The notes beneath the pieces are model-generated. The model ran no database searches and was not told the DNA's origin. It worked only from the letters and a program-made list of their open reading frames with translations. Of a stretch of 64,000 nt of DNA, positions 1 through 64,000 are shown piece after piece (position 1 is the stretch's first letter; each line of letters begins with the position of its first letter). The stretch comes from Verrucomicrobiia bacterium (GTDB lineage Bacteria > Verrucomicrobiota > Verrucomicrobiia > Verrucomicrobiales > DEV007), in NCBI GenBank assembly GCA_030427505.1, contig JAUICH010000017.1, positions 1 through 64,000 on the forward strand. The letters are read 5' to 3'. The position numbers were made by a program, and so were the translations under genes.

Positions 1-3000
1 GTAAGGAGGCATCGTCCGCTTTTGGCGTCCCAGAGCTTGAGGGTGTTGTCATAGGAAGCGGAGAGCACCTGGGAGCCATCCGGGCTGAAGGCGCAGGAGT
101 TTACCCCACCATGGTGAGCCGCTCTTATTTCGGGTGGGAGGGTGGGAAGATCCGGCCGCCGCGAAAATTCCGATGGTTCACACATTGCCACCGAGACTTC
201 TGTTTGCCAATCGACAGGTAAGCCAACTTCCCCTACCGAACACCTCAGCCACTCCGCGTCTCTCAGTAGTGCCTCCTTCATTTCCGCCCGGCTCAAATCG
301 CACTCCCGCCAGAGGCTTCCACAAAAATTCGCGTCCCCGGCCCGCAGGCCACTGGCATCCACTTCCCGAAACGTCGCCCCCCTCGCGTCGGCGCCCGCCA
401 AGCCGGCGCCGGACAGGCTTACCCGCCGCAGTTTAGCCTCATTCAGAAAGACCCCGGCAAGGTTCGCGCCCCGAAGGTTGAGCCAGGGGCCCTCCTCGGG
501 ACCCTCAATTTCCCAACGCGCCAGATCTGCTCCATGCAAGTCCACCCGAGGCGGGTCCGGCGCGGGGTATCCCTGAGCCAGGGCCAGAAGCCAATACCGA
601 AAAGCCGCCATGGAAGCCTGCTCCGAGTATTCGGCAAAAATTTCCGCCAGGCTCTGGACTGCCTTCCCCGGCACCTCACCCGACAATAGCTGCCCCAGAA
701 ACTCCAGCGTTTCTTGCGATGGCAGGGGAATGGACCACAGCTCCACCAGCCGTTTCCGCCGGTCCCCACCCTTCGCTCTCCCGGCCTCCACCAGTGCCCG
801 GTGCAGGTAACAGGCCAGGAAATATTCCTGCAAGCTGGTGTGAGAGAATCGGAAATGCTCCTGACTCGAATCCGGCCGGAGAATAAAAGTGGCTGTGCGC
901 AGGTCTTCATTGAGAAGCTCCGGCGCTTTTCCCTGATACCGCTTTTCCATAGCGGGGTGAGTGTTGAGAAAGTCGTCCAGCCATTCCTCGACCCGTTCCC
1001 AAGTCCATTCCCGAGCCCCGTCGCGCCACAGGTCCGCCGCCAGGTTTTCCATAAGGACGCGCTTGTGCGCATGAGAGAAGTGATGTTTGCCATCGTCCCG
1101 GTCGAGCCATTTCCTGACCATCCGGTCATAGAGCTTTGCCGCGTCGATCCGTTCTCCCTTGGCCCGCATGCCCTCCAGCCACGCGATTTCGTCCGCGAGG
1201 AGAGACAACAGGTAGGGACGCTGAGCCAGGTCGCTAAGATTATGAATCGAGCGGAATAATTCGATGGCTCCTTCTACCCTGTCCGCCCCCAGAGCACCTT
1301 TCAGGTAGTCGCGAATCTGCTCTTCCGTGAAGGGTAAAAGAATCAACGCCCGGTAGTCCTCGGGCCGGATGCCGTCCCGCCCTTCCCCGGTCAGCATGGC
1401 ATTCTGATTCCACACATCCTTAAAATAATGAGAACGGCATGAAAGGATGAGCCGGCCCCGCTTTCCTTTGTTCTTTGTCTCCTTGGCAGGCGTCTCAGGC
1501 GGCAAAACGCTCCACAACTCCCGGATGAAGGCACGGGCCTGACCCGGCGTGTAATGCACGATCTTTTCGTCCAGGCCATCAAAGATGATGATCGCCCCCT
1601 CTTTCCTGACCATCCCGATGAAGTCGTCCGCATTCAGGCCAGGAGACCCTTCGCTTTTCCAGTGGCGCTTGATGACCTCGCCGAGGATTTCTTGCAGGGT
1701 AGGCACTTTCTCGCTTTTCCCTTCTTCACCTTCGCCGCTACGCACGAGCCGTAGATCAACAAAAATGGGGAGCGGAACGCCGGTATCACCCCGCTTCCGG
1801 GCCTCCAATAACTCCCGCGTAAACTGCTTAAGCGTCGTGGTTTTCCCAATGCCATACTCCCCCAAGATTGCGCAAAACGGACTCCCATCTTCATCCTGAA
1901 GCCAGCCATGGAGATACTCTACCGCGTCCTGACCTTCCCCGCCGCCTTCGCCGGCCCCCGCCACCGAGCGTTCCAGATCATCCAGATTGACCGGACGCGC
2001 TCTGGTCTTAGCGAATTTGTGTTTCCGATCCGAATCATAGGCCATTCGCTCGGCCATCTCGTCATAAGACGGGCACTCTGTCACAACGTCCACTTCCGGC
2101 TTTCCGGGGAAATCTCTCTCCAAGCGCCGGACAATTCTCTTAAAGAGTGCCTCCGCGAATTTCTCTTTTTGCTGCTTCGTACCGCACTCGGCGAACGTCC
2201 GGGATCGCTTGGCCTGTGGTGACTTATGTTGGAAAATCTGGATGTGTTCCAATCCTTGAAGGTCGTGATGAGAAGGGTCCACTCTCTTAAGGGCCACTGG
2301 GATCAACACCTCCCGTTTAAGCAGATTGGGTAACTCGTGATGCTTGATGTAGTTGCTGGCAAGAAACGCGGGGCTAACCAGAAGCAGTCCGAAATCGCAC
2401 TCCTCCAGGGCTCTCTGAATCTCTTCATGCCATTTTTTCCCAAAATCGATGAGGCTGTCGGACCAGATTTCGAAATCGTAATTTCCCGAGCCAAAGTGTG
2501 GCTCCAAAAGTTCCATGAGTTTTCCGGCATCCGGTTCGTCGGCGTGGGCAAATGACCGGAATAGCCGCACCTTCGGTTTCTTTCCGGCCGTCCCCTGCTC
2601 CAGCTCTTTTCCCGTTTTCAGAATCCCCTTGGACTTGATCGACGGCACGCGCTCCAGATCTTTCGTGCCTTCCTCGGAGAACTCTTCCACCGCTTCGACC
2701 GTGGTGTCCGGGCCCTCAAACCAGCAGTGTCGCTCCGCTGGAGGGGTCCGTTTCTTGGTATCGACGCAGAGTTCGACCTGAATGCCATGCGCGGTGGCCG
2801 TGTCGCTGAGTGTTTTCCGGAAGACCCGAAAGCGGTCGAGCTGAGCGTCCAAATCGAGTTCCGGAAACCCGGCAACAAGACACTCCTGAAGACTGACCTT
2901 GCCGCTTTCTGAAGCCACGGCCAAATCCACAATCGGGGAGAGGCGGTCGCGATTGGTGCGTCCCAATTCCTCCAGAAGAGGTTCGAGAGATCGTTTTACC

Positions 3001-3038
3001 CGCTGAGGGGGAATGAGAGCAATTCGATGCGATTTCAT
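1..3038 (-). CDS. TIR-NACHT-pentapeptide-WD40 STAND protein (C-terminus outside window)
   Basis: One open frame runs from an ATG at 3038 off the left edge (about 1012 residues seen). Residues 1-150 match nothing I recognise. A TIR domain follows (about 156-265) with the bacterial pattern W-S-D...G..W.EEI, LLLVSPAFLAS and H-ELP; Glu235 in HELP sits where TIR NADases keep their catalytic Glu. A NACHT-type NTPase comes next: Walker A GEYGIGKTTT (Lys399), Walker B FDGLDE (about 490), and SCRS as sensor. A pentapeptide-like stretch (ANLAG, AGLAG, ADARG) leads into a WD40 blade (about 975 on: VNSCAFSPDG, LKLWD). TIR-STAND proteins are known or suspected anti-phage or regulated-death proteins; that role here is inferred. 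No accessory gene is adjacent. An in-frame ATG at 3068 is an alternative start. The frame was read by hand and contains no stop. Confidence 0.85.
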   Translation of the reverse strand, partial: MKSHRIALIPPQRVKRSLEPLLEELGRTNRDRLSPIVDLAVASESGKVSLQECLVAGFPELDLDAQLDRFRVFRKTLSDTATAHGIQVELCVDTKKRTPPAERHCWFEGPDTTVEAVEEFSEEGTKDLERVPSIKSKGILKTGKELEQGTAGKKPKVRLFRSFAHADEPDAGKLMELLEPHFGSGNYDFEIWSDSLIDFGKKWHEEIQRALEECDFGLLLVSPAFLASNYIKHHELPNLLKREVLIPVALKRVDPSHHDLQGLEHIQIFQHKSPQAKRSRTFAECGTKQQKEKFAEALFKRIVRRLERDFPGKPEVDVVTECPSYDEMAERMAYDSDRKHKFAKTRARPVNLDDLERSVAGAGEGGGEGQDAVEYLHGWLQDEDGSPFCAILGEYGIGKTTTLKQFTRELLEARKRGDTGVPLPIFVDLRLVRSGEGEEGKSEKVPTLQEILGEVIKRHWKSEGSPGLNADDFIGMVRKEGAIIIFDGLDEKIVHYTPGQARAFIRELWSVLPPETPAKETKNKGKRGRLILSCRSHYFKDVWNQNAMLTGEGRDGIRPEDYRALILLPFTEEQIRDYLKGALGADRVEGAIELFRSIHNLSDLAQRPYLLSLLADEIAWLEGMRAKGERIDAAKLYDRMVRKWLDRDDGKHHFSHAHKRVLMENLAADLWRDGAREWTWERVEEWLDDFLNTHPAMEKRYQGKAPELLNEDLRTATFILRPDSSQEHFRFSHTSLQEYFLACYLHRALVEAGRAKGGDRRKRLVELWSIPLPSQETLEFLGQLLSGEVPGKAVQSLAEIFAEYSEQASMAAFRYWLLALAQGYPAPDPPRVDLHGADLARWEIEGPEEGPWLNLRGANLAGVFLNEAKLRRVSLSGAGLAGADARGATFREVDASGLRAGDANFCGSLWRECDLSRAEMKEALLRDAEWLRCSVGEVGLPVDWQTEVSVAMCEPSEFSRRPDLPTLPPEIRAAHHGGVNSCAFSPDGSQVLSASYDNTLKLWDAKSGRCLL

Positions 3039-3176
3039 GAAGTAATCGTTAAGTTCCAGCCCTTGCATACCCTGACGAAAAGAACCCAGCAAGCTTTTTC
3101 TACATGTTTTTCATGTTTTCTTTACGATTTAAATTACAAACACCAAACTGGCCCTGAAAGCAGAACGCGGAGGCCT

Positions 3177-3537
3177 TTATTGTCTCCATTCGGAACCGGA
3201 ATCGGTTCCGATTTTCTCCGTCACCGCCAGGATGGCGGCGAAGCCGCTGGTCTGGGGTGGGTTCGCGCTGGTTTCCCCGCGGATGTAGAGTCCGGAAATA
3301 TCCCCGTCCAGGAAGAGGGCGTCTTCACTGCCGAGGTGACGGAAGAGTTCGGCGAAAGTGCGCAGATTGACTCGGCTAGCGGTTTCGGGCGGGTCGCGCT
3401 CCGAGAGGGCGAAGATGACTTTTCCATCCGGCCTCGCGCCGACTCCACTGCGTAGCAGTTTGTTGAAGGTGGGATGGATCTGCTAATTTTCCAAGCGCAA
3501 CGGACCGGGCTGCATAGCGAGCCTGGGGTTCAAGCCG
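3177..3537 (-). pseudogene. Truncated phosphodiester glycosidase copy
   Basis: On the minus strand this stretch translates to the C-terminal half of the glycosidase encoded at 5983-6744 (GVGARPDGKVIFALSERDPP, ALFLDGDIS.LYIRGETSA), with most of the sequence conserved. It carries an in-frame TAG after PLRLEN, lacks a four-residue QPSP-equivalent, and has lost the whole N-terminal half including the signal peptide. It ends at TAA 3177-3179, just past a perfect 8-bp inverted repeat (cggaaccg/cggttccg) at about 3190-3209. It is a decayed partial duplicate of the nearby gene. Confidence 0.8.
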
Positions 3538-3624
3538 AAGTCTCCCCCATGCCCCCCCATGGGCGTGCTGCTAAAGCCGCAGGAGTTCGAAGACGTGGTG
3601 GCGTTTTTGGAGACGTTGCAATGA
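3538..3624 (+). pseudogene. C-terminal remnant of a PVC haem-binding (cytochrome c) protein
   Basis: The plus frame ending at TGA 3622-3624 reads PPMGVLLKPQEFEDVVAFL followed by ETLQ and stop. This closely resembles the very end of the large haem-binding proteins of planctomycetes and verrucomicrobia, where a PPMG haem-ligand loop is followed by an E..DLVAFL helix. Nothing upstream continues the gene: the sequence turns directly into the glycosidase remnant on the other strand. It appears to be gene debris. The identification rests on about 27 residues. Confidence 0.5.
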
Positions 3625-3715
3625 GGGGGGAACCTCTCAGATTGCCTGGCTTGTGAAACCAGATGAGAAAGAGAATCGTTGAAGATTCTGACCGCTGGTT
3701 CAAAAGTCATCCATC

Positions 3716-5173
3716 ATGGGAGAACGGCATTTCTTGAAAAACACCTACCGGGCGATGCCCTCTCTCATTTCGCTTGTCGCAACTGCGGAGCTAGCGTTCT
3801 TACTGCTCTGCCCATCCGGTACCCAAGCAGCCTTGTTTCAGCTCAGCTCGCCGCTGGACGCTTCGACAGACGCGCTTTCCGGAAAGAATGAGGTGGCAAT
3901 CGTGGTTCCGGTGGTCGCTCTGGAGACCCGCCCTGGACTCATAGAAAAAGGGCAAACCTACCGGGCGATCATTCAGGTTTGGGAACAGGGCGGGGCGACC
4001 TCTTCGCTTGGGCTGCGGAAAGGGCAGATCATGGATGCCGCTATTCTGACGGATCTCGCTTCGGACCAAGTCACCAAACTCGATATTCTGACAAATACGG
4101 ATGGAGGCGAGACGCCTCCGGATTTCTGCCTAACATCAATTCTTCCACTGGCTCCAGTTGCGACCACCGGCAACGAAAACGAGGCTCTTTGGAACGAGAG
4201 AATCGAACGCCTGAAGAACAATCCACACCGGCTGGCACGCATCCGTCAGCAACGCCGGGAGCTGGAAGAAAGAATCGCCTTCCACGGAGGCGAACATCCC
4301 TTGGTAACTCACGCCAAATCACCAGTGATTGACGCGTTTCTAAGTCTGTTATCAAACCCTGAAGAGTCGGCCAATAAACGAATCTCCCTTCAGAGAGCCC
4401 GAATATGGTCAATGCCGGACTTAAATCAGCGAATCGAGGTCAGAAACGCCGTCGGCCCAGTCGAGGCGATCGTGTCCTTGGCGGATTATCTGGAGTCTAA
4501 GGGAATCGATTTCATCTACGTCAGCATTCCTTTCGAACCAGAACTCTCGATTCACGAATTCTTCCCTGAATTGGACTCCTGGACCAGCATTCCGCGATTG
4601 CGATTTCTGGAAGATCTCAGCCAGGCAGGGGTCGAAACGATCGACCTTCTACCCGCGCTAAGGGACGATAAGAGCGGAAAACCGATGACGTTTCCCACCG
4701 TGGATCCTCACCTAAGTTTTGCCGGCACCCGAGTGGTCGCGCAAACATTGGCCGATTATCTGAAAGTCCACTACGCGGAATATGTATCTCAAGTACCCCA
4801 GGTTCAGTATCGCAAGAAAACTTTCGCCTATGAAAGTGACCCTGGTTTCACTGAAGAAGTCAGTCAAATCATCGAACCGGACGGACAGCTATTTGGCAAT
4901 CCCTCGGATTCACCCATTTTGGTTATTGGAGACTGCAATACTTTCTATTGGCAGGTGGCCAAATGCAAAAACGCGGGCATCACCGCACAAATGAGTGAGA
5001 TTTTTGGCGGCACCATCAGTCAATTTTCAGGACCCAATTTCCTACCCCACCAGATGGGAACCTGCCCGCCAGAAGTGCTCTCCGGACGTAAGATCATTCT
5101 ATACATGCAGTCTCCTTGGACATTGTACTTTTCGAAACAACCGTTTTACCGCCCCGTTTTTGCTCATGACTAA
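3716..5173 (+). CDS. AlgX/AlgJ-like SGNH-fold secreted protein (putative O-acetyltransferase)
   Basis: The product is 485 aa. An N-terminal hydrophobic segment (about residues 14-37, ending GTQA) looks like a signal peptide; ATG 3755 is an alternative start and neither start has a clear Shine-Dalgarno. The second half has the AlgX/AlgJ pattern: YVSIPFEPEL, then TVDPHLSFAGTRVVAQTLADYL in the place of the D-x-HW-x-x-x-G motif, then ILVIGDCNTFYW in the place of the GDS nucleophile loop. In that family the enzyme O-acetylates a periplasmic polysaccharide. Here the nucleophile Ser is Cys and the HW motif reads HL, so activity is uncertain. The stop overlaps the start of the next gene (ATGACTAA), suggesting coupled translation. 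Confidence 0.6.
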   Translation: MGERHFLKNTYRAMPSLISLVATAELAFLLLCPSGTQAALFQLSSPLDASTDALSGKNEVAIVVPVVALETRPGLIEKGQTYRAIIQVWEQGGATSSLGLRKGQIMDAAILTDLASDQVTKLDILTNTDGGETPPDFCLTSILPLAPVATTGNENEALWNERIERLKNNPHRLARIRQQRRELEERIAFHGGEHPLVTHAKSPVIDAFLSLLSNPEESANKRISLQRARIWSMPDLNQRIEVRNAVGPVEAIVSLADYLESKGIDFIYVSIPFEPELSIHEFFPELDSWTSIPRLRFLEDLSQAGVETIDLLPALRDDKSGKPMTFPTVDPHLSFAGTRVVAQTLADYLKVHYAEYVSQVPQVQYRKKTFAYESDPGFTEEVSQIIEPDGQLFGNPSDSPILVIGDCNTFYWQVAKCKNAGITAQMSEIFGGTISQFSGPNFLPHQMGTCPPEVLSGRKIILYMQSPWTLYFSKQPFYRPVFAHD

Positions 5174-5963
5174 ACGTTGCTTCTCAAGCATCAGTTTCCT
5201 GATCTTCACCCTGTTAACGCTCGTCGCTTGCAAGCCGGCAGAGGAACAGCCACCAGCCACGGAGGGTCCGGCTACGGTCACGGCTGTAATCCAGGAAGTC
5301 AGTGATTTCCCCCCAGACATGACGAGCAATCCCTACCCCGATGTGCTGTTGTCCGTAAAGGCAGAGATTGAAGGCACCGCTGTAATCCTGCAATTGCCGG
5401 TATTGAGAGACTTCAAACCGACGGAAGTCGCTTCCTACCACGGCGGCGATATCATTGAGGTTAAACTCGTCGAAGACAGGACCCCATATACAACCTGGCA
5501 ACAGTTCGATACCCTGGGAATTTTCGATCTTCCCATCAAAGTCGGTATTGATGCCGTGCGAACGCATCGTTCCGAGACAGTCGCAACAAAAGAAGCCCCT
5601 CCTTCCGGCGAGGTCGATGAATCGATTCGAATGAGCCTGCTGCGTCTGCGCGAAACAGATATCAATACTGAATCCACTGTCGCGATGTCAGAAAACGGCG
5701 ACTTTAAGTTGGCCCGGAATGACATGGGTCATGCCATCGTTGAACTGGTGAGTCGAATGTATGCACAAGGAATCGACGTGACCGTTGCGGGTGAAATGGA
5801 TTCCGCCCTGAAGCAATACCTGAACGACTATCTCATCGCTATTGCCGATACAACCGAGAAGGATGCCATTGTCATTCACTCTCCCGCGGAGGCCAACGCG
5901 GTCAAACCGGAAGACATTTCATCTCCCAAATCCGTCCAAATCTTGCTGAAAGCGGAGAAGTAG
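5166..5963 (+). CDS. Putative lipoprotein of unknown function
   Basis: The start at ATG 5166 overlaps the last 8 bases of the preceding gene. The frame is open further upstream, but this start gives a proper lipoprotein signal: a charged MTKR start, a hydrophobic run and the lipobox LVAC (Cys21). The mature 245 residues are hydrophilic, with an early beta-rich part and a later segment with RMYAQGIDVTVAGEMDSALK. No family is recognised. Coupling to the SGNH protein suggests the two act together in the cell envelope. Confidence 0.65.
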   Translation: MTKRCFSSISFLIFTLLTLVACKPAEEQPPATEGPATVTAVIQEVSDFPPDMTSNPYPDVLLSVKAEIEGTAVILQLPVLRDFKPTEVASYHGGDIIEVKLVEDRTPYTTWQQFDTLGIFDLPIKVGIDAVRTHRSETVATKEAPPSGEVDESIRMSLLRLRETDINTESTVAMSENGDFKLARNDMGHAIVELVSRMYAQGIDVTVAGEMDSALKQYLNDYLIAIADTTEKDAIVIHSPAEANAVKPEDISSPKSVQILLKAEK

Positions 5964-5982
5964 AGCAACCTCCGGTCACAGC

Positions 5983-6744
5983 TTAGCGAGATTCCTCCGT
6001 CACCGCCAGGATAGCCGCGAAGCCGCTGGTCTGGGGTGGGATAGCGCTGGTTTCCCCGCGGATGTAGAGTTCGGAAATATCCCCGTCCAGGAAAAGGGCG
6101 TCCGGGCAGCCGAGGTGGCGGAAGAATTCGGCGAAGGTGTAGAGGTTGACGCGGCTGGCGGTTTCGGGCGGGTCGCGCTCGGTAAGGGCGAAGATGACCT
6201 TTCCGTCTGGCGTCACCCCTACTCCGCTACGGAGGAGTTTGTTAGGGGATGGTTGGTTGAAGGCGGGGTGGATTCGATTCTTTTCCAAAAGCAAAGGGCC
6301 AGACTGGATGGCGAGCCGGGGTTTCAAACCGGCATTGGCGTAGGCTTCGGTTTCGAGAATGCCCGGCTGGTTGTCCGGGTTCAGATAGAAGACGCCGTTG
6401 GGCTTCAGGTAGAAGTTTCCTTGCCCGGGCTGCCGGTTCAGGCGGACGCGGATCTTTCCGTCTTCGATATGCAAGCCGGTGGGAACGAAGCCGGGCTCGT
6501 AGATGCCGCTGTTAGTGGCGAACTTGAGGCGCTTACCCTGCGCGTTCAGATCTTTCTCCAAGTTCGCAAAGGTCTGGTAAGGTTGGCCGTTTTTGTCCCG
6601 TGAAAAGAGTTCGAGTTTCTCCTTCGAAGGATCGAGACGGTAGATGCGGAACTTCGCGCCTTTGAATTCGACTTGCTCGCCCCTTGTAGCCGGTGCGAAG
6701 GCGCAGAGAGTGACGAACAAGATCAGCAAGCGCGAGATATTCAT
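5983..6744 (-). CDS. Phosphodiester glycosidase family protein (DUF2233/NAGPA-like), secreted
   Basis: From ATG 6744 the 253-aa product begins with a signal peptide (MNISRLLILFVTLCAFAPA, cleavage near TRGEQ). The body shows hallmarks of the phosphodiester glycosidase domain: TNSGIYEPGFVPTGLHI, FYLNPDN, AIQSGPLLLE, RSGVGVTPDGKVIFALTE and ALFLDGDIS. The family cleaves sugar-phosphodiester linkages, as in the mammalian uncovering enzyme; the substrate here is unknown. The frame stays open to 6888, but the longer N-terminus would bury the signal peptide. A broken copy of the same gene lies at 3177-3537. Confidence 0.75.
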   Translation of the reverse strand: MNISRLLILFVTLCAFAPATRGEQVEFKGAKFRIYRLDPSKEKLELFSRDKNGQPYQTFANLEKDLNAQGKRLKFATNSGIYEPGFVPTGLHIEDGKIRVRLNRQPGQGNFYLKPNGVFYLNPDNQPGILETEAYANAGLKPRLAIQSGPLLLEKNRIHPAFNQPSPNKLLRSGVGVTPDGKVIFALTERDPPETASRVNLYTFAEFFRHLGCPDALFLDGDISELYIRGETSAIPPQTSGFAAILAVTEESR

Positions 6745-7162
6745 TTCCAAGTTACGCGAGTTTTGTGCGCCGGTTGTCAGGAGAATGGCCGCAATAAGGC
6801 GCAAAAGACGCAAGAGTTTTTCTGAGTGCGGACACACCGATCTGGACTGTCTGCGCGGCTTGCAATTAATTAGCCTCCGAGAAAACAAGAAGCGTTCGCT
6901 ACACAGAGGTGGAACGCGATCTCCGAGCGCGTTCGCGAATGGCTTAAAAGGTCAATTCCGGACAGGATTTGGACATCCTGGCCGGGCGCCAGGACCTTAC
7001 GCGTTTCGCGCCGCAATTTCAGTCGCCATCCGTGACCGAAACCGCCGTTACATCTTCGGCGACCCGGTTCGCGAGTTCCTCGCCCGGAGGTCGAGGACCA
7101 CCTTTGTGTCTCGAAGGCTTTGGGTTATTTGAAAACCACCAACTCTAATACTGAGCAATTAT
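6745..7162. other. Intergenic region with repeat-like elements, no gene seen
   Basis: There are 418 bases between two minus-strand genes. Near 6788-6820 is a 'gccgcaataaggcgcaaaag' element whose reverse complement closely matches repeats inside the prophage. A 7-bp inverted repeat, GAACGCG/CGCGTTC (6912-6918 and 6928-6934), could be a REP-like element. I see no credible coding frame; the open frames here lack family features and a ribosome site. Confidence 0.5.
6788..6820 (-). repeat. 'CTTTTGCGCC' intergenic repeat, host copy
   Basis: On the minus strand this reads ctcttgcgtcttttgcgcc followed by ttattgcggc. Three intergenic spots in the prophage (40468-40497, 41293-41321, 41785-41815) have nearly the same sequence. 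This is the only host copy I noticed. Confidence 0.6.
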
Positions 7163-8068
7163 TCAGGTAATCACCTTACTCGCCATCGCTGCCGCGATGT
7201 CCTGGCCGCCCCTGAGCAGGGTGTTGCCTTCGAAGAGTTCTTTCGGGTCCACGCCTTTGGCTTCTTCCCAGTCGTGTTCCTTAAGCTGGCCGCTTTGGCC
7301 GTAGGCAATCAGGGGGTTCTGGTAGCAGACGCGCTGGATGTCTTCCATGGAGATGCCGGCCTCTTTCATGAGGGCGGCGGTCTTCGGGACGGCCAGGGCG
7401 TCGCTAATGCCCCAGTCGGCGGCGCTGTCCACGATGATGCGTTCGCCGCCGTATTCGCGCATGATCTGGACCATGCGTTCGTTCCCCAGCTTGGTGTGGG
7501 GGTAGATGGTGAAGGCCGCCCAGTAGCCACGGTCGAGGACGGTCTTGACGGTTTCTTCGTTGTTGTGATCGATGACTACCTTGAACGGGTCGCAGCCCAC
7601 GTCTTCCAGCACGTCCATGGTGCGGATGGTGCCAGTCTTCTTATCGCGGTGCGGGGTGTGGATCTGGATGGGCAGATCGGCCTCCAGCGCGAGGGCGGCC
7701 TGTTTGCGGAGATAGATTTCTTCCAGCTTGGTCTGGTCGTCGAATCCGATCTCGCCGATGCCGACCACGCCTTCCTTGCAGATGTAGAGGGGCAGCAACT
7801 CCATCACGCCCTCGGCGAGACGTTCGTTGTTCGCCTCCTTCGGATTCAGGCCGATGGTGCAGTAGTGCTTGATACCGAACTGACTGGCGCGGAAGCGTTC
7901 GAAGCCGATGAGGGTATTGAAGTAGTCCTTAAACGAGCCCACCTCCGTGCGCGGCTGGCCCTGCCAGAAGGAGGGTTCGATGATGGCCACGGTGCCCGCC
8001 GCGGCCATCCGCTGATAGTCATCGGTGGTCCGGGAGACCATGTGCACGTGAGAATCTAAAAAACGCAT
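7163..8068 (-). CDS. TatD-type metal-dependent hydrolase of an ebo-like pair
   Basis: The 301-aa product starts MRFLDSHVHM, giving the HxH metal-binding pair of the amidohydrolase/TatD barrel. Later motifs include VGIGEIGFD (the metal Glu strand), LPIQIHTPHRD (metal His) and VVIDHNNEE, with IIVDSAADWG near the final Asp. The gene lies downstream of an EboA-type gene on the same strand. TatD-like hydrolases accompany EboA in ebo clusters, which are linked in cyanobacteria to export of scytonemin precursors. The other ebo genes (prenyltransferase, dehydroquinate synthase-like and so on) are absent here. The substrate is unknown. Confidence 0.75.
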   Translation of the reverse strand: MRFLDSHVHMVSRTTDDYQRMAAAGTVAIIEPSFWQGQPRTEVGSFKDYFNTLIGFERFRASQFGIKHYCTIGLNPKEANNERLAEGVMELLPLYICKEGVVGIGEIGFDDQTKLEEIYLRKQAALALEADLPIQIHTPHRDKKTGTIRTMDVLEDVGCDPFKVVIDHNNEETVKTVLDRGYWAAFTIYPHTKLGNERMVQIMREYGGERIIVDSAADWGISDALAVPKTAALMKEAGISMEDIQRVCYQNPLIAYGQSGQLKEHDWEEAKGVDPKELFEGNTLLRGGQDIAAAMASKVIT

Positions 8069-8139
8069 GGGGATGAGGGGGGGACAAAAGGCTCTAGTTA
8101 CTTAGAAAACAAAGGAGCACGCTTTACTCAGTTTTTTGA

Positions 8140-8272
8140 CCACAGAGGACACAGAGTTCACAGAGAGTTTTTTGGATTCGTGGGCGGCTTGGACAGGACG
8201 TTGACCACGGATGACGCAGATAGCGTTGATAACTGAGAAATCCATCTGTGTTCTCTGTGTCACCTGTGGTTT
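8140..8272. repeat. Inverted pair of 'CCACAGAGGACACAGAG' intergenic repeats
   Basis: The gap between eboA and the TatD gene starts with ccacagaggacacagag at 8140 and ends with ctctgtgtcacctgtgg near 8270, so the two arms are near inverse complements. Between them is a third element, ccacggatgacgcagat (8205-8221). The same word families recur between prophage genes (28459, 34485, 58932, 43347). No gene is seen in 8069-8296. Confidence 0.65.
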
Positions 8273-8296
8273 GAAATCCGAGGCTGTCAGTTTCTG

Positions 8297-9187
8297 TCAG
8301 GCCGCCGCCGCGAGCAGGGCTTGTTCTAGGTCCTGGCCCAAGGTGTCCCAGGTGAGGCGGCCGGAGATGGCGTCGTCCAATTGGGAGGCGACGTCATCAC
8401 GGAGCCCGGCGAGCTTCTTGTCCGGATCGCTGTTCGCTGCAATGAGGGCGACGGCAGCCTTCTGATTCGGGTTTTCGTCTTCGGCCACGCGGGCGAGATC
8501 GCTGATGATCTGTTCGGTCAGGAAGGGCGCGCAGGAGCGCCACAGTTCGGGGGAAACGTAGCGGCCCGCCGCCCAGCGTTCGTGGGCCAGGTTGGAAAGG
8601 GCTTCCGCCAGCTTCAGATTCGCCCGCGTTTCCAGGCCTTGGACGCGATAGAGCGGGCGGCTGATGAAAAGGGCCTTTAGCACCATCTGGTTCCAGCCTT
8701 CGTCGTCGAAGTGCCGCATGGGAAAGGGCGTGTCCAGGGCAATGGCGTCGAACACGTCCACGATGTTCGTCCGCGTGCCTTCCCGGGCTAGGGGCACCAA
8801 TTCCTCGGGATACTGCAAGAGGGGGAAGGCAGAAAAAATCGCCACCTGCTCGCGGATGTCGGCGGTATTGATGAGCGCGTTCAGCGTTTCCAAGAAGGTG
8901 TCTTTTCCCTGCTCCGCCAGGGTCAAGAGCAGGATGACCCGCGCCAGGCGGAACTCGTCCCAGTTCGCCACCGAAAAGCCCGGAGTTGCCTTGCTCAGCG
9001 CTTCCTCGTCCTCCGTGTTCACCGTGACGGTGGACTGCTTGTCGAAGTGCCGGGAAACCCCGCTGAAGGCATAGTAAAAGGGCCTCTGAGCAAAGCCTTC
9101 CTTCTGTTGAGCGAGATGGTTCTCCAGCCAATCCACCGCTTCCGCCTCGGCGGTGTGTTTCAGAATTTCGAGAAGTTTTTCCTGCAT
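8297..9187 (-). CDS. eboA: EboA domain-containing protein
   Basis: The 296-aa product matches the EboA pattern along its length: NWDEFRLARVILLLTLAEQG, AFPLLQYPEELVPLAREGTR followed by TN, then FDAIALDTPFPMRHFDDEGW and NQMVLKALFI, and AHERWAAGR..SPELWR. EboA has no known enzymatic role; in cyanobacteria its cluster is needed to export scytonemin precursors to the periplasm. Here it is followed by a TatD-type hydrolase after a 228-bp gap that holds repeats, so they may be transcribed together but not tightly coupled. The C-terminus is an Ala-rich helix. Confidence 0.85.
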   Translation of the reverse strand: MQEKLLEILKHTAEAEAVDWLENHLAQQKEGFAQRPFYYAFSGVSRHFDKQSTVTVNTEDEEALSKATPGFSVANWDEFRLARVILLLTLAEQGKDTFLETLNALINTADIREQVAIFSAFPLLQYPEELVPLAREGTRTNIVDVFDAIALDTPFPMRHFDDEGWNQMVLKALFISRPLYRVQGLETRANLKLAEALSNLAHERWAAGRYVSPELWRSCAPFLTEQIISDLARVAEDENPNQKAAVALIAANSDPDKKLAGLRDDVASQLDDAISGRLTWDTLGQDLEQALLAAAA

Positions 9188-9362
9188 GGGGGTGTGAAAT
9201 TTAACGTAGGGAGCCCCGGCCCAAACTCAAGGGTTCATCCCGTCGCCAGCCCGAAAATCCAGCGGGAAACGCGGGGCGCCGGACAATTTTTGAGACGCCC
9301 TTGCTTTGGCAATCTTAATAATTTTCGTTGTTTAATCTCTCAATTTCTTTAAATGTGGGGAC

Positions 9363-10376
9363 ATGGCTTCCGTCGTTTTCCTGCTTTCACTGGCGTTTTT
9401 GGCCTTGGGAACCGCCGTCTGGTTCTTCCGCCGCCAGTGCAAATTCCCCAGCGGCAACCGCCGGAAAAGCCTGTGGTCGCGATCCCTGCTGGAAGGCGGG
9501 CAGATGATCGAATCTCCCTTTGAGGAGGATTTCGACTCGACTCCGGAAGAGGAGACTTACGTCCAGACGGAAATCGATATTCCCTCCGAGCCCGAGCGGT
9601 CTGCTTCCGCCGAGGACTTCGGCGCCATGATCCCCCTGAGCTACGAGATCTCCGAGCGGGCCGCCAGCCCAATCGAGGAAGAGCCCGTGCGGTTTATCCC
9701 CAAACCGAAGCCCAAAGCCGAAATTCCTGCTAAAGAAAAGGAAACGGACACGGCACCGGAATCCATCGTCACCGCTCCAGATACTCCGGTCACGATGCCC
9801 AGCCCGGAAAACGAGAAGCTGGAAGAACTGGAAAGCATCTGTCCGGAAGAGGAGAGCGCCTCCGCGGAGGCGCCGACGGAAACGGCTTTGCCCGTGGCTC
9901 CTCCCGTCTTTTCCTTACCTCCAGCGGCACCCCTCGCTGCAAACTCGAAACCGGTTGAGGAGGTTCTTGAGGAACTAGAAGCCATCGAGGCCGAGGCTCC
10001 CCCCATTTCTTCAGAGGACGAAACCAGCGCGGTGGCCGCTGAAGAGGCGGAAGAAGCAACCATACCCGAAGAGCCCGCGCCGGCGGCTCCGCCCGCGCGG
10101 CCTTTCGATCCCGAAATCTGCCTGCGGCTCGACGACCTCCACCAGCACATGGACGGGCTGGACGCGGTAGTAGCCGCCCTGGAAGCGCAGATCGCCGGTA
10201 TGGATGCGGTCGCGGATTCCCCATCCATCGATGCCAGGGGTTCGGAAGACAGTGACACCTCTGGAGTTCTGGTGCCCTTCCCCACGGCGGAAGAACGCGC
10301 CCGTCTGGAAGTTTCCCCGGGGGAGAGCAAAGGCGAGGACGCTTCCGTATCCGCCGCCGCTCGCCGCCAGGCTTAA
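9363..10376 (+). CDS. Membrane-anchored acidic Glu/Pro-rich protein
   Basis: The 337-aa product begins with one hydrophobic helix (MASVVFLLSLAFLALGTAVW) followed by RRQ and a very long, low-complexity region rich in Glu, Pro, Ala and Ser. Near residues 250-290 is a short amphipathic, coiled-coil-like segment (LRLDDLHQHMDGLDAVVAAL). The layout suggests an inner-membrane anchor with a disordered acidic cytoplasmic tail. No family is recognised. A strong terminator follows at 10461-10493. Confidence 0.6.
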   Translation: MASVVFLLSLAFLALGTAVWFFRRQCKFPSGNRRKSLWSRSLLEGGQMIESPFEEDFDSTPEEETYVQTEIDIPSEPERSASAEDFGAMIPLSYEISERAASPIEEEPVRFIPKPKPKAEIPAKEKETDTAPESIVTAPDTPVTMPSPENEKLEELESICPEEESASAEAPTETALPVAPPVFSLPPAAPLAANSKPVEEVLEELEAIEAEAPPISSEDETSAVAAEEAEEATIPEEPAPAAPPARPFDPEICLRLDDLHQHMDGLDAVVAALEAQIAGMDAVADSPSIDARGSEDSDTSGVLVPFPTAEERARLEVSPGESKGEDASVSAAARRQA

Positions 10377-10460
10377 GTAAAATTTTCTTCCCACTCGACC
10401 CAACTCAACACAGCGGCGCAGAGCCCCCTCCCCTCAGCAAGCCAACCCCCGGCACCTAGT

Positions 10461-10493
10461 AAAGAGCGAACCGGCTTCCGGTTCGCTCTTTTT
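10461..10493 (+). terminator. Rho-independent terminator
   Basis: aaagagcgaaccgg pairs with ccggttcgctctttt around a four-base ttc-type loop and is followed by a T run. It lies 85 bases after the acidic membrane protein gene and before the sulfatase, and separates the two transcripts. Confidence 0.85.
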
Positions 10494-10588
10494 CTTTCCC
10501 TGCTTCGGTCTATAAGCCGCGCCACTCCCGTAAATGCGGGACCAAGAAAAGATTGGCGCGCCTCTTTCCCTGGGCAAGAATCGGCCCC

Positions 10589-12172
10589 ATGACCCGGAAA
10601 ACCCTGTTTGCTCTCTTCACCCCGTTTTTTCTGACTGTCCTGGCGTTTGCCAGCGCGGCACGCGCCGCGGACAGCCGGCCGAATATCGTCTTTATCTTCA
10701 CGGACGACCACTGCACCCAGGCGCTGAGCGCCTACGATCCCGAGCGCATCTCCACGCCAAACATGGACCGTATCGCGGAAGGCGGCATGCGCTTCAACCG
10801 CTGCTACGTCACAAACGCCCTCTGCGGACCAAGCCGTGCCGTCATTCAGACAGGCAAATACAGCCACATCAACGGCTTCATGCGCAACGGCCAGTCCTTC
10901 AACATGGAGCAGCAGACCTTTCCGAAGCTGCTTCAGAAAGCCGGTTACCAGACCGCCATCGTGGGCAAGTGGCACCTCGAAGTCACTCCGCAGGGATACG
11001 ACTACTATGACGTCCTGGTCGGCCAAGGCCCTTACTACAATCCCCCCATGATCACCAAGGGAGAGGATGGCAAGCCAGTGACCCGGAAGCACACCGGCTA
11101 CACCACCGAGATCATCGCGGAGAAATCCCTGCACTGGTTGAAAGAAGATCGCGACCCTGACAAACCTTTCATGCTCATGTTCCAGCACAAGGCCCCGCAC
11201 CGGAACTGGTGCCCGGCGCCGAAATACCTGAACTGGCTGGACGACGTGGAGATTCCCGAGCCAGAAACCCTGTGGGACGACTACTCCAACCGCGCCTCTC
11301 CCGCCCGGAACCAGGCCATGACGGTGGCGAACCACCTAAACGATTCGGACCTGAAGTTCGTCCCGCCGAAGTACCTCAACGAAAAACAGCTCAAGGTCTG
11401 GAACGCGGCTTACGAACCGAAGAATGAAGCCTTCCGCAAAATGAACCTGAGCGGCAAAGACCTTATCCGCTGGAAATACCAGCGTTACGCGAAGGACTAT
11501 CTGCGCTGCGTGAAATCCGTGGATGACGCCATCGGCCAAGTCATGGACTACCTGGAGGAAGCCGGGCTGGCGGACAACACCATCGTCATGTATTCCTCCG
11601 ATCAGGGCTGGTACCTGGGCGAGCATGGCTGGTTCGACAAGCGCTGGATGTATGAAGAATCCCTCCGCACCCCGCTATTGGTGAAATGGCCCGGCGTGGT
11701 GAAGCCTGGCTCAGATAACAATGACATCGTGTCCAACCTGGACTTCGCGGAGACCTTCCTGGAGATGGCCGGCCTGGAGGTACCGGACGACATGCAGGGC
11801 CGCAGCCTGGTGCCGTTATTGAAAGGCCACACGCCCGAAGACTGGCGCCAGACCTTCTACTATCACTACTACGAATATCCCGGCGCCCATGACGTGGCCC
11901 GCCACTACGGCGTGACGGACGGGAAGAAAAAGCTCATCCACTACTACGAACTGAACGAGTGGGAAATGTTCGACCTGGAGAAAGACCCCAACGAGTTGAA
12001 CAGCGTCTACGGCAAAGAAGAATACACCGCCGACCAGAGCGAAATGATGGCCGAACTCAGCCGCCTCCGGGAGAAGTTCAAACTGCCCGAACAGGACCCG
12101 CCGGAGTCTTTTCGGCCGGCACGGAAAAAGCCCAATCAGCAGAACAAGAAGAAACCTGCCAAAAAAGAGTAG
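10589..12172 (+). CDS. Secreted sulfatase (formylglycine-dependent)
   Basis: ATG 10589 gives a 527-aa protein with a signal peptide ([10 protein letters not shown]...ASAARA). The sulfatase core is intact: [10 protein letters not shown] (metal-binding DD), C-G-P-S-R with Cys79 as the residue oxidised to formylglycine, [14 protein letters not shown], and [20 protein letters not shown]. The C-terminus has a typical [10 protein letters not shown] segment and a Lys-rich tail. Such enzymes remove sulfate esters from glycans and are numerous in Verrucomicrobiota that degrade sulfated polysaccharides. The exact substrate cannot be read from sequence. An ATG 36 bases upstream would only add a non-signal leader. 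Confidence 0.92.
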
Positions 12173-12185
12173 TCCCGTTCTTAAA

Positions 12186-12213
12186 GGGCGAAGGGCGGAT
12201 AGCGCCTTCGCCC
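12186..12213 (+). terminator. Hairpin after sulfatase gene
   Basis: gggcgaagg (12186-12194) pairs with ccttcgccc (12205-12213) about 14 bases after the sulfatase stop. There is no strong T run, so it may be a weak terminator or an RNA 3'-end stabiliser. Confidence 0.45.
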
Positions 12214-12285
12214 TCCTCCGTTTTCGCCTCCAGTCCCAGCCCCCCTTCAAGGGAAGGGGTGAAGCTGGGTGAAACAAACCGCTGG

Positions 12286-12804
12286 TTACTTGGTTAGCCG
12301 CGCGGCTGTTGCCGGGCCATTTCGTCTCTTTCCATACCAGAGATGAATTTGCTCGATCACGGCCCCGGGCCCTTCCGTTATCCACCAGTAGGCGCCCAGC
12401 GGCAGAGACAGACAAAGAACGTAGCCACCCATCACGCCCCAGAAGCCGGGCATCACGCCAGTGGCGACCAGCTCCATGTAGGCGAAGTGCCACAGCCAAG
12501 TCAGTCCTCCCGCCGTCAGGAAGACCAGGGGTATCGCGGCCAGCTTTGGCCAGCGGAGCCGCCTGCAAATCAGGGCGCCCGCCGCGCAAGACGGCATGAA
12601 AATACCGAAACCGGCCACGACACCAGCCACGGCTATGAGCGCCATACCCACGGGATAAGCCAGGGGCCCACCCACTCCGCTACCGGTGACAATGGCCAGA
12701 AAGAACAGGAACGCGTACGCAAGCGTCCACAGGCCCCACAGCGCCACCACGCCGAGTGTCACGGCAAGAAGATGACGCGGCAAAAAACGAATCACACTTA
12801 CCAT
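12286..12804 (-). CDS. Small integral membrane protein, unknown
   Basis: The 172-aa product has four hydrophobic segments: about residues 12-40, 48-75, 86-108 and 117-140. The C-terminus is short and basic. No motif or family is recognised. It stands alone, converging with the sulfatase gene. Confidence 0.55.
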   Translation of the reverse strand: MVSVIRFLPRHLLAVTLGVVALWGLWTLAYAFLFFLAIVTGSGVGGPLAYPVGMALIAVAGVVAGFGIFMPSCAAGALICRRLRWPKLAAIPLVFLTAGGLTWLWHFAYMELVATGVMPGFWGVMGGYVLCLSLPLGAYWWITEGPGAVIEQIHLWYGKRRNGPATAARLTK

Positions 12805-12923
12805 TACGGTTCTCGGTCTGTCAGGTTTTCACAGAATTCCATCGTTTCTCACCTCGTTCGCTACGCTCTGAAAAACAAGCCTGGCACGCCTTGAGAATCC
12901 AGAACAAGGCCTCCAGCGGCCGG

Positions 12924-14066
12924 CTAACCCCGGCCCACAAATACTTGATTCTTGCCCAAAGCCTTGGCGCGGTACATGGCCTCGTCCGCCGCGCGAATGA
13001 AGTCCCGCTGCCGGATGCGGACATCCGTGTCCGGATCTCCCACCGAGGACAAACCGCAAGTCCGGTAGGAAGCGACTCCGACGCTGGCGGTAAATACGCC
13101 CTTCAAGTTCAACGGCGTCCGGCAGCCCGCGCTGGACTCGGTGAGGAAAGTGGTTTCCAGGATCGCGACTCGCAGCATTTCCGCGATCTCCGCGGCGGTG
13201 GCGGCATCGGTTTCCGGCAGGATGACCACATACTCGTCGCCCCCGTAACGCGCCAGGGTAGCGCCGGGGTGATCCACCAGACGGCCGAACAACCGGCCCA
13301 CTTCACCAATGACCCGGCTGCCCACCAGATGGCCATGGGCGTCCACCACTTCCTTAAACCGGTCCAGATCCAGAAACAGCAGGCTCAGATCCGTGCCGCG
13401 AGCTTCGCAAGTTTCGATCTCCTCCCTGAGTTTCCGGTGAAAAAACCGGTCGTTGCGAAGGCCGGTCAGTTCGTCCCGCTGGGCCACTTCCCGGTGAAAA
13501 GCCGCGCCGATCAGGTTCCGCAACGAAGTGGAAACATATCCTCCGAACACCTTCATCAGCCGCAAGTCGCGGGGCCGGTAACCGGATTTGCTGATACGGT
13601 TGATCAGGCTGATCACCCCGATCACCTCCTTTTCCAGCAGGACCGGCACCGCAAGGATGGAGCGGGTGCAGTAGTCGTTCTTTTCATCCATGCCGGCGAA
13701 GAAACTCGTGTCGTCGCGCGCGTCATTCAGGAGCGCTGCCCGGCCTTCCCGAAACACTTTTCCGGTAACGCCCTCGGAAATCGGCAGATGCGCACCCGCT
13801 ATCCTTTCCGCCCGTTGTCCAAAGGCCGCCACGTAAACCAGTTCACCCTCCACTCCAGGAAATCCACTCAGGCAAATAGAACCGCTTTCGGAGGGCACGT
13901 ATTCGTTTGCCGCCCAGAGGATCTCGGAAAACACATCCCCCAGCTGAGGCAGACGCTCATACTGAGGCTCGAAAAACTGCTGCTCCACCCAGGCATTCAG
14001 CCGGTCCGACGGCACCGTCACGACGTCTGAAGCCACCCTGGGAGCGGAAGGAGAGACATTCTTCAT
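12924..14066 (-). CDS. GAF-GGDEF diguanylate cyclase
   Basis: The product is 380 aa from ATG 14066 (an ATG at 14093 is also in frame). Residues about 35-190 form a GAF-like sensor (SGSICLSG, YVAAFGQ, LPISEGVTGKVFREG, SILAVPVLLEKEVIGVISL). The C-terminal GGDEF domain begins at DELTGLRNDRFF and has LLFLDLDRFK and the active site ARYGGDEYVVILPE. Such enzymes make cyclic di-GMP. The four residues where the RxxD inhibitory site would sit read HPGA, so product feedback is probably absent. No signal peptide or membrane helix is seen, so it is probably cytoplasmic. Confidence 0.85.
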   Translation of the reverse strand: MKNVSPSAPRVASDVVTVPSDRLNAWVEQQFFEPQYERLPQLGDVFSEILWAANEYVPSESGSICLSGFPGVEGELVYVAAFGQRAERIAGAHLPISEGVTGKVFREGRAALLNDARDDTSFFAGMDEKNDYCTRSILAVPVLLEKEVIGVISLINRISKSGYRPRDLRLMKVFGGYVSTSLRNLIGAAFHREVAQRDELTGLRNDRFFHRKLREEIETCEARGTDLSLLFLDLDRFKEVVDAHGHLVGSRVIGEVGRLFGRLVDHPGATLARYGGDEYVVILPETDAATAAEIAEMLRVAILETTFLTESSAGCRTPLNLKGVFTASVGVASYRTCGLSSVGDPDTDVRIRQRDFIRAADEAMYRAKALGKNQVFVGRG

Positions 14067-14182
14067 CGGGCCACGGCAGTTCCAAATGCCCACCGTTGCA
14101 CCGGAGATGGGCTCTCAGAAGCTTACGCGAACCTGACGAAGCTGCCAAATGTTCCCTTACCGGGAAGCCCGGATACGGCGCA

Positions 14183-14698
14183 TTAATCTCCCGCCGTTGG
14201 CTTGCTCAAATCCGATTCAGATTCCAACGCGGCACGCGCCACCCTAGCTGTCTCGGCTTTCTGCTTTTCGCGCCTCAAATGTCTCTTCTCGGCAGCGAAC
14301 GCCACGAAATTCCTCACATTTTCATCTGCAAGGTAGAGATAGGCGAGAAAGCTCCAAAGGAGAAAGACTGCCAACCCTCTCAGCCTCAGAGGTCCCACCC
14401 CCCCGTCATCCAAGCCAAGTCCCCAGATAATCGAGGCCAATGCAAACAACAGCGCAACGACTCCCGCACAGAACCGAAATGCCTGACTGTGGAAAAAGAA
14501 AGCGATCAGCGGTGGCAGAATCAACAAAAAGCCAGTTACCCCAACGTTCGGCCCCTTCTCACGATCCTCCATGGACCAAAACAAGAGAAGAGCAATTGCT
14601 CCAAGATAGACAATGGTCCCCAAGAAGAGAAAGCCCCGGCCAAGACGCAACGGCCGCGGCATTGTCCACGGTGCTTTCTCATCCTGAACGGAAGGCAT
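14183..14698 (-). CDS. Small integral membrane protein, unknown
   Basis: The 171-aa product has four hydrophobic segments: about 22-42, 53-70, 74-93 and 103-121. A basic, Ala/Lys-rich cytoplasmic tail follows (RRE-KQKAETARVARAALES). No known family. It lies between the GGDEF gene and the Tat oxidoreductase on the same strand. Confidence 0.55.
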   Translation of the reverse strand: MPSVQDEKAPWTMPRPLRLGRGFLFLGTIVYLGAIALLLFWSMEDREKGPNVGVTGFLLILPPLIAFFFHSQAFRFCAGVVALLFALASIIWGLGLDDGGVGPLRLRGLAVFLLWSFLAYLYLADENVRNFVAFAAEKRHLRREKQKAETARVARAALESESDLSKPTAGD

Positions 14699-14795
14699 GA
14701 CTCGTTATATCCCAATGCCTGGGATACGCTCAAGTTTTTCAGGAAGGGTCGATGGCAAACCCTGATATGATCTCGCCCTTCTCTGCTCCGGCCAA

Positions 14796-16127
14796 TCACC
14801 CCAGCCCTTCCACCTTCCACCCGTCGCGATAGGCACGGCTCACCAGCTTGGTGGCCTCCGCGTGGTTGGTGAAGGTCTGCGTTTTGCGGTCCCACTCCAG
14901 CCATTCGTTGGCGAAGCGGTCGGCCAGGGCGCCCACCAGGACGGTTTCCGTGAGCGGGCCGCCGTGGCTGAAGTCCGCGCAGGACTTCCGCCCTTCCAGG
15001 ACGGCGTCCACCCAGTCGTGGTAGTGGCTCCGCGCGGTGATTCCGGTGGGGTATTTTTCCTGGGGAAAATCTTTCTCCGGCAGCACCACGGGCATGCCCT
15101 TGCGGTAGTTTTTGAAAATGGAGCCGCTTTCTCCGGTCCAGAAGGAACCGGACTCGGGCAGTTCGGGATACTCCGCCGGAAGCTGGATGCGGCTGGCGTC
15201 CGGACGGACATCGCCGTCATGCCAGGTGACCTTCACCGTGTCTTCGGCGGTGAATTCAGTACCGGGGAAGATCAGCTCCACCTGACGGCGCTCGCCCCAC
15301 AGCGGCCCGGAACTGCCCGGCGTGGTCTGCCGCACGCGCAACGGAGCGGTCAGGTTCAGCGCGTCAAAGGTGGGATCGAAATGATGGCAGCCCATGTCGC
15401 CCATTTCACCGCAACCAAAGTCGAACCAGGCGCGCCAATACTTGGGATGGTAGGTACCCTCCAGCCAGGGACGCGGCTCGCGAACCCCCAGCCACAGGTC
15501 CCACTCCAGCGTGGACGGAATGACGTCTCCCTGATCGCGAAGCGCGGTGTTTTTCGGCCACCAGCTCAGTGGCTTGTTTTCCCAGATGAGCACTTCCTTG
15601 ATCTTGCCGATGGCGCCGCTCTGGATGAGTTCCACGGCGGTCTTGCTTTCGGCGGTGGAGCGGCCCTGGTTTCCGAGCTGGGTGACCACGCCGGCTTTGG
15701 CGGCTTCCTCCGTGATCACGCGGCACTCATGCAGCGTGGTAGCCATGGGTTTCTGAAGGTAGACGTGTTTCCCCGCGCGAATGGCCGTCACCGCCGGAGC
15801 GGCGTGCATGTGGTCCGGAATGCCGACCGTAATGGCGTCAAACTTGTCCGCCGCGCTGGCCAGCATCTCCCGCCAGTCGCTGAATACCGCCGCATCCGGG
15901 AATGAAGCCGCCGGGCGTTTCATGGCCATGGCGTCCACATCACAGAGCGCCGTGATTTTCACCTTGGGATGACCCGCCACATTGGTCAGAGTGGTCCCTC
16001 CCATGCCGCCGACGCCAATAGCGCCGACCTGGAGCATGGAGTTGGGCGATGCGCTGCGAAGAATGGCGGGAAATCCGGTCACGCCGGCCGCCAGGCCAGC
16101 AGTACGGAGAAAATGACGGCGTTTCAT
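14796..16127 (-). CDS. Tat-exported Gfo/Idh/MocA family oxidoreductase
   Basis: The 443-aa product starts with a twin-arginine signal (MKRRHFLRTAGLAAGVTG). The NAD-binding fold follows with VGAIGVGGMGG and LCDVDAMAM. The usual E-K-P lysine motif reads YLQKPMATT, so the Lys is kept and Glu becomes Gln. The C-terminal domain has WDLWLG, YHPKYWRAWFDFGCGEMGDM and a YHDWVDAVLEGRK segment, all typical of the PVC subgroup of exported oxidoreductases. These act on sugars or sugar alcohols; the substrate is unknown. Confidence 0.85.
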   Translation of the reverse strand: MKRRHFLRTAGLAAGVTGFPAILRSASPNSMLQVGAIGVGGMGGTTLTNVAGHPKVKITALCDVDAMAMKRPAASFPDAAVFSDWREMLASAADKFDAITVGIPDHMHAAPAVTAIRAGKHVYLQKPMATTLHECRVITEEAAKAGVVTQLGNQGRSTAESKTAVELIQSGAIGKIKEVLIWENKPLSWWPKNTALRDQGDVIPSTLEWDLWLGVREPRPWLEGTYHPKYWRAWFDFGCGEMGDMGCHHFDPTFDALNLTAPLRVRQTTPGSSGPLWGERRQVELIFPGTEFTAEDTVKVTWHDGDVRPDASRIQLPAEYPELPESGSFWTGESGSIFKNYRKGMPVVLPEKDFPQEKYPTGITARSHYHDWVDAVLEGRKSCADFSHGGPLTETVLVGALADRFANEWLEWDRKTQTFTNHAEATKLVSRAYRDGWKVEGLG

Positions 16128-16318
16128 CGGGGGATTTTTAGGAGGGGGTTGAGATTTATCGGGCCCACCAGGGAGCCCTTGTCATTCTGGCACAAGCATG
16201 GCGGCGGACAACCTTCAAAGCCAATTCTCTATGGGTCACCGGTATCCTCCAAGCCTTCTCGGCGAAGAAAACCAATCAAGCCTTTACCCCCATGCCCGAT
16301 TGGCTTAGACCCAACTCG

Positions 16319-16873
16319 ATGAAGTGGATAGCCTTTCTCTTTGCCTTACTGCTCGCCTCCTCAGCCAGCGCACAGACCACCCGTTTGCAGCTTCTCCAGG
16401 AACAACGCAACCAGGCCATCGAACGGACCGTCATTCCCATCAACGCCAAGTACGTCCAGGAACTGGAAAAGCTCTTGAAGACCACGATCGCCGCCGGAGA
16501 CCTGGACGAGGCCGTGAAGATCCGGGAGGGGATCCAGAAATTCCAAGCCGAGGCCGTCACGGCCCCAGTGGAGGAAGCCCAGCTCACACAGGTCTTTTCG
16601 GAACGGTGGCTGATCGGGACGAAGTGGGCCTGGATGGACAAGGACTCGCAACCAATGAGAGGCGAATTCCGAAAGGGCACTTTCGATATCTACCACCAGG
16701 AAGACGATGGTGACTGGGTCCTCAAGGAAGGCACCTGGAAGTGGGAAATCGTCAGCGAGGAGGAGCGAAAAGTGACCATTCACTGGTATTCCGGCCCAGA
16801 GACAGTGCAGTTCTCAGAGGACCTTAAAAGCATCGATGGATCGAAAGAGAACTGGATCCGCTACGAGGAATAG
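16319..16873 (+). CDS. Secreted protein with helical N-terminal part, unknown
   Basis: ATG 16319 gives a 184-aa product with a clear signal peptide (MKWIAFLFALLLASSASA). The mature N-terminal part is helical (LQLLQEQRNQAIERTVIPIN, LEKLLKTTIAAGDLDEAVKI). It is followed by a beta-rich domain from about residue 90 (WAWMDKD, GTFDIYHQ, VTIHWYSG). This arrangement is frequent in small secreted verrucomicrobial proteins, but no function is known. The gene ends 138 bases before the tRNA. Confidence 0.6.
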   Translation: MKWIAFLFALLLASSASAQTTRLQLLQEQRNQAIERTVIPINAKYVQELEKLLKTTIAAGDLDEAVKIREGIQKFQAEAVTAPVEEAQLTQVFSERWLIGTKWAWMDKDSQPMRGEFRKGTFDIYHQEDDGDWVLKEGTWKWEIVSEEERKVTIHWYSGPETVQFSEDLKSIDGSKENWIRYEE

Positions 16874-17011
16874 GTTTCCGGGCCCAAAGAGAAACCTTGC
16901 GAAGCAGACAAATTCAGTCACATTACCGCTCGGTCTCGCCGTTGTGATGACGGGAATCGAGCCTTGGCGGAATTCCTGAAATTCCCCAAGCTCGGCTAGA
17001 TCCGAAGTGAA

Positions 17012-17087
17012 GGGGCTATAGCTCAGTTGGTAGAGCGTCTCGTTCGCAATGAGAAGGTCAGCGGTTCGAATCCGCTTAGCTCCACCA
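17012..17087 (+). tRNA. tRNA-Ala (anticodon CGC), prophage integration target
   Basis: The 76-nt cloverleaf has acceptor arms GGGGCTA and TAGCTCC, D-arm GCTCAGTTGGTAGAGC, anticodon stem TCTCG/TGAGA around the loop TTCGCAA (anticodon CGC, read as Ala), T-arm GCGGTTCGAATCCGC and an encoded CCA. The gene is intact. Its 3' 45 bases are repeated at the far end of the prophage. Confidence 0.95.
17043..17087 (+). other. attL core
   Basis: The 45 bases from the anticodon loop through CCA of tRNA-Ala are identical to 61053-61097. The flanking bases differ immediately on both sides. Confidence 0.93.
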
Positions 17088-17151
17088 CCGTCCCCGTGAG
17101 TGAGGGATTTAGTGGGATTTAGTTTGATTAATTCGCCCAAAAAATTCAGCG

Positions 17152-17176
17152 TTTTTTGACCGAGTTTTTTGACCGA
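17152..17176 (+). repeat. Candidate integrase arm-type sites, left
   Basis: Two direct copies of TTTTTTGACCGA lie at 17152-17163 and 17165-17176 with a 13-bp period, between attL and the integrase start. A similar pair with the same 13-bp period lies inside attR. Tyrosine integrases bind such arm sites on both sides of the core. The match is seen in the sequence; the role is inferred. Confidence 0.5.
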
Positions 17177-18241
17177 ATGAAAAAAGCTAAGCCACGCTAC
17201 CCAGGCCTTTACCTGAAACACGGGCTTTGGACGTGGCAACCTTCCCAGCGTGGAGGCGTCAAAAGCCGCCGGGTGCATCTCGGCACCACCGATTTCTCCG
17301 AAGCGGTCCAAATGGTGGAGACCCTCAAAGCCTCCGCCCTGGAGGCCAAGGCCGTGTGTCCCCTGGACGCGGAGGTTAACGCCTTCCTCAATGAAAAGCA
17401 GGCCACCGGCGAGCACCACGGCCGCGGCACCAAACGCGCCGCCAGCCCCGCGCTCAATCGCCTGAAAAAACGGTTCCGTTGCACCCCCGACCGCATCACC
17501 ACCGCCGATATTGAAACCTGGAAAACGGAACTCCTCGCCTCCAACCTGAGCCGCGCCAGTGTAAAGAGTTACCTCTCCTACGCTCAGAGCTTTTTTTCCT
17601 GGCTGGAGAAAAAGGGTAAGATCCGCCGCTCCCCCTTTGCCGGAAAAGCCGTCAAGACTTTGAAAAGCATTCCCACCCGCCGGGAGCGCCATTGCTCCCG
17701 GATGCTCCGGGATTTCCTGATCGCCTCTTGCGCCCACCGGGATCTCCAGGCCCTCTTGGCCATCGGTTTCCATACCGGAATGCGCATCAGCGAAATCTTG
17801 AACCTCCGCCCGGAGTGGATCGTCACCAATGAGAGAGGCGCCCCTCAATGGATTCGCGTGCAGAATGAGGAGGGCGGTTTCACCATCAAGGACAAGGATA
17901 CCAAATTCGTTCCGGTGAACGATTGGCTGGCTTGTTTCCTCATCCGCTACGGATGGAACCGCGGCCCCTACGTCGTCCGCCCGGAGAAACTCCCCGGCAA
18001 ACATTTCCTCCGGTGGGAGAGCCGGAGAAATTGGGCCGCCCACATGAACGCCGTGGGTTGCCCGTGGGTCACTCCCCACGTGATGCGCCACACTTACATC
18101 ACCCTCATGTTCTCCGCCCCACCGACGAAGCGGCCCAGCGAGAGCCACTTGGAGCGCTGGACGGGCACTCAGGCCAAGACGTTGAGAAAGCATTACGCGC
18201 ATTTGATTGAGGATCGGAACTTGATCAATGCCGCCATCTAG
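17177..18241 (+). CDS. int: Tyrosine recombinase (phage integrase)
   Basis: From ATG 17177 the product is 354 aa. Residues 1-60 form a possible arm-binding domain, followed by a SAM-like core-binding domain (DIETWKTELLASNLSRASVK). The catalytic domain keeps the expected residues: Arg203 in HTGMRISEIL, His301/Arg304/His305 in HVMRHTY, and nucleophile Tyr340 in RKHYAHL. The usual LGHSS block is changed to LERWTGTQAKTLRKHYAH, which keeps the spacing to the Tyr. It recombines the tRNA-Ala att sites. A TTG 21 bases upstream is in frame but overlaps the candidate arm repeats. The stop overlaps the next, convergent gene by 4 bases. Confidence 0.93.
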   Translation: MKKAKPRYPGLYLKHGLWTWQPSQRGGVKSRRVHLGTTDFSEAVQMVETLKASALEAKAVCPLDAEVNAFLNEKQATGEHHGRGTKRAASPALNRLKKRFRCTPDRITTADIETWKTELLASNLSRASVKSYLSYAQSFFSWLEKKGKIRRSPFAGKAVKTLKSIPTRRERHCSRMLRDFLIASCAHRDLQALLAIGFHTGMRISEILNLRPEWIVTNERGAPQWIRVQNEEGGFTIKDKDTKFVPVNDWLACFLIRYGWNRGPYVVRPEKLPGKHFLRWESRRNWAAHMNAVGCPWVTPHVMRHTYITLMFSAPPTKRPSESHLERWTGTQAKTLRKHYAHLIEDRNLINAAI

Positions 18242-18774
18242 GCCTCAGCCGGTGTCTCCGGATACCGCGGTTGCATCTTGAGGAGTTCATCATCGATATT
18301 CTCCGCGTCCATCGCCACCCACCCACACACTCGCTTTTCGTGCTCGTGCGCCAGCTTCGAGGCCCCCTGGCAAATGCTCAGAATTTCCTCCAGAGGGTTG
18401 ACCCCTAGATTCTTCCCATTGGAAACCACGTATGAGGAGAGGAACCCGGCCACGCCCGCGTTGCACATTTCCAGGCTCATCTCAAACCCCTCTTGGCTCG
18501 CCATCTTTATGTGCCCCAAGAAAGCCGCTAGAAGCTTCCGGTTTAGATCGTTGGCGAAATTGATTTCTTCCGGTTTCATCCTCCGCTCCTCCAGCTTGAT
18601 CTCAACGCCCACGCTCTCATCGGGACTCAGAAAGAGAACATTCCCCCCATCCCGCCGGAACCGGCATCCGTTCTTGAATATCCGCTCCGGCTGGCCGGAC
18701 TCCAGAAAGGAGGGCAACTCCGCCTCGATGAATCGGGCCATTTCCTCCGGTATTTCTTGATCGATTCTGTGCAT
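18238..18774 (-). CDS. Phage protein of unknown function
   Basis: The 178-aa soluble product has an acidic helical N-terminus (IPEEMARFIEAELPSFLESG) and a central helical block (INFANDLNRKLLAAFLGHIK). No family is recognised. It is the last gene of a short minus-strand group (with 18806 and 19042) that reads away from the operator array, and it converges on the integrase with a 4-base overlap. Confidence 0.6.
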   Translation of the reverse strand: MHRIDQEIPEEMARFIEAELPSFLESGQPERIFKNGCRFRRDGGNVLFLSPDESVGVEIKLEERRMKPEEINFANDLNRKLLAAFLGHIKMASQEGFEMSLEMCNAGVAGFLSSYVVSNGKNLGVNPLEEILSICQGASKLAHEHEKRVCGWVAMDAENIDDELLKMQPRYPETPAEA

Positions 18775-18805
18775 GTTAGTTTTGGTTGATTCCCTCTATG
18801 AAAAT

Positions 18806-19045
18806 CTATGCCGCCTTCTGGCTCTCCACCGCCGCCAGCCGTTGCGCCTTGTAGCACCTCACCGCCGTATCGATGTCGGCCCGGCTCCAAAGTTTGGTGT
18901 TGTATTCCTCCACCGTGTAATCGAGGAGCCCGAGATCCAGGAGGGTGCGGAAAAACTTCCGCCGTCCGCACAGGTAGAGCACCGCCACCTTTTCATCCAT
19001 CAGCACCGGCCAGTCCGGGAGGTTGCCGAGTTCCAGCACGTTCAC
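18806..19045 (-). CDS. Putative excisionase-like small DNA-binding protein
   Basis: The 79-aa product has the arrangement of a winged-helix excisionase/AlpA type: VAVLYLCGRRKFFRTLLDLG, then a Y..KLWSRADIDTAVRCY segment, where small regulators usually have LG.S..TL....G and W.R.D.D. It starts with GTG 19045, which overlaps the upstream stop (GTGA). Its position next to the integrase fits a recombination directionality factor. The similarity is weak, so this is a suggestion. Confidence 0.45.
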   Translation of the reverse strand: MNVLELGNLPDWPVLMDEKVAVLYLCGRRKFFRTLLDLGLLDYTVEEYNTKLWSRADIDTAVRCYKAQRLAAVESQKAA

Positions 19046-19296
19046 GCCACCACCTCCTCCGCTTGGGGTTCTCTCAGCATCTCCGCCAGCCGGTTCAATT
19101 CGGACACCAGCATTTCCAGCGCCCGGAGAGATTCACTCCGTGAGATCTCAAACTCAGACACCAACCGGCTAGGACACCGCGGCGCCATCAGGTTCCCAAT
19201 GTCCACCCGCACCACCGCGATCAATTGGAGGAGATCCCCCGTCTCTTTTTGGCTCAGCGGATTCCGCTTTGTGACAATTTCGTTGCCGGTTTGCAT
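19042..19296 (-). CDS. Small helical phage protein, first gene of left minus operon
   Basis: The 84-aa product is largely helical (ETGDLLQLIAVVRVDIGNLM, SLRALEMLVSELNRLAEML). No family is recognised. It is read from the operator array at 19345-19429 and coupled to the next gene by a GTGA overlap, so it probably belongs to the regulated left operon. Confidence 0.55.
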   Translation of the reverse strand: MQTGNEIVTKRNPLSQKETGDLLQLIAVVRVDIGNLMAPRCPSRLVSEFEISRSESLRALEMLVSELNRLAEMLREPQAEEVVA

Positions 19297-19344
19297 TTCC
19301 TGAATATTCGGAACGGTTCGGTAAAAAATCAGGAAACTTAAAGA

Positions 19345-19429
19345 AACCGTTTAAAGGTTCTTAAAAGCTTCCTTTAAGGAATCGCTTATAGATCCTTACA
19401 AGGAATCTGGCAAGAATCTTTTAAAGATT
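19345..19429. promoter_or_regulatory. Array of four palindromic operator-like sites
   Basis: Four imperfect palindromes occur in the AT-rich gap between divergent genes: AACCGTTTAAAGGTT (19345-19359), TTCCTTTAAGGAA (19369-19381), ATCCTTACAAGGAAT (19392-19406) and AATCTTTTAAAGATT (19415-19429). Their centres are 23-24 bp apart. A shared half site of the type (A/T)(A/T)CC-TTT with AAGG is visible. They lie upstream of a ribbon-helix-helix-like gene and in front of the left minus operon, as expected for a lysogeny switch operator. Confidence 0.65.
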
Positions 19430-19459
19430 TTTCGCGGAGTCGGTTTTTACTCCCTGCGT

Positions 19460-19756
19460 ATGGCAAAACCAAAACCGGCAGAGGAGCGAGATTCGATGAC
19501 CATCAAACCGTTCGTCTCGGATGCCGAAACGTTTCGGAATCAGGCAAATCTCAGTGAACGCTCCTTCAACGAATGGGCCATCGAAGCGCTCCGCTATTGC
19601 GTCTCGATCGATTTCCGGGCCAAGAAGCGGGAAGTTTCGGAATGGAGCTATATCGATCCGCAAGAAATCGAACGTCGAACTCTCCGCGTGGCCGATGAAC
19701 CCGTGGTGCCGGGAAAACCGGAGGGCACCCAACGAAAAAAGACGGGATCAAGTTAG
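19460..19756 (+). CDS. Ribbon-helix-helix-like regulator (candidate prophage repressor)
   Basis: The 98-aa product has a short strand (SMTIKPFVS), then helix AETFRNQANLSER, turn, then helix SFNEWAIEALRYCV. This is the Arc/CopG layout, with the polar 'S.NEW..EAL' second helix. The C-terminal 40 residues are polar and probably flexible. It is read away from the four-palindrome array 31 bases upstream of its start, so self-regulation is plausible. No CI-like or Xre repressor exists elsewhere in the prophage, which makes this the best repressor candidate. Confidence 0.5.
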   Translation: MAKPKPAEERDSMTIKPFVSDAETFRNQANLSERSFNEWAIEALRYCVSIDFRAKKREVSEWSYIDPQEIERRTLRVADEPVVPGKPEGTQRKKTGSS

Positions 19757-19835
19757 GGTTGCCCTGTAAGATAATTCCATTGCCGTGGGTAGATCCCACC
19801 CATCACAAGCAACCTGAATGACATTCCTGTTCCCT

Positions 19836-20309
19836 ATGAAAAGCGCCCTCACCCTCCTCCTATTGGCCGCGTTTGCCATGCCAGCCCAAGCCAGAATTGG
19901 CGAGACTCTACAAGAGTGCCTGGAACGCTATGGCCCGATACGCAACATCGATGAAAAGGCCGGACTCACCTATTTCCATAAGTCAGGCTTTACCGTCGCC
20001 ATCCACTTCCATGAAGATCACGCCGATAGCGTGGACTACATCCGGACCGGTGAAGATCAGAAAGGCACCCCTTACCCACTCACCCCCGCTGAAATCCAAG
20101 TCTTCCTTTCAGTCAACGGAAAAGAACTCGAATGGCTGGAAGCCCCCCGCTCAACTAGGCTGGTTCAAATCTGGGAAACCAATGACGGAAAGATTCTCGC
20201 CCAATACGATTCGCGCCAGCATATCCTCACAGTGATCACCAAAGCCGCCACCGAGCACACGGACGCCGCCGCGGAGGCTGAAGCTAAGCAATCCCTCCAA
20301 GGCTTCTAA
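19836..20309 (+). CDS. Secreted protein, probable lysogenic-conversion cargo
   Basis: ATG 19836 gives a 157-aa product with a signal peptide (MKSALTLLLLAAFAMPAQA). The mature start RIGETLQECLERYGP resembles a common small secreted protein type of Verrucomicrobiota. It is on the plus strand, against the lytic operon, and its stop overlaps the convergent holin-like gene by 4 bases. A signal-bearing gene next to the regulatory region fits a moron expressed in the lysogen. Function unknown. Confidence 0.55.
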   Translation: MKSALTLLLLAAFAMPAQARIGETLQECLERYGPIRNIDEKAGLTYFHKSGFTVAIHFHEDHADSVDYIRTGEDQKGTPYPLTPAEIQVFLSVNGKELEWLEAPRSTRLVQIWETNDGKILAQYDSRQHILTVITKAATEHTDAAAEAEAKQSLQGF

Positions 20310-20512
20310 GGCCCCTCCACTTCACCCTCATCCAGCCGGCGGCGCCAGAACCGCCACACCCACACCCCGATCCGGATGCAAATGAGGATCAGGGTGCCCC
20401 CGGCCACCCCCGCGTTGAGCCACGTGGTGACGGTCTCAATGTTGGCCAACACCGTGGACCCGATCCCGCCAATCACGGCGAGGAGATCTTGCGCTTTGTG
20501 GGAGTGCAGCAT
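20306..20512 (-). CDS. Small membrane protein, putative holin
   Basis: The 68-aa product has one or two hydrophobic segments (LLAVIGGIGSTVLA, then AGVAGGTLILICIRIGVWVW) and a charged tail (RFWRRRLDEGEVEG). This is the size and layout of small holins. It is the last gene of the late operon, directly after the putative endolysin. Assignment rests on topology and position only. Confidence 0.5.
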   Translation of the reverse strand: MLHSHKAQDLLAVIGGIGSTVLANIETVTTWLNAGVAGGTLILICIRIGVWVWRFWRRRLDEGEVEGP

Positions 20513-20577
20513 TTTAGAAATTATAGAAGTGTCCCGAATGGGGCAGCTTTAGAATTACCAGAAAACCCGGCCCGGGC

Positions 20578-21189
20578 TCAGTCGCCCTCCACCAGTGTGT
20601 AAGTAAATGAGTTGCCCCACCGGCTCATCGCCTCCCGGCAGAGCTGGCGGAACTCCAGGAAATCGGCCACGCGCTGGAACACCTGGCACCCGGCGGAGCT
20701 CGCCCTCACCAGATCTTTCACATAGTTCCGGCCCGCCGCCGGGTCCACGGGCGCGTGTATGTTGATCCCGAACCAGCCGCCCTCCACGCTCTCAGGGTCC
20801 AGATCAAACACCCGGTCCCGGTTGCCGTCACGGAACACCCGCACCGGCCCGCCGCGTTGGCAGAGCGCTTGATAGCGCCCGTTGTGGAGATCCAGGCGAT
20901 ACACGCCGCGGTATTGTCCGGGCGCGAGAATGGCCGCGCCCCGCGGATTGAGAAGCTTGTCGATCAGGTAGTGAGAGCCCGGATAGGTGGTGATGGGCCA
21001 TTCCCGGAAATGAAATTCGCCCGCGTATTTCCAGAAAACCGCCAACTGGCACCCGAACCGGTCCAGTTCCGGGAATGGGTTGCGGATGCCCACAATGTTG
21101 AGATTGAAGTTCCGGCGATCGTCCAGAAAGATCTCATGGCCCCCTTGATTCAGGAGCCGCACCACCCGTTCTCGTGTCGCCAGTTGCAT
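20578..21189 (-). CDS. Putative endolysin-type protein with YkuD-like catalytic motif
   Basis: The 203-aa product ends with a pattern GINIH....(about 20 residues)...SSAGCQVF, resembling the His plus S-x-GC nucleophile of YkuD/L,D-transpeptidase-fold proteins. The region ILAPGQYRGVYRLDLHNGRY and the terminal GNSFTYTLVE match a phage protein type often found in lysis cassettes. It may cut or remodel peptidoglycan. It lies beside a holin-like gene and a lipoprotein, supporting a lysis role. Confidence 0.5.
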   Translation of the reverse strand: MQLATRERVVRLLNQGGHEIFLDDRRNFNLNIVGIRNPFPELDRFGCQLAVFWKYAGEFHFREWPITTYPGSHYLIDKLLNPRGAAILAPGQYRGVYRLDLHNGRYQALCQRGGPVRVFRDGNRDRVFDLDPESVEGGWFGINIHAPVDPAAGRNYVKDLVRASSAGCQVFQRVADFLEFRQLCREAMSRWGNSFTYTLVEGD

Positions 21190-21194
21190 GATAC

Positions 21195-21230
21195 GAAAAG
21201 GGGGCAGTCAAAACAGACCGCCCCCTTTTC
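21195..21230. terminator. GC-rich hairpin in the lysis region
   Basis: gaaaagggggc pairs perfectly with gcccccttttc across a 14-base loop, between the genes ending at 21262 and starting at 21189. It could terminate or attenuate late transcription on the minus strand and looks like a terminator on either strand. Confidence 0.6.
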
Positions 21231-21261
21231 TAACTCAACCAACTAAGGGAAAGTCTCCGCT

Positions 21262-21810
21262 TCAGTAGCTGCGGAGATACGTGGCGCCACTCCCGTTCAC
21301 CGGGTTCCGCTCCGCGTCCTCCGTGGCGCTCATCCATCGCGCCATCCCAAAGGAGATCATCGCCGCGAACACCGAGGCCACCGGATGCTCCGCCACCACC
21401 TCCGGCGCCTCCGCCGGGTTCCCGGTCAGGTAGGCGAGCCCGCCGGCGAACGCCGTGAGCATGGCCCGGATCAGAGAGGGCACGCTCCGCCCGATCAGAA
21501 AGCCCACGCCTCGCGCCGCCCATCCCAGGTTCCTCGCCCGGAGCCACGAGACAAAGCGGGAGCCCCAAATCAGGATCAAGCCCGCGGTGCCGGAGGCCAG
21601 CTCGCCCAGGGTAAGCCCGTCTTTTACCGCCGCCGCGTCCGGAGCGTTCGCTTGCACCGCGGCGTCTCCGCCAATGCTCGGATCGAGGGCCACGCCCTCG
21701 CCGTTGAAAAGAGCGCTCGCCAAGAGCAGCGAGCCCACAAAGGTGGCCGCGGCCCGCGCCAAGCTGGCCGTATTTTTGCCAATGATGAATTTGATCAATT
21801 GGGTTTTCAT
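21262..21810 (-). CDS. Phage membrane protein, unknown
   Basis: The 182-aa product has several hydrophobic stretches: about residues 17-36, 67-88, 98-125 and 143-158. It is in the lysis region. It may be a second holin or a membrane partner in lysis; no family is recognised. Confidence 0.5.
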   Translation of the reverse strand: MKTQLIKFIIGKNTASLARAAATFVGSLLLASALFNGEGVALDPSIGGDAAVQANAPDAAAVKDGLTLGELASGTAGLILIWGSRFVSWLRARNLGWAARGVGFLIGRSVPSLIRAMLTAFAGGLAYLTGNPAEAPEVVAEHPVASVFAAMISFGMARWMSATEDAERNPVNGSGATYLRSY

Positions 21811-21819
21811 TCGGTTTTA

Positions 21820-22365
21820 TCAGGGTTGCACCGCTTCCGCCGCCTCCGCGGCGATTTCGGCTTGTGAGATTTCGGAGGCGATCTCCGCCTTTTGCACATC
21901 CGCCGCGATCTCAGCTTGGGAGACTCCCGCGGAGATCTCGGATTGCTTCACGGAGGCATCCGCCGCCGCCTTGGCCTTCTCCGTGCTGAAATAGCCACCC
22001 AAGGCCTCCTTGAAAACTTGGCCGGTCACCACCGTGCGCACCGTTCGCCAGATCCATTGGCCCGTGTTATCGAGCGGCGTTCCGTTATCGATCGGACCGG
22101 AGATCGCCAGCGAGCCCACCACCAGCCCGGCATCCGGCGCCACGGTGGTTTCGGTGAGGGTGTCGTTCTGATAGCCACCCGTGAGGAGTGGTATTCCGCC
22201 AGACCGGCTATTGCTTTCCGCGATTTGATCCGTTACGAAACCAATATTCGCCGCCGTGAACAGGGTCATGGAGCCCGCCACGCTCGTTTCTTTGTAGTAA
22301 AAGAAACACCCTTGGGAACAAAGGCTCAGCCCCAGGAGGGTGAGCACCGAGAGAATGGTTTTCAT
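21820..22365 (-). CDS. Phage lipoprotein-like protein with helical repeats
   Basis: The 181-aa product starts with a hydrophobic export signal (MKTILSVLTLLGLSL) followed by Cys in LSLCSQGC. The mature C-terminus (about 130-175) repeats a short helical unit: QSEISAGVSQAEIAADVQKA and EIASEISQAEIAAEA, about five heptad-like turns. An outer-membrane lipoprotein near a holin and endolysin would fit a spanin-type role, but this is only positional. The lipobox is weak. Confidence 0.45.
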   Translation of the reverse strand: MKTILSVLTLLGLSLCSQGCFFYYKETSVAGSMTLFTAANIGFVTDQIAESNSRSGGIPLLTGGYQNDTLTETTVAPDAGLVVGSLAISGPIDNGTPLDNTGQWIWRTVRTVVTGQVFKEALGGYFSTEKAKAAADASVKQSEISAGVSQAEIAADVQKAEIASEISQAEIAAEAAEAVQP

Positions 22366-22381
22366 CTCCCTCCCGGAAGTG

Positions 22382-23047
22382 TCAACCCTGGCCGCTTATC
22401 TCAGCCAGCCCAGCCCGGACCCAAAACCGCTTCGTCTCCGGGCTCTGCCGCCACACGATCCGCCACAGGAGCGCCTCCGCCGCCTCATCCCATTCCCAGG
22501 GTGGCAAGCCATCCCGCCGCGCCGCCGGGTTCGCATTGGTCACCCGCTCCTGATCCGCCCGCGTGGGTGTGAAATCAATGCCCAGCCAATCGGAGAACTC
22601 CCGGAACGCCCGGAGATCGGTGGTGAGCGTTTCCAGCTTCACCACCCGCGCCCGCTTGTCGCTCGCCGCCCACTCTCGGAGGAGCCGTTGCCGGGTGGTC
22701 ACCTCAAAGATCACCGCCGCCAGCTCCTCCGGCTGGCGCCCGTCCCGGTTCATCCAGGACCGCACCACCGCCCGCGTTTCCCGCTCCAGCACAAAGCGCC
22801 GCGGGATCAGCCGCTCCATGCCTTCGTGCCCGGCGGAGAGGTGATAGCCTAGAAACCCATGCACCTCGCCATAGTTCGGCCCATGGTCCGCGAATCGCTC
22901 ATAAGGGAAACGGCTCCACCCGTGGATCATCGCCGGATCGCGGAGATCCGCCTCCTCATGCCTCACCTGGTGAGTGGCCGATTGGTTCAGCGTTTCCGCC
23001 AACCACGTGGACCCACTCCGCCCCACCGTTGCACCAAAAAAAAGCAT
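22382..23047 (-). CDS. Sulfotransferase family protein
   Basis: The 221-aa product has the 5'-phosphosulfate-binding loop near the N-terminus (FGATVGRSGSTWLAETL) and a later 3'-phosphate-binding region (RFVLERETRAVVRSW). The C-terminal WDEAAEALLWRIV helix fits the fold. It would move sulfate from PAPS to a carbohydrate or other acceptor. It lies right after a glycosyltransferase gene, so the two may modify the virion or the host surface glycan. Confidence 0.75.
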   Translation of the reverse strand: MLFFGATVGRSGSTWLAETLNQSATHQVRHEEADLRDPAMIHGWSRFPYERFADHGPNYGEVHGFLGYHLSAGHEGMERLIPRRFVLERETRAVVRSWMNRDGRQPEELAAVIFEVTTRQRLLREWAASDKRARVVKLETLTTDLRAFREFSDWLGIDFTPTRADQERVTNANPAARRDGLPPWEWDEAAEALLWRIVWRQSPETKRFWVRAGLAEISGQG

Positions 23048-23054
23048 ACCCTCC

Positions 23055-24365
23055 TCAGTTAAGAAGCCCCTCGATCCCCGCCAGAAATGCCGCCGCGTTG
23101 TTCCGGCTCAACCGCCGCGCAATCTCGCCCGCCGTCTTGGCCCGCGTTTCGTAGAGATCGAGATGATCCAGCGCCACCCGGCAGAGATCCACCGGATCTT
23201 GGGGATTGGCTTGCCACCCTCGCGGGAGATACTCGATCGCCTGGCTCCCCACCACCGGAATCCCGAGCAGCATGTGTTCCGCCGCCACGGAGTTGAAACT
23301 TTCCATCAAGCTCGCCTGGAAACAGAGATGCGCCGCGTTGGAAATCTGTGTGAGGTAGCCCTCCCAATCTCCCCAGGGAATATGGAACCAATCCGCTCCC
23401 GCCATCTCGATCAGGCGGAGATAGCCCCGCATCTCATCCGGGCTCTCCCGGGTGCACACCGCCACCGTGAGCGGCACCTCCCGCGCCAGCACGCACGCCG
23501 CCGCCATGTGGCCGGGCCAGTTTTTCTCCAGGGTCATCCGCCCCACCATGGAGACACAAACCCGCTCCCCGATCTCCCGCCTCCGGCTCTTGAGCCCCTC
23601 CGGCAGCATCACCAGATTGGGCAGGCTCACCAGCCGCTCGATCCCCGGCCACCGTTCCGCCGCCATCACCGTTCCATAAAACACGTTGGGCCGCTCCAGG
23701 CTCAGTTGCACAAACTCCGCGTGAAGGTGCCGCCGGTGATCTTTCATGGGCAGATTGCACGGGCTCCCGTGGTTCAGGTTCACCCATCGCACGCCCGGGA
23801 ATCTCGCCGCCAGATCCGCCACCGCTTGCGGTGTCATCTGCCACACTTCATTCAGCACCACCCGGGCTCCGGTTTCCTCCACCATCGCTCCCATCTCCCG
23901 CGGCCCTTCCCAGGCCGCGTAGTCGTGGCGGATGCCGTGTTCCCCCAGGAACCGCCCCACCCGCGCGCCACGGTATTCGATCCAGCTTGAGAGAAACCGC
24001 CCCAGCAGGCTCAACACCTCACACCGCCCCGGCGTTCGCCACCGCTCCACCCTGGCGCCCCGGCCTCCCGAGGGCTGGCGTTTCTTCTCCTCCTCACTCG
24101 CTCTCAGCATCGCCCGGGTGATCCGCCGGCCCGTGCCCAACTCCGTTACCACCACCACGGAGGGAAACGCCGCCAGCACCGCCGCCGCGTCCGCCCTCGC
24201 CTGGAATGGCTTGGGCCGCGTCCGGAGAAAATCGCACCCCGGCAGCTTGGGGAAATCCTCCTGGCTCACGATCGCCGCCACCCGGACCCCAGGCGCCCGG
24301 TGAGCCGCGATCAGTTGCTCCGCCTCCTCCACGGAGCCGGGATAGATCAGCACCGCCCGTTTCAT
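23055..24365 (-). CDS. Glycosyltransferase, GT-B/GT4-like
   Basis: From ATG 24365 (4 bases after the previous stop) the product is 436 aa. The C-terminal half carries the GT4 pattern: SMVGRMTLEKNW, a CTRESPDEM segment, and QASLMESFNSVAAEHMLLG followed by IPVVGS, which is the E-x7-E sugar-nucleotide site. The N-terminal half has VWQMTPQAVADLAARFPGVR and NLNHGSPCN. No signal peptide, so it acts in the cytoplasm. With the sulfotransferase it forms a surface-modification pair. Confidence 0.8.
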   Translation of the reverse strand: MKRAVLIYPGSVEEAEQLIAAHRAPGVRVAAIVSQEDFPKLPGCDFLRTRPKPFQARADAAAVLAAFPSVVVVTELGTGRRITRAMLRASEEEKKRQPSGGRGARVERWRTPGRCEVLSLLGRFLSSWIEYRGARVGRFLGEHGIRHDYAAWEGPREMGAMVEETGARVVLNEVWQMTPQAVADLAARFPGVRWVNLNHGSPCNLPMKDHRRHLHAEFVQLSLERPNVFYGTVMAAERWPGIERLVSLPNLVMLPEGLKSRRREIGERVCVSMVGRMTLEKNWPGHMAAACVLAREVPLTVAVCTRESPDEMRGYLRLIEMAGADWFHIPWGDWEGYLTQISNAAHLCFQASLMESFNSVAAEHMLLGIPVVGSQAIEYLPRGWQANPQDPVDLCRVALDHLDLYETRAKTAGEIARRLSRNNAAAFLAGIEGLLN

Positions 24366-24369
24366 CGCG

Positions 24370-25719
24370 CTACTCGTGGAGATCCCGTTCCAGCCGGAGG
24401 ACAAAGGTTTGCGACGTTCTCACGAGATCCTCTGTCTCGATCTCCTCATACTGATCCGCCGTCTTGGAGAGACTGGCCGTAACGGTAACCGTTTCGGTTG
24501 GCCCGTCCTCATTCCTCACCGGAAACTCCGCCGTCCCCTTCGTAAACTTGGCCACCTGCGGATTGGCCTCCCGGAAATAAATGTGCATCCGGGAAGTGCT
24601 GCCCCCCGTGTAGATCAGCGGGGAATTAAAGGTGGTGGTGGGATACCATGCCGGCCGCGCCGCCCGGATCAGATCATGGAGCTTGCTTTGCAGTTGCGAA
24701 TAAAGGTCCCCGTCATCGGATGCCTCCAGAGAGAAATCCACGATGTGCGACCCGCCAGCCTCATAGAGCTTGAACGTCTCTGTCACGGGAGAGCCCGCCA
24801 CGTTGGGTTTGATGTTCTTTCCCTCCCAATGCCAGTTCGCCAGATCCAGCTCAAATTTCCAATACTCCACCGGCTCCTCCGTCACGGAAGCGTGCCAGTA
24901 AGTGAGCGTCGGCGTTTCCACGGTAACCGCCAACGTGATCCCCGTGGCGGAGCCCGTGATGTTCACGGAGAGCCCGGTGTTCCAGATCGGAAGATTGATT
25001 CCCGTGTTCCCACCGGAACCCACTTGGCTATCCGTCAGATCCCCCGCGATACTCGAAACCTCAAACACCCCGCCCACCTTCTCGATCGTCATGGTGGCCA
25101 CCACGGAACAGTTTTGGCGCGTTTGGGCGGGCACGCTCAACACAACGGTTAGCTCATACTCTGTTTCTTCGGGGGTGGTAATCGGGATCTCCAGCGTTTT
25201 CAACACCTCCGCGCCACCCGCGATCAGAAAGCTTTCCACATCGTTCCCCGTGTAGAGATCCGGCGCAAATTCCAGCACAGCTTCGATCTCCGCCAGCATC
25301 GGAACATAGGTTCCCGCAATGTTGGCATAGCTCGCCACCACGTTTTTGAGCTTCGCCCGATCCAGGGAAATGATCGTGCGATACCGCGGCCCGGTGTCCC
25401 CTGACACCTCCACCATATCGGTTCCCGTGTTCAGAGCGAAAGCCTTCTCCGTGTCGTATTCTTTCACCGCCACGTTGAGCTCCTTGAGAACGGCGCCCTG
25501 GCTGGCCAGCTCTTTCATGAATCCCACCGCCATCGGGAACCGGTCGCCCAGCTTCACCGGGAGCACTGCCTTGGATTCCGGCACTCCCGCCGCTTCATCG
25601 CCTTGAGTCGCCAAGTTTTCCTGGAGCACCGCCGGACCCAAAGCCAAGCCCGGAATGCTCACCTTTCCGGTGATCAAATCAAAATCGATCGGAACCTCTA
25701 AAAGTTGCGCCGCGTCCAT
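24370..25719 (-). CDS. Phage virion protein, probable distal tail/receptor-binding component
   Basis: The 449-aa product is beta-rich (GNTGINLPIWNTGLSVNITG, TVTVTASLSKTADQ). It is separated from the 889-aa gene by one base and lies downstream of the tape measure and several tail genes. No family is recognised. Its position at the end of the tail block, before the glycosyltransferase, suggests a tail-tip or fibre protein. Confidence 0.5.
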   Translation of the reverse strand: MDAAQLLEVPIDFDLITGKVSIPGLALGPAVLQENLATQGDEAAGVPESKAVLPVKLGDRFPMAVGFMKELASQGAVLKELNVAVKEYDTEKAFALNTGTDMVEVSGDTGPRYRTIISLDRAKLKNVVASYANIAGTYVPMLAEIEAVLEFAPDLYTGNDVESFLIAGGAEVLKTLEIPITTPEETEYELTVVLSVPAQTRQNCSVVATMTIEKVGGVFEVSSIAGDLTDSQVGSGGNTGINLPIWNTGLSVNITGSATGITLAVTVETPTLTYWHASVTEEPVEYWKFELDLANWHWEGKNIKPNVAGSPVTETFKLYEAGGSHIVDFSLEASDDGDLYSQLQSKLHDLIRAARPAWYPTTTFNSPLIYTGGSTSRMHIYFREANPQVAKFTKGTAEFPVRNEDGPTETVTVTASLSKTADQYEEIETEDLVRTSQTFVLRLERDLHE

Positions 25720-25720
25720 A

Positions 25721-28390
25721 TCAGTTAGTCACAATTTTTGCCAAACCAAACTCCTCCAGATCCACCGTGGTGGGGAGCTCCCGATCCTCCGGCACCTCTG
25801 GCGCCGTGATGGCGAGGAATCCTTTGGGATCGGCCACCTCATCCTCCACATCGAACCGCACCAAGCGGCCCCTCACCGCAAAGTTGGGCTCCTCCGGCGC
25901 CGTGCCCGCGATCTCCGCCCCATACAAAATTTGCTGGAGCGTGAGCTCCGTGGCACTCCGCGCCACCTTAATCCCGAACGGATGCACCTGAGAAACGCCC
26001 GACACGATCAGATCTTGCCGCACCACCGGCTCTCCCCATTCGATCTCATCCAGGTTCCAACCCGTGGTCGCCGGGCTCGTTTCCTGCGTGGGGAGACCCA
26101 ACTCAATCACCACTGAAAGACTAACTTTTGTATTGGCTTTCAGGAGGCCCAGGCCCACCCCAATCCGGCACTCCAGGCGCCGCCCGGCCCGGAGCTGGTT
26201 CTCATTCACCGTGAACATGAACAGCTCCCGGATGAAGTCCGTGGGATACCATGAGTTTTCGGAGGCGAGCTCCTTGGCCACCCGATACCACGCAACCCCG
26301 TTGCACGCCGCAAACTCGCCCGGTTGCAGCTCCACGGCATCCCGCCCGCCCACGCCATCCAGTTCCAGCACGGTTTCCCCGGTGTTTTGAAACACGCGCC
26401 CCTTGAACTCATCCGCCGCCACCGGCACCGCTCCGCTCACCAGAACGCCGCTAATGGCTTCAGAGGCCGCGTCATGCACCGCCGGAACGAAACTCCCGCT
26501 CCTCGCCAAGATAGTGGAGGGCATCTCGATCTCCCGGATCAGCCCGGACTCCGGCCAAGCAAATGGCGTACGGGCACTCACCTTGAACGGCACGATTTCC
26601 CGCACCACCGGCAAACGCCACGGACTCACCACCACCCCGGATCCATCCACCGCCGCCAAGGTCTTGGGCGCCAGCAGCTCCAACGCATCCAGCCTCGCTC
26701 CAATCTGCGCCAAGGCCTCTGGCAGGAGGAGCACTTGCGGGATCGTGTGCTCATGCGAATCAAACGCGCTCGTCTGCTCCGCCGCCAAGATCGTGACAAA
26801 CAGCGTGCCCGTCCCGGGCGCGGGATCGTAGTCCCCAATCAGGGTGATCTCCACCGTATCGTCCCCGGTGGCTTTGGCGGTGTAATCATTCCCCCGATCC
26901 AGGAACTTCCCGGGCGTGGCGTTCTCCACTATCGAGATCGCCAGCCGCCGCGAGTTGAGGTTGTGGGTGATCTCCTCCACCACGCTCGACCCCATCGTGG
27001 TCCCGTAGTGCTTGGCGCCCACCGCCACTTGATCGAGTGTGAATGGCGGGTAATACACCGGATTCACCGGGCGGAGCCAATCCACCTCCTGGCCCGTGCC
27101 CAGGCTATCGAAAATCAGTTCCCGCCGGAGAAAGACTTGCCGTTGCAAGGTCCAGGTCAGGATGTTTTCCTCATCCGCCGGATCTTCGTATTTGACCTCA
27201 ATCTCAAGCCACAGCTCGATCTCCTCCTCCGTGAGCGTGGGATCTCTCAGGATCGCCGCCACCGCCGCGGGCGCCAGATCCAGCGTGAAGGCCAGATCGC
27301 CCGGGGGCGCGTCCACGGTGGTGATCGTCAGCAAATCCTGATCGATCCCCGCCATCTCGCCCAGGAACTTGATATGTCCCACGTTCGGAGCCGGATTGGT
27401 CACCTCAAAGAAACCTCCCTCATCCGCCAGCACCTCAATCGCTTCCGCGAACTCCACCGGCCCATCATCCCGGTTTAGGAGCTCCGTAGAGACCAGCCCA
27501 CGTTCCACCTTGTAAATCCCGCGATAGTGGGGGTTGAACGTCACCTTTTGCACCTCCGCCACCACCACATCGTCCACGGTGCCGCCCGCCCTCAACTCCG
27601 TGATCGCCGGAGGGTCCGGGAGTTGCCGCTCAAAGGCATCCGTGAACGCCACCGGAGTTTGCACCAAGCGGATCTCGTGCACCCACGTTTCATTCTCCTC
27701 CGTGGCCCGCATCCGCACAAAGGCCAAGGGCCGGAGGAGGTTATTGTAAATCTTGAACGGCACCGCCTCCGCGGCATCCGCCAGCACCACAAACCAACTC
27801 CCGCTCTCCTCTGTCACCGCCAGAGTTCCGAACGCCGCCAGCCCGTGCAGGTCTTCCAGCGCCGCCCGCACATCCGCCGCCACCGCATCAAAGGCAATCG
27901 GCTCCGTGATTTGCTCCACCTTGTGGGTGCCCGTGCCCGCGCCCGTGAAATCGATGGGAGTTCCGCCCGCCTCATAGGACACCTGGAAAACTCCGTCCCC
28001 GGCATTAATCACAAACACATCCCTCGCCGGGTTCCAGCCCGCCGGGAACGTGCCCGTGCTCGATCCCCTCAACCGGTCGCCATCCTCAAACGGATGGCCC
28101 GCGCACGTGATCACATCCGTGGAATCGTCCACCGTGAACGTGAGCTCCGTATCCTCCAGGCCCAGGCAAAAACTCCCCGCCGTGGGCCGGGCATCGATGC
28201 GCCCCAACCCCGCCTTGAGGCCCACCACCTCGCGGTCCACCTCCACCACTTCATCGCCCACGCGCTCCGTGAACCGGAGTTTCAGCTTGAGCGAGTCGCT
28301 CTGTTTCAGCGCGGGCCACTCAAACTCCCCACCGTCCAGGCTCTCCGCGGCCTCATCGCCGCCAATATCCACATAAAGGAGCTTCTCCAT
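25721..28390 (-). CDS. Large phage tail-associated protein
   Basis: At 889 aa this is the largest gene product in the prophage. It is acidic and beta-rich; one part (EEITHNLNSRRLAISIVENA followed by TPGKF and DTVEITLIGDYDPAPGTG) resembles a fibre or baseplate domain. No hydrophobic segment is present. Its place after the distal tail genes fits a central fibre or host-specificity protein, the equivalent of lambda J by position but not by clear sequence. Confidence 0.5.
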   Translation of the reverse strand: MEKLLYVDIGGDEAAESLDGGEFEWPALKQSDSLKLKLRFTERVGDEVVEVDREVVGLKAGLGRIDARPTAGSFCLGLEDTELTFTVDDSTDVITCAGHPFEDGDRLRGSSTGTFPAGWNPARDVFVINAGDGVFQVSYEAGGTPIDFTGAGTGTHKVEQITEPIAFDAVAADVRAALEDLHGLAAFGTLAVTEESGSWFVVLADAAEAVPFKIYNNLLRPLAFVRMRATEENETWVHEIRLVQTPVAFTDAFERQLPDPPAITELRAGGTVDDVVVAEVQKVTFNPHYRGIYKVERGLVSTELLNRDDGPVEFAEAIEVLADEGGFFEVTNPAPNVGHIKFLGEMAGIDQDLLTITTVDAPPGDLAFTLDLAPAAVAAILRDPTLTEEEIELWLEIEVKYEDPADEENILTWTLQRQVFLRRELIFDSLGTGQEVDWLRPVNPVYYPPFTLDQVAVGAKHYGTTMGSSVVEEITHNLNSRRLAISIVENATPGKFLDRGNDYTAKATGDDTVEITLIGDYDPAPGTGTLFVTILAAEQTSAFDSHEHTIPQVLLLPEALAQIGARLDALELLAPKTLAAVDGSGVVVSPWRLPVVREIVPFKVSARTPFAWPESGLIREIEMPSTILARSGSFVPAVHDAASEAISGVLVSGAVPVAADEFKGRVFQNTGETVLELDGVGGRDAVELQPGEFAACNGVAWYRVAKELASENSWYPTDFIRELFMFTVNENQLRAGRRLECRIGVGLGLLKANTKVSLSVVIELGLPTQETSPATTGWNLDEIEWGEPVVRQDLIVSGVSQVHPFGIKVARSATELTLQQILYGAEIAGTAPEEPNFAVRGRLVRFDVEDEVADPKGFLAITAPEVPEDRELPTTVDLEEFGLAKIVTN

Positions 28391-28453
28391 AACCGGTTAT
28401 CACCCCACAACCAGTCAATTTCGGCCCAACCGCCGGAGGCGGGAGGCCGTCCC

Positions 28454-28666
28454 TCAATCTGTGTTCTCTGCGCCATCTGCGGTTCCTCCCTCCGGATCTA
28501 GCTGATCCGTGGGAATTGCCCCAAAAAACTCCGCCGGAAACGGGATCGCCTCATAGGGAAAAGCAGGCTCCAACGGCTCCGGGCTCCCGGCCTCCACTTC
28601 GGCTTTCCGCTTCGCCCGGAGCCTTGCCGTTTTATCAAATCCAAAGCCGTCCCCTTCCTCCTCCAT
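28454..28666 (-). CDS. Small phage protein whose C-terminus is encoded by an intergenic repeat
   Basis: ATG 28666 shares its A with the stop of the upstream gene (TGATG). The 70-aa product is Glu/Pro-rich (LEPAFPYEAIPFPAEFFGAI). The last residues (GGTADGAENTD) are translated from the 'CGCAGATGGCGCAGAGAACA' repeat family, so the C-terminus seems to have been replaced or extended by the repeat. Function unknown. Confidence 0.5.
   Translation of the reverse strand: MEEEGDGFGFDKTARLRAKRKAEVEAGSPEPLEPAFPYEAIPFPAEFFGAIPTDQLDPEGGTADGAENTD
28459..28486 (+). repeat. 'CTGTGTTCTCTGCGCC' repeat overlapping a gene end
   Basis: ctgtgttctctgcgccatct followed by gcggttcc matches the host copy at 8246-8270 closely. 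It encodes the C-terminal residues of the 28454-28666 gene. Confidence 0.65.
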
Positions 28667-29064
28667 CACGCCGCCTTTCTTCTCCGGGCCGGTTTCAGCT
28701 TCCGCCCCTTGCCGGTCCACTCCGGACACGTCGCCCGGTTGTGACCCTCACCGCCGCACACCGCACAAGAGTATCGTGTTCCCGCCTTGGGCCGCGGCTT
28801 GCGATCCAGACTGGCAATGCCCCCGAATCGCTTTTTCTCCTCCGGGCTATACAGCCCCCGCCGGAAAAGCGCCCAATTCAGCTTCTTATCCTCCGAGCTG
28901 TTCCCCGGCATGTCCTGCCACGTTTTGCCCGTCCGGGGGTCCACGCCATCCCACTCGCACACCGGCGCGTGGCCCATGTGGCTCCCATTCTCCGCCTTGT
29001 AGAGCTCCGGGAAACTGCTCTTTTTCGTCCAATACCCAGAGTTCGCCCTGTCTTCAAAACTCAT
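28666..29064 (-). CDS. Zinc-knuckle (CCHC) phage protein
   Basis: From ATG 29064 (Shine-Dalgarno AAAGGGAG eight bases upstream) the product is 132 aa. Near the C-terminus is CAVCGGEGHNRATC, a C-x2-C-x4-H-x4-C zinc knuckle of the retroviral type, followed by a Lys/Arg-rich tail (KGRKLKPARRRK). The N-terminal part (GYWTKKSSFPELYKAENGSH) is unassigned. Such knuckles bind single-stranded nucleic acid. One in a tail-gene neighbourhood is unusual. Confidence 0.6.
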   Translation of the reverse strand: MSFEDRANSGYWTKKSSFPELYKAENGSHMGHAPVCEWDGVDPRTGKTWQDMPGNSSEDKKLNWALFRRGLYSPEEKKRFGGIASLDRKPRPKAGTRYSCAVCGGEGHNRATCPEWTGKGRKLKPARRRKAA

Positions 29065-29117
29065 AAACCATCTCCCTTTCCTCCATTGCCTCCTGTTTAA
29101 ACCTCTGGGCTCACACC

Positions 29118-30182
29118 TCACCCCACCGTCCAGAACGCCCCCGCGATCCGGCTCTCATTCAGCAACGCGTCCGCCCGGGAGTAGGCCTGGTTCACCTCAT
29201 CGATAATTCCTTGGATCGCAAAGTTCGCCACCCCACCAGCCAAGGGCAGCCCGGGAAAGCTCAGAAACGTCTCCTCGATCGCGTCCAATTCCTGGTTGAT
29301 TCCGAAGCCCAGATCCCAGAACACCCGGTGTTTCACCCACACACTCCACCCCGGCCCAGGCTCAGCGCCCGCCGGAGTGCCCACCGGAGAAAGCAAATAC
29401 ACCGTGGCAAGGTGGAGCTCCTCAATCCCATCATCCACCCACCCGAGCGCCAGTTGCTCCGCCACCAGCCGATCCGAAACCCGCGCCAAAAACCGTTTCC
29501 TCACCGAGATCCGCGGAGCCGGTGCCTCCGGCGCCGTGAACCCTAACTGAAACAGCGCTCCCTCCGCTCCGTTGCTCCAACTCGCGTTCAGCGCGGGCCG
29601 CTCCTGCACTAACACAATCTCAAACGCCCGGAGGAGCCGCCGCGTCCGCCCATCGGAGAGATTTCCCTCCAGCACGCTTACCCCGTCCTCCGCCTGCCGG
29701 AGCACACTGGACGGGCTCACCCCTTGCGCCTCGAAAAACGCGGGCACGATCTCCGGCGCCTCCTCCGGCTCCGCGTCCGTGCCAATCGCCCGGATGCTGT
29801 CCATTGGCACCGCTACCCACGGCGCCTCCGAAAGCCACGCCTCCATCCGCTCCTCCTCCTCGCGTCCCTCGCTCCGGTAGCGGGCCACCGTCGCCTCCGG
29901 CGCCCAATCCTTCTCCACCGTGGCCAAGGTCTCAAACTCGCCCCCGTTCACATACCCGGGATGCACGTTCACCTCATACAGCTCTCTCACCCCGTTCCAG
30001 AAAACCTTGGCGTTCCAGGGATGCCGGAACCCCCGGCTCCGGTCCACCAGCACCTTGAGAGGGCGAGACCGCGCATACCGCAAAACCTCCTGGTTCCATT
30101 CCTCCGCCGGAATGGTCTCCACAAACCGCGCCCCGCGGGCGAACGTCGCCGCCGGTTCTTTCCTCCCCGTCAGCTTGCCCAT
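29118..30182 (-). CDS. Phage tail-region protein, unknown
   Basis: ATG 30182 follows the upstream stop by 2 bases and has GAGG upstream; the product is 354 aa. It is mixed alpha/beta, with FWNGVRELYEVNVHPGYVNG and a final Ala/Asn-rich helix (IDEVNQAYSRADALLNESR). No family is recognised. It lies among the distal tail genes. Confidence 0.5.
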   Translation of the reverse strand: MGKLTGRKEPAATFARGARFVETIPAEEWNQEVLRYARSRPLKVLVDRSRGFRHPWNAKVFWNGVRELYEVNVHPGYVNGGEFETLATVEKDWAPEATVARYRSEGREEEERMEAWLSEAPWVAVPMDSIRAIGTDAEPEEAPEIVPAFFEAQGVSPSSVLRQAEDGVSVLEGNLSDGRTRRLLRAFEIVLVQERPALNASWSNGAEGALFQLGFTAPEAPAPRISVRKRFLARVSDRLVAEQLALGWVDDGIEELHLATVYLLSPVGTPAGAEPGPGWSVWVKHRVFWDLGFGINQELDAIEETFLSFPGLPLAGGVANFAIQGIIDEVNQAYSRADALLNESRIAGAFWTVG

Positions 30183-30184
30183 GC

Positions 30185-30820
30185 TTACCTCGCGGAGAAA
30201 AAGTGAAATCCCCGCCCCTCCGCGATCCCAAAGGCGAAACTGTGTTTCAGGTCCATGAAAACCACCTGGTTCACCTTGGCCACCCGCGTTCTCTCTTCGT
30301 TCCAATACAGGATCGCCAAGGCCTCAAACCCTTCCGCGGGCTCCCGCTCTCTCCGCGTCTCCCGTAGGCTGGCCACGTGCTCGATCGTGAGCCAATCCGC
30401 CTCCTCGCTCAACGGAACGCCCGTGGCCGGATCGAGCAAAAGCCTCACCACGATGAAGGATCTCCCATCCTCCCCGGGCTCGCCCTCCAATTCCACTCCC
30501 GGGACCTCCTGTTGCTTCCGCTCCGCGTCCAGGCCATCCAGATAAATGCCGCCAATCGTGGGCATGTCCGTATTCACAAACCCCGGCCCCACCCTGACAT
30601 TCTCACCCTGAATCGAGACTTTGAATTTCCCATTGAACTCATCCCGGGGTTCATACACCGCCGTGGTGCCGTTTCGCCCCTTACTCACCCGGGCGTCCGG
30701 GTCCACCTCGATCAAGTCCCGTTGCCGGATAAACTCCCGCATCAGTTCCCACTTGGGCAACACCTCCTCGCCCGGCGTGGCCCGGAGATCCTCAATCGTG
30801 ACAATGCGCCCCGCGTGCAT
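30185..30820 (-). CDS. Phage tail-region protein, unknown
   Basis: The 211-aa product starts MHAGRIVTIEDLRATPGEEV. It contains a beta-rich middle (KFKVSIQGENVRVGPGFVNT) and ends with VVFMDLKHSFAFGIAEGRGF. It has no recognised domain. It is close-packed with its neighbours in the tail operon. Confidence 0.5.
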   Translation of the reverse strand: MHAGRIVTIEDLRATPGEEVLPKWELMREFIRQRDLIEVDPDARVSKGRNGTTAVYEPRDEFNGKFKVSIQGENVRVGPGFVNTDMPTIGGIYLDGLDAERKQQEVPGVELEGEPGEDGRSFIVVRLLLDPATGVPLSEEADWLTIEHVASLRETRREREPAEGFEALAILYWNEERTRVAKVNQVVFMDLKHSFAFGIAEGRGFHFFSAR

Positions 30821-30834
30821 ATCCTTGGCTTAGC

Positions 30835-31146
30835 TCAGGCAAAAGCCCCGGAGGCCAGCATCTCCACCACCCGCGCCACCGCTTCCTCCTGATCGCTCCG
30901 GAGCGCTTCCAGAAGGCTCATCCCATCCAGTTGGCGATGCGGCGCCGTGAGCGCTTCCACCAAATCGGCGTCGTCATCATAGATCTCCAGGAGATCCGCC
31001 AGCCACGTGACCTCTCCATACCGCGGCACCGCCAGCACATAACCGCTTTCCCCGCTCTCCGCCAGATCGTCCGCCGCCTCTTCCTCTGTGTCCCGGAGCG
31101 TTCCCTTTTCACCGCTCTCCGGATAGATTGCCTGATACCTTCTCAT
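30835..31146 (-). CDS. Small protein with a DUF2384 (MbcA/ParS)-like C-terminal domain
   Basis: The 103-aa product ends with LVEALTAPHRQLDGMSLLEA and a helix ending L..G.FA. This matches the MbcA/ParS/Xre antitoxin toxin-binding domain pattern (P...LDG.SPLEAL...........L..G). In that family the domain inhibits a RES-type toxin, but no RES toxin is present. The start overlaps the upstream stop (ATGA). It may be a repurposed tail or regulatory protein. The assignment rests on pattern only. Confidence 0.4.
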   Translation of the reverse strand: MRRYQAIYPESGEKGTLRDTEEEAADDLAESGESGYVLAVPRYGEVTWLADLLEIYDDDADLVEALTAPHRQLDGMSLLEALRSDQEEAVARVVEMLASGAFA

Positions 31147-31874
31147 AACGATTTAGTCCCTTTCACCACCAGCTTAGCCACCTCCGGAGGCCAGCCGCCC
31201 GGCGGGCTCCCCATGTAGTGCTCCGTCACCTCATAAATGTTTCCCCGGTAGGCAATATCCGGCACCGCGTAGAGCCAATCGGATCCCTCTGGAGTTTCTG
31301 GATTGCCTGGAGGCCGCTTGATCACCTTCCCCACCTTGTCCAATAGGCTCGGTTTCCGCCGGGAGACGAAAGACCAGTGATAGGCCGGGAGATAGACGCG
31401 GATCTTCTCCGCGTTCCACATGATGTTCGCCTCCTCCCCCGTTTCATCGGAGCCTTGGGCAAAGCCACCTCCGCCACTATCATCGCCTTTTCCTTTCGGT
31501 CTCGTGGGCGGGAATTTCAGCCGGCCATTCTCGATATAGCCGCCATAGTCATCGATGAGCGTTTGCACGTTTGGGTGGCGCTCGATCGGCCACTCCACCA
31601 GCTCTCCGGAGAGTTGCCACACGGGCCGCTCGTTCAGCGGCGCCCCGGAGGGAATCCCCTCATACCGGAGCCCCACCTGATACCCGTTCTCCTTGAGTTC
31701 CTGGTCATAAACCCCAAACGCCCAATCCACCAACGGCAGACCGCCCAAAGAGATCTCCGCCTTTTCCAGCGAATCGATCGCCTCGATCGTATCCACCCAA
31801 TAGGGTTGAATGATCGTCCGCACGCCCGTCTCCGAACGCCCGCCGCTCGTGCCATGAATTTTGAAATACGCCAT
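31143..31874 (-). CDS. Phage tail protein following the tape measure
   Basis: The 243-aa product has N-terminal KIHGTSGGRSETGVRTIIQP and EKAEISLGGLPLVDWAFGVY. It lies 12 bases after the tape measure gene, the position of the distal tail protein in siphoviruses. No family motif is clear. Confidence 0.5.
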   Translation of the reverse strand: MAYFKIHGTSGGRSETGVRTIIQPYWVDTIEAIDSLEKAEISLGGLPLVDWAFGVYDQELKENGYQVGLRYEGIPSGAPLNERPVWQLSGELVEWPIERHPNVQTLIDDYGGYIENGRLKFPPTRPKGKGDDSGGGGFAQGSDETGEEANIMWNAEKIRVYLPAYHWSFVSRRKPSLLDKVGKVIKRPPGNPETPEGSDWLYAVPDIAYRGNIYEVTEHYMGSPPGGWPPEVAKLVVKGTKSL

Positions 31875-31886
31875 AACCGCTAATCC

Positions 31887-33764
31887 TCAGATCACGCTCC
31901 CCATGGGCACCGCCCGGGTGGTTCCAAAGATGCCCACCCCCTTCACCGTGGGCGCTGCCGCCCGCGTGTCGGGCCGCTCCCGTTTGATCTCCGCAAGATG
32001 CCGCTCGATGTTCCGGAGGAGCCCCGTTTGCTCGTTCAGAATCGGCTCCACCCCACCGCCGCCAATCATGTCCACCGCCTCCGCCAGACTCACTCCGCCG
32101 CCGCCACTTCCCCCGCCGCCGGGCACCAAGTTCTGATTCCCTTTCCGCCCCTGAAGCGCCTCCAGTTCCGCTAGCCCGGGAAACTCCGCGCCGCTTTTTT
32201 TGAACTGGAGTTCGTGCATCTCCGCCAGCCCGGTGAATCCGGCCCGCTTCATGATCGCCGCCATTTCGCGGTGATAGAGATCCTTGGAAAACAAGGCCAC
32301 CGGAGGTTCGCCAGCCGCTTCCTCTTTCCGATTGATCTCCGCGTCCAGCTTGGCCCGCCGATTCGTCTCATCCACCTGGTTGATCACCTTCTGCGTCTCC
32401 AACCGTTCCAGCATCTCCGCCAGATCGTCCCGGAGCCGCTTCACCTCCTCACCCCGGCTCTGAGGGTCCATGATCTCATCCAGGATCTCCCGAAACCGGC
32501 TGGGTGCCTGCCCGTCCGCCGCCGCTCTTTCGGACGGCAGCATGTTGCGAGTGCGAGTTTCGAACATCCCCGTATCAGGATTCCAAACCCGCTCCACCAC
32601 CTTGGCCGTGCGGCCCATGATGTTCAGAAACTCCAGCCCGCCCATCACGATCTCCTCCACAAAGGAGCGTCCGATGGCCACCAACCGGCTCTCAAAATCT
32701 GTCCACAACCGCTCGTCCCCAAACACCTCCAGCGCCTTCTCCACCCCTTTCTCCAGCGCTCCCACCGCCTCCAGAAACGCCAGCTTGAGGCCCATCCCCG
32801 CCGCGCTCAGCAGCTCGTCCCGCGAAAATTCCTGGATCGCCGCCCGCGCCGTGTCGATCGCGTCCCCGATCGATTCCCCAAACGCCACCGCCTCATCCCG
32901 GAGATCCTCTACCATCTCCGTGAGATCCCGGATCAAGGGCCGGAGCGAATCCGCGATGGGGCGCCCCATGTCCAGCCGCACGTCCGCGATGTGAGCCTTG
33001 AGCACCTCCCACGCGCCCCCCGTGGTCTCCGCCATCCGCTCCGCGCCACCCGCGAACCGCGCGAACCCGCCCTCCAGATTCTTGAACAGATCGATCACCT
33101 CCTTGGCGGCCACCTTGCCCTCAGAGATCAGCTTGATGAGCTGCCCCTCCGTCATGCCCATTTTAGCGGCGAGCTCCTGAAAAATCGGGATGCCCTTCTC
33201 CGCGATTTGCTGGCGGAGTTCCTCCATGGAGGCCACGCCCTTCGCTTGCACCTGAGCCAGCGCCGCGCCCAGGAGATCGGTCTCCTGTTTCGTGAGCCCC
33301 AGGCTCCCCGCCACATCCAGAATCGAGCGTTGCAGTTGCACCGCGTCCTCCTGGCTGAATCCCAGGCCAATGAATTTCCGCGTGGTGTTCCCGATCGAGG
33401 CGATGTCCTGCCCCGTCCGCATCGCGTCCGCCCGGAATTGCGCAAAGAGATCCTCACCCGCTTTCGTGTCGCCCAGGAGAGCCCCCAGGCTCATCTCAAA
33501 GCGCTCCGCCTCCGCCGCGCTCTTGACCGCCTCAATGAACGTCTTGCCCACCAGAGCGCCCACAGTGGCCGCGCCCGCCGTCAGGCCCACCGCGCTCAAA
33601 GCCCCGAGAAACGCCGTCTTGAACCCCCGGGCCATGTCGCTCCCCATGTTGCGGCCCTTGCGGTTGAATCGCCCCGTGAACCGGTCCGCCAACCGCTCCG
33701 CCTGCATCAGCCCGGCCCGGAACCGGCTGATCCTCAAATCCATCTCCGCTTGAAAGTCGGCCAC
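31887..33764 (-). CDS. Tail tape measure protein
   Basis: The 625-aa product opens with helices typical of the tape-measure domain (AERFEMSLGALLGDTKAG, FRADAMRTGQDIASIGNTTR, GLTKQETDLLGAALAQVQAK, MEELRQQIAEKGIPIFQELA). A hydrophobic segment near residues 50-75 (AFLGALSAVGLTAGAATVGAL) could insert in the membrane. Long helices and a Gly-rich hinge (PGGGGSGGGG) follow. This protein sets tail length; 625 residues predicts a tail of roughly 90-100 nm at about 1.5 angstrom per residue. Confidence 0.88.
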   Translation of the reverse strand: MADFQAEMDLRISRFRAGLMQAERLADRFTGRFNRKGRNMGSDMARGFKTAFLGALSAVGLTAGAATVGALVGKTFIEAVKSAAEAERFEMSLGALLGDTKAGEDLFAQFRADAMRTGQDIASIGNTTRKFIGLGFSQEDAVQLQRSILDVAGSLGLTKQETDLLGAALAQVQAKGVASMEELRQQIAEKGIPIFQELAAKMGMTEGQLIKLISEGKVAAKEVIDLFKNLEGGFARFAGGAERMAETTGGAWEVLKAHIADVRLDMGRPIADSLRPLIRDLTEMVEDLRDEAVAFGESIGDAIDTARAAIQEFSRDELLSAAGMGLKLAFLEAVGALEKGVEKALEVFGDERLWTDFESRLVAIGRSFVEEIVMGGLEFLNIMGRTAKVVERVWNPDTGMFETRTRNMLPSERAAADGQAPSRFREILDEIMDPQSRGEEVKRLRDDLAEMLERLETQKVINQVDETNRRAKLDAEINRKEEAAGEPPVALFSKDLYHREMAAIMKRAGFTGLAEMHELQFKKSGAEFPGLAELEALQGRKGNQNLVPGGGGSGGGGVSLAEAVDMIGGGGVEPILNEQTGLLRNIERHLAEIKRERPDTRAAAPTVKGVGIFGTTRAVPMGSVI

Positions 33765-33790
33765 ATCACCCGCCCACCGTCAAATTCCCC

Positions 33791-34444
33791 TCACCGCCGC
33801 CGGAACCCGCTCTTTTGCGCCAACCGATGCTTGTAGGCTTTCCATTGCCGCCGGAGCGCCTGGCCGCGGAGATTCAGCGCCCGTTGCGCGTGCCTCTCCA
33901 GATCCTTCACCTTCCCCGCGAACCTCACCTTGTTCACGATCTTGATTTTGATTCCCTTGTCATGGAACCCCACCTTGATCGCCCCGAGCGAGGGGTGGCG
34001 CCAGATCCACGCCGGTGGCCGGTAGCCCAGGCGGGCGCTCGCCCGGTTGAACCCCGCCGCCAGCGTCCCCACCTTTCGTTTCACCTTCCTCCGGTATGCC
34101 CAAAAATCCTTTTCCCGCACCACTTCCCGGAGCCGCTTGTTCCCCACCCGCCCCCGGCTGTTCCGTTGGCTCTGGTGAATCGCCTCCAGATCCTTTTCCC
34201 TCACATTCGCCCCCACCGGCAGAAACACCTTGGCCAGATCCGCCTCAATCGCTTTCTCCCCCTGGCGCTTCGCCGCCAGCCCGCGCGTGGTTTCATCGCC
34301 CGGAGGCGTGAGCCCCACCATGTCTTTCATGAACAGCTTGCCCTGTTTCAGCATGAAATCCTGAGCGCTCAGCTTGCTGTGCCGCATCAGCTTTTCCGCG
34401 TGCTCGAAAAATACCGTGCTATCGACTCGAAGCGCCATATTCAT
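33791..34444 (-). CDS. Basic phage tail-assembly protein
   Basis: The 217-aa product is Arg/Lys-rich in its second half (KVRFAGKVKDLERHAQRALN, ALRRQWKAYKHRLAQKSG). It lies between the chaperone pair and the tape measure. ATG 34438 is a near alternative start. A minor tail or tail-completion role is likely from position. Confidence 0.5.
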   Translation of the reverse strand: MNMALRVDSTVFFEHAEKLMRHSKLSAQDFMLKQGKLFMKDMVGLTPPGDETTRGLAAKRQGEKAIEADLAKVFLPVGANVREKDLEAIHQSQRNSRGRVGNKRLREVVREKDFWAYRRKVKRKVGTLAAGFNRASARLGYRPPAWIWRHPSLGAIKVGFHDKGIKIKIVNKVRFAGKVKDLERHAQRALNLRGQALRRQWKAYKHRLAQKSGFRRR

Positions 34445-34484
34445 TTCCCGGCCGCGCCGCGCCAGCGGCTGGCCGTCCTTTCAT

Positions 34485-34511
34485 CTGTGCTCTCTGTGTC
34501 ATCTGTGGTTT
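34485..34511 (-). repeat. 'ACCACAGATGACACAGAG' intergenic repeat, prophage copy
   Basis: aaaccacagatgacacagag on the minus strand closely matches the host copy at 8244-8272. It lies between the frameshift product's stop (34531) and the next gene start (34444). Confidence 0.65.
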
Positions 34512-34530
34512 AAAACCCGTTCGCCCCCCG

Positions 34531-34800
34531 TTACGCGAACACCCCCGGATCGATCGCCTCCCCAGTCTCCTCAGCCAGCGCCCGCTCCTGGATGCGGTCC
34601 GCTTGCTCCACCGCCGCCCCGGCCGGCTTCTTGAAAGGGTCCACCGTCCAGTAAAACGGGTTCTCGCTCTGCTTGCAGTGCCAATACATCACCGCCCGCG
34701 GAAACGGCAGCTCATCCAGGATGAATTCCTCCTCCTCCTTGGAAATCCGCCCCCCTGACAAGGCCCACACAAAACGGGCCGGTCCGGAGGGCGTTAGGAG
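34531..34800 (-). CDS. Frameshift extension (T part) of tail-assembly chaperone GT fusion
   Basis: This frame (-1 relative to the gpG-like gene) overlaps that gene's end and lacks its own good start. After slippage at CCCAAAC (34806-34800) it adds 89 residues (LLTPSGPARFVWALSGGRIS..., FPRAVMYWHCKQSENPFYW) to give a product of about 367 aa. The arrangement is that of lambda G/GT, where a fixed minority of ribosomes makes the fusion needed for tail assembly. The open frame extends to 34881, but its upstream part only shadows the G frame. Confidence 0.7.
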   Translation of the reverse strand, partial: LLTPSGPARFVWALSGGRISKEEEEFILDELPFPRAVMYWHCKQSENPFYWTVDPFKKPAGAAVEQADRIQERALAEETGEAIDPGVFA

Positions 34801-35633
34801 TTTGGGGGTGGATCGCCCGCCGCGAGTTTCGTTTCCCTCTTCTCCATCGAAAACCACGCCGCCCGGGCCATCTTCACCCACCGCGTCACCTGAGCGAACA
34901 GCCCCAGCACCACCCCGGCATCAAACTCCACCTCCTCCTCAAACAGATCCACCGCCAGTTCCACCGCTTCCGCGCCCTCGCCCGAGCTCAGGAACGCCGC
35001 CCGCACCGCCTCCGGCTCCGCGCTCTGCATCCAGGCCACCATCATCGCCTCCCTCACAAACCTCCCCAGCGGCAGCTCCATGATCTCCTTGTCCGAGCCC
35101 ACAACCAGCGTGAGCCGGAGCACCTCCCCCGCCCTCACAAAACTCCGATACGTGAAGTTCCGCAGCACGATTCCACCCGCCTGGATCTTGTCCGTTCCCT
35201 TCTCCTCAAACGCCGCCGCCAAGAGCTTCGCCCGTTCCTCCTCAGACGGCGCCCCCGCCCCGGCCACCTGGTCCCGCAGCATGAAGATCTCCAGCCAATC
35301 CTCCTTCACCTTCTGGATCTTCGGCATCACCGCGTCCATGAGGGCCAAATACTCATCCCCCTCCAGGTCGATCCCCTCCTCAAACAAATCCACCTCGCCC
35401 TCGATCGCTTCCCGGGCGCCCACGCCCGCCATCCCGGCGGAGGCAAACGCCGCCCGCACCGCTTCCTTGGGTGTGCTCAGCATCCACGCCACCGTGTTCA
35501 CCTCCCGGCACAGCTCCATCCGCCCCAGCGCCTCTACCTCCGCCTTGTTCCCGGCCACCACCACCAAGGCCAGATCCTCCAGGCACCTCACCACATCCCT
35601 CACTGAAAAGTTCCGAAATTCCATATCTCGCAT
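34794..35633 (-). CDS. Tail assembly chaperone (gpG-like), tandemly duplicated domain
   Basis: The 279-aa product contains two copies of the same domain, residues about 7-113 and 158-260. Aligned landmarks are RNF (7/158), VAWM (48/199), EAVRAAF (57/208) and VDLFEE (81/228). A helical linker joins them. The gene lies upstream of the tape measure and ends with a slippery CCCAAAC one codon before the TAA, so it is the G component of a G/GT pair. Typical gpG proteins have one such domain. The start lies within a GGGATACGGGATAC-type repeat; ATG 35624 is an alternative. Confidence 0.75.
   Translation of the reverse strand: MRDMEFRNFSVRDVVRCLEDLALVVVAGNKAEVEALGRMELCREVNTVAWMLSTPKEAVRAAFASAGMAGVGAREAIEGEVDLFEEGIDLEGDEYLALMDAVMPKIQKVKEDWLEIFMLRDQVAGAGAPSEEERAKLLAAAFEEKGTDKIQAGGIVLRNFTYRSFVRAGEVLRLTLVVGSDKEIMELPLGRFVREAMMVAWMQSAEPEAVRAAFLSSGEGAEAVELAVDLFEEEVEFDAGVVLGLFAQVTRWVKMARAAWFSMEKRETKLAAGDPPPNS
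34800..34806 (-). promoter_or_regulatory. Programmed -1 frameshift site CCCAAAC
   Basis: Read 34806 to 34800, the heptamer is C CCA AAC in the zero frame, an X-XXY-YYZ slippery sequence. It is followed by TCC TAA, so only one sense codon separates it from the stop. The -1 frame is open for 89 codons beyond. The context (upstream of the tape measure) is exactly where siphoviruses frameshift. Confidence 0.65.
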
Positions 35634-35643
35634 CCCGTTTCTT

Positions 35644-35679
35644 GTATCCCGTATCCCGCATCAGCGGCCCAAAGGCCGC
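35644..35679. repeat. 'GTATCCCGTATCCCGCATCA' intergenic repeat, copy 1
   Basis: The element contains two tandem gtatccc units and ends with gcggcccaaaggccgc, a 6-bp hairpin. A near-identical element lies at 36973-37017. Both are between tail genes. Confidence 0.7.
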
Positions 35680-35680
35680 T

Positions 35681-36475
35681 CTACGCCATCCCCCACTCCC
35701 GGAGTTTCTTGTCCCGTTCCTCCTTGGGCGTATCGATCGGCAGATACGCCCGCTTGCCTTTTACCCGGATCACCATGTGCCGCCTGAAAGGCTCTTGGTA
35801 AACCGGATGCGGCGCCTTGGCGCTCAGCTTGTAGCAAAGGCCCTTATACACGTCCCGCGTCTCCTCCAGCAGCGTCCGCATGGGTCCCCGCGGGAAGCCC
35901 TTGGCGAATTGCTCCACCTTCTCCAGCCTCACCACCGGAGACACCCCGTTGGCCAGCGAGAAAATCAGGCGATGGAACACCGCCTCCACCCGGTTTGGGT
36001 AATGCGCCGCCCACTCCGGGTTCCAGATCCGTTCCCAGAACTTCGCGAAGTAGAGCGATTTCCCGCCTACCTCCGGCACCACCTCCGGATCGAAACACCA
36101 CCGCACCGTCCGCCGGTTCTCCGTCTCCCCGTTAGCCGAGAGATGGCCGTGCCCCTGGCACGCCTCGCAATAGCCCATCTCCACCATTCCATCCGGTCCC
36201 GGTTCCACGCCCTCCGGGCTCGCGAATCCGCTCCCCTCGCACGCCTCACATTTCTTATCCGCCCGCGGCACCTCCTCCGTGGCGTCCAGAAACGCCGCCG
36301 TGATCTTCGGATTGCTGGCGCACGGTATCCGCGCCCACCGGTAGCCCGCCGCGATCGCACACGCCACCGCCAGCGTGAGCCGCGATTGCAACGGCGCCAC
36401 GTTCACGTCTTCCACTGGGAGAGACGTCTGTCCCTCCATCCGTTTGATCCCTGCTTTTGTTTCCGCCTCGCTCAT
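35681..36475 (-). CDS. Phage protein with paired CxxCxGxG zinc motifs
   Basis: From ATG 36475 the product is 264 aa. Residues about 75-115 hold CEACEGSG and CEACQGHGH, two DnaJ-type CxxCxGxG motifs about 20 residues apart that can form one zinc site. The remainder (VFHRLIFSLANGVSPVVRLE, EQFAKGFPRGPMRTLLEETR) is not assigned. It lies between tail-tube candidates and the chaperone. Confidence 0.5.
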   Translation of the reverse strand: MSEAETKAGIKRMEGQTSLPVEDVNVAPLQSRLTLAVACAIAAGYRWARIPCASNPKITAAFLDATEEVPRADKKCEACEGSGFASPEGVEPGPDGMVEMGYCEACQGHGHLSANGETENRRTVRWCFDPEVVPEVGGKSLYFAKFWERIWNPEWAAHYPNRVEAVFHRLIFSLANGVSPVVRLEKVEQFAKGFPRGPMRTLLEETRDVYKGLCYKLSAKAPHPVYQEPFRRHMVIRVKGKRAYLPIDTPKEERDKKLREWGMA

Positions 36476-36572
36476 ATCCCGGGCCACCCGTCAAACCTCT
36501 TCGCACCAAAAGAAAAGGGCGAGCCCCACCCTGCTCGCCCCCTTCCCTACCTATTTCAGCTAAACGAAAATC

Positions 36573-36920
36573 TTACGCCCCGTCCGCCGTCGCGTTCGGT
36601 GCATGGAGCCCGCTCGCACTCCAGGAGCTCTCCTCGCCCATGTTCTGGTTCTCCTCCGCCTCTTCCACCAGCGTAACGCCACCAGTGAGGCCATCGATCG
36701 TTGGCCCCGCGCTTCCTTCCACGAAATCCGCTGGCAGATCGCCCTTGCCTCTCACAGTGAACGGCCATTGCACCCCCGCCGCGTTGTTCCGTAAAAACGT
36801 CCCATCCGAATCCAGCACCGGAGAGCCCACCACGCCCAGCTCTTTCGCCAGACGAAACTCCTCCACCTCCGCGGTTTCGATCGCCCCAATGCCAAAAACT
36901 TCGAGAGAAAAACTGGCCAT
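36573..36920 (-). CDS. Small phage tail protein (tube-like candidate)
   Basis: The 115-aa product starts MASFSLEVFGIGAIETAEVE and has a beta-rich middle (WPFTVRGKGDLPADFVEG). It lies two genes upstream of the chaperone, where the major tail protein is expected. The small size is unusual for a tube protein, so this is only positional. Confidence 0.4.
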   Translation of the reverse strand: MASFSLEVFGIGAIETAEVEEFRLAKELGVVGSPVLDSDGTFLRNNAAGVQWPFTVRGKGDLPADFVEGSAGPTIDGLTGGVTLVEEAEENQNMGEESSWSASGLHAPNATADGA

Positions 36921-36972
36921 AAGAAAAAGCAGTCTAAGTAAAATTTTCCGTTCCCTCCGTGCTTCAAAAATC

Positions 36973-37017
36973 GTGTATCCCGTATCCTGAATCCCGCATC
37001 AGCGGCCCAAGGCCGCC
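36973..37017. repeat. 'GTATCCCGTATCC' intergenic repeat, copy 2
   Basis: The same word family as 35644-35679, with gtgtatcccgtatcctga, atcccgcatcagcggccc and a final ggccgcc. It fills the gap between genes at 37020 and 36920. Confidence 0.7.
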
Positions 37018-37019
37018 CA

Positions 37020-37337
37020 CTAAGCCGGATTCTCCCAGCCCATCGCCGTGATTTCGAAATCTGGATACTCCCCGTTCGCCATCTCCGTTCCCTCCGCTTT
37101 CGTGATCTTCATGGCGCCCTCCGTGAACGGACCTGGAGCCACACCTGCAAAGCCCGGATCGCCTTTCCCGCGGAGCACCACCTCCACCTCCTTCACCTTT
37201 CCTCCGCGGAGCCGCACAATCTCAGCATCCTCATCCCGCACAATGTGGCGCGTGACTCGCCGCGTCCGCCGCGATTCATTCACAAACGCCTCAGAGGGAG
37301 CGGAGACTCCGTAGGTATCGGTGATATTAAAACTCAT
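37020..37337 (-). CDS. Small phage tail protein
   Basis: The 105-aa product starts MSFNITDTYGVSAPSEAFVN and ends with a beta-rich part (FEITAMGWENPA). No family. It is in the tail-tube/connector interval between capsid and chaperone genes. Confidence 0.45.
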   Translation of the reverse strand: MSFNITDTYGVSAPSEAFVNESRRTRRVTRHIVRDEDAEIVRLRGGKVKEVEVVLRGKGDPGFAGVAPGPFTEGAMKITKAEGTEMANGEYPDFEITAMGWENPA

Positions 37338-37378
37338 AACCGGACAAGTAAGATCCTGATTTCAGTGGCGCCGCCTGG

Positions 37379-37633
37379 CTAGGCCTTTCCCTTTCCCTTG
37401 TCTCCACCCTCCGCCACAGCGGAGGGAACCACCGCGCCCGAGGCGTCCCACACCTCCAGGAGAGGCCGCTTTTTGCGCTCCGGCCATGCCCCGGATTTCT
37501 TGAGCTTCTCACACTCCGCCAGCCGCTCCTCCACCGGCCCCATCGCCACCACCGTTTTCACATTCCGCCGGTCCGGTGTCAGAGCCACAATCTGAGCAAG
37601 CGTTTCCATTACCCCGCCCGGCATGTCAATCAC
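37379..37633 (-). CDS. Small phage protein
   Basis: The 84-aa product starts with GTG 37633, coupled to the upstream stop (GTGA); ATG 37624 or 37609 are alternatives. It has a Lys-rich end (AEGGDKGKGKA) and a segment VVAMGPVEERLAECEKLKKS. Unknown. Confidence 0.45.
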   Translation of the reverse strand: MIDMPGGVMETLAQIVALTPDRRNVKTVVAMGPVEERLAECEKLKKSGAWPERKKRPLLEVWDASGAVVPSAVAEGGDKGKGKA

Positions 37634-38016
37634 CCCAAAATCTCCGCCACCCGCGCCTCACTCAAAATCTCCGCCGCCTCCAGCGCCGCAAGGCCTCCCG
37701 TTACCCTCACGTCATCGCTCCACACCTGACCCCGCCACATCGCCAGCCTCGAACGCGCCACGATGATTTCCGGCGCCGAGCTCGTCTGAATCGCCAGCGC
37801 TTCCGCGTCCGTAAACTCCTCCCAAAAATCCTGAACCGAAGGCCAGACCTTACGGGCCATTTCTTCCTCAATCGCAGCCTGGTGAGCAATCGCCGCTTCC
37901 TTCCATTCTGCAATCTTTGCCTCATACTCCGGATCGCCGGACGTATAGGTCTGCCCGTCTATCCGCGTGAACGGATTTTCCTCCCTCAGTTGCGCTTCTA
38001 TCTGTTCCGGCGTCAT
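37630..38016 (-). CDS. Phage protein, unknown (structural neighbourhood)
   Basis: The 128-aa product starts MTPEQIEAQLREENPFTRID and is largely helical (EYEAKIAEWKEAAIAHQAAI). The opening resembles fibre-associated small proteins, but no family is assigned. It sits 3 bases after the 264-aa putative fibre gene. Confidence 0.45.
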   Translation of the reverse strand: MTPEQIEAQLREENPFTRIDGQTYTSGDPEYEAKIAEWKEAAIAHQAAIEEEMARKVWPSVQDFWEEFTDAEALAIQTSSAPEIIVARSRLAMWRGQVWSDDVRVTGGLAALEAAEILSEARVAEILG

Positions 38017-38019
38017 CGA

Positions 38020-38814
38020 TCAACTTGGTTTCGTTAGGCCATAGACATCAATGGTCCCGGCTTCCAGATTTCCGATATAGGCCGTCAAGTAGAGCCCCGT
38101 CATCGCTTGCCCCGCGCTTCCAACCAGATACCCCCCACCCTGCAACATCTGCACCGCGCCGGAAGAATGGTGAGCCTGGCCGTGAATGTGAAACCGTTTA
38201 ATACCCGGAATACGGGGAGCCAGATCGATAATGAACTCTGATTCCTCCCCCGTATCACTTCCCAAGGCGGAGTTAAAAAGACAATGCCCGGCTGATAGTC
38301 CCCAATAGTTGGTGGCCGGAGCGCCCCCGGCATTGTTAACATAGGCCAACGCCCCCTTATAGTCCGCCCCAGCGGGCGTGACAATCCCGCTTGAGTCCCG
38401 GTATCTCCATCGGAAATCTGAAGTGTCCGAAGCCGGAATCAATCCACGGATGCGAATCTGATACCAGTCATACGTGTCCGTGAAAATGTCGGCAAGATCC
38501 GCCGCCGCGTCTCCGTTGGTGATCTCGTGTCTAGCAATCGGCACCCAGGCGCCACCACCGCCGCCGCCCGTGTATTCCTCCCACTCCAGAGCAATCCCGC
38601 TACTCGAAATCTTCAGCAAGTAAAGCTTGCCCTCTTCCCCCTCTCCGAGCGCCGGAGGGTTCGGCACGCTCACCTCATGCAAAGGATACGGGTCCGTTTT
38701 ACCCGCCAGATAGAGCCGGAAAAGAGACGTGCCCGCGATCTTCGCCGCATACACCCCCCCATCCACCGGAGTCCCCGGCGTGCCCACCACCTTTTGCCAA
38801 AGCCGTTTGATCAT
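38020..38814 (-). CDS. Putative tail fibre/spike protein
   Basis: The 264-aa product has a Gly-rich hinge (TGGGGGGAWVPIA) and a beta-rich C-terminal domain with YDWYQIRIRGLIPASDTSDF, HIHGQAHHSSGA and YLTAYIGNLEAG, like carbohydrate-binding fibre tips. The start of the protein (VVGTPGTPVDGGVYAAKI) resembles phage fibre N-termini. It overlaps the upstream gene by 4 bases. Confidence 0.5.
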   Translation of the reverse strand: MIKRLWQKVVGTPGTPVDGGVYAAKIAGTSLFRLYLAGKTDPYPLHEVSVPNPPALGEGEEGKLYLLKISSSGIALEWEEYTGGGGGGAWVPIARHEITNGDAAADLADIFTDTYDWYQIRIRGLIPASDTSDFRWRYRDSSGIVTPAGADYKGALAYVNNAGGAPATNYWGLSAGHCLFNSALGSDTGEESEFIIDLAPRIPGIKRFHIHGQAHHSSGAVQMLQGGGYLVGSAGQAMTGLYLTAYIGNLEAGTIDVYGLTKPS

Positions 38815-38999
38815 CCGCGATTCCGGCGCCGCGCCCGGTTAGTTGTAAAAGTTTCCCAATGTTTGACCTCAGCCTTGCGCCTCTCTCGCCTCCGTAATTC
38901 CTCTCGATACTCAGCCGGACAATCTGGATCGGTTTGGAGAATTTCCCGGAGATCCTGGTCAGAGCATTTTCTCATCACCTCGAAAAGCTCCCGATCCAT
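38811..38999 (-). CDS. Small basic phage protein
   Basis: The 62-aa product is highly charged (AEYREELRRRERRKAEVKHW). The start codon directly follows the GGGGAGACAAGGAGACGGGG repeat at 39003-39033, which seems to provide the ribosome site. Function unknown. Confidence 0.45.
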   Translation of the reverse strand: MDRELFEVMRKCSDQDLREILQTDPDCPAEYREELRRRERRKAEVKHWETFTTNRARRRNRG

Positions 39000-39002
39000 T
39001 GC

Positions 39003-39033
39003 CTTGTCTCCCCGTCTCCTTGTCTCCCCATCT
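39003..39033 (-). repeat. 'GGGGAGACAAGGAGAC' intergenic repeat, copy 1
   Basis: On the minus strand GGGGAGACAAGGAGACGGGG is followed by AGACAAGG. It abuts the start codon of the 62-aa gene. A second copy lies at 48001-48044. Confidence 0.7.
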
Positions 39034-39059
39034 GGCGGGAACCGCCGCCGGGCTACCGG

Positions 39060-39539
39060 CTACCAATCCGCCGTCTCAAACCGCACCACCGGCTCGGAGT
39101 CATATGTGAGATCTCCGTCTCCGTCCTCCCCGACCTTGTCCAGTTGCGTGAGGTTCGAGTGCGAGTGGCCGGAAATGTCCATCGCCTCCGCCTCCGCCAG
39201 CTTGTGCCACGTGTCCCCAGTCTCCTGGTAGAGATACAGCGCCGCCCCACTGGTCACCGTGCCATCGTCGGAGGCATCCAGCACCCACACCGTGAGATTC
39301 TTCGCCGGGCTCAGCGCATCCCGCGCCGTGATGTCCGCCACCACCACCGTTTCATCATGATCCGCCAGCGCCGCCGCGATCTTGGCCTCAATCATCGCGG
39401 AGTTCCCCACCTGCTTCGCCGTCCCTGAGCTATCCGTGACATACGTTTCCGCGATCCCCGAGTTGGCCACGAAATACACCGCGTCCGCCACCGGCGACCC
39501 CGGTAGCGCGTTCACCTTATAAAACGAAAGTTTCGCCAT
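39060..39539 (-). CDS. Putative tail fibre-type protein
   Basis: The 159-aa product starts MAKLSFYKVNALPGSPVADA and has FVANSGIAETYVTDSSGTAK, LYLYQETGDTWHKLAEAEA and GHSHSNLTQLD, then GDGDLTYD. Such short-repeat sequences are typical of phage fibre and adaptor proteins. It lies between the head-completion and tail genes. Confidence 0.6.
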   Translation of the reverse strand: MAKLSFYKVNALPGSPVADAVYFVANSGIAETYVTDSSGTAKQVGNSAMIEAKIAAALADHDETVVVADITARDALSPAKNLTVWVLDASDDGTVTSGAALYLYQETGDTWHKLAEAEAMDISGHSHSNLTQLDKVGEDGDGDLTYDSEPVVRFETADW

Positions 39540-39609
39540 ACCTCAAAGCTCCCCGTCAAAATAATATCTCAGTTCCCTCCCTTTCCTCCTGTTCGGAAAA
39601 ATCCAGGCC

Positions 39610-40116
39610 CTACCACTCCGCCCCATCCCAATCATCCCCAGGAGTGAGATCGCCCGAGCCCGAGCCCGTCCCGCCACCACGGAGCCCCAGCCTCACCGGA
39701 ATCACCTCCCGGAAAAAACGCTCGTCCTCATCCTGCTCTAAGTCCCCCACCCAAAAGCCACTCACCGGATACCCCGTCACGCCCTCCACCGTGCTCCCCA
39801 GGAGATCCAGGTTTGCCTCATCAAAGAGCCCCACCCGTTCCTCCGCCGGGTTGCCCACCACCGCCTCCACCGCCGCTAGATGCGTGACGATCCCCTTGGC
39901 TCGCGGCGTCCTAACCAACACCTCAAAATCCGCGTAATAGATCGAGCCCACCACGTGCGGGACCGTCTTGCAAAAGAGGATCAGCACCGGCTCAGCGCTC
40001 GGCAGCGTGTCCCCCGTCGTGCCCTCCCGCACCGTCAGTTCCACCACCGGGTCCAGCCCCGCGAAACACGCCTCCGCATACGCCCGGAGCCCCTTCTCTA
40101 TCAGTGGCCGGTTCAT
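39610..40116 (-). CDS. Head-tail connector-region protein
   Basis: ATG 40116 overlaps the upstream stop (ATGA) and gives 168 aa. The acidic C-terminus is Gly-rich (GGGTGSGSGDLTPGDDWDG). The region EPVLILFCKTVPHVVGSIYY is beta-like. By position (two genes after the small head proteins) it could be a tail terminator or completion protein. Confidence 0.45.
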   Translation of the reverse strand: MNRPLIEKGLRAYAEACFAGLDPVVELTVREGTTGDTLPSAEPVLILFCKTVPHVVGSIYYADFEVLVRTPRAKGIVTHLAAVEAVVGNPAEERVGLFDEANLDLLGSTVEGVTGYPVSGFWVGDLEQDEDERFFREVIPVRLGLRGGGTGSGSGDLTPGDDWDGAEW

Positions 40117-40442
40117 GATGATGACTTCACAAAGCTCGCCATCTCCCACCAGTTCCGCCCCTCCGGCTCCAGAGCCGAGACCGTCACGTTATCCCACCGC
40201 CGCCCATCCTCACATCCCACACACCGCTCCACCTGGAAGAACCGAATAAACGTCACCCCCTCCGTGGGTCCGCTCCGCCGCGTGAAATGCACCGCGAACA
40301 CAATCAACCACTCCGCCGCCCGCGTGCCCAAGTCGTCCGCCGTCCAATCATACACCCCCTTGTCCACCGAACGCGAAAGATGCCGCCCCAGCGCCTCAAA
40401 CGCCACCCGGCCCGCCAAAAATCGATCCACCGTTTCCGCCAT
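40113..40442 (-). CDS. Head-tail connector-region protein
   Basis: The 109-aa product (DRFLAGRVAFEALGRHLSRS, FIRFFQVERCVGCEDG) is coupled to the next gene by an ATGA overlap. No family is recognised; head completion is inferred from gene order. Confidence 0.45.
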   Translation of the reverse strand: MAETVDRFLAGRVAFEALGRHLSRSVDKGVYDWTADDLGTRAAEWLIVFAVHFTRRSGPTEGVTFIRFFQVERCVGCEDGRRWDNVTVSALEPEGRNWWEMASFVKSSS

Positions 40443-40467
40443 ACCCCGGCGCTTACGTCAAACCCAG

Positions 40468-40497
40468 CTCTTGCGCCTTTTGCGCCTTTTTGCGGCT
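40468..40497 (+). repeat. 'CTCTTGCGCCTTTTGCGCC' intergenic repeat
   Basis: Three TTGCGCC/TTGCGG words in tandem between the genes at 40442 and 40502. Related copies lie at 41293-41321, 41785-41815 and, inverted, in the host at 6788-6820. Confidence 0.65.
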
Positions 40498-40501
40498 ATT
40501 C

Positions 40502-40828
40502 CTATCCCGGCGACTGCATCCCCCTCACCAGCCAGTTCTCCGCATCCTCACCCGTTACCTCCGTGATCTCAAAAACCTCTCCCGTCAGATCGTCCACCAT
40601 CTCCGCCCGGAGCCCCGGCGCCGCGGCCATCACCTCCTTGGAGATCCAGGCCGTGAGCGCCCGCACCCGGGCATCCCCGCCCGTCTCCCCGTGCACCGTA
40701 GCCATGTCCCGATACACCGCGCACGCCACCGCCTCACCGCCCCCTATCGAGACCGAGCCCGGAAAAGCCAAAGCGAGCCCACAATGAGCTCGCTTCTGCG
40801 CTGCTTTAAGCTGTGCTTGAGAAGGCAC
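40502..40828 (-). CDS. Small phage head-region protein
   Basis: The 108-aa product starts MPSQAQLKAAQKRAHCGLAL and ends WLVRGMQSPG. It is in the head-completion interval, 3 bases after the upstream gene stop. Unknown. Confidence 0.45.
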   Translation of the reverse strand: MPSQAQLKAAQKRAHCGLALAFPGSVSIGGGEAVACAVYRDMATVHGETGGDARVRALTAWISKEVMAAAPGLRAEMVDDLTGEVFEITEVTGEDAENWLVRGMQSPG

Positions 40829-40831
40829 CGG

Positions 40832-41254
40832 TTATTCCTTGGCCGCTTCCTTTTCCTTGGCCGCTTCCTTCGAATTCTTCGGCACCTGCGGCACTTTCAG
40901 TTCCTTCTCCGGAGTCTTGGGCTCCTTAGAGCCCTCCGGCTCCTTGTCTCCGCCTCCCCCAGTCTCCTTGTCTGGCGAAACCGGTTCCTTGCTCTCCGGC
41001 CCACCCTCCGGCTTTTCAGCCCCCGGCCCGGCAGCCCCCTCCGCCTCAATCTCCGCGTCATACACCCGCGAGTGCACCACCACGGGATCGCGCACCACCA
41101 CCACCCGGCGAATCGTCTTATCCGTGGCCCGCGCTCCGTCCGCCACCGTGCCCGCCTTCTGCGGATCTTTGCCGTGATGCACCAAACGGAACCCCCCGTT
41201 CACGTCCTCCACGATCACAAAACACCCCGCCAATCGATCTTTACCGTCCAACAT
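40832..41254 (-). CDS. Phage head-region protein with Lys/Glu/Pro tail
   Basis: Of 140 residues the first 70 are folded-looking (FVIVEDVNGGFRLVHHGKDP, RVVVVRDPVVVHSRVYDAEI). The second half is low complexity (PKTPEKELKVPQVPKNSKEA). No family. Confidence 0.45.
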   Translation of the reverse strand: MLDGKDRLAGCFVIVEDVNGGFRLVHHGKDPQKAGTVADGARATDKTIRRVVVVRDPVVVHSRVYDAEIEAEGAAGPGAEKPEGGPESKEPVSPDKETGGGGDKEPEGSKEPKTPEKELKVPQVPKNSKEAAKEKEAAKE

Positions 41255-41292
41255 AAGAAAAATCCTCCCTATCAGTTATCTGCGGTTCAAAA

Positions 41293-41321
41293 CCTTTGCG
41301 CCTCTTGCGCCTTTTCGCGGC
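41293..41321 (+). repeat. 'CCTTTGCGCCTCTTGCGCC' intergenic repeat
   Basis: Between genes 41254 and 41330, preceded by atctgcggttcaaaa, which resembles the end of the ACAGAG family. It matches copies at 40468 and 41785. Confidence 0.65.
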
Positions 41322-41329
41322 AATTCCCC

Positions 41330-41740
41330 CTAGTGATACTGATTCACCGTTACCACCTTCCCGGAGATGTTCCCGGCCGCGGAGTTCGTCACCCGGAACC
41401 GCAGATACCGCGGCAGATCCGACGGCGGACGCCACCGGACCGATGCCCCAGACGCCCCGGCGCCACCCGCGCCCGTTAACACCAACAACCGGTCCGCGAT
41501 CACCGCCGTGGGAGTGTCGGTCTCACCCGCGCACGCCGCCACGATCAGCGTGGCCGCGTCTCCCAGTTCCCCCGTGGTCACCGTGGGGAGGGTGATTTGA
41601 TATTCCACGCTTTCCGGAAACTGCGCGTCCGCGTTCCTCGCGCCCGTGTCGATCGCGTCCGTGTAGATCGCCGCCGCCCCGTTCGGGAGCGCCTTCGTTA
41701 CCGGCGAAACCGCCGCGTCTTCAATCCGTCTGCCGCTCAT
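41330..41740 (-). CDS. Bbp16-like capsid cement/decoration protein
   Basis: The 136-aa product has AIYTDAIDTGARNADAQFPE, TLIVAACAGETDTPTAVIAD and a C-terminal LPRYLRFRVTNSAAGNISGK, the pattern of small beta-sandwich cement proteins of the Bbp16 type. It directly follows the major capsid gene in transcription order, as such proteins usually do. Confidence 0.6.
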   Translation of the reverse strand: MSGRRIEDAAVSPVTKALPNGAAAIYTDAIDTGARNADAQFPESVEYQITLPTVTTGELGDAATLIVAACAGETDTPTAVIADRLLVLTGAGGAGASGASVRWRPPSDLPRYLRFRVTNSAAGNISGKVVTVNQYH

Positions 41741-41784
41741 GATGATTAGAGAACTGAGTTACTTGTGTGATCCGTGGTAAAAAA

Positions 41785-41815
41785 ACTTTTGCGTCTCTTG
41801 CGCCTTTTTGCGGCT
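41785..41815 (+). repeat. 'ACTTTTGCGTCTCTTGCGCC' intergenic repeat
   Basis: It fills the gap between the capsid gene (stop 41821) and the cement gene (start 41740). It is preceded by gtgatccgtggtaaaa, again like the ACGGATGG/ACAGAG families. Confidence 0.65.
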
Positions 41816-41820
41816 AACCG

Positions 41821-42765
41821 TTACAGCGCCGCCTCATCATTCGCGATGGAGTCCGTGTAGATGATCGGGATACCCGCCAGACTCGACGGCTCCGGCGCGT
41901 AGGCCGCGTGTCCGCCGCCGTCCGCCGCCACCGCGCCAATCGCGCTCCGGCTCTCCTGGAGCGTGAGCCCCGCGTGAGAGGAGTTCATCAGCCACCGCAG
42001 ACTCCCCGAGTTGCGCATGAACACCGGGAACTTGGCCTTCAGTTCCGCCCCCAGCTTATCCGTGAGCGGCTTGCTCGCCGCCCGGTCGATCGAGTGGATG
42101 CGCCCCAGCGCCCGCGTGTGATTCATCGCCAGCCCCAGCCAGCCGCGGAGGTTGTTCACGTGCGCCATCATCTTCTTGCCGTTCCCATCCGTGATTTGCT
42201 GCGTCGGCCACCGGCCCGTGTGCGTCAGCCCCGGCAGCATCCCGCCGCCCGGAACCAGCTCCACCCCCTGGTGGTCGAACCACACCAGCCACGCGCTCGT
42301 GCAGTCGTTACCGTCCCCGCCGGCATCCACCACCATCCCGGAGTCCACCATGGCCGAGAACCCAATGAAGCCCTTCGCGTCCGCCGTCGTGCCGTAGTAA
42401 ATCTGCTGGCCGATATTCAGCCCCATTTGCATCAGAGCGCCGCTCGTTTCCTGCGTCAGCAGGTCCCCCAGAGACCCATCATCCGCCGAGGCCTTCGCCT
42501 CATCCAGCTCCAGTTGGTAGTCCAGGAAAAAGCATTGGGCCACGAACTGCTCATACGTGCTGGAGCCCGGCGTGGCCCCCTCGCCCGGGTTGCGGAATCC
42601 GCCTTGCGGCAGACTCAGCCGCCGCGTGGCCTTATACGTCGTGCCCGCCAGCGGGTTCCGCATCGGAAACACCGTCAGTTCCGGCGCGTAGTCCACCACC
42701 TCCTCCACCAGCCCAATCGTGGTGTCGGAGTTGGTCCGCTTGGCAATGTCCAGCATCGTGATCAT
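41821..42765 (-). CDS. Major capsid protein
   Basis: The 314-aa product has the profile of a siphovirus capsid protein: a helical start (MLDIAKRTNSDTTIGLVEEV), TTYKATRRLSLPQGGFRNPG, FLDYQLELDEAKASADDG, LGDLLTQETSGALMQMGLNI, and a C-terminal strand region ending AGIPIIYTDSIAND. It follows a scaffold-like gene and precedes a cement gene. No separate prodomain is seen. ATG 42756 is an alternative start. Confidence 0.85.
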   Translation of the reverse strand: MITMLDIAKRTNSDTTIGLVEEVVDYAPELTVFPMRNPLAGTTYKATRRLSLPQGGFRNPGEGATPGSSTYEQFVAQCFFLDYQLELDEAKASADDGSLGDLLTQETSGALMQMGLNIGQQIYYGTTADAKGFIGFSAMVDSGMVVDAGGDGNDCTSAWLVWFDHQGVELVPGGGMLPGLTHTGRWPTQQITDGNGKKMMAHVNNLRGWLGLAMNHTRALGRIHSIDRAASKPLTDKLGAELKAKFPVFMRNSGSLRWLMNSSHAGLTLQESRSAIGAVAADGGGHAAYAPEPSSLAGIPIIYTDSIANDEAAL

Positions 42766-42853
42766 GGCGAAAAAATAAAATAGAGTTCAGTGGTAAAATC
42801 GTCCGTAGTGTTAACCCGGGTCAGAGTGTCAAACCCTCTCTCTGTGGTTTCCC

Positions 42854-43705
42854 CTAATTGTTCGAACCACCGCCCTCAGCGTAAGCCGCCTCAAAGCAAG
42901 CCCTCAGCCGGTCCCGGCCCGTGAGCCCCTCCGTCTTCGGCGTATTGGAACGCGAGGCCTCCGGCAGATCCGCCGGTGCCGAGTGATTCGCCGCCGCGAT
43001 CCCCGCCGCCGCTTCACCCACCGATTTCGCCGCGCCTTTGAGATCCGCGTTTTCCTTTTGCATCGCGAGCACCTGGTTAGCCAGTTCCTCGCCTTGCTTC
43101 GCCTTCGCCTCAGCCTCCACCGCCCGCGCTTCCGCCGCGTCCGCCTTCGCCTTCCAGGCGTCCCGCTCCTGAGTCATCGCCGCGAGATCCGCCGTCACCT
43201 GGTCGAGTTGAGCTTGCGCCTCCCCCTGCTTGCCCCCCATCACCGCCCGCGCCAGAGAAAAGAGATCCTTCTTACCCTCCTTCTTAGGCTCCTCACCCTT
43301 CGGAGGTTCGTTGCTCCCACCATCACCAGCACCCGCCGCGCCAGTTCCATCCGTGCCATCCGTGCCATCCGTGGTTCCTCCCTGAGAAACGCCCGCCGCG
43401 CCCTGGCCGCCGCCCTCACCTTCACCCTCCTTACGGAACGCCAAAGGAAAACACCAGCCCGCCAGCCGCGACACCCCCGCCACGGCCAGAGCCGGAACCG
43501 GCGCCGCGCCCATCATCCGGAGCCCATACAGCGCCACCATCGCCGCCGCCGTCAGCAACACCATTTCTCGCCCCGCCACCTGCGAGGTTTCCCAAACCAC
43601 CGGCGCCACCGCCAGCGCCGCAAACGCCAGCACAAAAGAGCCCACCAGAAAGAACAGAGCCAACCCCCGCCCCGCGAACCGATAAGAAAAAAGAGATGCA
43701 GTCAT
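42854..43705 (-). CDS. Scaffold-like coiled-coil protein with two N-terminal membrane helices
   Basis: From ATG 43705 the product is 283 aa. Two hydrophobic helices at about 13-35 (LALFFLVGSFVLAFAALAVA) and 45-66 are followed by a low-complexity linker and a long coiled coil (about 150-235: EAQAQLDQVTADLAAMTQER, KAKQGEELANQVLAMQKENA). A short capsid-binding-like end follows. Its position just before the capsid gene suggests scaffolding, but membrane helices are foreign to scaffolds. The linker DGTDGTDGTG is encoded by a CACGGATGG repeat (43347-43378). Confidence 0.55.
   Translation of the reverse strand: MTASLFSYRFAGRGLALFFLVGSFVLAFAALAVAPVVWETSQVAGREMVLLTAAAMVALYGLRMMGAAPVPALAVAGVSRLAGWCFPLAFRKEGEGEGGGQGAAGVSQGGTTDGTDGTDGTGAAGAGDGGSNEPPKGEEPKKEGKKDLFSLARAVMGGKQGEAQAQLDQVTADLAAMTQERDAWKAKADAAEARAVEAEAKAKQGEELANQVLAMQKENADLKGAAKSVGEAAAGIAAANHSAPADLPEASRSNTPKTEGLTGRDRLRACFEAAYAEGGGSNN
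43347..43378 (+). repeat. 'CACGGATGGCACGGATGG' repeat inside a coding sequence
   Basis: Three tandem ccatccgtg units lie within the scaffold-like gene and encode Asp-Gly-Thr repeats. A related ccacggatgacgcagat word is in the host at 8205-8221. The repeat length is a multiple of three, so the frame is kept. Confidence 0.6.
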
Positions 43706-43721
43706 GCCACCCCCCGAAGTG

Positions 43722-44570
43722 TCAAACCTCCGCCACTTCCACCAAGCCCGCCGGAACCCCAAAAAAATCAAGTTCCGCCGCCGCCGCGGGATTGATCCAG
43801 AGCACCTCCACCCGTTCCCTGGCGCCATCCGCCATCGTCCGCCGTTCCACCCGGAACCACTCCGGGAATAGTTCCTCATCGTAGAGCGGGCATCCGTATC
43901 CACTAACTACCACTTTTCCCTCTATTCCATGGAGCGTCTCCGCCATGTTTCGATGGTCTTTCTCCGTCATCTCGTGGGAGTAACCTTTCCCACCCACCCG
44001 GTGCGCGGATCGGGTTTCCCATACATAGGGCGGATCGCAGTAAAAAAGAGTCTCTGGCCCATGATGCCTTCGGATCACTTCCAAGGCATCTTTGTTTTCA
44101 ATCACCACCCCACGGAGCCTCTCCACCATCTCCGGGATCGACTCCGGATAGTTCCGCCAGTCGTGCGCGGGCGTTGTGCCGCTCCGGTTACTGTCCGGTC
44201 GAAACCCCGTTTTGATCGCACGGCATAGAGCATTGGACCCAAATCCCATTAAAGACCTCGCCACCGTTCGCCGTGCTTGCTCCACCGGATCATCGCTAAC
44301 CTCAAAACTCTCCTTGAACTCCTCGCGGGAAAATGGCGTCAGTTCCACCGCTCGCCGGAACTCTTCGCTTCTTTCTCGGATCACACGAAAGAGGTTCACC
44401 ACCTCTCCATCCAAGTCGTTATAAACCTCCGCGTAGCATCGCGGTTTACGCATCAGCACCGAGGCGCCCCCCCCGTAGGGCTCCACATAAACGCGGTGAG
44501 ATGGAAAATGAGAAATAATCCAAGGAGCCAATTTCCACTTTCCCCCGTGGTATCGCAAAACCGGACGCAT
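43722..44570 (-). CDS. DNA adenine methyltransferase, D12 class (Dam-like)
   Basis: From ATG 44570 the 282-aa product starts RPVLRYHGGKWKLAPWIISH, the GGK motif. It also has VYVEPYGGGASVL (SAM-binding FxGxG), NDLDGEVVNLFRVIRE and LFYCDPPYVWE (catalytic DPPY). It methylates adenine N6 in a short target that the sequence does not reveal. It is embedded in the head operon, perhaps protecting phage DNA from restriction. Confidence 0.88.
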   Translation of the reverse strand: MRPVLRYHGGKWKLAPWIISHFPSHRVYVEPYGGGASVLMRKPRCYAEVYNDLDGEVVNLFRVIRERSEEFRRAVELTPFSREEFKESFEVSDDPVEQARRTVARSLMGFGSNALCRAIKTGFRPDSNRSGTTPAHDWRNYPESIPEMVERLRGVVIENKDALEVIRRHHGPETLFYCDPPYVWETRSAHRVGGKGYSHEMTEKDHRNMAETLHGIEGKVVVSGYGCPLYDEELFPEWFRVERRTMADGARERVEVLWINPAAAAELDFFGVPAGLVEVAEV

Positions 44571-44633
44571 ACCCCCGCCCGCCTGCCAAACCCAAACCAC
44601 TCCGTTCCCTCCCTTACCTCCTGTTCAACCACC

Positions 44634-45500
44634 TCACCGCGCCGCCACCGCCGCCAAAATCACCTCCTCCAGCGAATCCACCACCCCATCCAGGAGCCCA
44701 TTCTCCGCGCCCTCCAGCCCGGTGAAGGTTTGCCCCTGCATCACCTCATCCGCCAGCCCCTTCCGCCGCTCCCGCATCCAGCCCTTGAAAATCCGGCTCG
44801 TCTCATCCACCCCCGCTTGCAGATGCGCCGCCTCCTCCTTCGTTACCTCCTTACCCATCAGCCCGAGCGCCTTGTATTTCCCATCCCGGAACACCAGCGC
44901 TTTCACCCCCGCCTCCTCGAACAGCTTCGAAAAATCATACACCGCCGTGAACACCCCCACCGAGCCCACCATGGCGCTCGGCGCCGCGTATTTCCACGCC
45001 GCGCCCGTCGCGATCCATTCCGCCGCGCTCCCCTGGATGCGGTCCGTGTAGGACACCACCAGCTTTTTCTCCGCCAGCCGCGCCACCGCCTCCGCCGCCT
45101 CATGCACTAGCGTCACATGTCCCCCCGGCGAATTCACATCCAGCACCACCTTATCAATCCCCCCATCCATCTCCAGATCCCGGCACACCTCAATAATCTG
45201 CCGGGGGTCCGTCCCCCACCACGGATAGTGAGCCGAGATCACCCCCTCAATCGGCACCACCGCCACCCCAAACTCCTCAGCCCGCTCCACCCGCCGCGCC
45301 AGCGCCACCGGCTTCCCGTTGGCTTCTTTCAGCGCCCTCCGTCCGCTCAGCTTACCTGGCAAAACTCCCAGCTTTCGCTCCAACTCCTTCCGGCCCAGCC
45401 GCATCAATTCCGCACCTTCATTCTCCCCACGGCTCATTTCCCCAGCCCATACAAGGGACTCATAAGCCTCCTCAAGAATCGCCCACAGCCAAGTCTTCAT
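44634..45500 (-). CDS. S49 family serine peptidase, head maturation protease
   Basis: The 288-aa product resembles SppA/lambda C-type proteases: VVPIEGVIS, DKVVLDVNSPGGHVTLVHEA, then RIQGSAAEWIATGA with the catalytic Ser, and GSVGVFTAVYD. The Lys of the dyad probably lies in YKALG. It is placed between portal and scaffold genes, as in lambda-like heads, and would process the capsid or portal during maturation. Confidence 0.85.
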   Translation of the reverse strand: MKTWLWAILEEAYESLVWAGEMSRGENEGAELMRLGRKELERKLGVLPGKLSGRRALKEANGKPVALARRVERAEEFGVAVVPIEGVISAHYPWWGTDPRQIIEVCRDLEMDGGIDKVVLDVNSPGGHVTLVHEAAEAVARLAEKKLVVSYTDRIQGSAAEWIATGAAWKYAAPSAMVGSVGVFTAVYDFSKLFEEAGVKALVFRDGKYKALGLMGKEVTKEEAAHLQAGVDETSRIFKGWMRERRKGLADEVMQGQTFTGLEGAENGLLDGVVDSLEEVILAAVAAR

Positions 45501-45521
45501 CGCATTATGAAAATTCTAAGA

Positions 45522-45539
45522 GTGGTCCATTTGGACCAC
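45522..45539. repeat. Isolated GGTCC/GGACC palindrome
   Basis: GTGGTCCA and TGGACCAC form an 8-bp stem with a two-base loop in the gap between 45561 and 45500. It includes a full GGACCACC word identical to the iterons at 53438 and 53553, so it may be an outlying copy of that element or a small hairpin. Confidence 0.5.
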
Positions 45540-45560
45540 CTCTATAATTTCTGGAATCCC

Positions 45561-46019
45561 TCAGAACCCGCTAAACTCCGGAAGCTCCGCCACCTCCTCC
45601 GGAGTCATCCTCGCCTCCGTGATCGTCATCTGATCGAAAAACCCGTTTACCAAGATCTCCCTCAGCTCCGGGAAAATCGTGTCCTCCACCCCCTCCGGCG
45701 CCACGAGATACCGCGTTCCATCCACATTTAGCGACACCATCCGAACCGTATTGTGCGCCATGCAAGATTCCTCACAGCACGGTGCACCCCCTTGCCGAGC
45801 CATCAGCTCTCCCCTGAAACTGTAAACCTCCTGGCCCTCCTCTAAGGCCTGATCCTCCGCCTTTTTCCCGTCATACACCGCCAACACCCCGTCGCTCCTC
45901 ATCTTTTCCGTGGTCTCCATGAGACGGTGATTCCGCAACTCAAACCCACATCTCCGGCACCGTTGAATCCCAGAAAGATAAGGCCCCGCCACGTGATTGA
46001 GATTCTCTCCTTTTTTCAT
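45561..46019 (-). CDS. Phage protein with a zinc-ribbon-like start
   Basis: The 152-aa product has C-x2-C near residue 21 (QRCRRCGFEL) and a C-C-x3-C cluster (PCCEESC). The rest is acidic (PEGVEDTIFPELREILVNGF). It is between portal and protease genes. Unknown function. Confidence 0.5.
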   Translation of the reverse strand: MKKGENLNHVAGPYLSGIQRCRRCGFELRNHRLMETTEKMRSDGVLAVYDGKKAEDQALEEGQEVYSFRGELMARQGGAPCCEESCMAHNTVRMVSLNVDGTRYLVAPEGVEDTIFPELREILVNGFFDQMTITEARMTPEEVAELPEFSGF

Positions 46020-46045
46020 GCTCTACCCCTCCTGTCTTCTGCGGC

Positions 46046-47767
46046 TCAATCCTCATCCTCTTTCTCCGTGTCCTCCCTTTCCTCCTGTTCGCCCTTCCCA
46101 TCACCCTCGCCAGCCACGGCCACCCCCGCCGGTCCCGCCAAGAGCATCGCCTCCAGCTTCGCCAGCCGCTCTTCCGGCCAGTTCCGCCCCTCCGCTTCAT
46201 TCAGGATGAACTCCACCTCATCCAGCCATTGCCGCGTTTCGCTCGTCCAATCCTTTTGGATCTCGGAATAATGCGTGTGCAGCGTCCGCAGCATCGCCCG
46301 GCGTTCCTCCAGGTTCAGCCGTCCCTCCCGGCCCCGGTCGATCGATTTACGCCGCGGCGGAATCCACTCCACACTCCACCAGCCCACAAAGTTCTCCATC
46401 CCCTTCGGCACCTTCGGCAACCGCAAACGCCCCGCCGCGATCTCCGTTCCGATCACGTGAAACCAGCACCGTTGAGCAAACGGCACCACCACCTCCATCC
46501 GCATCGTATCCAGCGCCTCTTGCGCCTCCTCGCTCATTACCCGCGCCGTGTTCCCGTTCAGCCCGCCGATCTCCCACAGCAGCTCCGGCGGAATATCCAG
46601 GGAAAGGCAGATCGCCCGGATCAGCCAGTTGAACAGCTCAATCTGATTCCGGTTGGGCCGCTCATCGTGCAGCACCCCAGGCTCAAAGCCCTCCCACTTC
46701 GGCACCATCCCCCCACCAAAAACCTCCTCATACAGATAAAAGTCATCATCTGGATCATCCTCTCCGCCCTCTTCCCCGTCCCCATCCGCGTCCTCCAGGA
46801 GATACTTTTTCAGGTTCCGCCCGAGCCCCTTGGTTCCCGGCAATTGCGCCCCCGGCTCCGTCGCCTTCAGATAGAAAGCCAGCAGGTTACTCCCCTTGAT
46901 CCCCACCTTCACATCGGAGAGGATCTCCGTAATGTCGTGCATGTCCGGGATCGCCGCGTGCAGCGCCCCGATCCCCCGCGTTTGCCCAGGCCGCTCCCAC
47001 ATCGTGTAGAGATGCGCCTTGTTCGCCGGAATCACCGTCGCCCGCGAGTGATCGTCCGGGTGAATCAGCCGGTAAGCCCGTTGCTCGTTCTCCGCGCCCA
47101 CATACACCCCATCAAACCACCGGTCCTCCGGGTGCCGCGGGCCAAAGCCCCCCACCTGGCCCAGCGTGAACCCCCGCGGGTTCCCAATCTGGTGACCCTC
47201 AAAACACCGGATTTGCGAGTTTCCCCGCTCCCCCGTTACCCACGTGGTGAGCGAGTCCCCGTCCTTGAGCCACAGCCGGTTCAGGTTCAGCACGTAGCTC
47301 CGGAACCCGTATTTCCCCGCCCGGTCGAATTGCCGCGGGCTTTCCGTGTTATGGCGCCACGCCCGTTTCGCCATCTCATTCCATTCCGGATCGGGAGACA
47401 CCGGTTGCGGGCTCACCCAGCCCAGCATCCGCGCCACCGCCCGGATAATGCGTTTCGCCGTGGGGTTGTTATCATACAGCCACCGGCTCTTGCGGAGCAC
47501 CTCCGTGCGGTTCTCCGCGTTGATCTCCAACCGCGTGTCCAGTTGCGGGAACACGATGAACCCCCGCTTTTTCGAGTCATTCCTCGCCGCCTCAAACCCG
47601 CCCCCATCCGCCCGGAGCCGGTCCAGCGGCACCACCGAGCCATCCGGCAGCGCCACCCGGATTCCACGTTGAGACTTATGAGCCGGAGCCCCCCCGCCGG
47701 GGAAAGAAAGGCGAGAGTGACTCCGGCTCTGGCGTTGGCGGTCGCGTGTTGCGGGAGAGCTCATCAA
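46046..47767 (-). CDS. Phage portal protein, lambda-type
   Basis: The 573-aa product has the lambda portal (phage_portal_2) profile: YDNNPTAKRIIRAVARMLGW, QFDRAGKYGFRSYVLNLNRL, RLIHPDDHSRATVIPANKAH, GQTRGIGALHAAIPDMHDIT, LFNWLIRAICLSLDIPPELL. The C-terminus is very acidic. It forms the dodecameric DNA channel at the head vertex. Gene order terminase, portal, protease fits lambda-like phages. Confidence 0.88.
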   Translation of the reverse strand: MMSSPATRDRQRQSRSHSRLSFPGGGAPAHKSQRGIRVALPDGSVVPLDRLRADGGGFEAARNDSKKRGFIVFPQLDTRLEINAENRTEVLRKSRWLYDNNPTAKRIIRAVARMLGWVSPQPVSPDPEWNEMAKRAWRHNTESPRQFDRAGKYGFRSYVLNLNRLWLKDGDSLTTWVTGERGNSQIRCFEGHQIGNPRGFTLGQVGGFGPRHPEDRWFDGVYVGAENEQRAYRLIHPDDHSRATVIPANKAHLYTMWERPGQTRGIGALHAAIPDMHDITEILSDVKVGIKGSNLLAFYLKATEPGAQLPGTKGLGRNLKKYLLEDADGDGEEGGEDDPDDDFYLYEEVFGGGMVPKWEGFEPGVLHDERPNRNQIELFNWLIRAICLSLDIPPELLWEIGGLNGNTARVMSEEAQEALDTMRMEVVVPFAQRCWFHVIGTEIAAGRLRLPKVPKGMENFVGWWSVEWIPPRRKSIDRGREGRLNLEERRAMLRTLHTHYSEIQKDWTSETRQWLDEVEFILNEAEGRNWPEERLAKLEAMLLAGPAGVAVAGEGDGKGEQEEREDTEKEDED

Positions 47768-47814
47768 GAAAGAAAAATCCGTTCTCTCCCCGCCCCCCTG
47801 TTAAATCACCACCC

Positions 47815-48048
47815 TCAATCACCCGCCTCCCGAAAGGAGGCGTGAGTTTCAAAATCCTCGCGAGTGATCCAACCCGTGTAGGCTAAGCCCCCTTCAACCC
47901 ACACGCGATCCTCCTCAACTTTCGTCACCACGCACACACCCTCATCCACCAATTCAATCTCCGCGCCAACCTGGCGAAGTGATTCAAAATCTGGCTTTTC
48001 CCTGTCTCCTTGTCTCCCCATCTCCTTGTCTCCTCGCCTCCCCCTCAC
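47815..48048 (-). CDS. Small phage protein whose N-terminus is repeat-encoded
   Basis: Up to 77 aa. The first residues (MRGRRGDKEMGRQGDREK) are translated from the GGAGACAAGGAGAC repeat at 48001-48044, so the functional start may be ATG 48021 or lower. The body (GVCVVTKVEEDRVWVEGGLA) looks like a small beta domain. By position it could be the gpW-type head joining protein, but sequence does not support this strongly. Confidence 0.4.
   Translation of the reverse strand: MRGRRGDKEMGRQGDREKPDFESLRQVGAEIELVDEGVCVVTKVEEDRVWVEGGLAYTGWITREDFETHASFREAGD
48001..48044 (-). repeat. 'GGAGACAAGGAGAC' intergenic repeat, copy 2
   Basis: Four GGAGACAAGG-type units in tandem on the minus strand, overlapping the start of the 77-aa frame. 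Same family as 39003-39033. Confidence 0.7.
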
Positions 48049-48326
48049 GGCTCCGTCCGCCGCTTCGAAAAATCCAGCAAATGCGCCATGTTGTTCACCG
48101 GGTTTTCCCCCTCATGGAGATGGATCGCCGCCTCAATCGTTTCCACCATCCCCCGGCGTTCCCCCACGCTTTTCACCTGCATCCGGAAATCCACCGCCTC
48201 CAGGCGTTGTTCCAGCACATCATCAGGAGCCAAAAGGCTATCCACCACCACCCCCAAAGCCGCCTCAAGTTGCTCAACGGTTTTCGTCCGCTTCAACGCC
48301 CGAGCCAAAACCATGTCCGCCGCCAT
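48045..48326 (-). CDS. Small helical phage protein
   Basis: The 93-aa product starts MAADMVLARALKRTKTVEQL and is helical throughout (DDVLEQRLEAVDFRMQVKS). Position just before the portal suggests a connector, unproven. Confidence 0.45.
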   Translation of the reverse strand: MAADMVLARALKRTKTVEQLEAALGVVVDSLLAPDDVLEQRLEAVDFRMQVKSVGERRGMVETIEAAIHLHEGENPVNNMAHLLDFSKRRTEP

Positions 48327-48349
48327 GCCCCCCTCAGAGTGTCAATCAA

Positions 48350-48889
48350 TCAATCCTCACCCACCTCCCAGGCCTCCGAAAACTCCTTATCCGCGAACAT
48401 CTCCGCCAACCCCGTTATCTGCTTTAGTCTCAGCACTTCATCCGGCTCCATTCCCAATTCCTTCGCAATTTTCTCCTCGCTCCAGTTCCTCCGGCTCAGG
48501 TCCAACACGATGTCCGCCATCGCGTCCACCTGGTGTTTCCCCCGCGCCCGGTTGTGCCGGATCGTGGACGCGATCCGGTCCCCCTTCGCCGCCCGCTCCC
48601 CATTAATCACCACAATCGGCAAGTGACTCATCCCTTTCGCCTTTCCCACCAAATGCCGGTGGAATCCGTCCACCACCTCGAAAAGTCCGTCTTCCCGCTC
48701 CCACGTCACGATCGGCTGTGTGAACCCGTCGCAGTCGATCGAGTGCCTCAAAAGCTTCATCTCCGGAGGCGCCACCGAGTTCGGGTTGTAGTCATTCGCC
48801 ACCACCAGTTCCGCCGGAACCCACCGCACAAACGAAACCGGGTGGTGCTTCGTCCATTCCGGCGGTTCGGATTCTAAATGAGTTGCCAT
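48350..48889 (-). CDS. IbrB-like ParB/sulfiredoxin-domain protein
   Basis: From ATG 48889 (GGAGG upstream) the product is 179 aa. The ParB-like nuclease fold is visible: VPAELVVANDYNPNSVAPPE, FTQPIVTWEREDGLFEVVDG, then FHRHL, plus a DRIASTIRHNRARGKHQVDA segment and an HTH-like end (KIAKELGMEPDEVLRLKQI). It overlaps the end of the PAPS reductase-like gene. In E. coli the same pair is IbrA/IbrB (and YbdN/YbdM), whose biochemistry is unresolved. Confidence 0.75.
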   Translation of the reverse strand: MATHLESEPPEWTKHHPVSFVRWVPAELVVANDYNPNSVAPPEMKLLRHSIDCDGFTQPIVTWEREDGLFEVVDGFHRHLVGKAKGMSHLPIVVINGERAAKGDRIASTIRHNRARGKHQVDAMADIVLDLSRRNWSEEKIAKELGMEPDEVLRLKQITGLAEMFADKEFSEAWEVGED

Positions 48890-50079
48890 TCTTCCCTCCG
48901 TTTCTTCATCATATTCTTGTATTTCTCGTAACCCTCCGTCGAATGCTGGGCAAAGCTCAACCCCTTGCACCAATAATCATTCCGGAGGAGCGCCTTACAG
49001 ATCCGTTGCCAGCTTGGCAACGCCTTAGTCGTTACCGGCCCCGCGTCCGGGATGCCCTCCGGGTAACCCCGTTTCTCATACCACTTGAGAAACACCGCGA
49101 TCTTGTTCCGGAAATGCTCCGCCGTCGCCGGGGGCATTGAGTCCAGCATCATCCGGGCAAAACTCTCCCACGTGTGGCCCTCCGGCTTCGTGATCCTCAT
49201 ATTCCCCATCACGTTTCCCGCCTCTTGCACATACAGCGCCCCCTGGTTCGCTCCCGCCACCCGCGCCACCACCCGCCCCCACGTTTCCGGTTCGATCAAG
49301 TGATACAGCCACAGCCCCCGCCTCTGATCGTCCCCATACGGTTGGCAAATCCTCGCCTGGTGAATCGTCAGCCCCGCCCGGTGCATGTAGTCATAGAGCC
49401 GGTTATATGGTTCTCCCGTCTTCCCGTGGTAAATCCAAATATCCTGCGTTTTCCAGTCGTAGAGCGGATACGCATTCACCACGTGCCCGCTTACTCGCGT
49501 TGTCCACCCCAGGCCCGCGTGCCGTTCCTTCTTGTTCGTCGCGATCGTCCGCCACCGGTTCAAACTCTCATCGCTCCGGATACCCACGAAACACGCGCAT
49601 CGCCGCCCGTCCGCATACCATTCCCCGAATGCCGCCACAAACTCCTCAAATTCCATCCGCCCTCCATAAAAAGGAAACCTCGCCGGGTCCGTGATCGCCC
49701 GCCGCGGCGGTTGTCTCACCCAATCCCCCTCCCGCCCAGGCTCCCAGCAACACCACTGCGGTTCGAACTGAGAAACCGCGTTTCTCAACTTCAGAGGCAC
49801 CGCCACCCAGAACGCCTCCACCCATTCCGCGTAGTGTTCGAACATCGCCTCCGCGTGCTCCATTGTCAGCCGGTATTGCGCCTCCAGATCCACCAGAAAC
49901 AGCCCCACCTTCCGCCCCCGCTTCCGCGCCTCCGCCATCACCAGATGGAGCATCACCGTCGAGTCCTTCCCCGCCGAAAAACTCACGTAAATCCGTTCGA
50001 AATCGTCAAACACCCGCGCCACCCGCGCCCGAGCCGCCGTCAGCACGTCACAACCAAGACCCTTTTTGCGCCCACTCAT
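48874..50079 (-). CDS. IbrA-like PAPS reductase superfamily protein (DUF3440)
   Basis: The 401-aa product has the ATP-pyrophosphatase loop of PAPS reductases (YVSFSAGKDSTVMLHLVMAE) and continues LFLVDLEAQYRLTMEHAEAM, then CACFVGIRSDESLNRWRTI, YDWKTQDIWIYHGKTGEPYN and RLYDYMHRAGLTIHQARICQ. This is the DUF3440/IbrA pattern, longer than a true PAPS reductase and without its Cys-terminal catalytic motif. It is coupled to an IbrB-like gene and lies between the large terminase and portal genes. Its reaction is unknown. Confidence 0.8.
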   Translation of the reverse strand: MSGRKKGLGCDVLTAARARVARVFDDFERIYVSFSAGKDSTVMLHLVMAEARKRGRKVGLFLVDLEAQYRLTMEHAEAMFEHYAEWVEAFWVAVPLKLRNAVSQFEPQWCCWEPGREGDWVRQPPRRAITDPARFPFYGGRMEFEEFVAAFGEWYADGRRCACFVGIRSDESLNRWRTIATNKKERHAGLGWTTRVSGHVVNAYPLYDWKTQDIWIYHGKTGEPYNRLYDYMHRAGLTIHQARICQPYGDDQRRGLWLYHLIEPETWGRVVARVAGANQGALYVQEAGNVMGNMRITKPEGHTWESFARMMLDSMPPATAEHFRNKIAVFLKWYEKRGYPEGIPDAGPVTTKALPSWQRICKALLRNDYWCKGLSFAQHSTEGYEKYKNMMKKRREEWQLI

Positions 50080-50122
50080 CTCCGAAAACTACCGGGCTCC
50101 GCCCGCTATGCAACGCCCCTTG

Positions 50123-52009
50123 TCATTTTCGGCGCCTTCCTTTCCGCTTCACGCTCTCCGCCATCACCGTGGGTCCGATCATCTGCCAGAACACAAACTG
50201 TTTCTTGCCGCAATCGCCCCAGTCATTCGGCCCCAACGTGTCATCATGAACCCATCGTTGGATCTTGCGCCCGCCCACTTGCTCCACCACGAATTTCTCA
50301 CTCGTCCACTCCGTGAGAATCCCATCCGGCACCGGGTCCGGTAGCCACAACCGCGGTTCCTCCCGCCGGGCAATCTTCCCAAGGTAGAAATCGCATTTCA
50401 CGCCGTGGTCATAGTATTCAATGACCATCACTTGTTGTCCCGAATCGGTCCAGTCTTCCACCTCCCTCAAGTTCCGGCCCCGGAACTCGGAATGGAACCC
50501 CGAGCCCCGCGAGGGATGAACCGACCACCCCAAGGCCTGGCCCTTTAGGCACGCCTCATACACCCGTTTTTGCCGGTAGCGCGAATCGATCAGTCCTCCG
50601 AACGTGTAAAACGGTTTCCGCGGGTTCCCGACCCAGGGATAGGGCCGCGTCCGGAGCGAAAGAAACTCGTCCTCATCCGCGCACATCCCGAAATCCACCA
50701 GAAAGCTCTCTCCCCGTTCGTTCCAGGCGAACACCAGATATTTAATAATCTCCTTTTGCCGGTCCCCCGTGATCGTGAGCACCTTGGGCTTGAAGGGCAA
50801 CATTCCCACTTGTTCGCCGCGCTCGTAAACCAGCCCGAACCGTTCCCCCAGCACGATCCGTTTGCCGTCCCGTTCCTCCACCAGACCCCCGCGGAGGTTC
50901 AGAATCGCTGTATCCTTGAGCCCCATCTCCCGCGCTTCGATCGGGAGCCCCAGGTGGTTCGTCCGGAAATCGTCCTGAGCCGCGTGGTTAGGCGCCAGCA
51001 CGTGCGCCGTGAGCCACTTCTTGGCCAGCGCCCCCCAGCGCACCCCAGGGAAAGAGGAATACAGATCCGAGATATGGAAGCTCCGCACCCCGGGCTCCGG
51101 CGCCACGCTCCGCCCGTCCAGCTTCATCCGTTCCTTGAGTGCCGTGGGCACCCATTCCCCCTTGGCCACCATCGCCTTTTTCTGGCTCTCCCGGATCGGC
51201 TCGTGGCACTTTTGGCATTCGTAAAACGTCTCCGCCTCCACCCGGTCCAGATCCCAGCCCTCCGCCAGATCCTTACAGTGGCCGAACCTCAAAAACTCCC
51301 ACCTGAGTTCTATTCTCTCCCCGCAGTGTGGGCACGGCACCATCCATTTCTCCTGGCTCCCTTTAACATAGGCCCGGTGAATGATGCCCCCCTCATGCTG
51401 GGGTTTTCCCAGCACAAAAAGCAGCGCGTCGCTTACCGTCGTGAACCGCGATTGCATCGCGGAGTAGGTGGTTCCGTCCGGGAGATTCTCGTGATCCTCC
51501 GGCTCATCCAGCACGCCCAGGCGATACCACGTCTCCCGGAACGGGTTCGGGCTCCCGGAGCCCGCCACCGCGATCTCCATGTTGCGGAGCACGATGTGAA
51601 ACGTGGAAAAATCGTTGGGATCTTCGGAAACCTGATCCGCCGCGCAATCCTTCAGCGTCTCCGCCAGTCTAACCTTTGAAATGCGCCTCGCTTTGGTGAG
51701 CGAGTTGATCACATACCCCACGTTGCCCGGCCAGTGCTTCGGCATCCACCGGATCACGTTGAGCGTGGCCTCCGTGTAGCCGCTCTGGCTGGACTTCATC
51801 GCCGCCCCCTCCCGCGTGTCCGGATCTCGCGGGAGATCTTGCCACGCCCGCGTCCAGGGTGTCAGGCGGCTATCGTAACCCGTCACCTCCGCCGCCATCT
51901 TTTCGGAGAAACGCACGTTCGCATCCGCCCACTCCCACACCGGCTCCGTGGGTGAGCCCCGGAACGTGGAATCAAAGATCCCCAGCAAGAACGCCCGCTC
52001 CGCGATCAC
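50123..52009 (-). CDS. Terminase large subunit, gpA-type
   Basis: The 628-aa product matches the lambda gpA family. A deviant Walker A reads MKSSQSGYTEATLNVI, Walker B is RLGVLDEPEDH, and a central zinc region (CPHCGERIELRWEF, ECQKCHEPIRES) follows. The nuclease half has VLTITGDRQKEIIKYLVFAW. This family packages DNA from cos ends, which points to a cos mechanism. The start overlaps the small-subunit stop by four bases. Confidence 0.92.
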   Translation of the reverse strand: MIAERAFLLGIFDSTFRGSPTEPVWEWADANVRFSEKMAAEVTGYDSRLTPWTRAWQDLPRDPDTREGAAMKSSQSGYTEATLNVIRWMPKHWPGNVGYVINSLTKARRISKVRLAETLKDCAADQVSEDPNDFSTFHIVLRNMEIAVAGSGSPNPFRETWYRLGVLDEPEDHENLPDGTTYSAMQSRFTTVSDALLFVLGKPQHEGGIIHRAYVKGSQEKWMVPCPHCGERIELRWEFLRFGHCKDLAEGWDLDRVEAETFYECQKCHEPIRESQKKAMVAKGEWVPTALKERMKLDGRSVAPEPGVRSFHISDLYSSFPGVRWGALAKKWLTAHVLAPNHAAQDDFRTNHLGLPIEAREMGLKDTAILNLRGGLVEERDGKRIVLGERFGLVYERGEQVGMLPFKPKVLTITGDRQKEIIKYLVFAWNERGESFLVDFGMCADEDEFLSLRTRPYPWVGNPRKPFYTFGGLIDSRYRQKRVYEACLKGQALGWSVHPSRGSGFHSEFRGRNLREVEDWTDSGQQVMVIEYYDHGVKCDFYLGKIARREEPRLWLPDPVPDGILTEWTSEKFVVEQVGGRKIQRWVHDDTLGPNDWGDCGKKQFVFWQMIGPTVMAESVKRKGRRRK

Positions 52010-53031
52010 CCCGCCACCTCCGCGCTCTCACGCTCCGCCCCCTCCCGCACCGCCACCGAGAACTCGGAAGCACGGAGCTTCTTGAAACACTCATCCCTCG
52101 CCGCCACCGCCAGCGCCCGCCGTTCCCCCGCGTCCATCTCCGGCGCCACCGTCTCAAGCAGCTCCACCATTTGCGCCAACACGTTCCGGGCGATCGCCGC
52201 CGCCATGCTCACGATCTCCGCCACCAGCACGTTTTTCCGGAGGAGGTGCCCCCGTTCCTCCATAATCCGGTTATAGTCCTTCTCCCAAACCCGTTGGGTG
52301 CTCACCGCCTCCATCCACACCTTGCGCCACCGGTCCGCTTTGGCTTCCAAGCCATCCTCCAGAGCCCGCCGCATCTCGTTATATGCCGTCTCCGCCAGCG
52401 CCCGGGCTTGCCTCAACCCCAGGTCCGCCTCAATCTCAACATCCAAGTCCCCCAGCTTCACCGGCTCCGCCCGTTCCGGCTCCGCCTTCTCCTCCGCCGG
52501 CTTGCCGCCCTGGCCACCAGCCCCCGCCAGTTCCATCACCGGCGCCCGGCCCGCCCGTTGCTCGGCAATCGCCACCTCCACGATCTTGTCCGGAATCTTC
52601 GCCGTCATGTGCGCCCGCCACCAGAGCACCAAGGCATTGGCATCATGGAGCGGAGGCAGTTCCTTGAGCCCCGTGCCCCGTGCCTTGCCCGCCTCCTGGC
52701 CAATCGCCACCCAGGAACGCACCGTCCGGTCCGATTTCCCAAACCGCTCCCCGTAAATCTTGTAAGACTCCGGATACAGAATCCGGCCATCCTTCATCAC
52801 CCGCACCACCGCCTCCACCGGCCCCAGGCCATCGCCCGCCGCCAGCTCCTCACCGCCAGTCTCCCCAACCGGCTCACCCTTCTCCGCCCGCTCAGCTCGC
52901 TCCGCCTCCTTGAACCACGCCTCCAGGAGTTGGGATTGCCGGTCCGTGAGTGGCTTCCCCTCTCCCAATCGCTTTTCAATCACCCCGATTTCTGCCGCTC
53001 GGAGCTCCCTCGCCCTGTCCGCGTCTGCCAT
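52006..53031 (-). CDS. Putative terminase small subunit, long form
   Basis: The 341-aa product lies directly upstream of the large terminase (ATGA overlap). Near residues 80-115 it has a wing-helix-like stretch (YPESYKIYGERFGKSDRTVR followed by SWVAIGQEAG) as in small terminases, then a long helical C-terminus (LGLRQARALAETAYNEMRRA). It is about twice the usual length of the family. The 600-bp repeat region at 53032-53631 is immediately upstream. Confidence 0.65.
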   Translation of the reverse strand: MADADRARELRAAEIGVIEKRLGEGKPLTDRQSQLLEAWFKEAERAERAEKGEPVGETGGEELAAGDGLGPVEAVVRVMKDGRILYPESYKIYGERFGKSDRTVRSWVAIGQEAGKARGTGLKELPPLHDANALVLWWRAHMTAKIPDKIVEVAIAEQRAGRAPVMELAGAGGQGGKPAEEKAEPERAEPVKLGDLDVEIEADLGLRQARALAETAYNEMRRALEDGLEAKADRWRKVWMEAVSTQRVWEKDYNRIMEERGHLLRKNVLVAEIVSMAAAIARNVLAQMVELLETVAPEMDAGERRALAVAARDECFKKLRASEFSVAVREGAERESAEVAG

Positions 53032-53631
53032 GCACCTCGATTTCTGCCAGTTACCCCAAACCAGCAGTCAAAAGCGGCAATCCCGGCGGCACCCCGCCCA
53101 TGCACCATGCGCCCCGCCACCACCCAGCCCCGCGCCTCATGCATGGGCAGCGGCAGAAAAATTTTCGGCCTCCGGCACCATTTCTACCATTTGGACTCGC
53201 TCAATACGACCAACGAGGCCCATGCAGGAGACTCCTTACCCCCCCGGCTTTATGGTGCTGGCCACCGAACATTTTCCGCCGCCCATCTGCCCATGCATTA
53301 CCCCCGGACCGCCTAACCGCCTTACTTTTCACAAACCCCTACCTGACAGACTAAACCTATCTACGATTTTCCTTTTCCCAAAGTAAGGCGGTTAGGTGGT
53401 CCAACACCATAACCCCCTCCCCCTCAAGCCCCCGCGTGGACCACCTACGAGACCGCCTCGCGATTTTTTAGCCGTGGAGGCGGTCCGGGCCACTTGCTCG
53501 CCCTCTTTCATCGGCCAAAAACCCCGCCTTTTGTCGCCAGCGACAAGCCCTTGGACCACCTCCCACCTCCCGGACCGCCTTCCATAGACCGCCTCGCGGT
53601 CCTCTGGACCGCCTAAAAAATTTCGTCAGAC
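53032..53631. other. Repeat-rich non-coding region: candidate cos site and replication origin
   Basis: This is the longest gene-free stretch in the prophage, between the primase-helicase and terminase genes. Near the terminase side CCCATGCA occurs at 53097-53104, 53219-53226 and 53290-53297 and inverted at 53140-53147. Toward the primase side GGACC(A/G)CC occurs at 53306, 53438, 53553, 53572 and 53606 and inverted at 53395, 53479 and 53595 (first base given), with AGACCGCC variants. A 23-bp inverted repeat (53306-53328 and 53380-53402, one mismatch) and a TTGTCGC/GCGACAA hairpin (53532-53548) are also present. gpA-type phages carry cos just upstream of the small terminase. Confidence 0.6.
53306..53402. 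repeat. 23-bp inverted repeat in the candidate origin
   Basis: Bases 53306-53328 (GGACCGCCTAACCGCC...) and 53380-53402 are inverse complements with one mismatch, separated by 51 AT-richer bases (about 53329-53379). Each arm contains one GGACC(A/G)CC word at its outer end. Such a layout is common at origins and at terminase-binding sites. Confidence 0.7.
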
Positions 53632-55959
53632 TCACTCCTCATCCGGCGTGGACCGTCCGACCTCCACGCCAGCCAGCCAACGCACCTTCTCCTTTTGCCC
53701 CGGCGGGATGCTCCGGCGCCGCCGCTCCTGGAGCTCAGGCCGCACCCGGCACACCTCCCTCACAAACGGCATTTGATCCGTGGTGAACGGCTTTACCCCG
53801 TAGTGCTCACACCACTCCACAAAGCGATCCAGGAGATCTTGATTGGTGCACCATGAGCTCTCCGCCGCGTCCAGCTTCACCCACATATCCCCAGCCTCCA
53901 GAAACGATTTCACCTGGTTCCGGTGGCGCATCAGCTCATTGATCGCCTCAATGTTCCCCCTGGTGTGAGCAAAGTGTCCCCTAGCATGAAGCCGCCGGTA
54001 GCCCTCCACCGCCCACCGGAAAATCCCCGGGAGCTCCTTGAGGAGCTTCTCCTTGAGCCGGAAATCCTGCTGTTCCCTTGGGATCGATTTCATCCAGTTC
54101 ATTTGGAGAAACCGCCGCCCAAACCCATCCCCAGCATCCGGAGTGTGAGCCACCACGTTGGAAGTCATCACAAACCGGCCTTGAGGAAGGAAAGAAAAAC
54201 CCGGCTTGTGTTTCCGGTCCACATAGACTGGCTCATTCGCCGCGATTTGCTTGATCAAGCCAATATGCTTCCACGAGTTCTTCGTGAGCTCTCCGGCTAG
54301 ATAGAGCCGTTTACCCACCAGAGATCCCCGGGTGAACGGGTTGTCCAGTTCCTCCAATTGGAGCGCCAACGTGTTCTCTTGGCCCACCAAAGCGGACAGA
54401 ATATCCACCACCGTGGACTTCCCCGTGCCCCCCGGCCCAAACAGGAAAAAGAACACGTGGTAAGAGATCCCTGGAATCGCGCAATAGCCATACATCTCCT
54501 GGACTTGGTTACGCTCATCCTCCTCCGGCTTCATCTCTTGGAGCCACTCCAAGAACCGGGGACACTCCGCCCTTTCGTCCCACTCCACCGGGAGTTGCGT
54601 GGTGGACCGGAACCGCCGGTCATGAGGCAACAGCTCCCCGGTGAGCACGTTGAGCATACCGCTCCGGCAGTTCACCAAGTGCGGTATCTCCACCGCGTTC
54701 AATCGGTCCGGATGGCAATACTCAGCCGAGCGCATCAGCCACACCACCGATTCAATCAGGCTCTTGGAGATCATCGGCTCCGTGAGTCCATCGCTCCTCA
54801 GCGCTTCTCTCACCCAGGCCTCCACCTTCTCCGGGCTCCTCACATCCACATACCGGCCTCCCCGGTCCCATTGCCAGAAATCCCCCGAGTGCATCAGGTC
54901 ATGGAGCTTAACTAAGCGATTCGCCATCCGGTCCTGGAGGATCGTGATGCCGCCCCGGTCCCCCACCGTGTAGAGCCGATCGAAAGCGATCTCCTTGGGC
55001 ACCGTCGTCTCCTCCGCCATCCCACGGAGTTCCCTCCTCACCGCTTCCCCATCCACCTCACCGCGTTTCTGACTCAGCCCGGCCAGATACCCCGCCACCG
55101 TCGCCGGTTCGGATTCGGGCGGAGCATACACCTTGCCCATCTCCAGCAAGTGAAGCCGCCGGCAATGGTCCAGCACTTGCCGCACGAATCCCCTCGCCCT
55201 GGCATCATCCATCTCCGACACCACCACCACCCACCGCTTGCCCAGCACCTCAAACAGCTCCGGCCCCATCTCCAGGCCAAAGAGCGCCACCCCATGGAGC
55301 CCCACCCCACGGAGCGCCTCCGCCGCTTCCTCGCCTTCCGTGGCCCACACCGGTTCCCACTCCGGCACTTTTGCCAGATAGGCCACCGCCGCCTCCAGCG
55401 CCTCATTGCCGCCCTCCGTGGCAAACACCCGCCCCCGGAGCGCCTCTAGCTGATTCGCCACCGTCACCAGCCCCCGGCCCACGTCCCCATCCATCGCCTC
55501 CGTTTGGAGCCGTTCCCCCATGAGCCAAATCTCCCGGCGCCGCCAGAAATCCTCCAGCGTTCGGAGATAAAGCGGAAGCATCGATGGGGTGGGCACATCA
55601 TCCACCAGTTCCCCCACCGTTCCCGCGCCACCCACCTCCTCCATTTTTCCGGACTGCAAAAGCGCCGCGTTCAGCCCGATCAAATCAAAAGTGCCATCCG
55701 CCCTCCACAGCGACACCATCACCATCCAGAGCGTTCGATGAGCCGGAACGAAAAAGGCGCAATTTCCGCTCCGCGGCATCCCCTCGCCAATCTTCGCCAG
55801 CACCTCCGGCACACACCTCACCGGAGCTTGCAGACAGCACGAGAGCACCGCCCTCTCCGTGTCACGGCTCACCGGCAGACTTTGCCCTAACAAAGCCCCC
55901 TGATCGCCTTTCCCGTTCCCTTTGCCCTTTCCCCTTCCCCCGTTCGATTTTCCCGCCAT
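53632..55959 (-). CDS. Primase-helicase: DnaB-N domain fused to SF3 helicase
   Basis: The 775-aa product starts with a DnaB-type N-terminal domain (about 30-150: RDTERAVLSCCLQAPVRCVP, FFVPAHRTLWMVMVSLWRAD). A middle part follows with VVVVSEMDDARARGFV, toprim-like at best. The C-terminal half is a P4/D5-type superfamily 3 helicase: FLFGPGGTGKSTVVDILSAL (Walker A), KRLYLAGELTKNS (Walker B region), and RFVMTSNVVAHTPDAGDGFG followed by RRF. It would start and drive phage replication, with the adjacent repeat region as likely origin. DnaB-N joined to SF3 instead of RecA-type helicase is uncommon. Confidence 0.85.
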   Translation of the reverse strand: MAGKSNGGRGKGKGNGKGDQGALLGQSLPVSRDTERAVLSCCLQAPVRCVPEVLAKIGEGMPRSGNCAFFVPAHRTLWMVMVSLWRADGTFDLIGLNAALLQSGKMEEVGGAGTVGELVDDVPTPSMLPLYLRTLEDFWRRREIWLMGERLQTEAMDGDVGRGLVTVANQLEALRGRVFATEGGNEALEAAVAYLAKVPEWEPVWATEGEEAAEALRGVGLHGVALFGLEMGPELFEVLGKRWVVVVSEMDDARARGFVRQVLDHCRRLHLLEMGKVYAPPESEPATVAGYLAGLSQKRGEVDGEAVRRELRGMAEETTVPKEIAFDRLYTVGDRGGITILQDRMANRLVKLHDLMHSGDFWQWDRGGRYVDVRSPEKVEAWVREALRSDGLTEPMISKSLIESVVWLMRSAEYCHPDRLNAVEIPHLVNCRSGMLNVLTGELLPHDRRFRSTTQLPVEWDERAECPRFLEWLQEMKPEEDERNQVQEMYGYCAIPGISYHVFFFLFGPGGTGKSTVVDILSALVGQENTLALQLEELDNPFTRGSLVGKRLYLAGELTKNSWKHIGLIKQIAANEPVYVDRKHKPGFSFLPQGRFVMTSNVVAHTPDAGDGFGRRFLQMNWMKSIPREQQDFRLKEKLLKELPGIFRWAVEGYRRLHARGHFAHTRGNIEAINELMRHRNQVKSFLEAGDMWVKLDAAESSWCTNQDLLDRFVEWCEHYGVKPFTTDQMPFVREVCRVRPELQERRRRSIPPGQKEKVRWLAGVEVGRSTPDEE

Positions 55960-56048
55960 AGATCTCTGGTTTGCGTCTATTCACCGCCCCAGGCTCCCCA
56001 AGCGCCGCCAAACGCCTCCAGAGCCCGGCATTCAGGAAGAGAGAGCGC

Positions 56049-57791
56049 CTAGCCCTCCTCCACCGCTTCCACCGGCTGATGCTCCGGCAGCGACACCCCG
56101 TAGAGCTCCACCAGCCGTTTCCAAGCCTCCGAATCCTCCAGGGAATCGCCCTCCCACAGATCGAACCAATAGAGCGCCCAGGAGCACACACAAAGTGAGG
56201 CAAACCCTCCCCACTCACGCTCAAAGCCCGGCCACCTCGCGAACACACTTTTTTGAGAGTCCGGTTCCACCCGGTCCAGCGCCATGAGAACGTGCATCGC
56301 CGGATATTGCTCTCCCCCCAATCCCAGCATCCCCGCGGAGATCAGAAAGGCCGCACACTCCCGCTCGAACTCATTCCGATCCTCCACCTTTTTCGTGGGG
56401 GTCAGTAAACCAGATCCCGGCCGCACCATCCCCTCGATCGCCAAAAGCATCGCCCGGGCCGTCTCCGCCCGCTCCGCCGCTTCCGTCTCCTCATCCCGCT
56501 CCGCGTGCTTTGCCTGGCTTTGCTGCGCCTGCTTGTCCTTGCTCTCCACCGCCGGGAAAGGGCACATCGCCATATCCTCCGCGTGAGCCACCCGGGCCGC
56601 GTCAATCACCAAGTGACGGTTAACCAAGAGCCTCACCACCATCTCCCCATCACAGGCCGCATACAGCGGAGCGCCAAACTTGCCCGCCAGCTCCCCCCAG
56701 GTCTCGCCCGGCACCTTGCCCGGAGCCAGTTCCTTCCCTTTCGGCACCGCCTCCGCCAGCCGCCACGGGCTATCCGCCCCCGCCCTCAGAAACGTGGAAT
56801 CCTGCTCAAACAGCTCCCGGCACACCGCGAAATCCAGAATCTCAATGTCGATCCCGTGCTCCTTGCGGATCGCCCCCTCCATGCCCGCCCAGCGCTTCCG
56901 GTCCTCCGCGGGCTTGAGATATCGGTTCCGGATCAGCCTCTCCGCCTCCGCCTGGCTCCCCGCTTTCGCCGCCGCCTCCAGCGCTGCCATCCGCGCCGTG
57001 CCCGGCCCGCTCTCCGCGTTCTCACACATCTCCACCGGCACCTTGAGCCCCGCCTCCGCCACGTAGAGTTTCACCTCCCCGGCATCCACCTTTTCCAGCC
57101 ACTCCTGCGGCAGTTCCAGCAATCGCAAGCAACGGTGCACCCTCGTCTTAGGCACGCCCAACGTCCTGGAGATCTCCCTCTCTGAAGCCCCAAAGCCCGC
57201 CATTCGCTCATACCCCAGCGCCTCCTCCACCGGCGTTAGATCGTCCCGTTGCAGATTCTCGATCATCTGAATCCGGAGCACCGTTTCATCATCCAGTTCC
57301 CGGATCACCACCGGCAGTTCCATCTCCTTCGCCGGGAACTCCGCGCCCATGCCCTCCTCACATAGGCACGTGGCCCGCCACCGCCGCTCCCCACAGACAA
57401 TCTCCACCGGCCCGTCCGCCCGCCTCCGGCCCGTGATCGGCTGAGCCACCCCGTCGTGATACACACTCTCCGCCAGCTCCCGCAGCTTCACCGGATCGAA
57501 CCGCTTCCGCGGCTGCAGCGGAGACGGGATCACATCATGGGGACGGAACACCACGATCATCCGCGGATCATCCTCCCCCTTCCGTTTCTCCACCGCCTTC
57601 GGCGCCACCCCGCCCCCTTGCCGGTTCCGCGCCCGCTCCCGCCGCTTTTGCACCCGCTTCACCAGCCGGTTCACCTCCAGAGCATCCATCCCAAATTCCC
57701 GCGACGCCTCCTCATAACCACCCTTGCCGTGCTCAGCGTTCCAACGCTCCACAAAATCCACCACCTCATTTTCCTGTTTTAACGATTTCAT
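56049..57791 (-). CDS. ParB/Spo0J-like protein
   Basis: ATG 57791 follows the initiation word GATTGGGAGTTAG. The 580-aa product has the ParB N-domain: PLQPRKRFDPVKLRELAESV, QPITGRRRADGPVEIVCGER followed by RWRA, and a strong ENLQRDDLTPVEEALGYERM. An HTH follows (ASEREISRTLGVPKTRVHRC). A long C-terminal part is unassigned. No ParA is present. Phage ParB-like proteins may act in plasmid-like maintenance or as transcriptional or nuclease factors. Confidence 0.8.
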   Translation of the reverse strand: MKSLKQENEVVDFVERWNAEHGKGGYEEASREFGMDALEVNRLVKRVQKRRERARNRQGGGVAPKAVEKRKGEDDPRMIVVFRPHDVIPSPLQPRKRFDPVKLRELAESVYHDGVAQPITGRRRADGPVEIVCGERRWRATCLCEEGMGAEFPAKEMELPVVIRELDDETVLRIQMIENLQRDDLTPVEEALGYERMAGFGASEREISRTLGVPKTRVHRCLRLLELPQEWLEKVDAGEVKLYVAEAGLKVPVEMCENAESGPGTARMAALEAAAKAGSQAEAERLIRNRYLKPAEDRKRWAGMEGAIRKEHGIDIEILDFAVCRELFEQDSTFLRAGADSPWRLAEAVPKGKELAPGKVPGETWGELAGKFGAPLYAACDGEMVVRLLVNRHLVIDAARVAHAEDMAMCPFPAVESKDKQAQQSQAKHAERDEETEAAERAETARAMLLAIEGMVRPGSGLLTPTKKVEDRNEFERECAAFLISAGMLGLGGEQYPAMHVLMALDRVEPDSQKSVFARWPGFEREWGGFASLCVCSWALYWFDLWEGDSLEDSEAWKRLVELYGVSLPEHQPVEAVEEG

Positions 57792-57829
57792 ATCTAACTC
57801 CCAATCTGTTCTCCGCTCACCGTTTGCGG

Positions 57830-58237
57830 TCATTCAACCTCCGATGTCAGCACCGGCTCCACCCCGGCCAAATAGTGTTCCAAAGAACTATGGCGCCTCA
57901 CGGTAGGATGATGGTAGAACGCGCATGTCTCTGGAGATGCGGCGTGATGTTCTGCCACATCGCTAACGAAACTTATGGGAATACCGGCTCCTATCGCGAT
58001 GCCCATTTCCACATGAGTCCCTCTGCCTCCCGGCCAAAGAACTATCACCTCATCCGCCTCAAGAACGCCCCTCGCCTCACTCTTTGCCACTTCCTCAATA
58101 ACCTCCATTCCCCTTCGCCATACCGCCCCGTGGCGTGTCCAGTCGTAGGTGATCTTGTGACCCAACGCCGCCAGAGCATCTCTCAAGCGGTTGTGCTCTG
58201 CATGGTTCTCTAGTCTTGTCGCGATATAGAATCTCAT
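57830..58237 (-). CDS. Nucleoside 2-deoxyribosyltransferase-like protein
   Basis: From ATG 58237 (same GATTGGGAGTTAG ribosome word as the ParB gene) the product is 135 aa. The fold signature is clear: RFYIATRLENHAEHNRLRDA, ITYDWTRHG, then EADEVIVLWPGGRGTHVEMG and IAIGAGIPI, where the GTHVEMG Glu is the catalytic nucleophile position. The family exchanges bases on deoxynucleosides or cleaves nucleotides. It may serve nucleotide salvage or DNA modification by the phage. Confidence 0.8.
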   Translation of the reverse strand: MRFYIATRLENHAEHNRLRDALAALGHKITYDWTRHGAVWRRGMEVIEEVAKSEARGVLEADEVIVLWPGGRGTHVEMGIAIGAGIPISFVSDVAEHHAASPETCAFYHHPTVRRHSSLEHYLAGVEPVLTSEVE

Positions 58238-58299
58238 TTTACTAACTCCCAATCTGTTCTCCGTTGTCTCTGTTATCTCCTGTTCAGAAATCCCCTCAC

Positions 58300-58923
58300 T
58301 CACGCCCCCGCCCGCGTGGGCCGGAACGTCCGGTGGAGCCGGTCCCGCCCCGCCGAATCCGCCCGGTTCGAATTGCCCGCCGCCCGCGCCTTGTAAATCG
58401 CCACCAGCCCGCTCCGTTTTTGCCGCGTGCATCGCGTCCCGCGGAACTCCGCCTCCTCTAGCTTTTTCGTGATCAGCCGCTTGAGCCGGGCCGAGATCGC
58501 CGCCCGGCCCTCCCCCGCCTTCTTGCCGATCTCGTCCAGCGTCATCTTGTCGAAAGGAGGCATCTCCAGGTAGTAGGCAAACACCATCGCGTTCAGCCCC
58601 ACGCTCACCACGTCCGGATCTTTCGCCGGATCGCCCAGGATCTCCCGGAGCCCCGCCCGGAGCCCCGCGCCCATCTCCCGGAGCGCCTCCAGCAAGCCCT
58701 CCTCCTTCATCTCCTCCACCGTCTTGGGATCTTTCTTGAGCAGATCCAGGAAAGGCGTCCGCATATCAAAAGCCGAATACCCCGAGCCCGTCGCCCCGCC
58801 GCTCACCACCTCCGTTTGTTCCGGGAACCACCCCGCCGAATCCAGGAGCCGCGCGTCCAGAATCTCGTTCCGGTCCTGCGTCCCCTGCTTATCATCCGAA
58901 CCAGAATTGCGTTTCTGTCCCAT
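58300..58923 (-). CDS. Phage regulator-like protein with HTH
   Basis: The 207-aa product has a Gly/Ser-rich start and a helix-turn-helix-like section (KMTLDEIGKKAGEGRAAISA followed by RLKRLITKK), then a basic tail. It lies upstream of the deoxyribosyltransferase and ParB genes. It may be an early transcription factor; no family is recognised. Confidence 0.5.
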   Translation of the reverse strand: MGQKRNSGSDDKQGTQDRNEILDARLLDSAGWFPEQTEVVSGGATGSGYSAFDMRTPFLDLLKKDPKTVEEMKEEGLLEALREMGAGLRAGLREILGDPAKDPDVVSVGLNAMVFAYYLEMPPFDKMTLDEIGKKAGEGRAAISARLKRLITKKLEEAEFRGTRCTRQKRSGLVAIYKARAAGNSNRADSAGRDRLHRTFRPTRAGA

Positions 58924-58931
58924 AAAAAAAT

Positions 58932-58957
58932 CAGTGTCCTCCGTGTTATCAGTGGTT
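58932..58957 (+). repeat. 'CAGTGTCCTCCGTGTTATC' intergenic repeat
   Basis: A looser member of the ACAGAG family between the genes at 58949 and 58923: cagtgtcctccgtgttatca followed by gtggtt. It overlaps the end of the 80-aa gene. Confidence 0.45.
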
Positions 58958-59191
58958 AACCAAATTCCTGAGCCGTCCCCGCGCCCGCCGGATCTCCGCG
59001 TTCGCCTCCGCCTTGTCCTCCTCTGTCATGCAGGCCAGTTGCTCCCGCTCTCCGCGAGGCACCACCTCCCCCTTGTGCAGTTCCCCCCACTCCTCCCGCG
59101 TAACCGTCTTGCTCACCTCCCCCGTTACCTTGAGCCAGATCCCCCACACCCCCGCCACGGAACTCCGGATGTATAAGACTTTCCTTTCCAT
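58949..59191 (-). CDS. Small phage protein, unknown
   Basis: The 80-aa product starts MERKVLYIRSSVAGVWGIWL and has a charged helical end (EEDKAEANAEIRRARGRLRN). Early region, function unknown. Confidence 0.45.
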   Translation of the reverse strand: MERKVLYIRSSVAGVWGIWLKVTGEVSKTVTREEWGELHKGEVVPRGEREQLACMTEEDKAEANAEIRRARGRLRNLVNH

Positions 59192-59239
59192 TGGCTTTCA
59201 GGAGTTCTTAACTATTGAGGCAAAATTTTTTTGGCTCCG

Positions 59240-59488
59240 TTAGGCCTCACCCCGGCACCGCGAGATCCGGATTTGCTTCCCGCACGCCTCGCACTTCGCG
59301 AACTTCGGCGCCGCCAGCTTCTGCCGTTGCTCCACCACCGTCTCAGAGTCCCTCCCTCGCCCGAACCATCCCGCGTATTTCATGGCGACCCCGTGCAGGA
59401 TGAAGGCATAGCCTTCCTTAGACCCACAATGCGGGCACGCCTGGAGAGGCCCCACGTCCGGCTTAGCTTCCTGATTTTCCACTTTCAT
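59240..59488 (-). CDS. Small zinc-ribbon protein
   Basis: From ATG 59488 the 82-aa product has two CxxC pairs (ACPHCGSKEG and KCEACGKQIR) about 45 residues apart, a zinc ribbon. It overlaps the upstream gene by 26 bases. Probably nucleic-acid binding; unknown role. Confidence 0.55.
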   Translation of the reverse strand: MKVENQEAKPDVGPLQACPHCGSKEGYAFILHGVAMKYAGWFGRGRDSETVVEQRQKLAAPKFAKCEACGKQIRISRCRGEA

Positions 59489-59735
59489 TTCTTTTTGCTT
59501 TCGCTTCTCTAAATAACTCGTGAGGGAAAACCGGCACCCGGCTCCAGAGGACCACAAAGCCCACGGCGAGCGCTTTGCCCGTGTGAGGATTGCACCACCG
59601 CCCATCTCTGATTAAAGCCAGCTCCTGACACCGGTCCGCCGTGATCACCAGCACCTCATGATACCGGGGCGGTTGATCCTCTGCCGCATCCACAAACGCG
59701 CCCACCTCAAGCGCCTCGAATTCATCAATGCTCAT
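59463..59735 (-). CDS. Small early phage protein, unknown
   Basis: The 90-aa product has a beta-rich core (YHEVLVITADRCQELALIRD, KALAVGFVVLWSRVPVFPHE) resembling the small DUF551-like proteins of phages. It overlaps the next gene upstream by 4 bases (ATGA). Confidence 0.5.
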   Translation of the reverse strand: MSIDEFEALEVGAFVDAAEDQPPRYHEVLVITADRCQELALIRDGRWCNPHTGKALAVGFVVLWSRVPVFPHELFREAKAKRNESGKSGS

Positions 59736-60913
59736 ACCGTTGTCCTCCGCGGTTTAACTCCCACCATGGGAAACTCCCGCCGCCGGTAGATCTCCGGCCA
59801 CTCAGCCGGATCTCCCCCCTTCTTATGGTGGAGCTTCACCAGATCTTTTCCGTGCTCGCTCGGCACAAACTCAGCGCCCACCGGCCACCGCCGCTCCGGG
59901 CAAACCACCGTCCCCCGGAGCCCACCGAAATCAGCCACCGCCCGGGCGCCCATCTGCTTCATGAAAAACGGCACCCCAGCCCGCTCGCATTGCCTCATCA
60001 AATCAATCGCCCAACACGGATCAAACACCCGCGCCCGCGAGCCCGATTCACCGCCACAGATCACCCAATGAATCAGAGACGTATGCTCCCTGTCTCTTTC
60101 CGCCAGCCGTTCAAGCTCATCACGGAGAACCGTTGGCCTCATCGCCTCTATGTTAGGTTTCCAAGGCAACGCCCACTCCAGGTTCACCGGTCCCAACATC
60201 GGTTCCACGCTCAGGAACCGCACCGCCGCCGGAATGCGGAGGAGAGCCGGAATCCGCTTATCCGCCCACTCCTGATTCTCCACCGAAGTCCCCACCCACA
60301 CATTCCGCGGAGACTCCTCCCCACTCAGCCAATCCGTGAGCCACCGGCGGAACGCGCCACCCTTCTCCCCTGTCTCGATCCGGTCCACCCCCAGCGCCAG
60401 CGTGAGCCGCTCCTCCCACACCTCCGGACTCTTCGTGAGGAGTAGCCAATCCAAGTTCGGAGATCCATGCACCAACCGCAAAAGCTCCAGCAACCACCCC
60501 ACCGGCACCGCCTCATCATCATCCAGCCAATCCGCCATCGAAGCCGAAAACACCCGAGGCCTTGCCACATCGGATTCTTGCTCCGGCAAAGCCACGCAAT
60601 CAGGATTCGGGCACCCCAAAAGACCGCCCGGGAAAGGCCGCTCAACTCGCTTGTAGAAACCCCGCCGCCCACACACCGAGCATTCCCGGAACAGCCCCGC
60701 CCCGGCCCGCTCGTTCCACCGCGCCACCTGCGCCACATAGCTCCCCACCGCGTGCACCCGCGGGCGCCCCGGCCCCCAGGAACCCAGCACCGCCGGATTG
60801 AACTGAGCAAACCGTGCCGCGTAGCAGTTCCCACACCCCGCCGATTTCTTCTTGCATCCCCTCCAGAGATTGAAGGTAAGATCACACCACTCAACGCCAG
60901 TTTCCTCCGCCAT
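59732..60913 (-). CDS. Phage Gp37/Gp68-family protein (DUF5131)
   Basis: The 393-aa product shows the family landmarks: NLWRGCKKKSAGCGNCYAAR (three Cys in C-x7-C-x2-C), RVFSASMADWLDDDEAVPVG, LDWLLLTKSPE, NVWVGTSVENQEWADKRIPA, RFLSVEPMLGPVNL and HWVICGGESGSRAR. The Cys cluster suggests an iron-sulfur or metal site and a radical-SAM-like barrel, but the reaction is unknown. It is the first gene of the early operon, beside attR. An insert with CSVCG...CPNPDC may bind zinc. Confidence 0.8.
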   Translation of the reverse strand: MAEETGVEWCDLTFNLWRGCKKKSAGCGNCYAARFAQFNPAVLGSWGPGRPRVHAVGSYVAQVARWNERAGAGLFRECSVCGRRGFYKRVERPFPGGLLGCPNPDCVALPEQESDVARPRVFSASMADWLDDDEAVPVGWLLELLRLVHGSPNLDWLLLTKSPEVWEERLTLALGVDRIETGEKGGAFRRWLTDWLSGEESPRNVWVGTSVENQEWADKRIPALLRIPAAVRFLSVEPMLGPVNLEWALPWKPNIEAMRPTVLRDELERLAERDREHTSLIHWVICGGESGSRARVFDPCWAIDLMRQCERAGVPFFMKQMGARAVADFGGLRGTVVCPERRWPVGAEFVPSEHGKDLVKLHHKKGGDPAEWPEIYRRREFPMVGVKPRRTTV

Positions 60914-60979
60914 GACTCAAGCACCCTCCCCGGTAAAAGTGAAAGACCACCGCCCGGACCCCGGCCTCCGGCCAGCCAG

Positions 60980-61000
60980 TTTTGACCGCCCTTTTTGACC
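60980..61000 (+). repeat. Candidate integrase arm-type sites, right
   Basis: TTTTGACCG (60980-60988) and TTTTTGACC (60992-61000) are direct copies at a 13-bp period; a further ATTGACCA is at 61016. They lie between the early operon start and attR and resemble the left pair at 17152-17176 in sequence, orientation and period. Confidence 0.5.
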
Positions 61001-61052
61001 CAATCCACCCAACCCATTGACCACCAACCAAGAACCGCCCGGAAGCGAATTA

Positions 61053-61097
61053 TTCGCAATGAGAAGGTCAGCGGTTCGAATCCGCTTAGCTCCACCA
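61053..61097 (+). other. attR core
   Basis: A 45-base copy of the 3' part of tRNA-Ala from the anticodon loop to CCA, without the 5' half. It marks the right prophage boundary; the host lipoprotein gene begins 36 bases on. Confidence 0.93.
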
Positions 61098-61132
61098 GTT
61101 TTCCGGATCCTCGCGAAATCTGATTTTCCCCC

Positions 61133-61366
61133 ATGAAAAACGTTCGCCCTCTTTTCCGCGTCACCGTGCTTGTGGGTGCGTGTCTGACCCTCTCCGGGTG
61201 CGGCACCGTGGCCCACCAAACCGGTCGACTCATGAGAGGCGTGGATGGACTTCTTTCCCCCAAGCGCCGGGCGATCTACCCGGTGAGTTCCGTGACGGAG
61301 GAAGCGCAGTCACCGGAACCCTCCGCTCGGGAAGTTCCCGCTCCGGTAGGAAACCCCACGGCCTGA
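61133..61366 (+). CDS. Small lipoprotein
   Basis: The 77-aa product has a lipoprotein signal: MKNVRPLFRVTVLVGACLTL followed by SGC. The mature part is short and Pro/Ser-rich. It is the first host gene after attR. Function unknown. Confidence 0.6.
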   Translation: MKNVRPLFRVTVLVGACLTLSGCGTVAHQTGRLMRGVDGLLSPKRRAIYPVSSVTEEAQSPEPSAREVPAPVGNPTA

Positions 61367-61404
61367 GTTCCCGACCGGCTTTGGCCGATCCTCAACCTTT
61401 CGGC

Positions 61405-62010
61405 TTAAATCCGGGCCGGCCGGGGGATGGCGCCCCGCCGCATGTAGCCGCTGCCTGGCACGACCACCAGGACCATGACAAAACCGGCCAGCATCCAGGC
61501 CATGGTCAGGTCCAGAATCTCCAGGACCACGTAGCCGGCGGGAAATTCCCACCAATTCCAAGCCGGCAGGTGCCCCACGACCCCGGCAAAAAGTCCGGTC
61601 ACCGTGGCCACGGTGACCCGGCTCAAGTACGTCAGCGCGGGAGACAATGAAGTCAGGATAATCGCCATCAGAGCCGCTCCCACGAGCTGAATCACGATCC
61701 CCCGCAAGAGAGCCCGGCGGGCCAGGTAGCCCTCCTTTTCTCCCGGCCGTACCACCGCAAATACAAACGGACCATTCTGAATTCGCTCCGACATTTCCTC
61801 ATGGGAAAGATTTTCCTCCGGACCCGGACGAGGAGCGACGTATACGCCGTGGGCCGGCACGTTTTCCCGCAAGACCTCCCCCACGGTGTCCGCGTCTTCG
61901 AAGGTCTGGAGAGCGGTCTCGTGCCAGGGCAGAATCATCCACGACAGTGTCAGCCACATGACGGAGACGGTGGCGCCCAGAATGGTTCCGGCTATTCCTC
62001 TTACGATCAT
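61405..62010 (-). CDS. Membrane protein, unknown
   Basis: The 201-aa product has an N-terminal hydrophobic helix (about 5-28), a soluble loop of about 70 residues (HGVYVAPRPGPEENLSHEEM), and three or four C-terminal helices (about 103-190). It converges with the lipoprotein gene. No family is recognised. Confidence 0.55.
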   Translation of the reverse strand: MIVRGIAGTILGATVSVMWLTLSWMILPWHETALQTFEDADTVGEVLRENVPAHGVYVAPRPGPEENLSHEEMSERIQNGPFVFAVVRPGEKEGYLARRALLRGIVIQLVGAALMAIILTSLSPALTYLSRVTVATVTGLFAGVVGHLPAWNWWEFPAGYVVLEILDLTMAWMLAGFVMVLVVVPGSGYMRRGAIPRPARI

Positions 62011-62278
62011 GCCGAATCTTTTCCAGACAGAACCCTGCTCCTCTCCCGCCGCCGGAGTCCGTTGCGCTCCTTTGACAACCGCGACACGAAGACACGGCGG
62101 CTGTCTACACGGCCTGCTTCCAGTGGAAAGTCCTGCTTCATGAGTTTCCCTCCGGCTCGAATTTATACATCCTTCCCCGACCCGGAGTCTAGCGCTCCCA
62201 CCCTGTTACGCAAGGGCGCACCTGCCCGGTCATTGATTGATTGCAAGGCACGCGGCTCCGCGCCAATGTCGGAACCTT

Positions 62279-63703
62279 ATGGCACTGATACCGAACGTCC
62301 TGGCGGAACGCTACGCCTCCGCCGCCATGTGCGCCATCTGGTCTCCGGAGGGCAAGGTACGGCTGGAGCGCGAGCTGTGGGTGGCCGTGATGAAAGCCCA
62401 GCGCGAGCTGGGGCTGGACATCCCGGAAGACGCCATCGCCGCCTACGAGAAGGTGATCGGCGAGGTGGATCTGAACTCCATCATGCGGCGGGAGCGCGTC
62501 ACGCGGCATGATGTGAAGGCCCGCATCGAGGAATTCTGCGATCTGGCCGGCCGCGAGCACATTCACAAAGGCATGACGAGCCGCGACCTGACGGAAAACG
62601 TCGAGCAGCTCCAAGCCTACCGCTCGCTCCTGGAAACGCGGAAGAAAGCCGCCGCCGCGCTGGCCGCCCTGGGCCGGAAAGCAGCGGAGAGCAAGGACCT
62701 GGTCATCACCGCCCGCACCCACAACGTGGCGGCGCAGACGACCACTTGGGGCAAGCGCCTGGCCATGTTTGGCGAAGAGCTTCTCGGCGCGTTCCGCCAT
62801 CTGAACTACGTCATCGACCACTACCCGGCCCGCGGCCTGAAAGGCGCCGTCGGCACGCAGCTCGACCAACTGAGCCTTTTTGATGGCGATCCCGAAAAAG
62901 TCGCCGCGCTGGAAACCAGTGTGGTCCGGCACCTGGGTATTCCCGAGCTATTGGCCGACACCGGTCAGGTCTATCCCCGTAGCGTGGACTTCCAAGTGGT
63001 CTCCGTTCTGAATGAGCTGGCCGCCGGTCCCTCCAGCTTTGCCAAGACCCTGCGCCTGATGGCGGGGCATGAGCTGGCCAGCGAAGGCTTTGCCAAGGGC
63101 CAGGTGGGTTCCTCCGCCATGCCGCACAAGATGAACAGCCGCTCCTGCGAACGCATCAATGGTTTCCGCGCGCTGCTGGGGGGCTACCTCTCCATGGCCT
63201 CCACTCTGGCCGGCGATCAGTGGAACGAAGGCGACGTGTCCTGTTCCGTGGTGCGCCGGGTCCTGTTGCCAGATGCATTCTTCACCATCGATGGCCTGTT
63301 CGAAACCTTTCTGACGGTCCTCAATCAGATGGAAGTCTACCCCGCCGTTATCCAGCGGGAGAACGAGCATTACCTGCCCTTCCTGCTTTCCACCACCTTC
63401 CTGATGACGGCGGTAAAGCAGGGCATCGGCCGGGAAACGGCGCACGAAGTGATCAAGGAACATGCCGTGGCCGCCGCCCGCGCCTACCGCGGCGGGGAAT
63501 CCTCCGGCAACGACCTCTTGGACCGCCTGGCCGCTGACGAACGGCTCGGCATGTCCCGCGAAGCGTTGGACGCCATTCTCCAGGAGGGATCGCAAAAAGC
63601 AGGCGCCGCCAACCGCCAGGTAGATACCTTTGTCGCGGAGACGGAAAAAATCTCCCAAGAGTTTCCCGAAGCCACCGCCTACCAGCCGGGCGCCATTCTC
63701 TAA
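62279..63703 (+). CDS. purB: Adenylosuccinate lyase
   Basis: From ATG 62279 the product is 474 aa. Family motifs are present: GREHIHKGMTSRDLTENVEQ, ITARTHNVAAQTTTWGKRLA (catalytic His), and the fumarase/lyase signature QVGSSAMPHKMNSRSCERIN, with WNEGDVSCSVVRRVLLPDAF. It catalyses fumarate release from SAICAR and adenylosuccinate in purine synthesis. Size and motifs fit a functional housekeeping enzyme. The TTG start at 62237 is less likely. Confidence 0.92.
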   Translation: MALIPNVLAERYASAAMCAIWSPEGKVRLERELWVAVMKAQRELGLDIPEDAIAAYEKVIGEVDLNSIMRRERVTRHDVKARIEEFCDLAGREHIHKGMTSRDLTENVEQLQAYRSLLETRKKAAAALAALGRKAAESKDLVITARTHNVAAQTTTWGKRLAMFGEELLGAFRHLNYVIDHYPARGLKGAVGTQLDQLSLFDGDPEKVAALETSVVRHLGIPELLADTGQVYPRSVDFQVVSVLNELAAGPSSFAKTLRLMAGHELASEGFAKGQVGSSAMPHKMNSRSCERINGFRALLGGYLSMASTLAGDQWNEGDVSCSVVRRVLLPDAFFTIDGLFETFLTVLNQMEVYPAVIQRENEHYLPFLLSTTFLMTAVKQGIGRETAHEVIKEHAVAAARAYRGGESSGNDLLDRLAADERLGMSREALDAILQEGSQKAGAANRQVDTFVAETEKISQEFPEATAYQPGAIL

Positions 63704-63705
63704 CC

Positions 63706-64000
63706 ATGCCCGGCCTGAACTTTCGCGAGCCGGAACCGGATCCTCCGGTTCCCATTAGAGAAATTGTGGCCCGGAAGGCCTTTCTGGCGGCCGCGGTCCT
63801 GTTGCTGGGCGGATTGAGCTATTTCCTGGCTTTTCATTTACCCTTTGTCCGGAACTGGCCGCACACGGGCAAAGTGTATGGAGTCCTGGGGTTACTGGCT
63901 TTGTTCCTGGTAAACCTCCTCTGGAAATATCCTGACAACGGCCGCCCGCATACCGACGACATTCCCGCTCTGCTATCCCCTCACAACGGGAAGACCCTGC
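63706..64000 (+). CDS. Membrane protein, N-terminal part only (runs off window)
   Basis: An open frame begins 3 bases after the purB stop and stays open to the window end (98 residues). It starts MPGLNFREPEPDPPVPIREI and has two hydrophobic helices, about 28-47 (FLAAAVLLLGGLSYFLAF) and 60-77 (VYGVLGLLALFLVNLLW). It is probably co-transcribed with purB. The rest lies outside the window. Confidence 0.65.
   Translation, partial: MPGLNFREPEPDPPVPIREIVARKAFLAAAVLLLGGLSYFLAFHLPFVRNWPHTGKVYGVLGLLALFLVNLLWKYPDNGRPHTDDIPALLSPHNGKTL

Follow-up and report, generated by a model that had tools for sequence, protein, structure and literature searches.

The gap at 53032–53631 of the window, as we call the whole 64-kb stretch of DNA analysed, is bounded by the start of a 341-aa gene in the place of the small terminase gene (terS) and by the stop of a replicase gene. 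The minus strand reads, in order, replicase, gap, terS-position gene and a large terminase gene (terL) of the gpA type (Table 1), with genes for a portal, a head protease and the major head protein downstream of terL (Pfam/PHROGs). The ORF positions and motif counts confirm that the gap, described beforehand as a 600-bp non-coding region with two motif families, is real; its sequence occurs only once in its own genome, in which no second gpA terL was found. The interval from terL to the portal gene encodes a PAPS-reductase/DUF3440 protein and a ParB-like protein (48874–50079 and 48350–48973). The terS-position product gave no family match in Pfam or PHROGs, and its structure model no fold match in the PDB, in both cases at E ≤ 0.001; we read its residues ca. 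86–118, where the model has helices, as helix-turn-helix-like.

In the replicase, a DnaB N-terminal domain is fused to D5_N and SF3-type helicase parts; Pfam detected D5_N and DUF5906 and gave no primase-polymerase match. A comparison with PDB sequences retrieved 7ola, a 'DNA primase' that we take to be a SaPI protein (E 1.9e-7, residues 425–642), as well as three DnaB helicases; a structure model was dropped (pLDDT 38). As a query, the replicase found no match in the viral contigs, and blastp finds it unrelated to its positional counterparts in the relatives, so that the window repeats lack a close comparison. A ParB-like gene (56049–57833) is located two genes from the gap.

Table 1. Genes and putative sites in and around the gap of the window (strand: +, plus; -, minus;., none assigned)
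Feature	Position	Strand	Basis
Large terminase, gpA type	50123..52009	-	GpA_ATPase and GpA_nuclease domains
terS-position gene, 341 aa	52006..53031	-	Position; aligns with terS-position genes of 12 relatives
CCCATGCA copy, between predicted cosN and terS	53097..53104	+	Motif count
Possible R3-like TerS site TGCCGCTGCCCATGCA, bp 50-65, containing inverted CCCATGCA	53140..53155	-	TGMCGYT in relatives
A/T tract GAAAATTTTT, bp 39-48 of predicted left end	53157..53166	-	Lambda: GAAAATTTTCC at bp 33-43 (L097)
Predicted cosN, 12-nt cohesive end TTGAGCGAGTCC	53193..53204	-	Box start 33 nt upstream and TGCCGCT at bp 50
CCCATGCA copy, touching cosQ-like box	53219..53226	+	Motif count
cosQ-like box AAGGAGTCTCCT, after seven consecutive G and a T	53226..53237	-	Relatives with AAGGAATCTYTT at the same place
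CCCATGCA copy, replicase side of box	53290..53297	+	Motif count
Putative origin, nine (G/A)GACC(A/G)CCT	53306..53614	.	Copies at 53306+, 53394-, 53438+, 53450+, 53478-, 53553+, 53572+, 53586+, 53606+
23-bp inverted repeat, 51-nt loop, one repeat per arm	53306..53402	.	Pairing, shuffles, folding
Replicase: DnaB N-terminal domain, D5_N, DUF5906 (SF3-type helicase)	53632..55959	-	Pfam, PHROGs

Three direct copies and one inverted copy of CCCATGCA were found on the terminase side, as the preliminary description had it (direct at 53097, 53219 and 53290, inverted at 53140; four of the six copies in the window). Its 'at least eight' copies of GGACC(A/G)CC need the looser form (G/A)GACC(A/G)CCT, with nine copies in the gap and three elsewhere in the window, because the exact form occurs seven times in the gap (five plus, two minus). 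None of 1000 dinucleotide shuffles reached the motif counts of the gap; as a 9-mer with one mismatch is common in the window (57 places, nine of them in the gap), the enrichment depends on near-exact copies. The two families do not interleave, CCCATGCA occupying 53097–53297 and the GGACC words 53306–53614. The 23-bp inverted repeat reported on the primase side is likewise present, with arms at 53306–53328 and 53380–53402 that are 96% paired and each begin with one repeat; its score is 20, versus 9 or less in 25 shuffles, single-strand folding gives a z of -5.8, and it lies 229 nt from the replicase stop codon. The gap has the location of a lambda-like cos, directly upstream of terS-terL with a gpA-type TerL, and at its other side repeats that adjoin the putative initiator gene, as in an iteron-type origin, and a large stem-loop 3′ of the replication gene, as in pRN1.

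The related loci do not conserve the sequence of either motif at this place. Among the non-coding regions of 14 relatives, GGACC(A/G)CC appears once in L063 and in none of the other 13, and is a peculiarity of the window; CCCATGCA is present in two. Because of this low count, and because in L100 ACCCATGC is the replicase-side repeat, CCCATGCA did not stand as a conserved terminase motif and is, at most, a plausible candidate terminase site.

The ends of related contigs map where packaged ends had been expected. Of 26 IMG/VR contigs from TerL searches, one of which (L065, 23% identity) was left out of the analysis, 12 terminate at one homologous spot, which lies upstream of terS or of genes preceding terS (L022, L059, L060, L061, L062, L064, L082, L084, L085, L090, L094, L104), eight run across it (L058, L063, L080, L081, L083, L087, L089, L096) and five end inside nearby genes (L026, L086, L088, L095, L105); one scan of genome contigs was without matches, and the other gave two distant loci, left unused. 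In our own alignment, 10 of the 12 ends agree within 1 nt, and those of L104 and L060 are about 11 and 18 nt further in, respectively. The contigs are not all independent: L061 and L064 share 9604 of 9711 bases, L084 and L090 have the same first 130 bases, L022 and L059 begin alike, and L080 and L081 are 100% identical over the TerL match. The terS-side ends read GGTAAACGTCT, GGTAAGCGTCT, GGATTATCGTCC, GGTATAATGTCC, GGCATGCCGCCC and similar, at a GG..GYCC site on the terS side of the box described below and outside the repeats. Contig G466 (38,437 bp) has both ends, a terS end GGTAAGCGTCTCGC.. and, beyond the replicase, an end ..GCGGGTAAGCGTCT that repeats the same 11 bp. L082 starts with 33 nt of adapter-like sequence, presumably an Illumina sequencing adapter, fused to GGTATCACGTCC; L083 runs across the base where L084 and L090 start; and L096, a phage contig of 36.7 kb, has a 127-bp direct repeat at its two ends that makes it circular, with the cos joined inside (L171/L172). 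The relatives' ends at the homologous spot are compatible with a 12-nt cohesive end and are probably virion ends.

The preliminary idea of a cos holds for its location upstream of terS-terL; the conserved mark, on the other hand, is not a motif listed there but the box, AAGGAGTCTCCT in the window. There it is preceded by GGGGGGGT, a G run also seen in L032, L080 and L099. The pattern AAGGAATCT[TCA][TC] gave seven plus-strand matches across 17 viral loci (198 kb) and 11 across 20 prophage loci (112 kb), with no minus-strand match in either set; all 18 matches in the 37 loci are on the packaging strand. According to the ORF lists, 81–341 nt separate the box from the gene that follows it; the exception is L152, with the box 5.2 kb from terL. 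One further match falls in replicase-like coding sequence of L007, away from any known cos. Nine of the 20 prophage loci lack the box, among them L143, of just 800 bases. Across the host genome, the loose pattern KAAGGARTCTYYT occurs no more often than by chance, with three matches against four for the reversed control, and the window box therefore counts by its place and strand only; a G at its sixth base was allowed after the window sequence had been seen. The same genome has a box, TAAGGAATCTCTT, at 41434–41446 of contig C3 (L178), between ORFs near a tail tape-measure-like ORF.

The distance of the box from the cut was examined with a weight matrix built from seven contig ends, two of the loci scored (L058 and L083) being near relatives of the training sequences. 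In eight of 20 crossing loci the matrix ranks the cut first, and AAGGAATCTYTT begins 32–36 nt before it (L058, L063, L083, L087, L089, L096, L135, L136); in the other 12 it prefers other places (L080, L099, L100, L137, L138, L139, L140, L142, L149, L153, L154, L155, of which L154 and L155 are near-identical there). In Akkermansia phage Moulinsart, 189 nt separate the box from the gene that precedes terL, and the box region of L154, a prophage from the same bacterial order, is nearly identical to that of Moulinsart, which points to a Verrucomicrobiota-type host for the phage of the window.

Outside this group, eight gpA phages of other hosts were scanned over as many as 1200 bases ahead of the annotated gene preceding terL, and none had a box within two mismatches; the best matches have three mismatches in L157 and four in six phages, and L163, with 147 bases, has none within four. 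Three of the eight (L161, L162, L164) have the lambda-type GGGTCCTT close upstream of that gene instead, as do two of the box-less prophages of the host's phylum (L147, L150). In the record of the Paenibacillus phage L157 (MZ092003.1), long runs of G and C are followed by adapter-like sequence, presumably an Illumina adapter, inside the record and just upstream of the gene before terL.

In the window, the cut was placed by the position of the box and by TGCCGCT, which falls at bp 50–56 from the predicted cut, with GTC at bp 9–11, as in the relatives, and the inverted CCCATGCA at bp 58–65. Near terminase relatives have TGMCGYT at bp 49–50, which reads TGACGCT in L061 and L064 and also in L080, whose cut was set with the box rule, and TGCCGTT in L085; L104 has TGACGTA at about this place. 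The cut is probably exactly at 53193–53204, even though the predicted overhang is without the leading GG of the relatives and the matrix ranks window sites at +154, +142 and -212 nt from the box first. A composite pattern of box, cut and bp-50 word matched only the window; it was written after seeing the window and is thus no evidence. A cos in the gap as proposed might, less probably, be cut elsewhere, either at GGGGTGCCGCCG (53084–53095), the second-ranked site of the matrix scan and similar to the ends of contigs L061 and L085 (GG..GCCGCC), or with a left end at about 53129, beside a palindrome at 53130–53153, since another TGCCGCT is found at 53079, with TTTTGAC after it, and would place bp 1 near there. 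However, neither of these cuts has the box 32–36 nt upstream, and the one at GGGGTGCCGCCG has no A/T tract and no R3-like word at bp 50. We consider such a cut possible but rather unlikely; it is in any case a variant of the preferred reading, with which its odds overlap.

The arrangement around the predicted cut at 53193–53204 resembles cos of phage lambda, for which the cited accounts describe the roles of cosQ, cosN and cosB (PMC4669245, PMC9026076) and R3 at bp 50–65 (PMC9026076). The likeness extends to the location upstream of terS-terL with a gpA TerL, to a predicted 12-nt cohesive end, which would fit the relatives' ends, to a short conserved box at roughly the cosQ position, and to putative elements near bp 50, the place of R3 (PMC4669245, PMC9026076). 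The cosQ sequence of lambda, GGGTCCT, starts 30 nt from the right nick; it is not found at the box place in the window, which has AAGGAGTCTCCT instead, and the box of the relatives is AAGGAATCTYTT. By analogy, the box may well do the job of lambda cosQ. No lambda R sequences were recognised by eye, and a further difference is that the putative origin is directly beside the box here, whereas the origin of lambda lies in gene O.

Repeats occur in every gap examined. In the non-coding regions of the window and 16 relatives, repeated 8-mer pairs exceed the shuffle mean in 17/17 cases, and in 13 of them none of 300 shuffles reached the count; the weaker ones are L058, L080, L140 and L154 (reached by 3, 21, 6 and 11 of 300 shuffles, respectively). 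Eight of ten coding controls were ordinary, the others being L058 (16/200) and L138 (6/200). The repeated words are ACCTATGC in L059, L136, L137 and L140, ACCTGTGC in L058, ACCCATGC in L100, CTTGCCAC in L087, CGACCCTCTCG in L096, GGTGACGAG in L138 and GGACCGCCT in the window, and L099 has no word above two copies. Inverted repeats beat all 25 shuffles in five of 15 non-coding regions, those of the window (23-nt arms), L137 (22), L136 (16), L058 (11) and L096 (10); among the 14 relatives only L136 and L137 have long arms, and in both the arms start with a repeat.

These words follow the replicase. In ten relatives the genes preceding the gap match PHROGs of unknown function, and four of them also 'DNA polymerase/primase', so that the label replicase is partly inferred for them; upstream of the gap in L089 and L154, no gene could be identified as a replicase. 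One blastp replicase group (L058, L059 (partial), L100, L136, L137 and L140) has ACCYRYGC in 6/6 loci, in 3–9 copies; of nine other loci, L135 has six copies, L087 two, L096 one and six none, L135 being the exception to the rule, with ACCYRYGC words and a replicase of another group. In Mantel tests of few loci with a home-made repeat score, repeat similarity correlated with that of the replicase (15 loci, rho 0.34, 36/5000) and not with that of TerL (-0.006, 2404/5000). Conversely, the first 60 bases of cos, in 10 loci, for which the box and a GTC rule had helped to locate part of the cut sites, followed TerL (0.69, 26/5000) and not the replicase (-0.15, 4134/5000), and the 12-nt overhang did likewise (TerL, 0.68, 45/5000). 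L087 and L135 illustrate this, with the same overhang, GGTATAACGTCC, replicases of different groups and different repeats. The proposal that terminase and replicase sites lie side by side is therefore supported: repeats go with the replicase and the cut-site sequence with the terminase.

The GGACCRCCT repeats of the window might instead be parS-like centromere or operator sites for the ParB-like protein encoded at 56049–57833, as ParB-like genes lie near the replicase in the window, L058, L083, L087 and, weakly, L096. Yet the repeats of L058 and L087 differ (ACCTGTGC and CTTGCCAC) despite 37% identity over 372 aa between the two ParB-like proteins, and it is the replicase that repeat similarity tracks in the Mantel test; we therefore regard centromere or operator sites as unlikely. 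A DNA methyltransferase with a ParB-like part is found after cos and before terS in L135 and L099.

The window replicase and its putative binding sites can be compared with known initiators. In pRN1, a 21-nt stem with a 58-nt loop follows the SF3 replication gene and is needed for replication, and the same arrangement is proposed for phage BIP-1 (PMC4234260). The window is alike in having a stem-loop of about 100 nt downstream of the replication gene, with a 23-bp stem and a 51-nt loop; it differs in its repeats, which extend into the arms, whereas pRN1 lacks the iteron structure according to that paper and its protein has a primase domain of another type (PMC4234260). A pRN1-type replication protein would combine an archaeo-eukaryotic primase with an SF3 helicase and a winged helix; in the window replicase, D5_N and DUF5906 are the corresponding Pfam matches for comparison. 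The P4 alpha protein is likewise, in that account, an SF3-type replicase with ori repeats (PMC4234260). Its repeats and domains differ from those of the window. The alignment of 7ola to residues 425–642 likens the window replicase to the SaPI replicase. In SaPIs, Rep and iterons co-vary; to our knowledge, no cos lies beside the SaPI iteron origin.

A more ordinary explanation would be a spacer with a terminator, a late promoter and operators, in which the repeats are regulatory; the gap does separate a replication gene from a packaging operon, and TTTTGAC upstream of terS resembles a -35 box. But no promoter-like or terminator-like site was found in 52900–53750 at the scan thresholds (shuffles: 0.3 and 0.7), and a spacer leaves the contig ends, the 11-bp end overlap and the one-stranded box unexplained, which makes this explanation very improbable. 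Assemblies do break at repeats, and repeats are nearby, but it is hardly credible that the relatives' contig ends are such breaks instead of DNA ends, given that they fall at GG..GYCC on the terS side of the box and outside the repeats, that the adapter-like sequence is joined at the end base in L082, and that L083 and the circular L096 cross the base where L084 and L090 start.

Considering all this, the gap is very likely an origin of replication beside a lambda-type cos of a gpA-terminase prophage in a Verrucomicrobiota-type host. On the replicase side, the D5/SF3-type replicase would bind the stem-loop and the nine GGACCRCCT repeats that follow its own gene, and binding might melt the DNA or open the stem-loop, so that replication starts and, as in lambda, would give concatemers. 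On the terS side, TerS would bind near bp 50–65, judging by the position of its site in lambda, and the terminase would make staggered nicks in the concatemers that leave a 12-nt cohesive end; TerL would nick at the cut, pack, and stop at the next cut aided by the box AAGGARTCTYYT, 33 nt upstream of the cut.

We found no literature on cos sites of Verrucomicrobia prophages or on cohesive ends of Akkermansia phages, and little in print on packaging in phages of this bacterial group. On balance, we favour the view that gpA terminases use at least two classes of cosQ, GGGTCCTT and, in many Verrucomicrobiota-type phages, AAGGAATCTYTT, and that origin and cos make up a single exchangeable cassette with two separately evolving halves, in which the repeats keep step with the replicase and the cut site keeps step with the terminase. 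As two unlike boxes hold about the same place before homologous terminases, what a cosQ must look like becomes a testable question. Metagenome contigs can reveal genome ends, and the box would provide a sequence mark for the packaging cut, and hence for the true genome ends, in phages of this bacterial group; if origin and cos are indeed one cassette, no more than a few hundred bases would separate the start of replication from the packaging cut in these phages.
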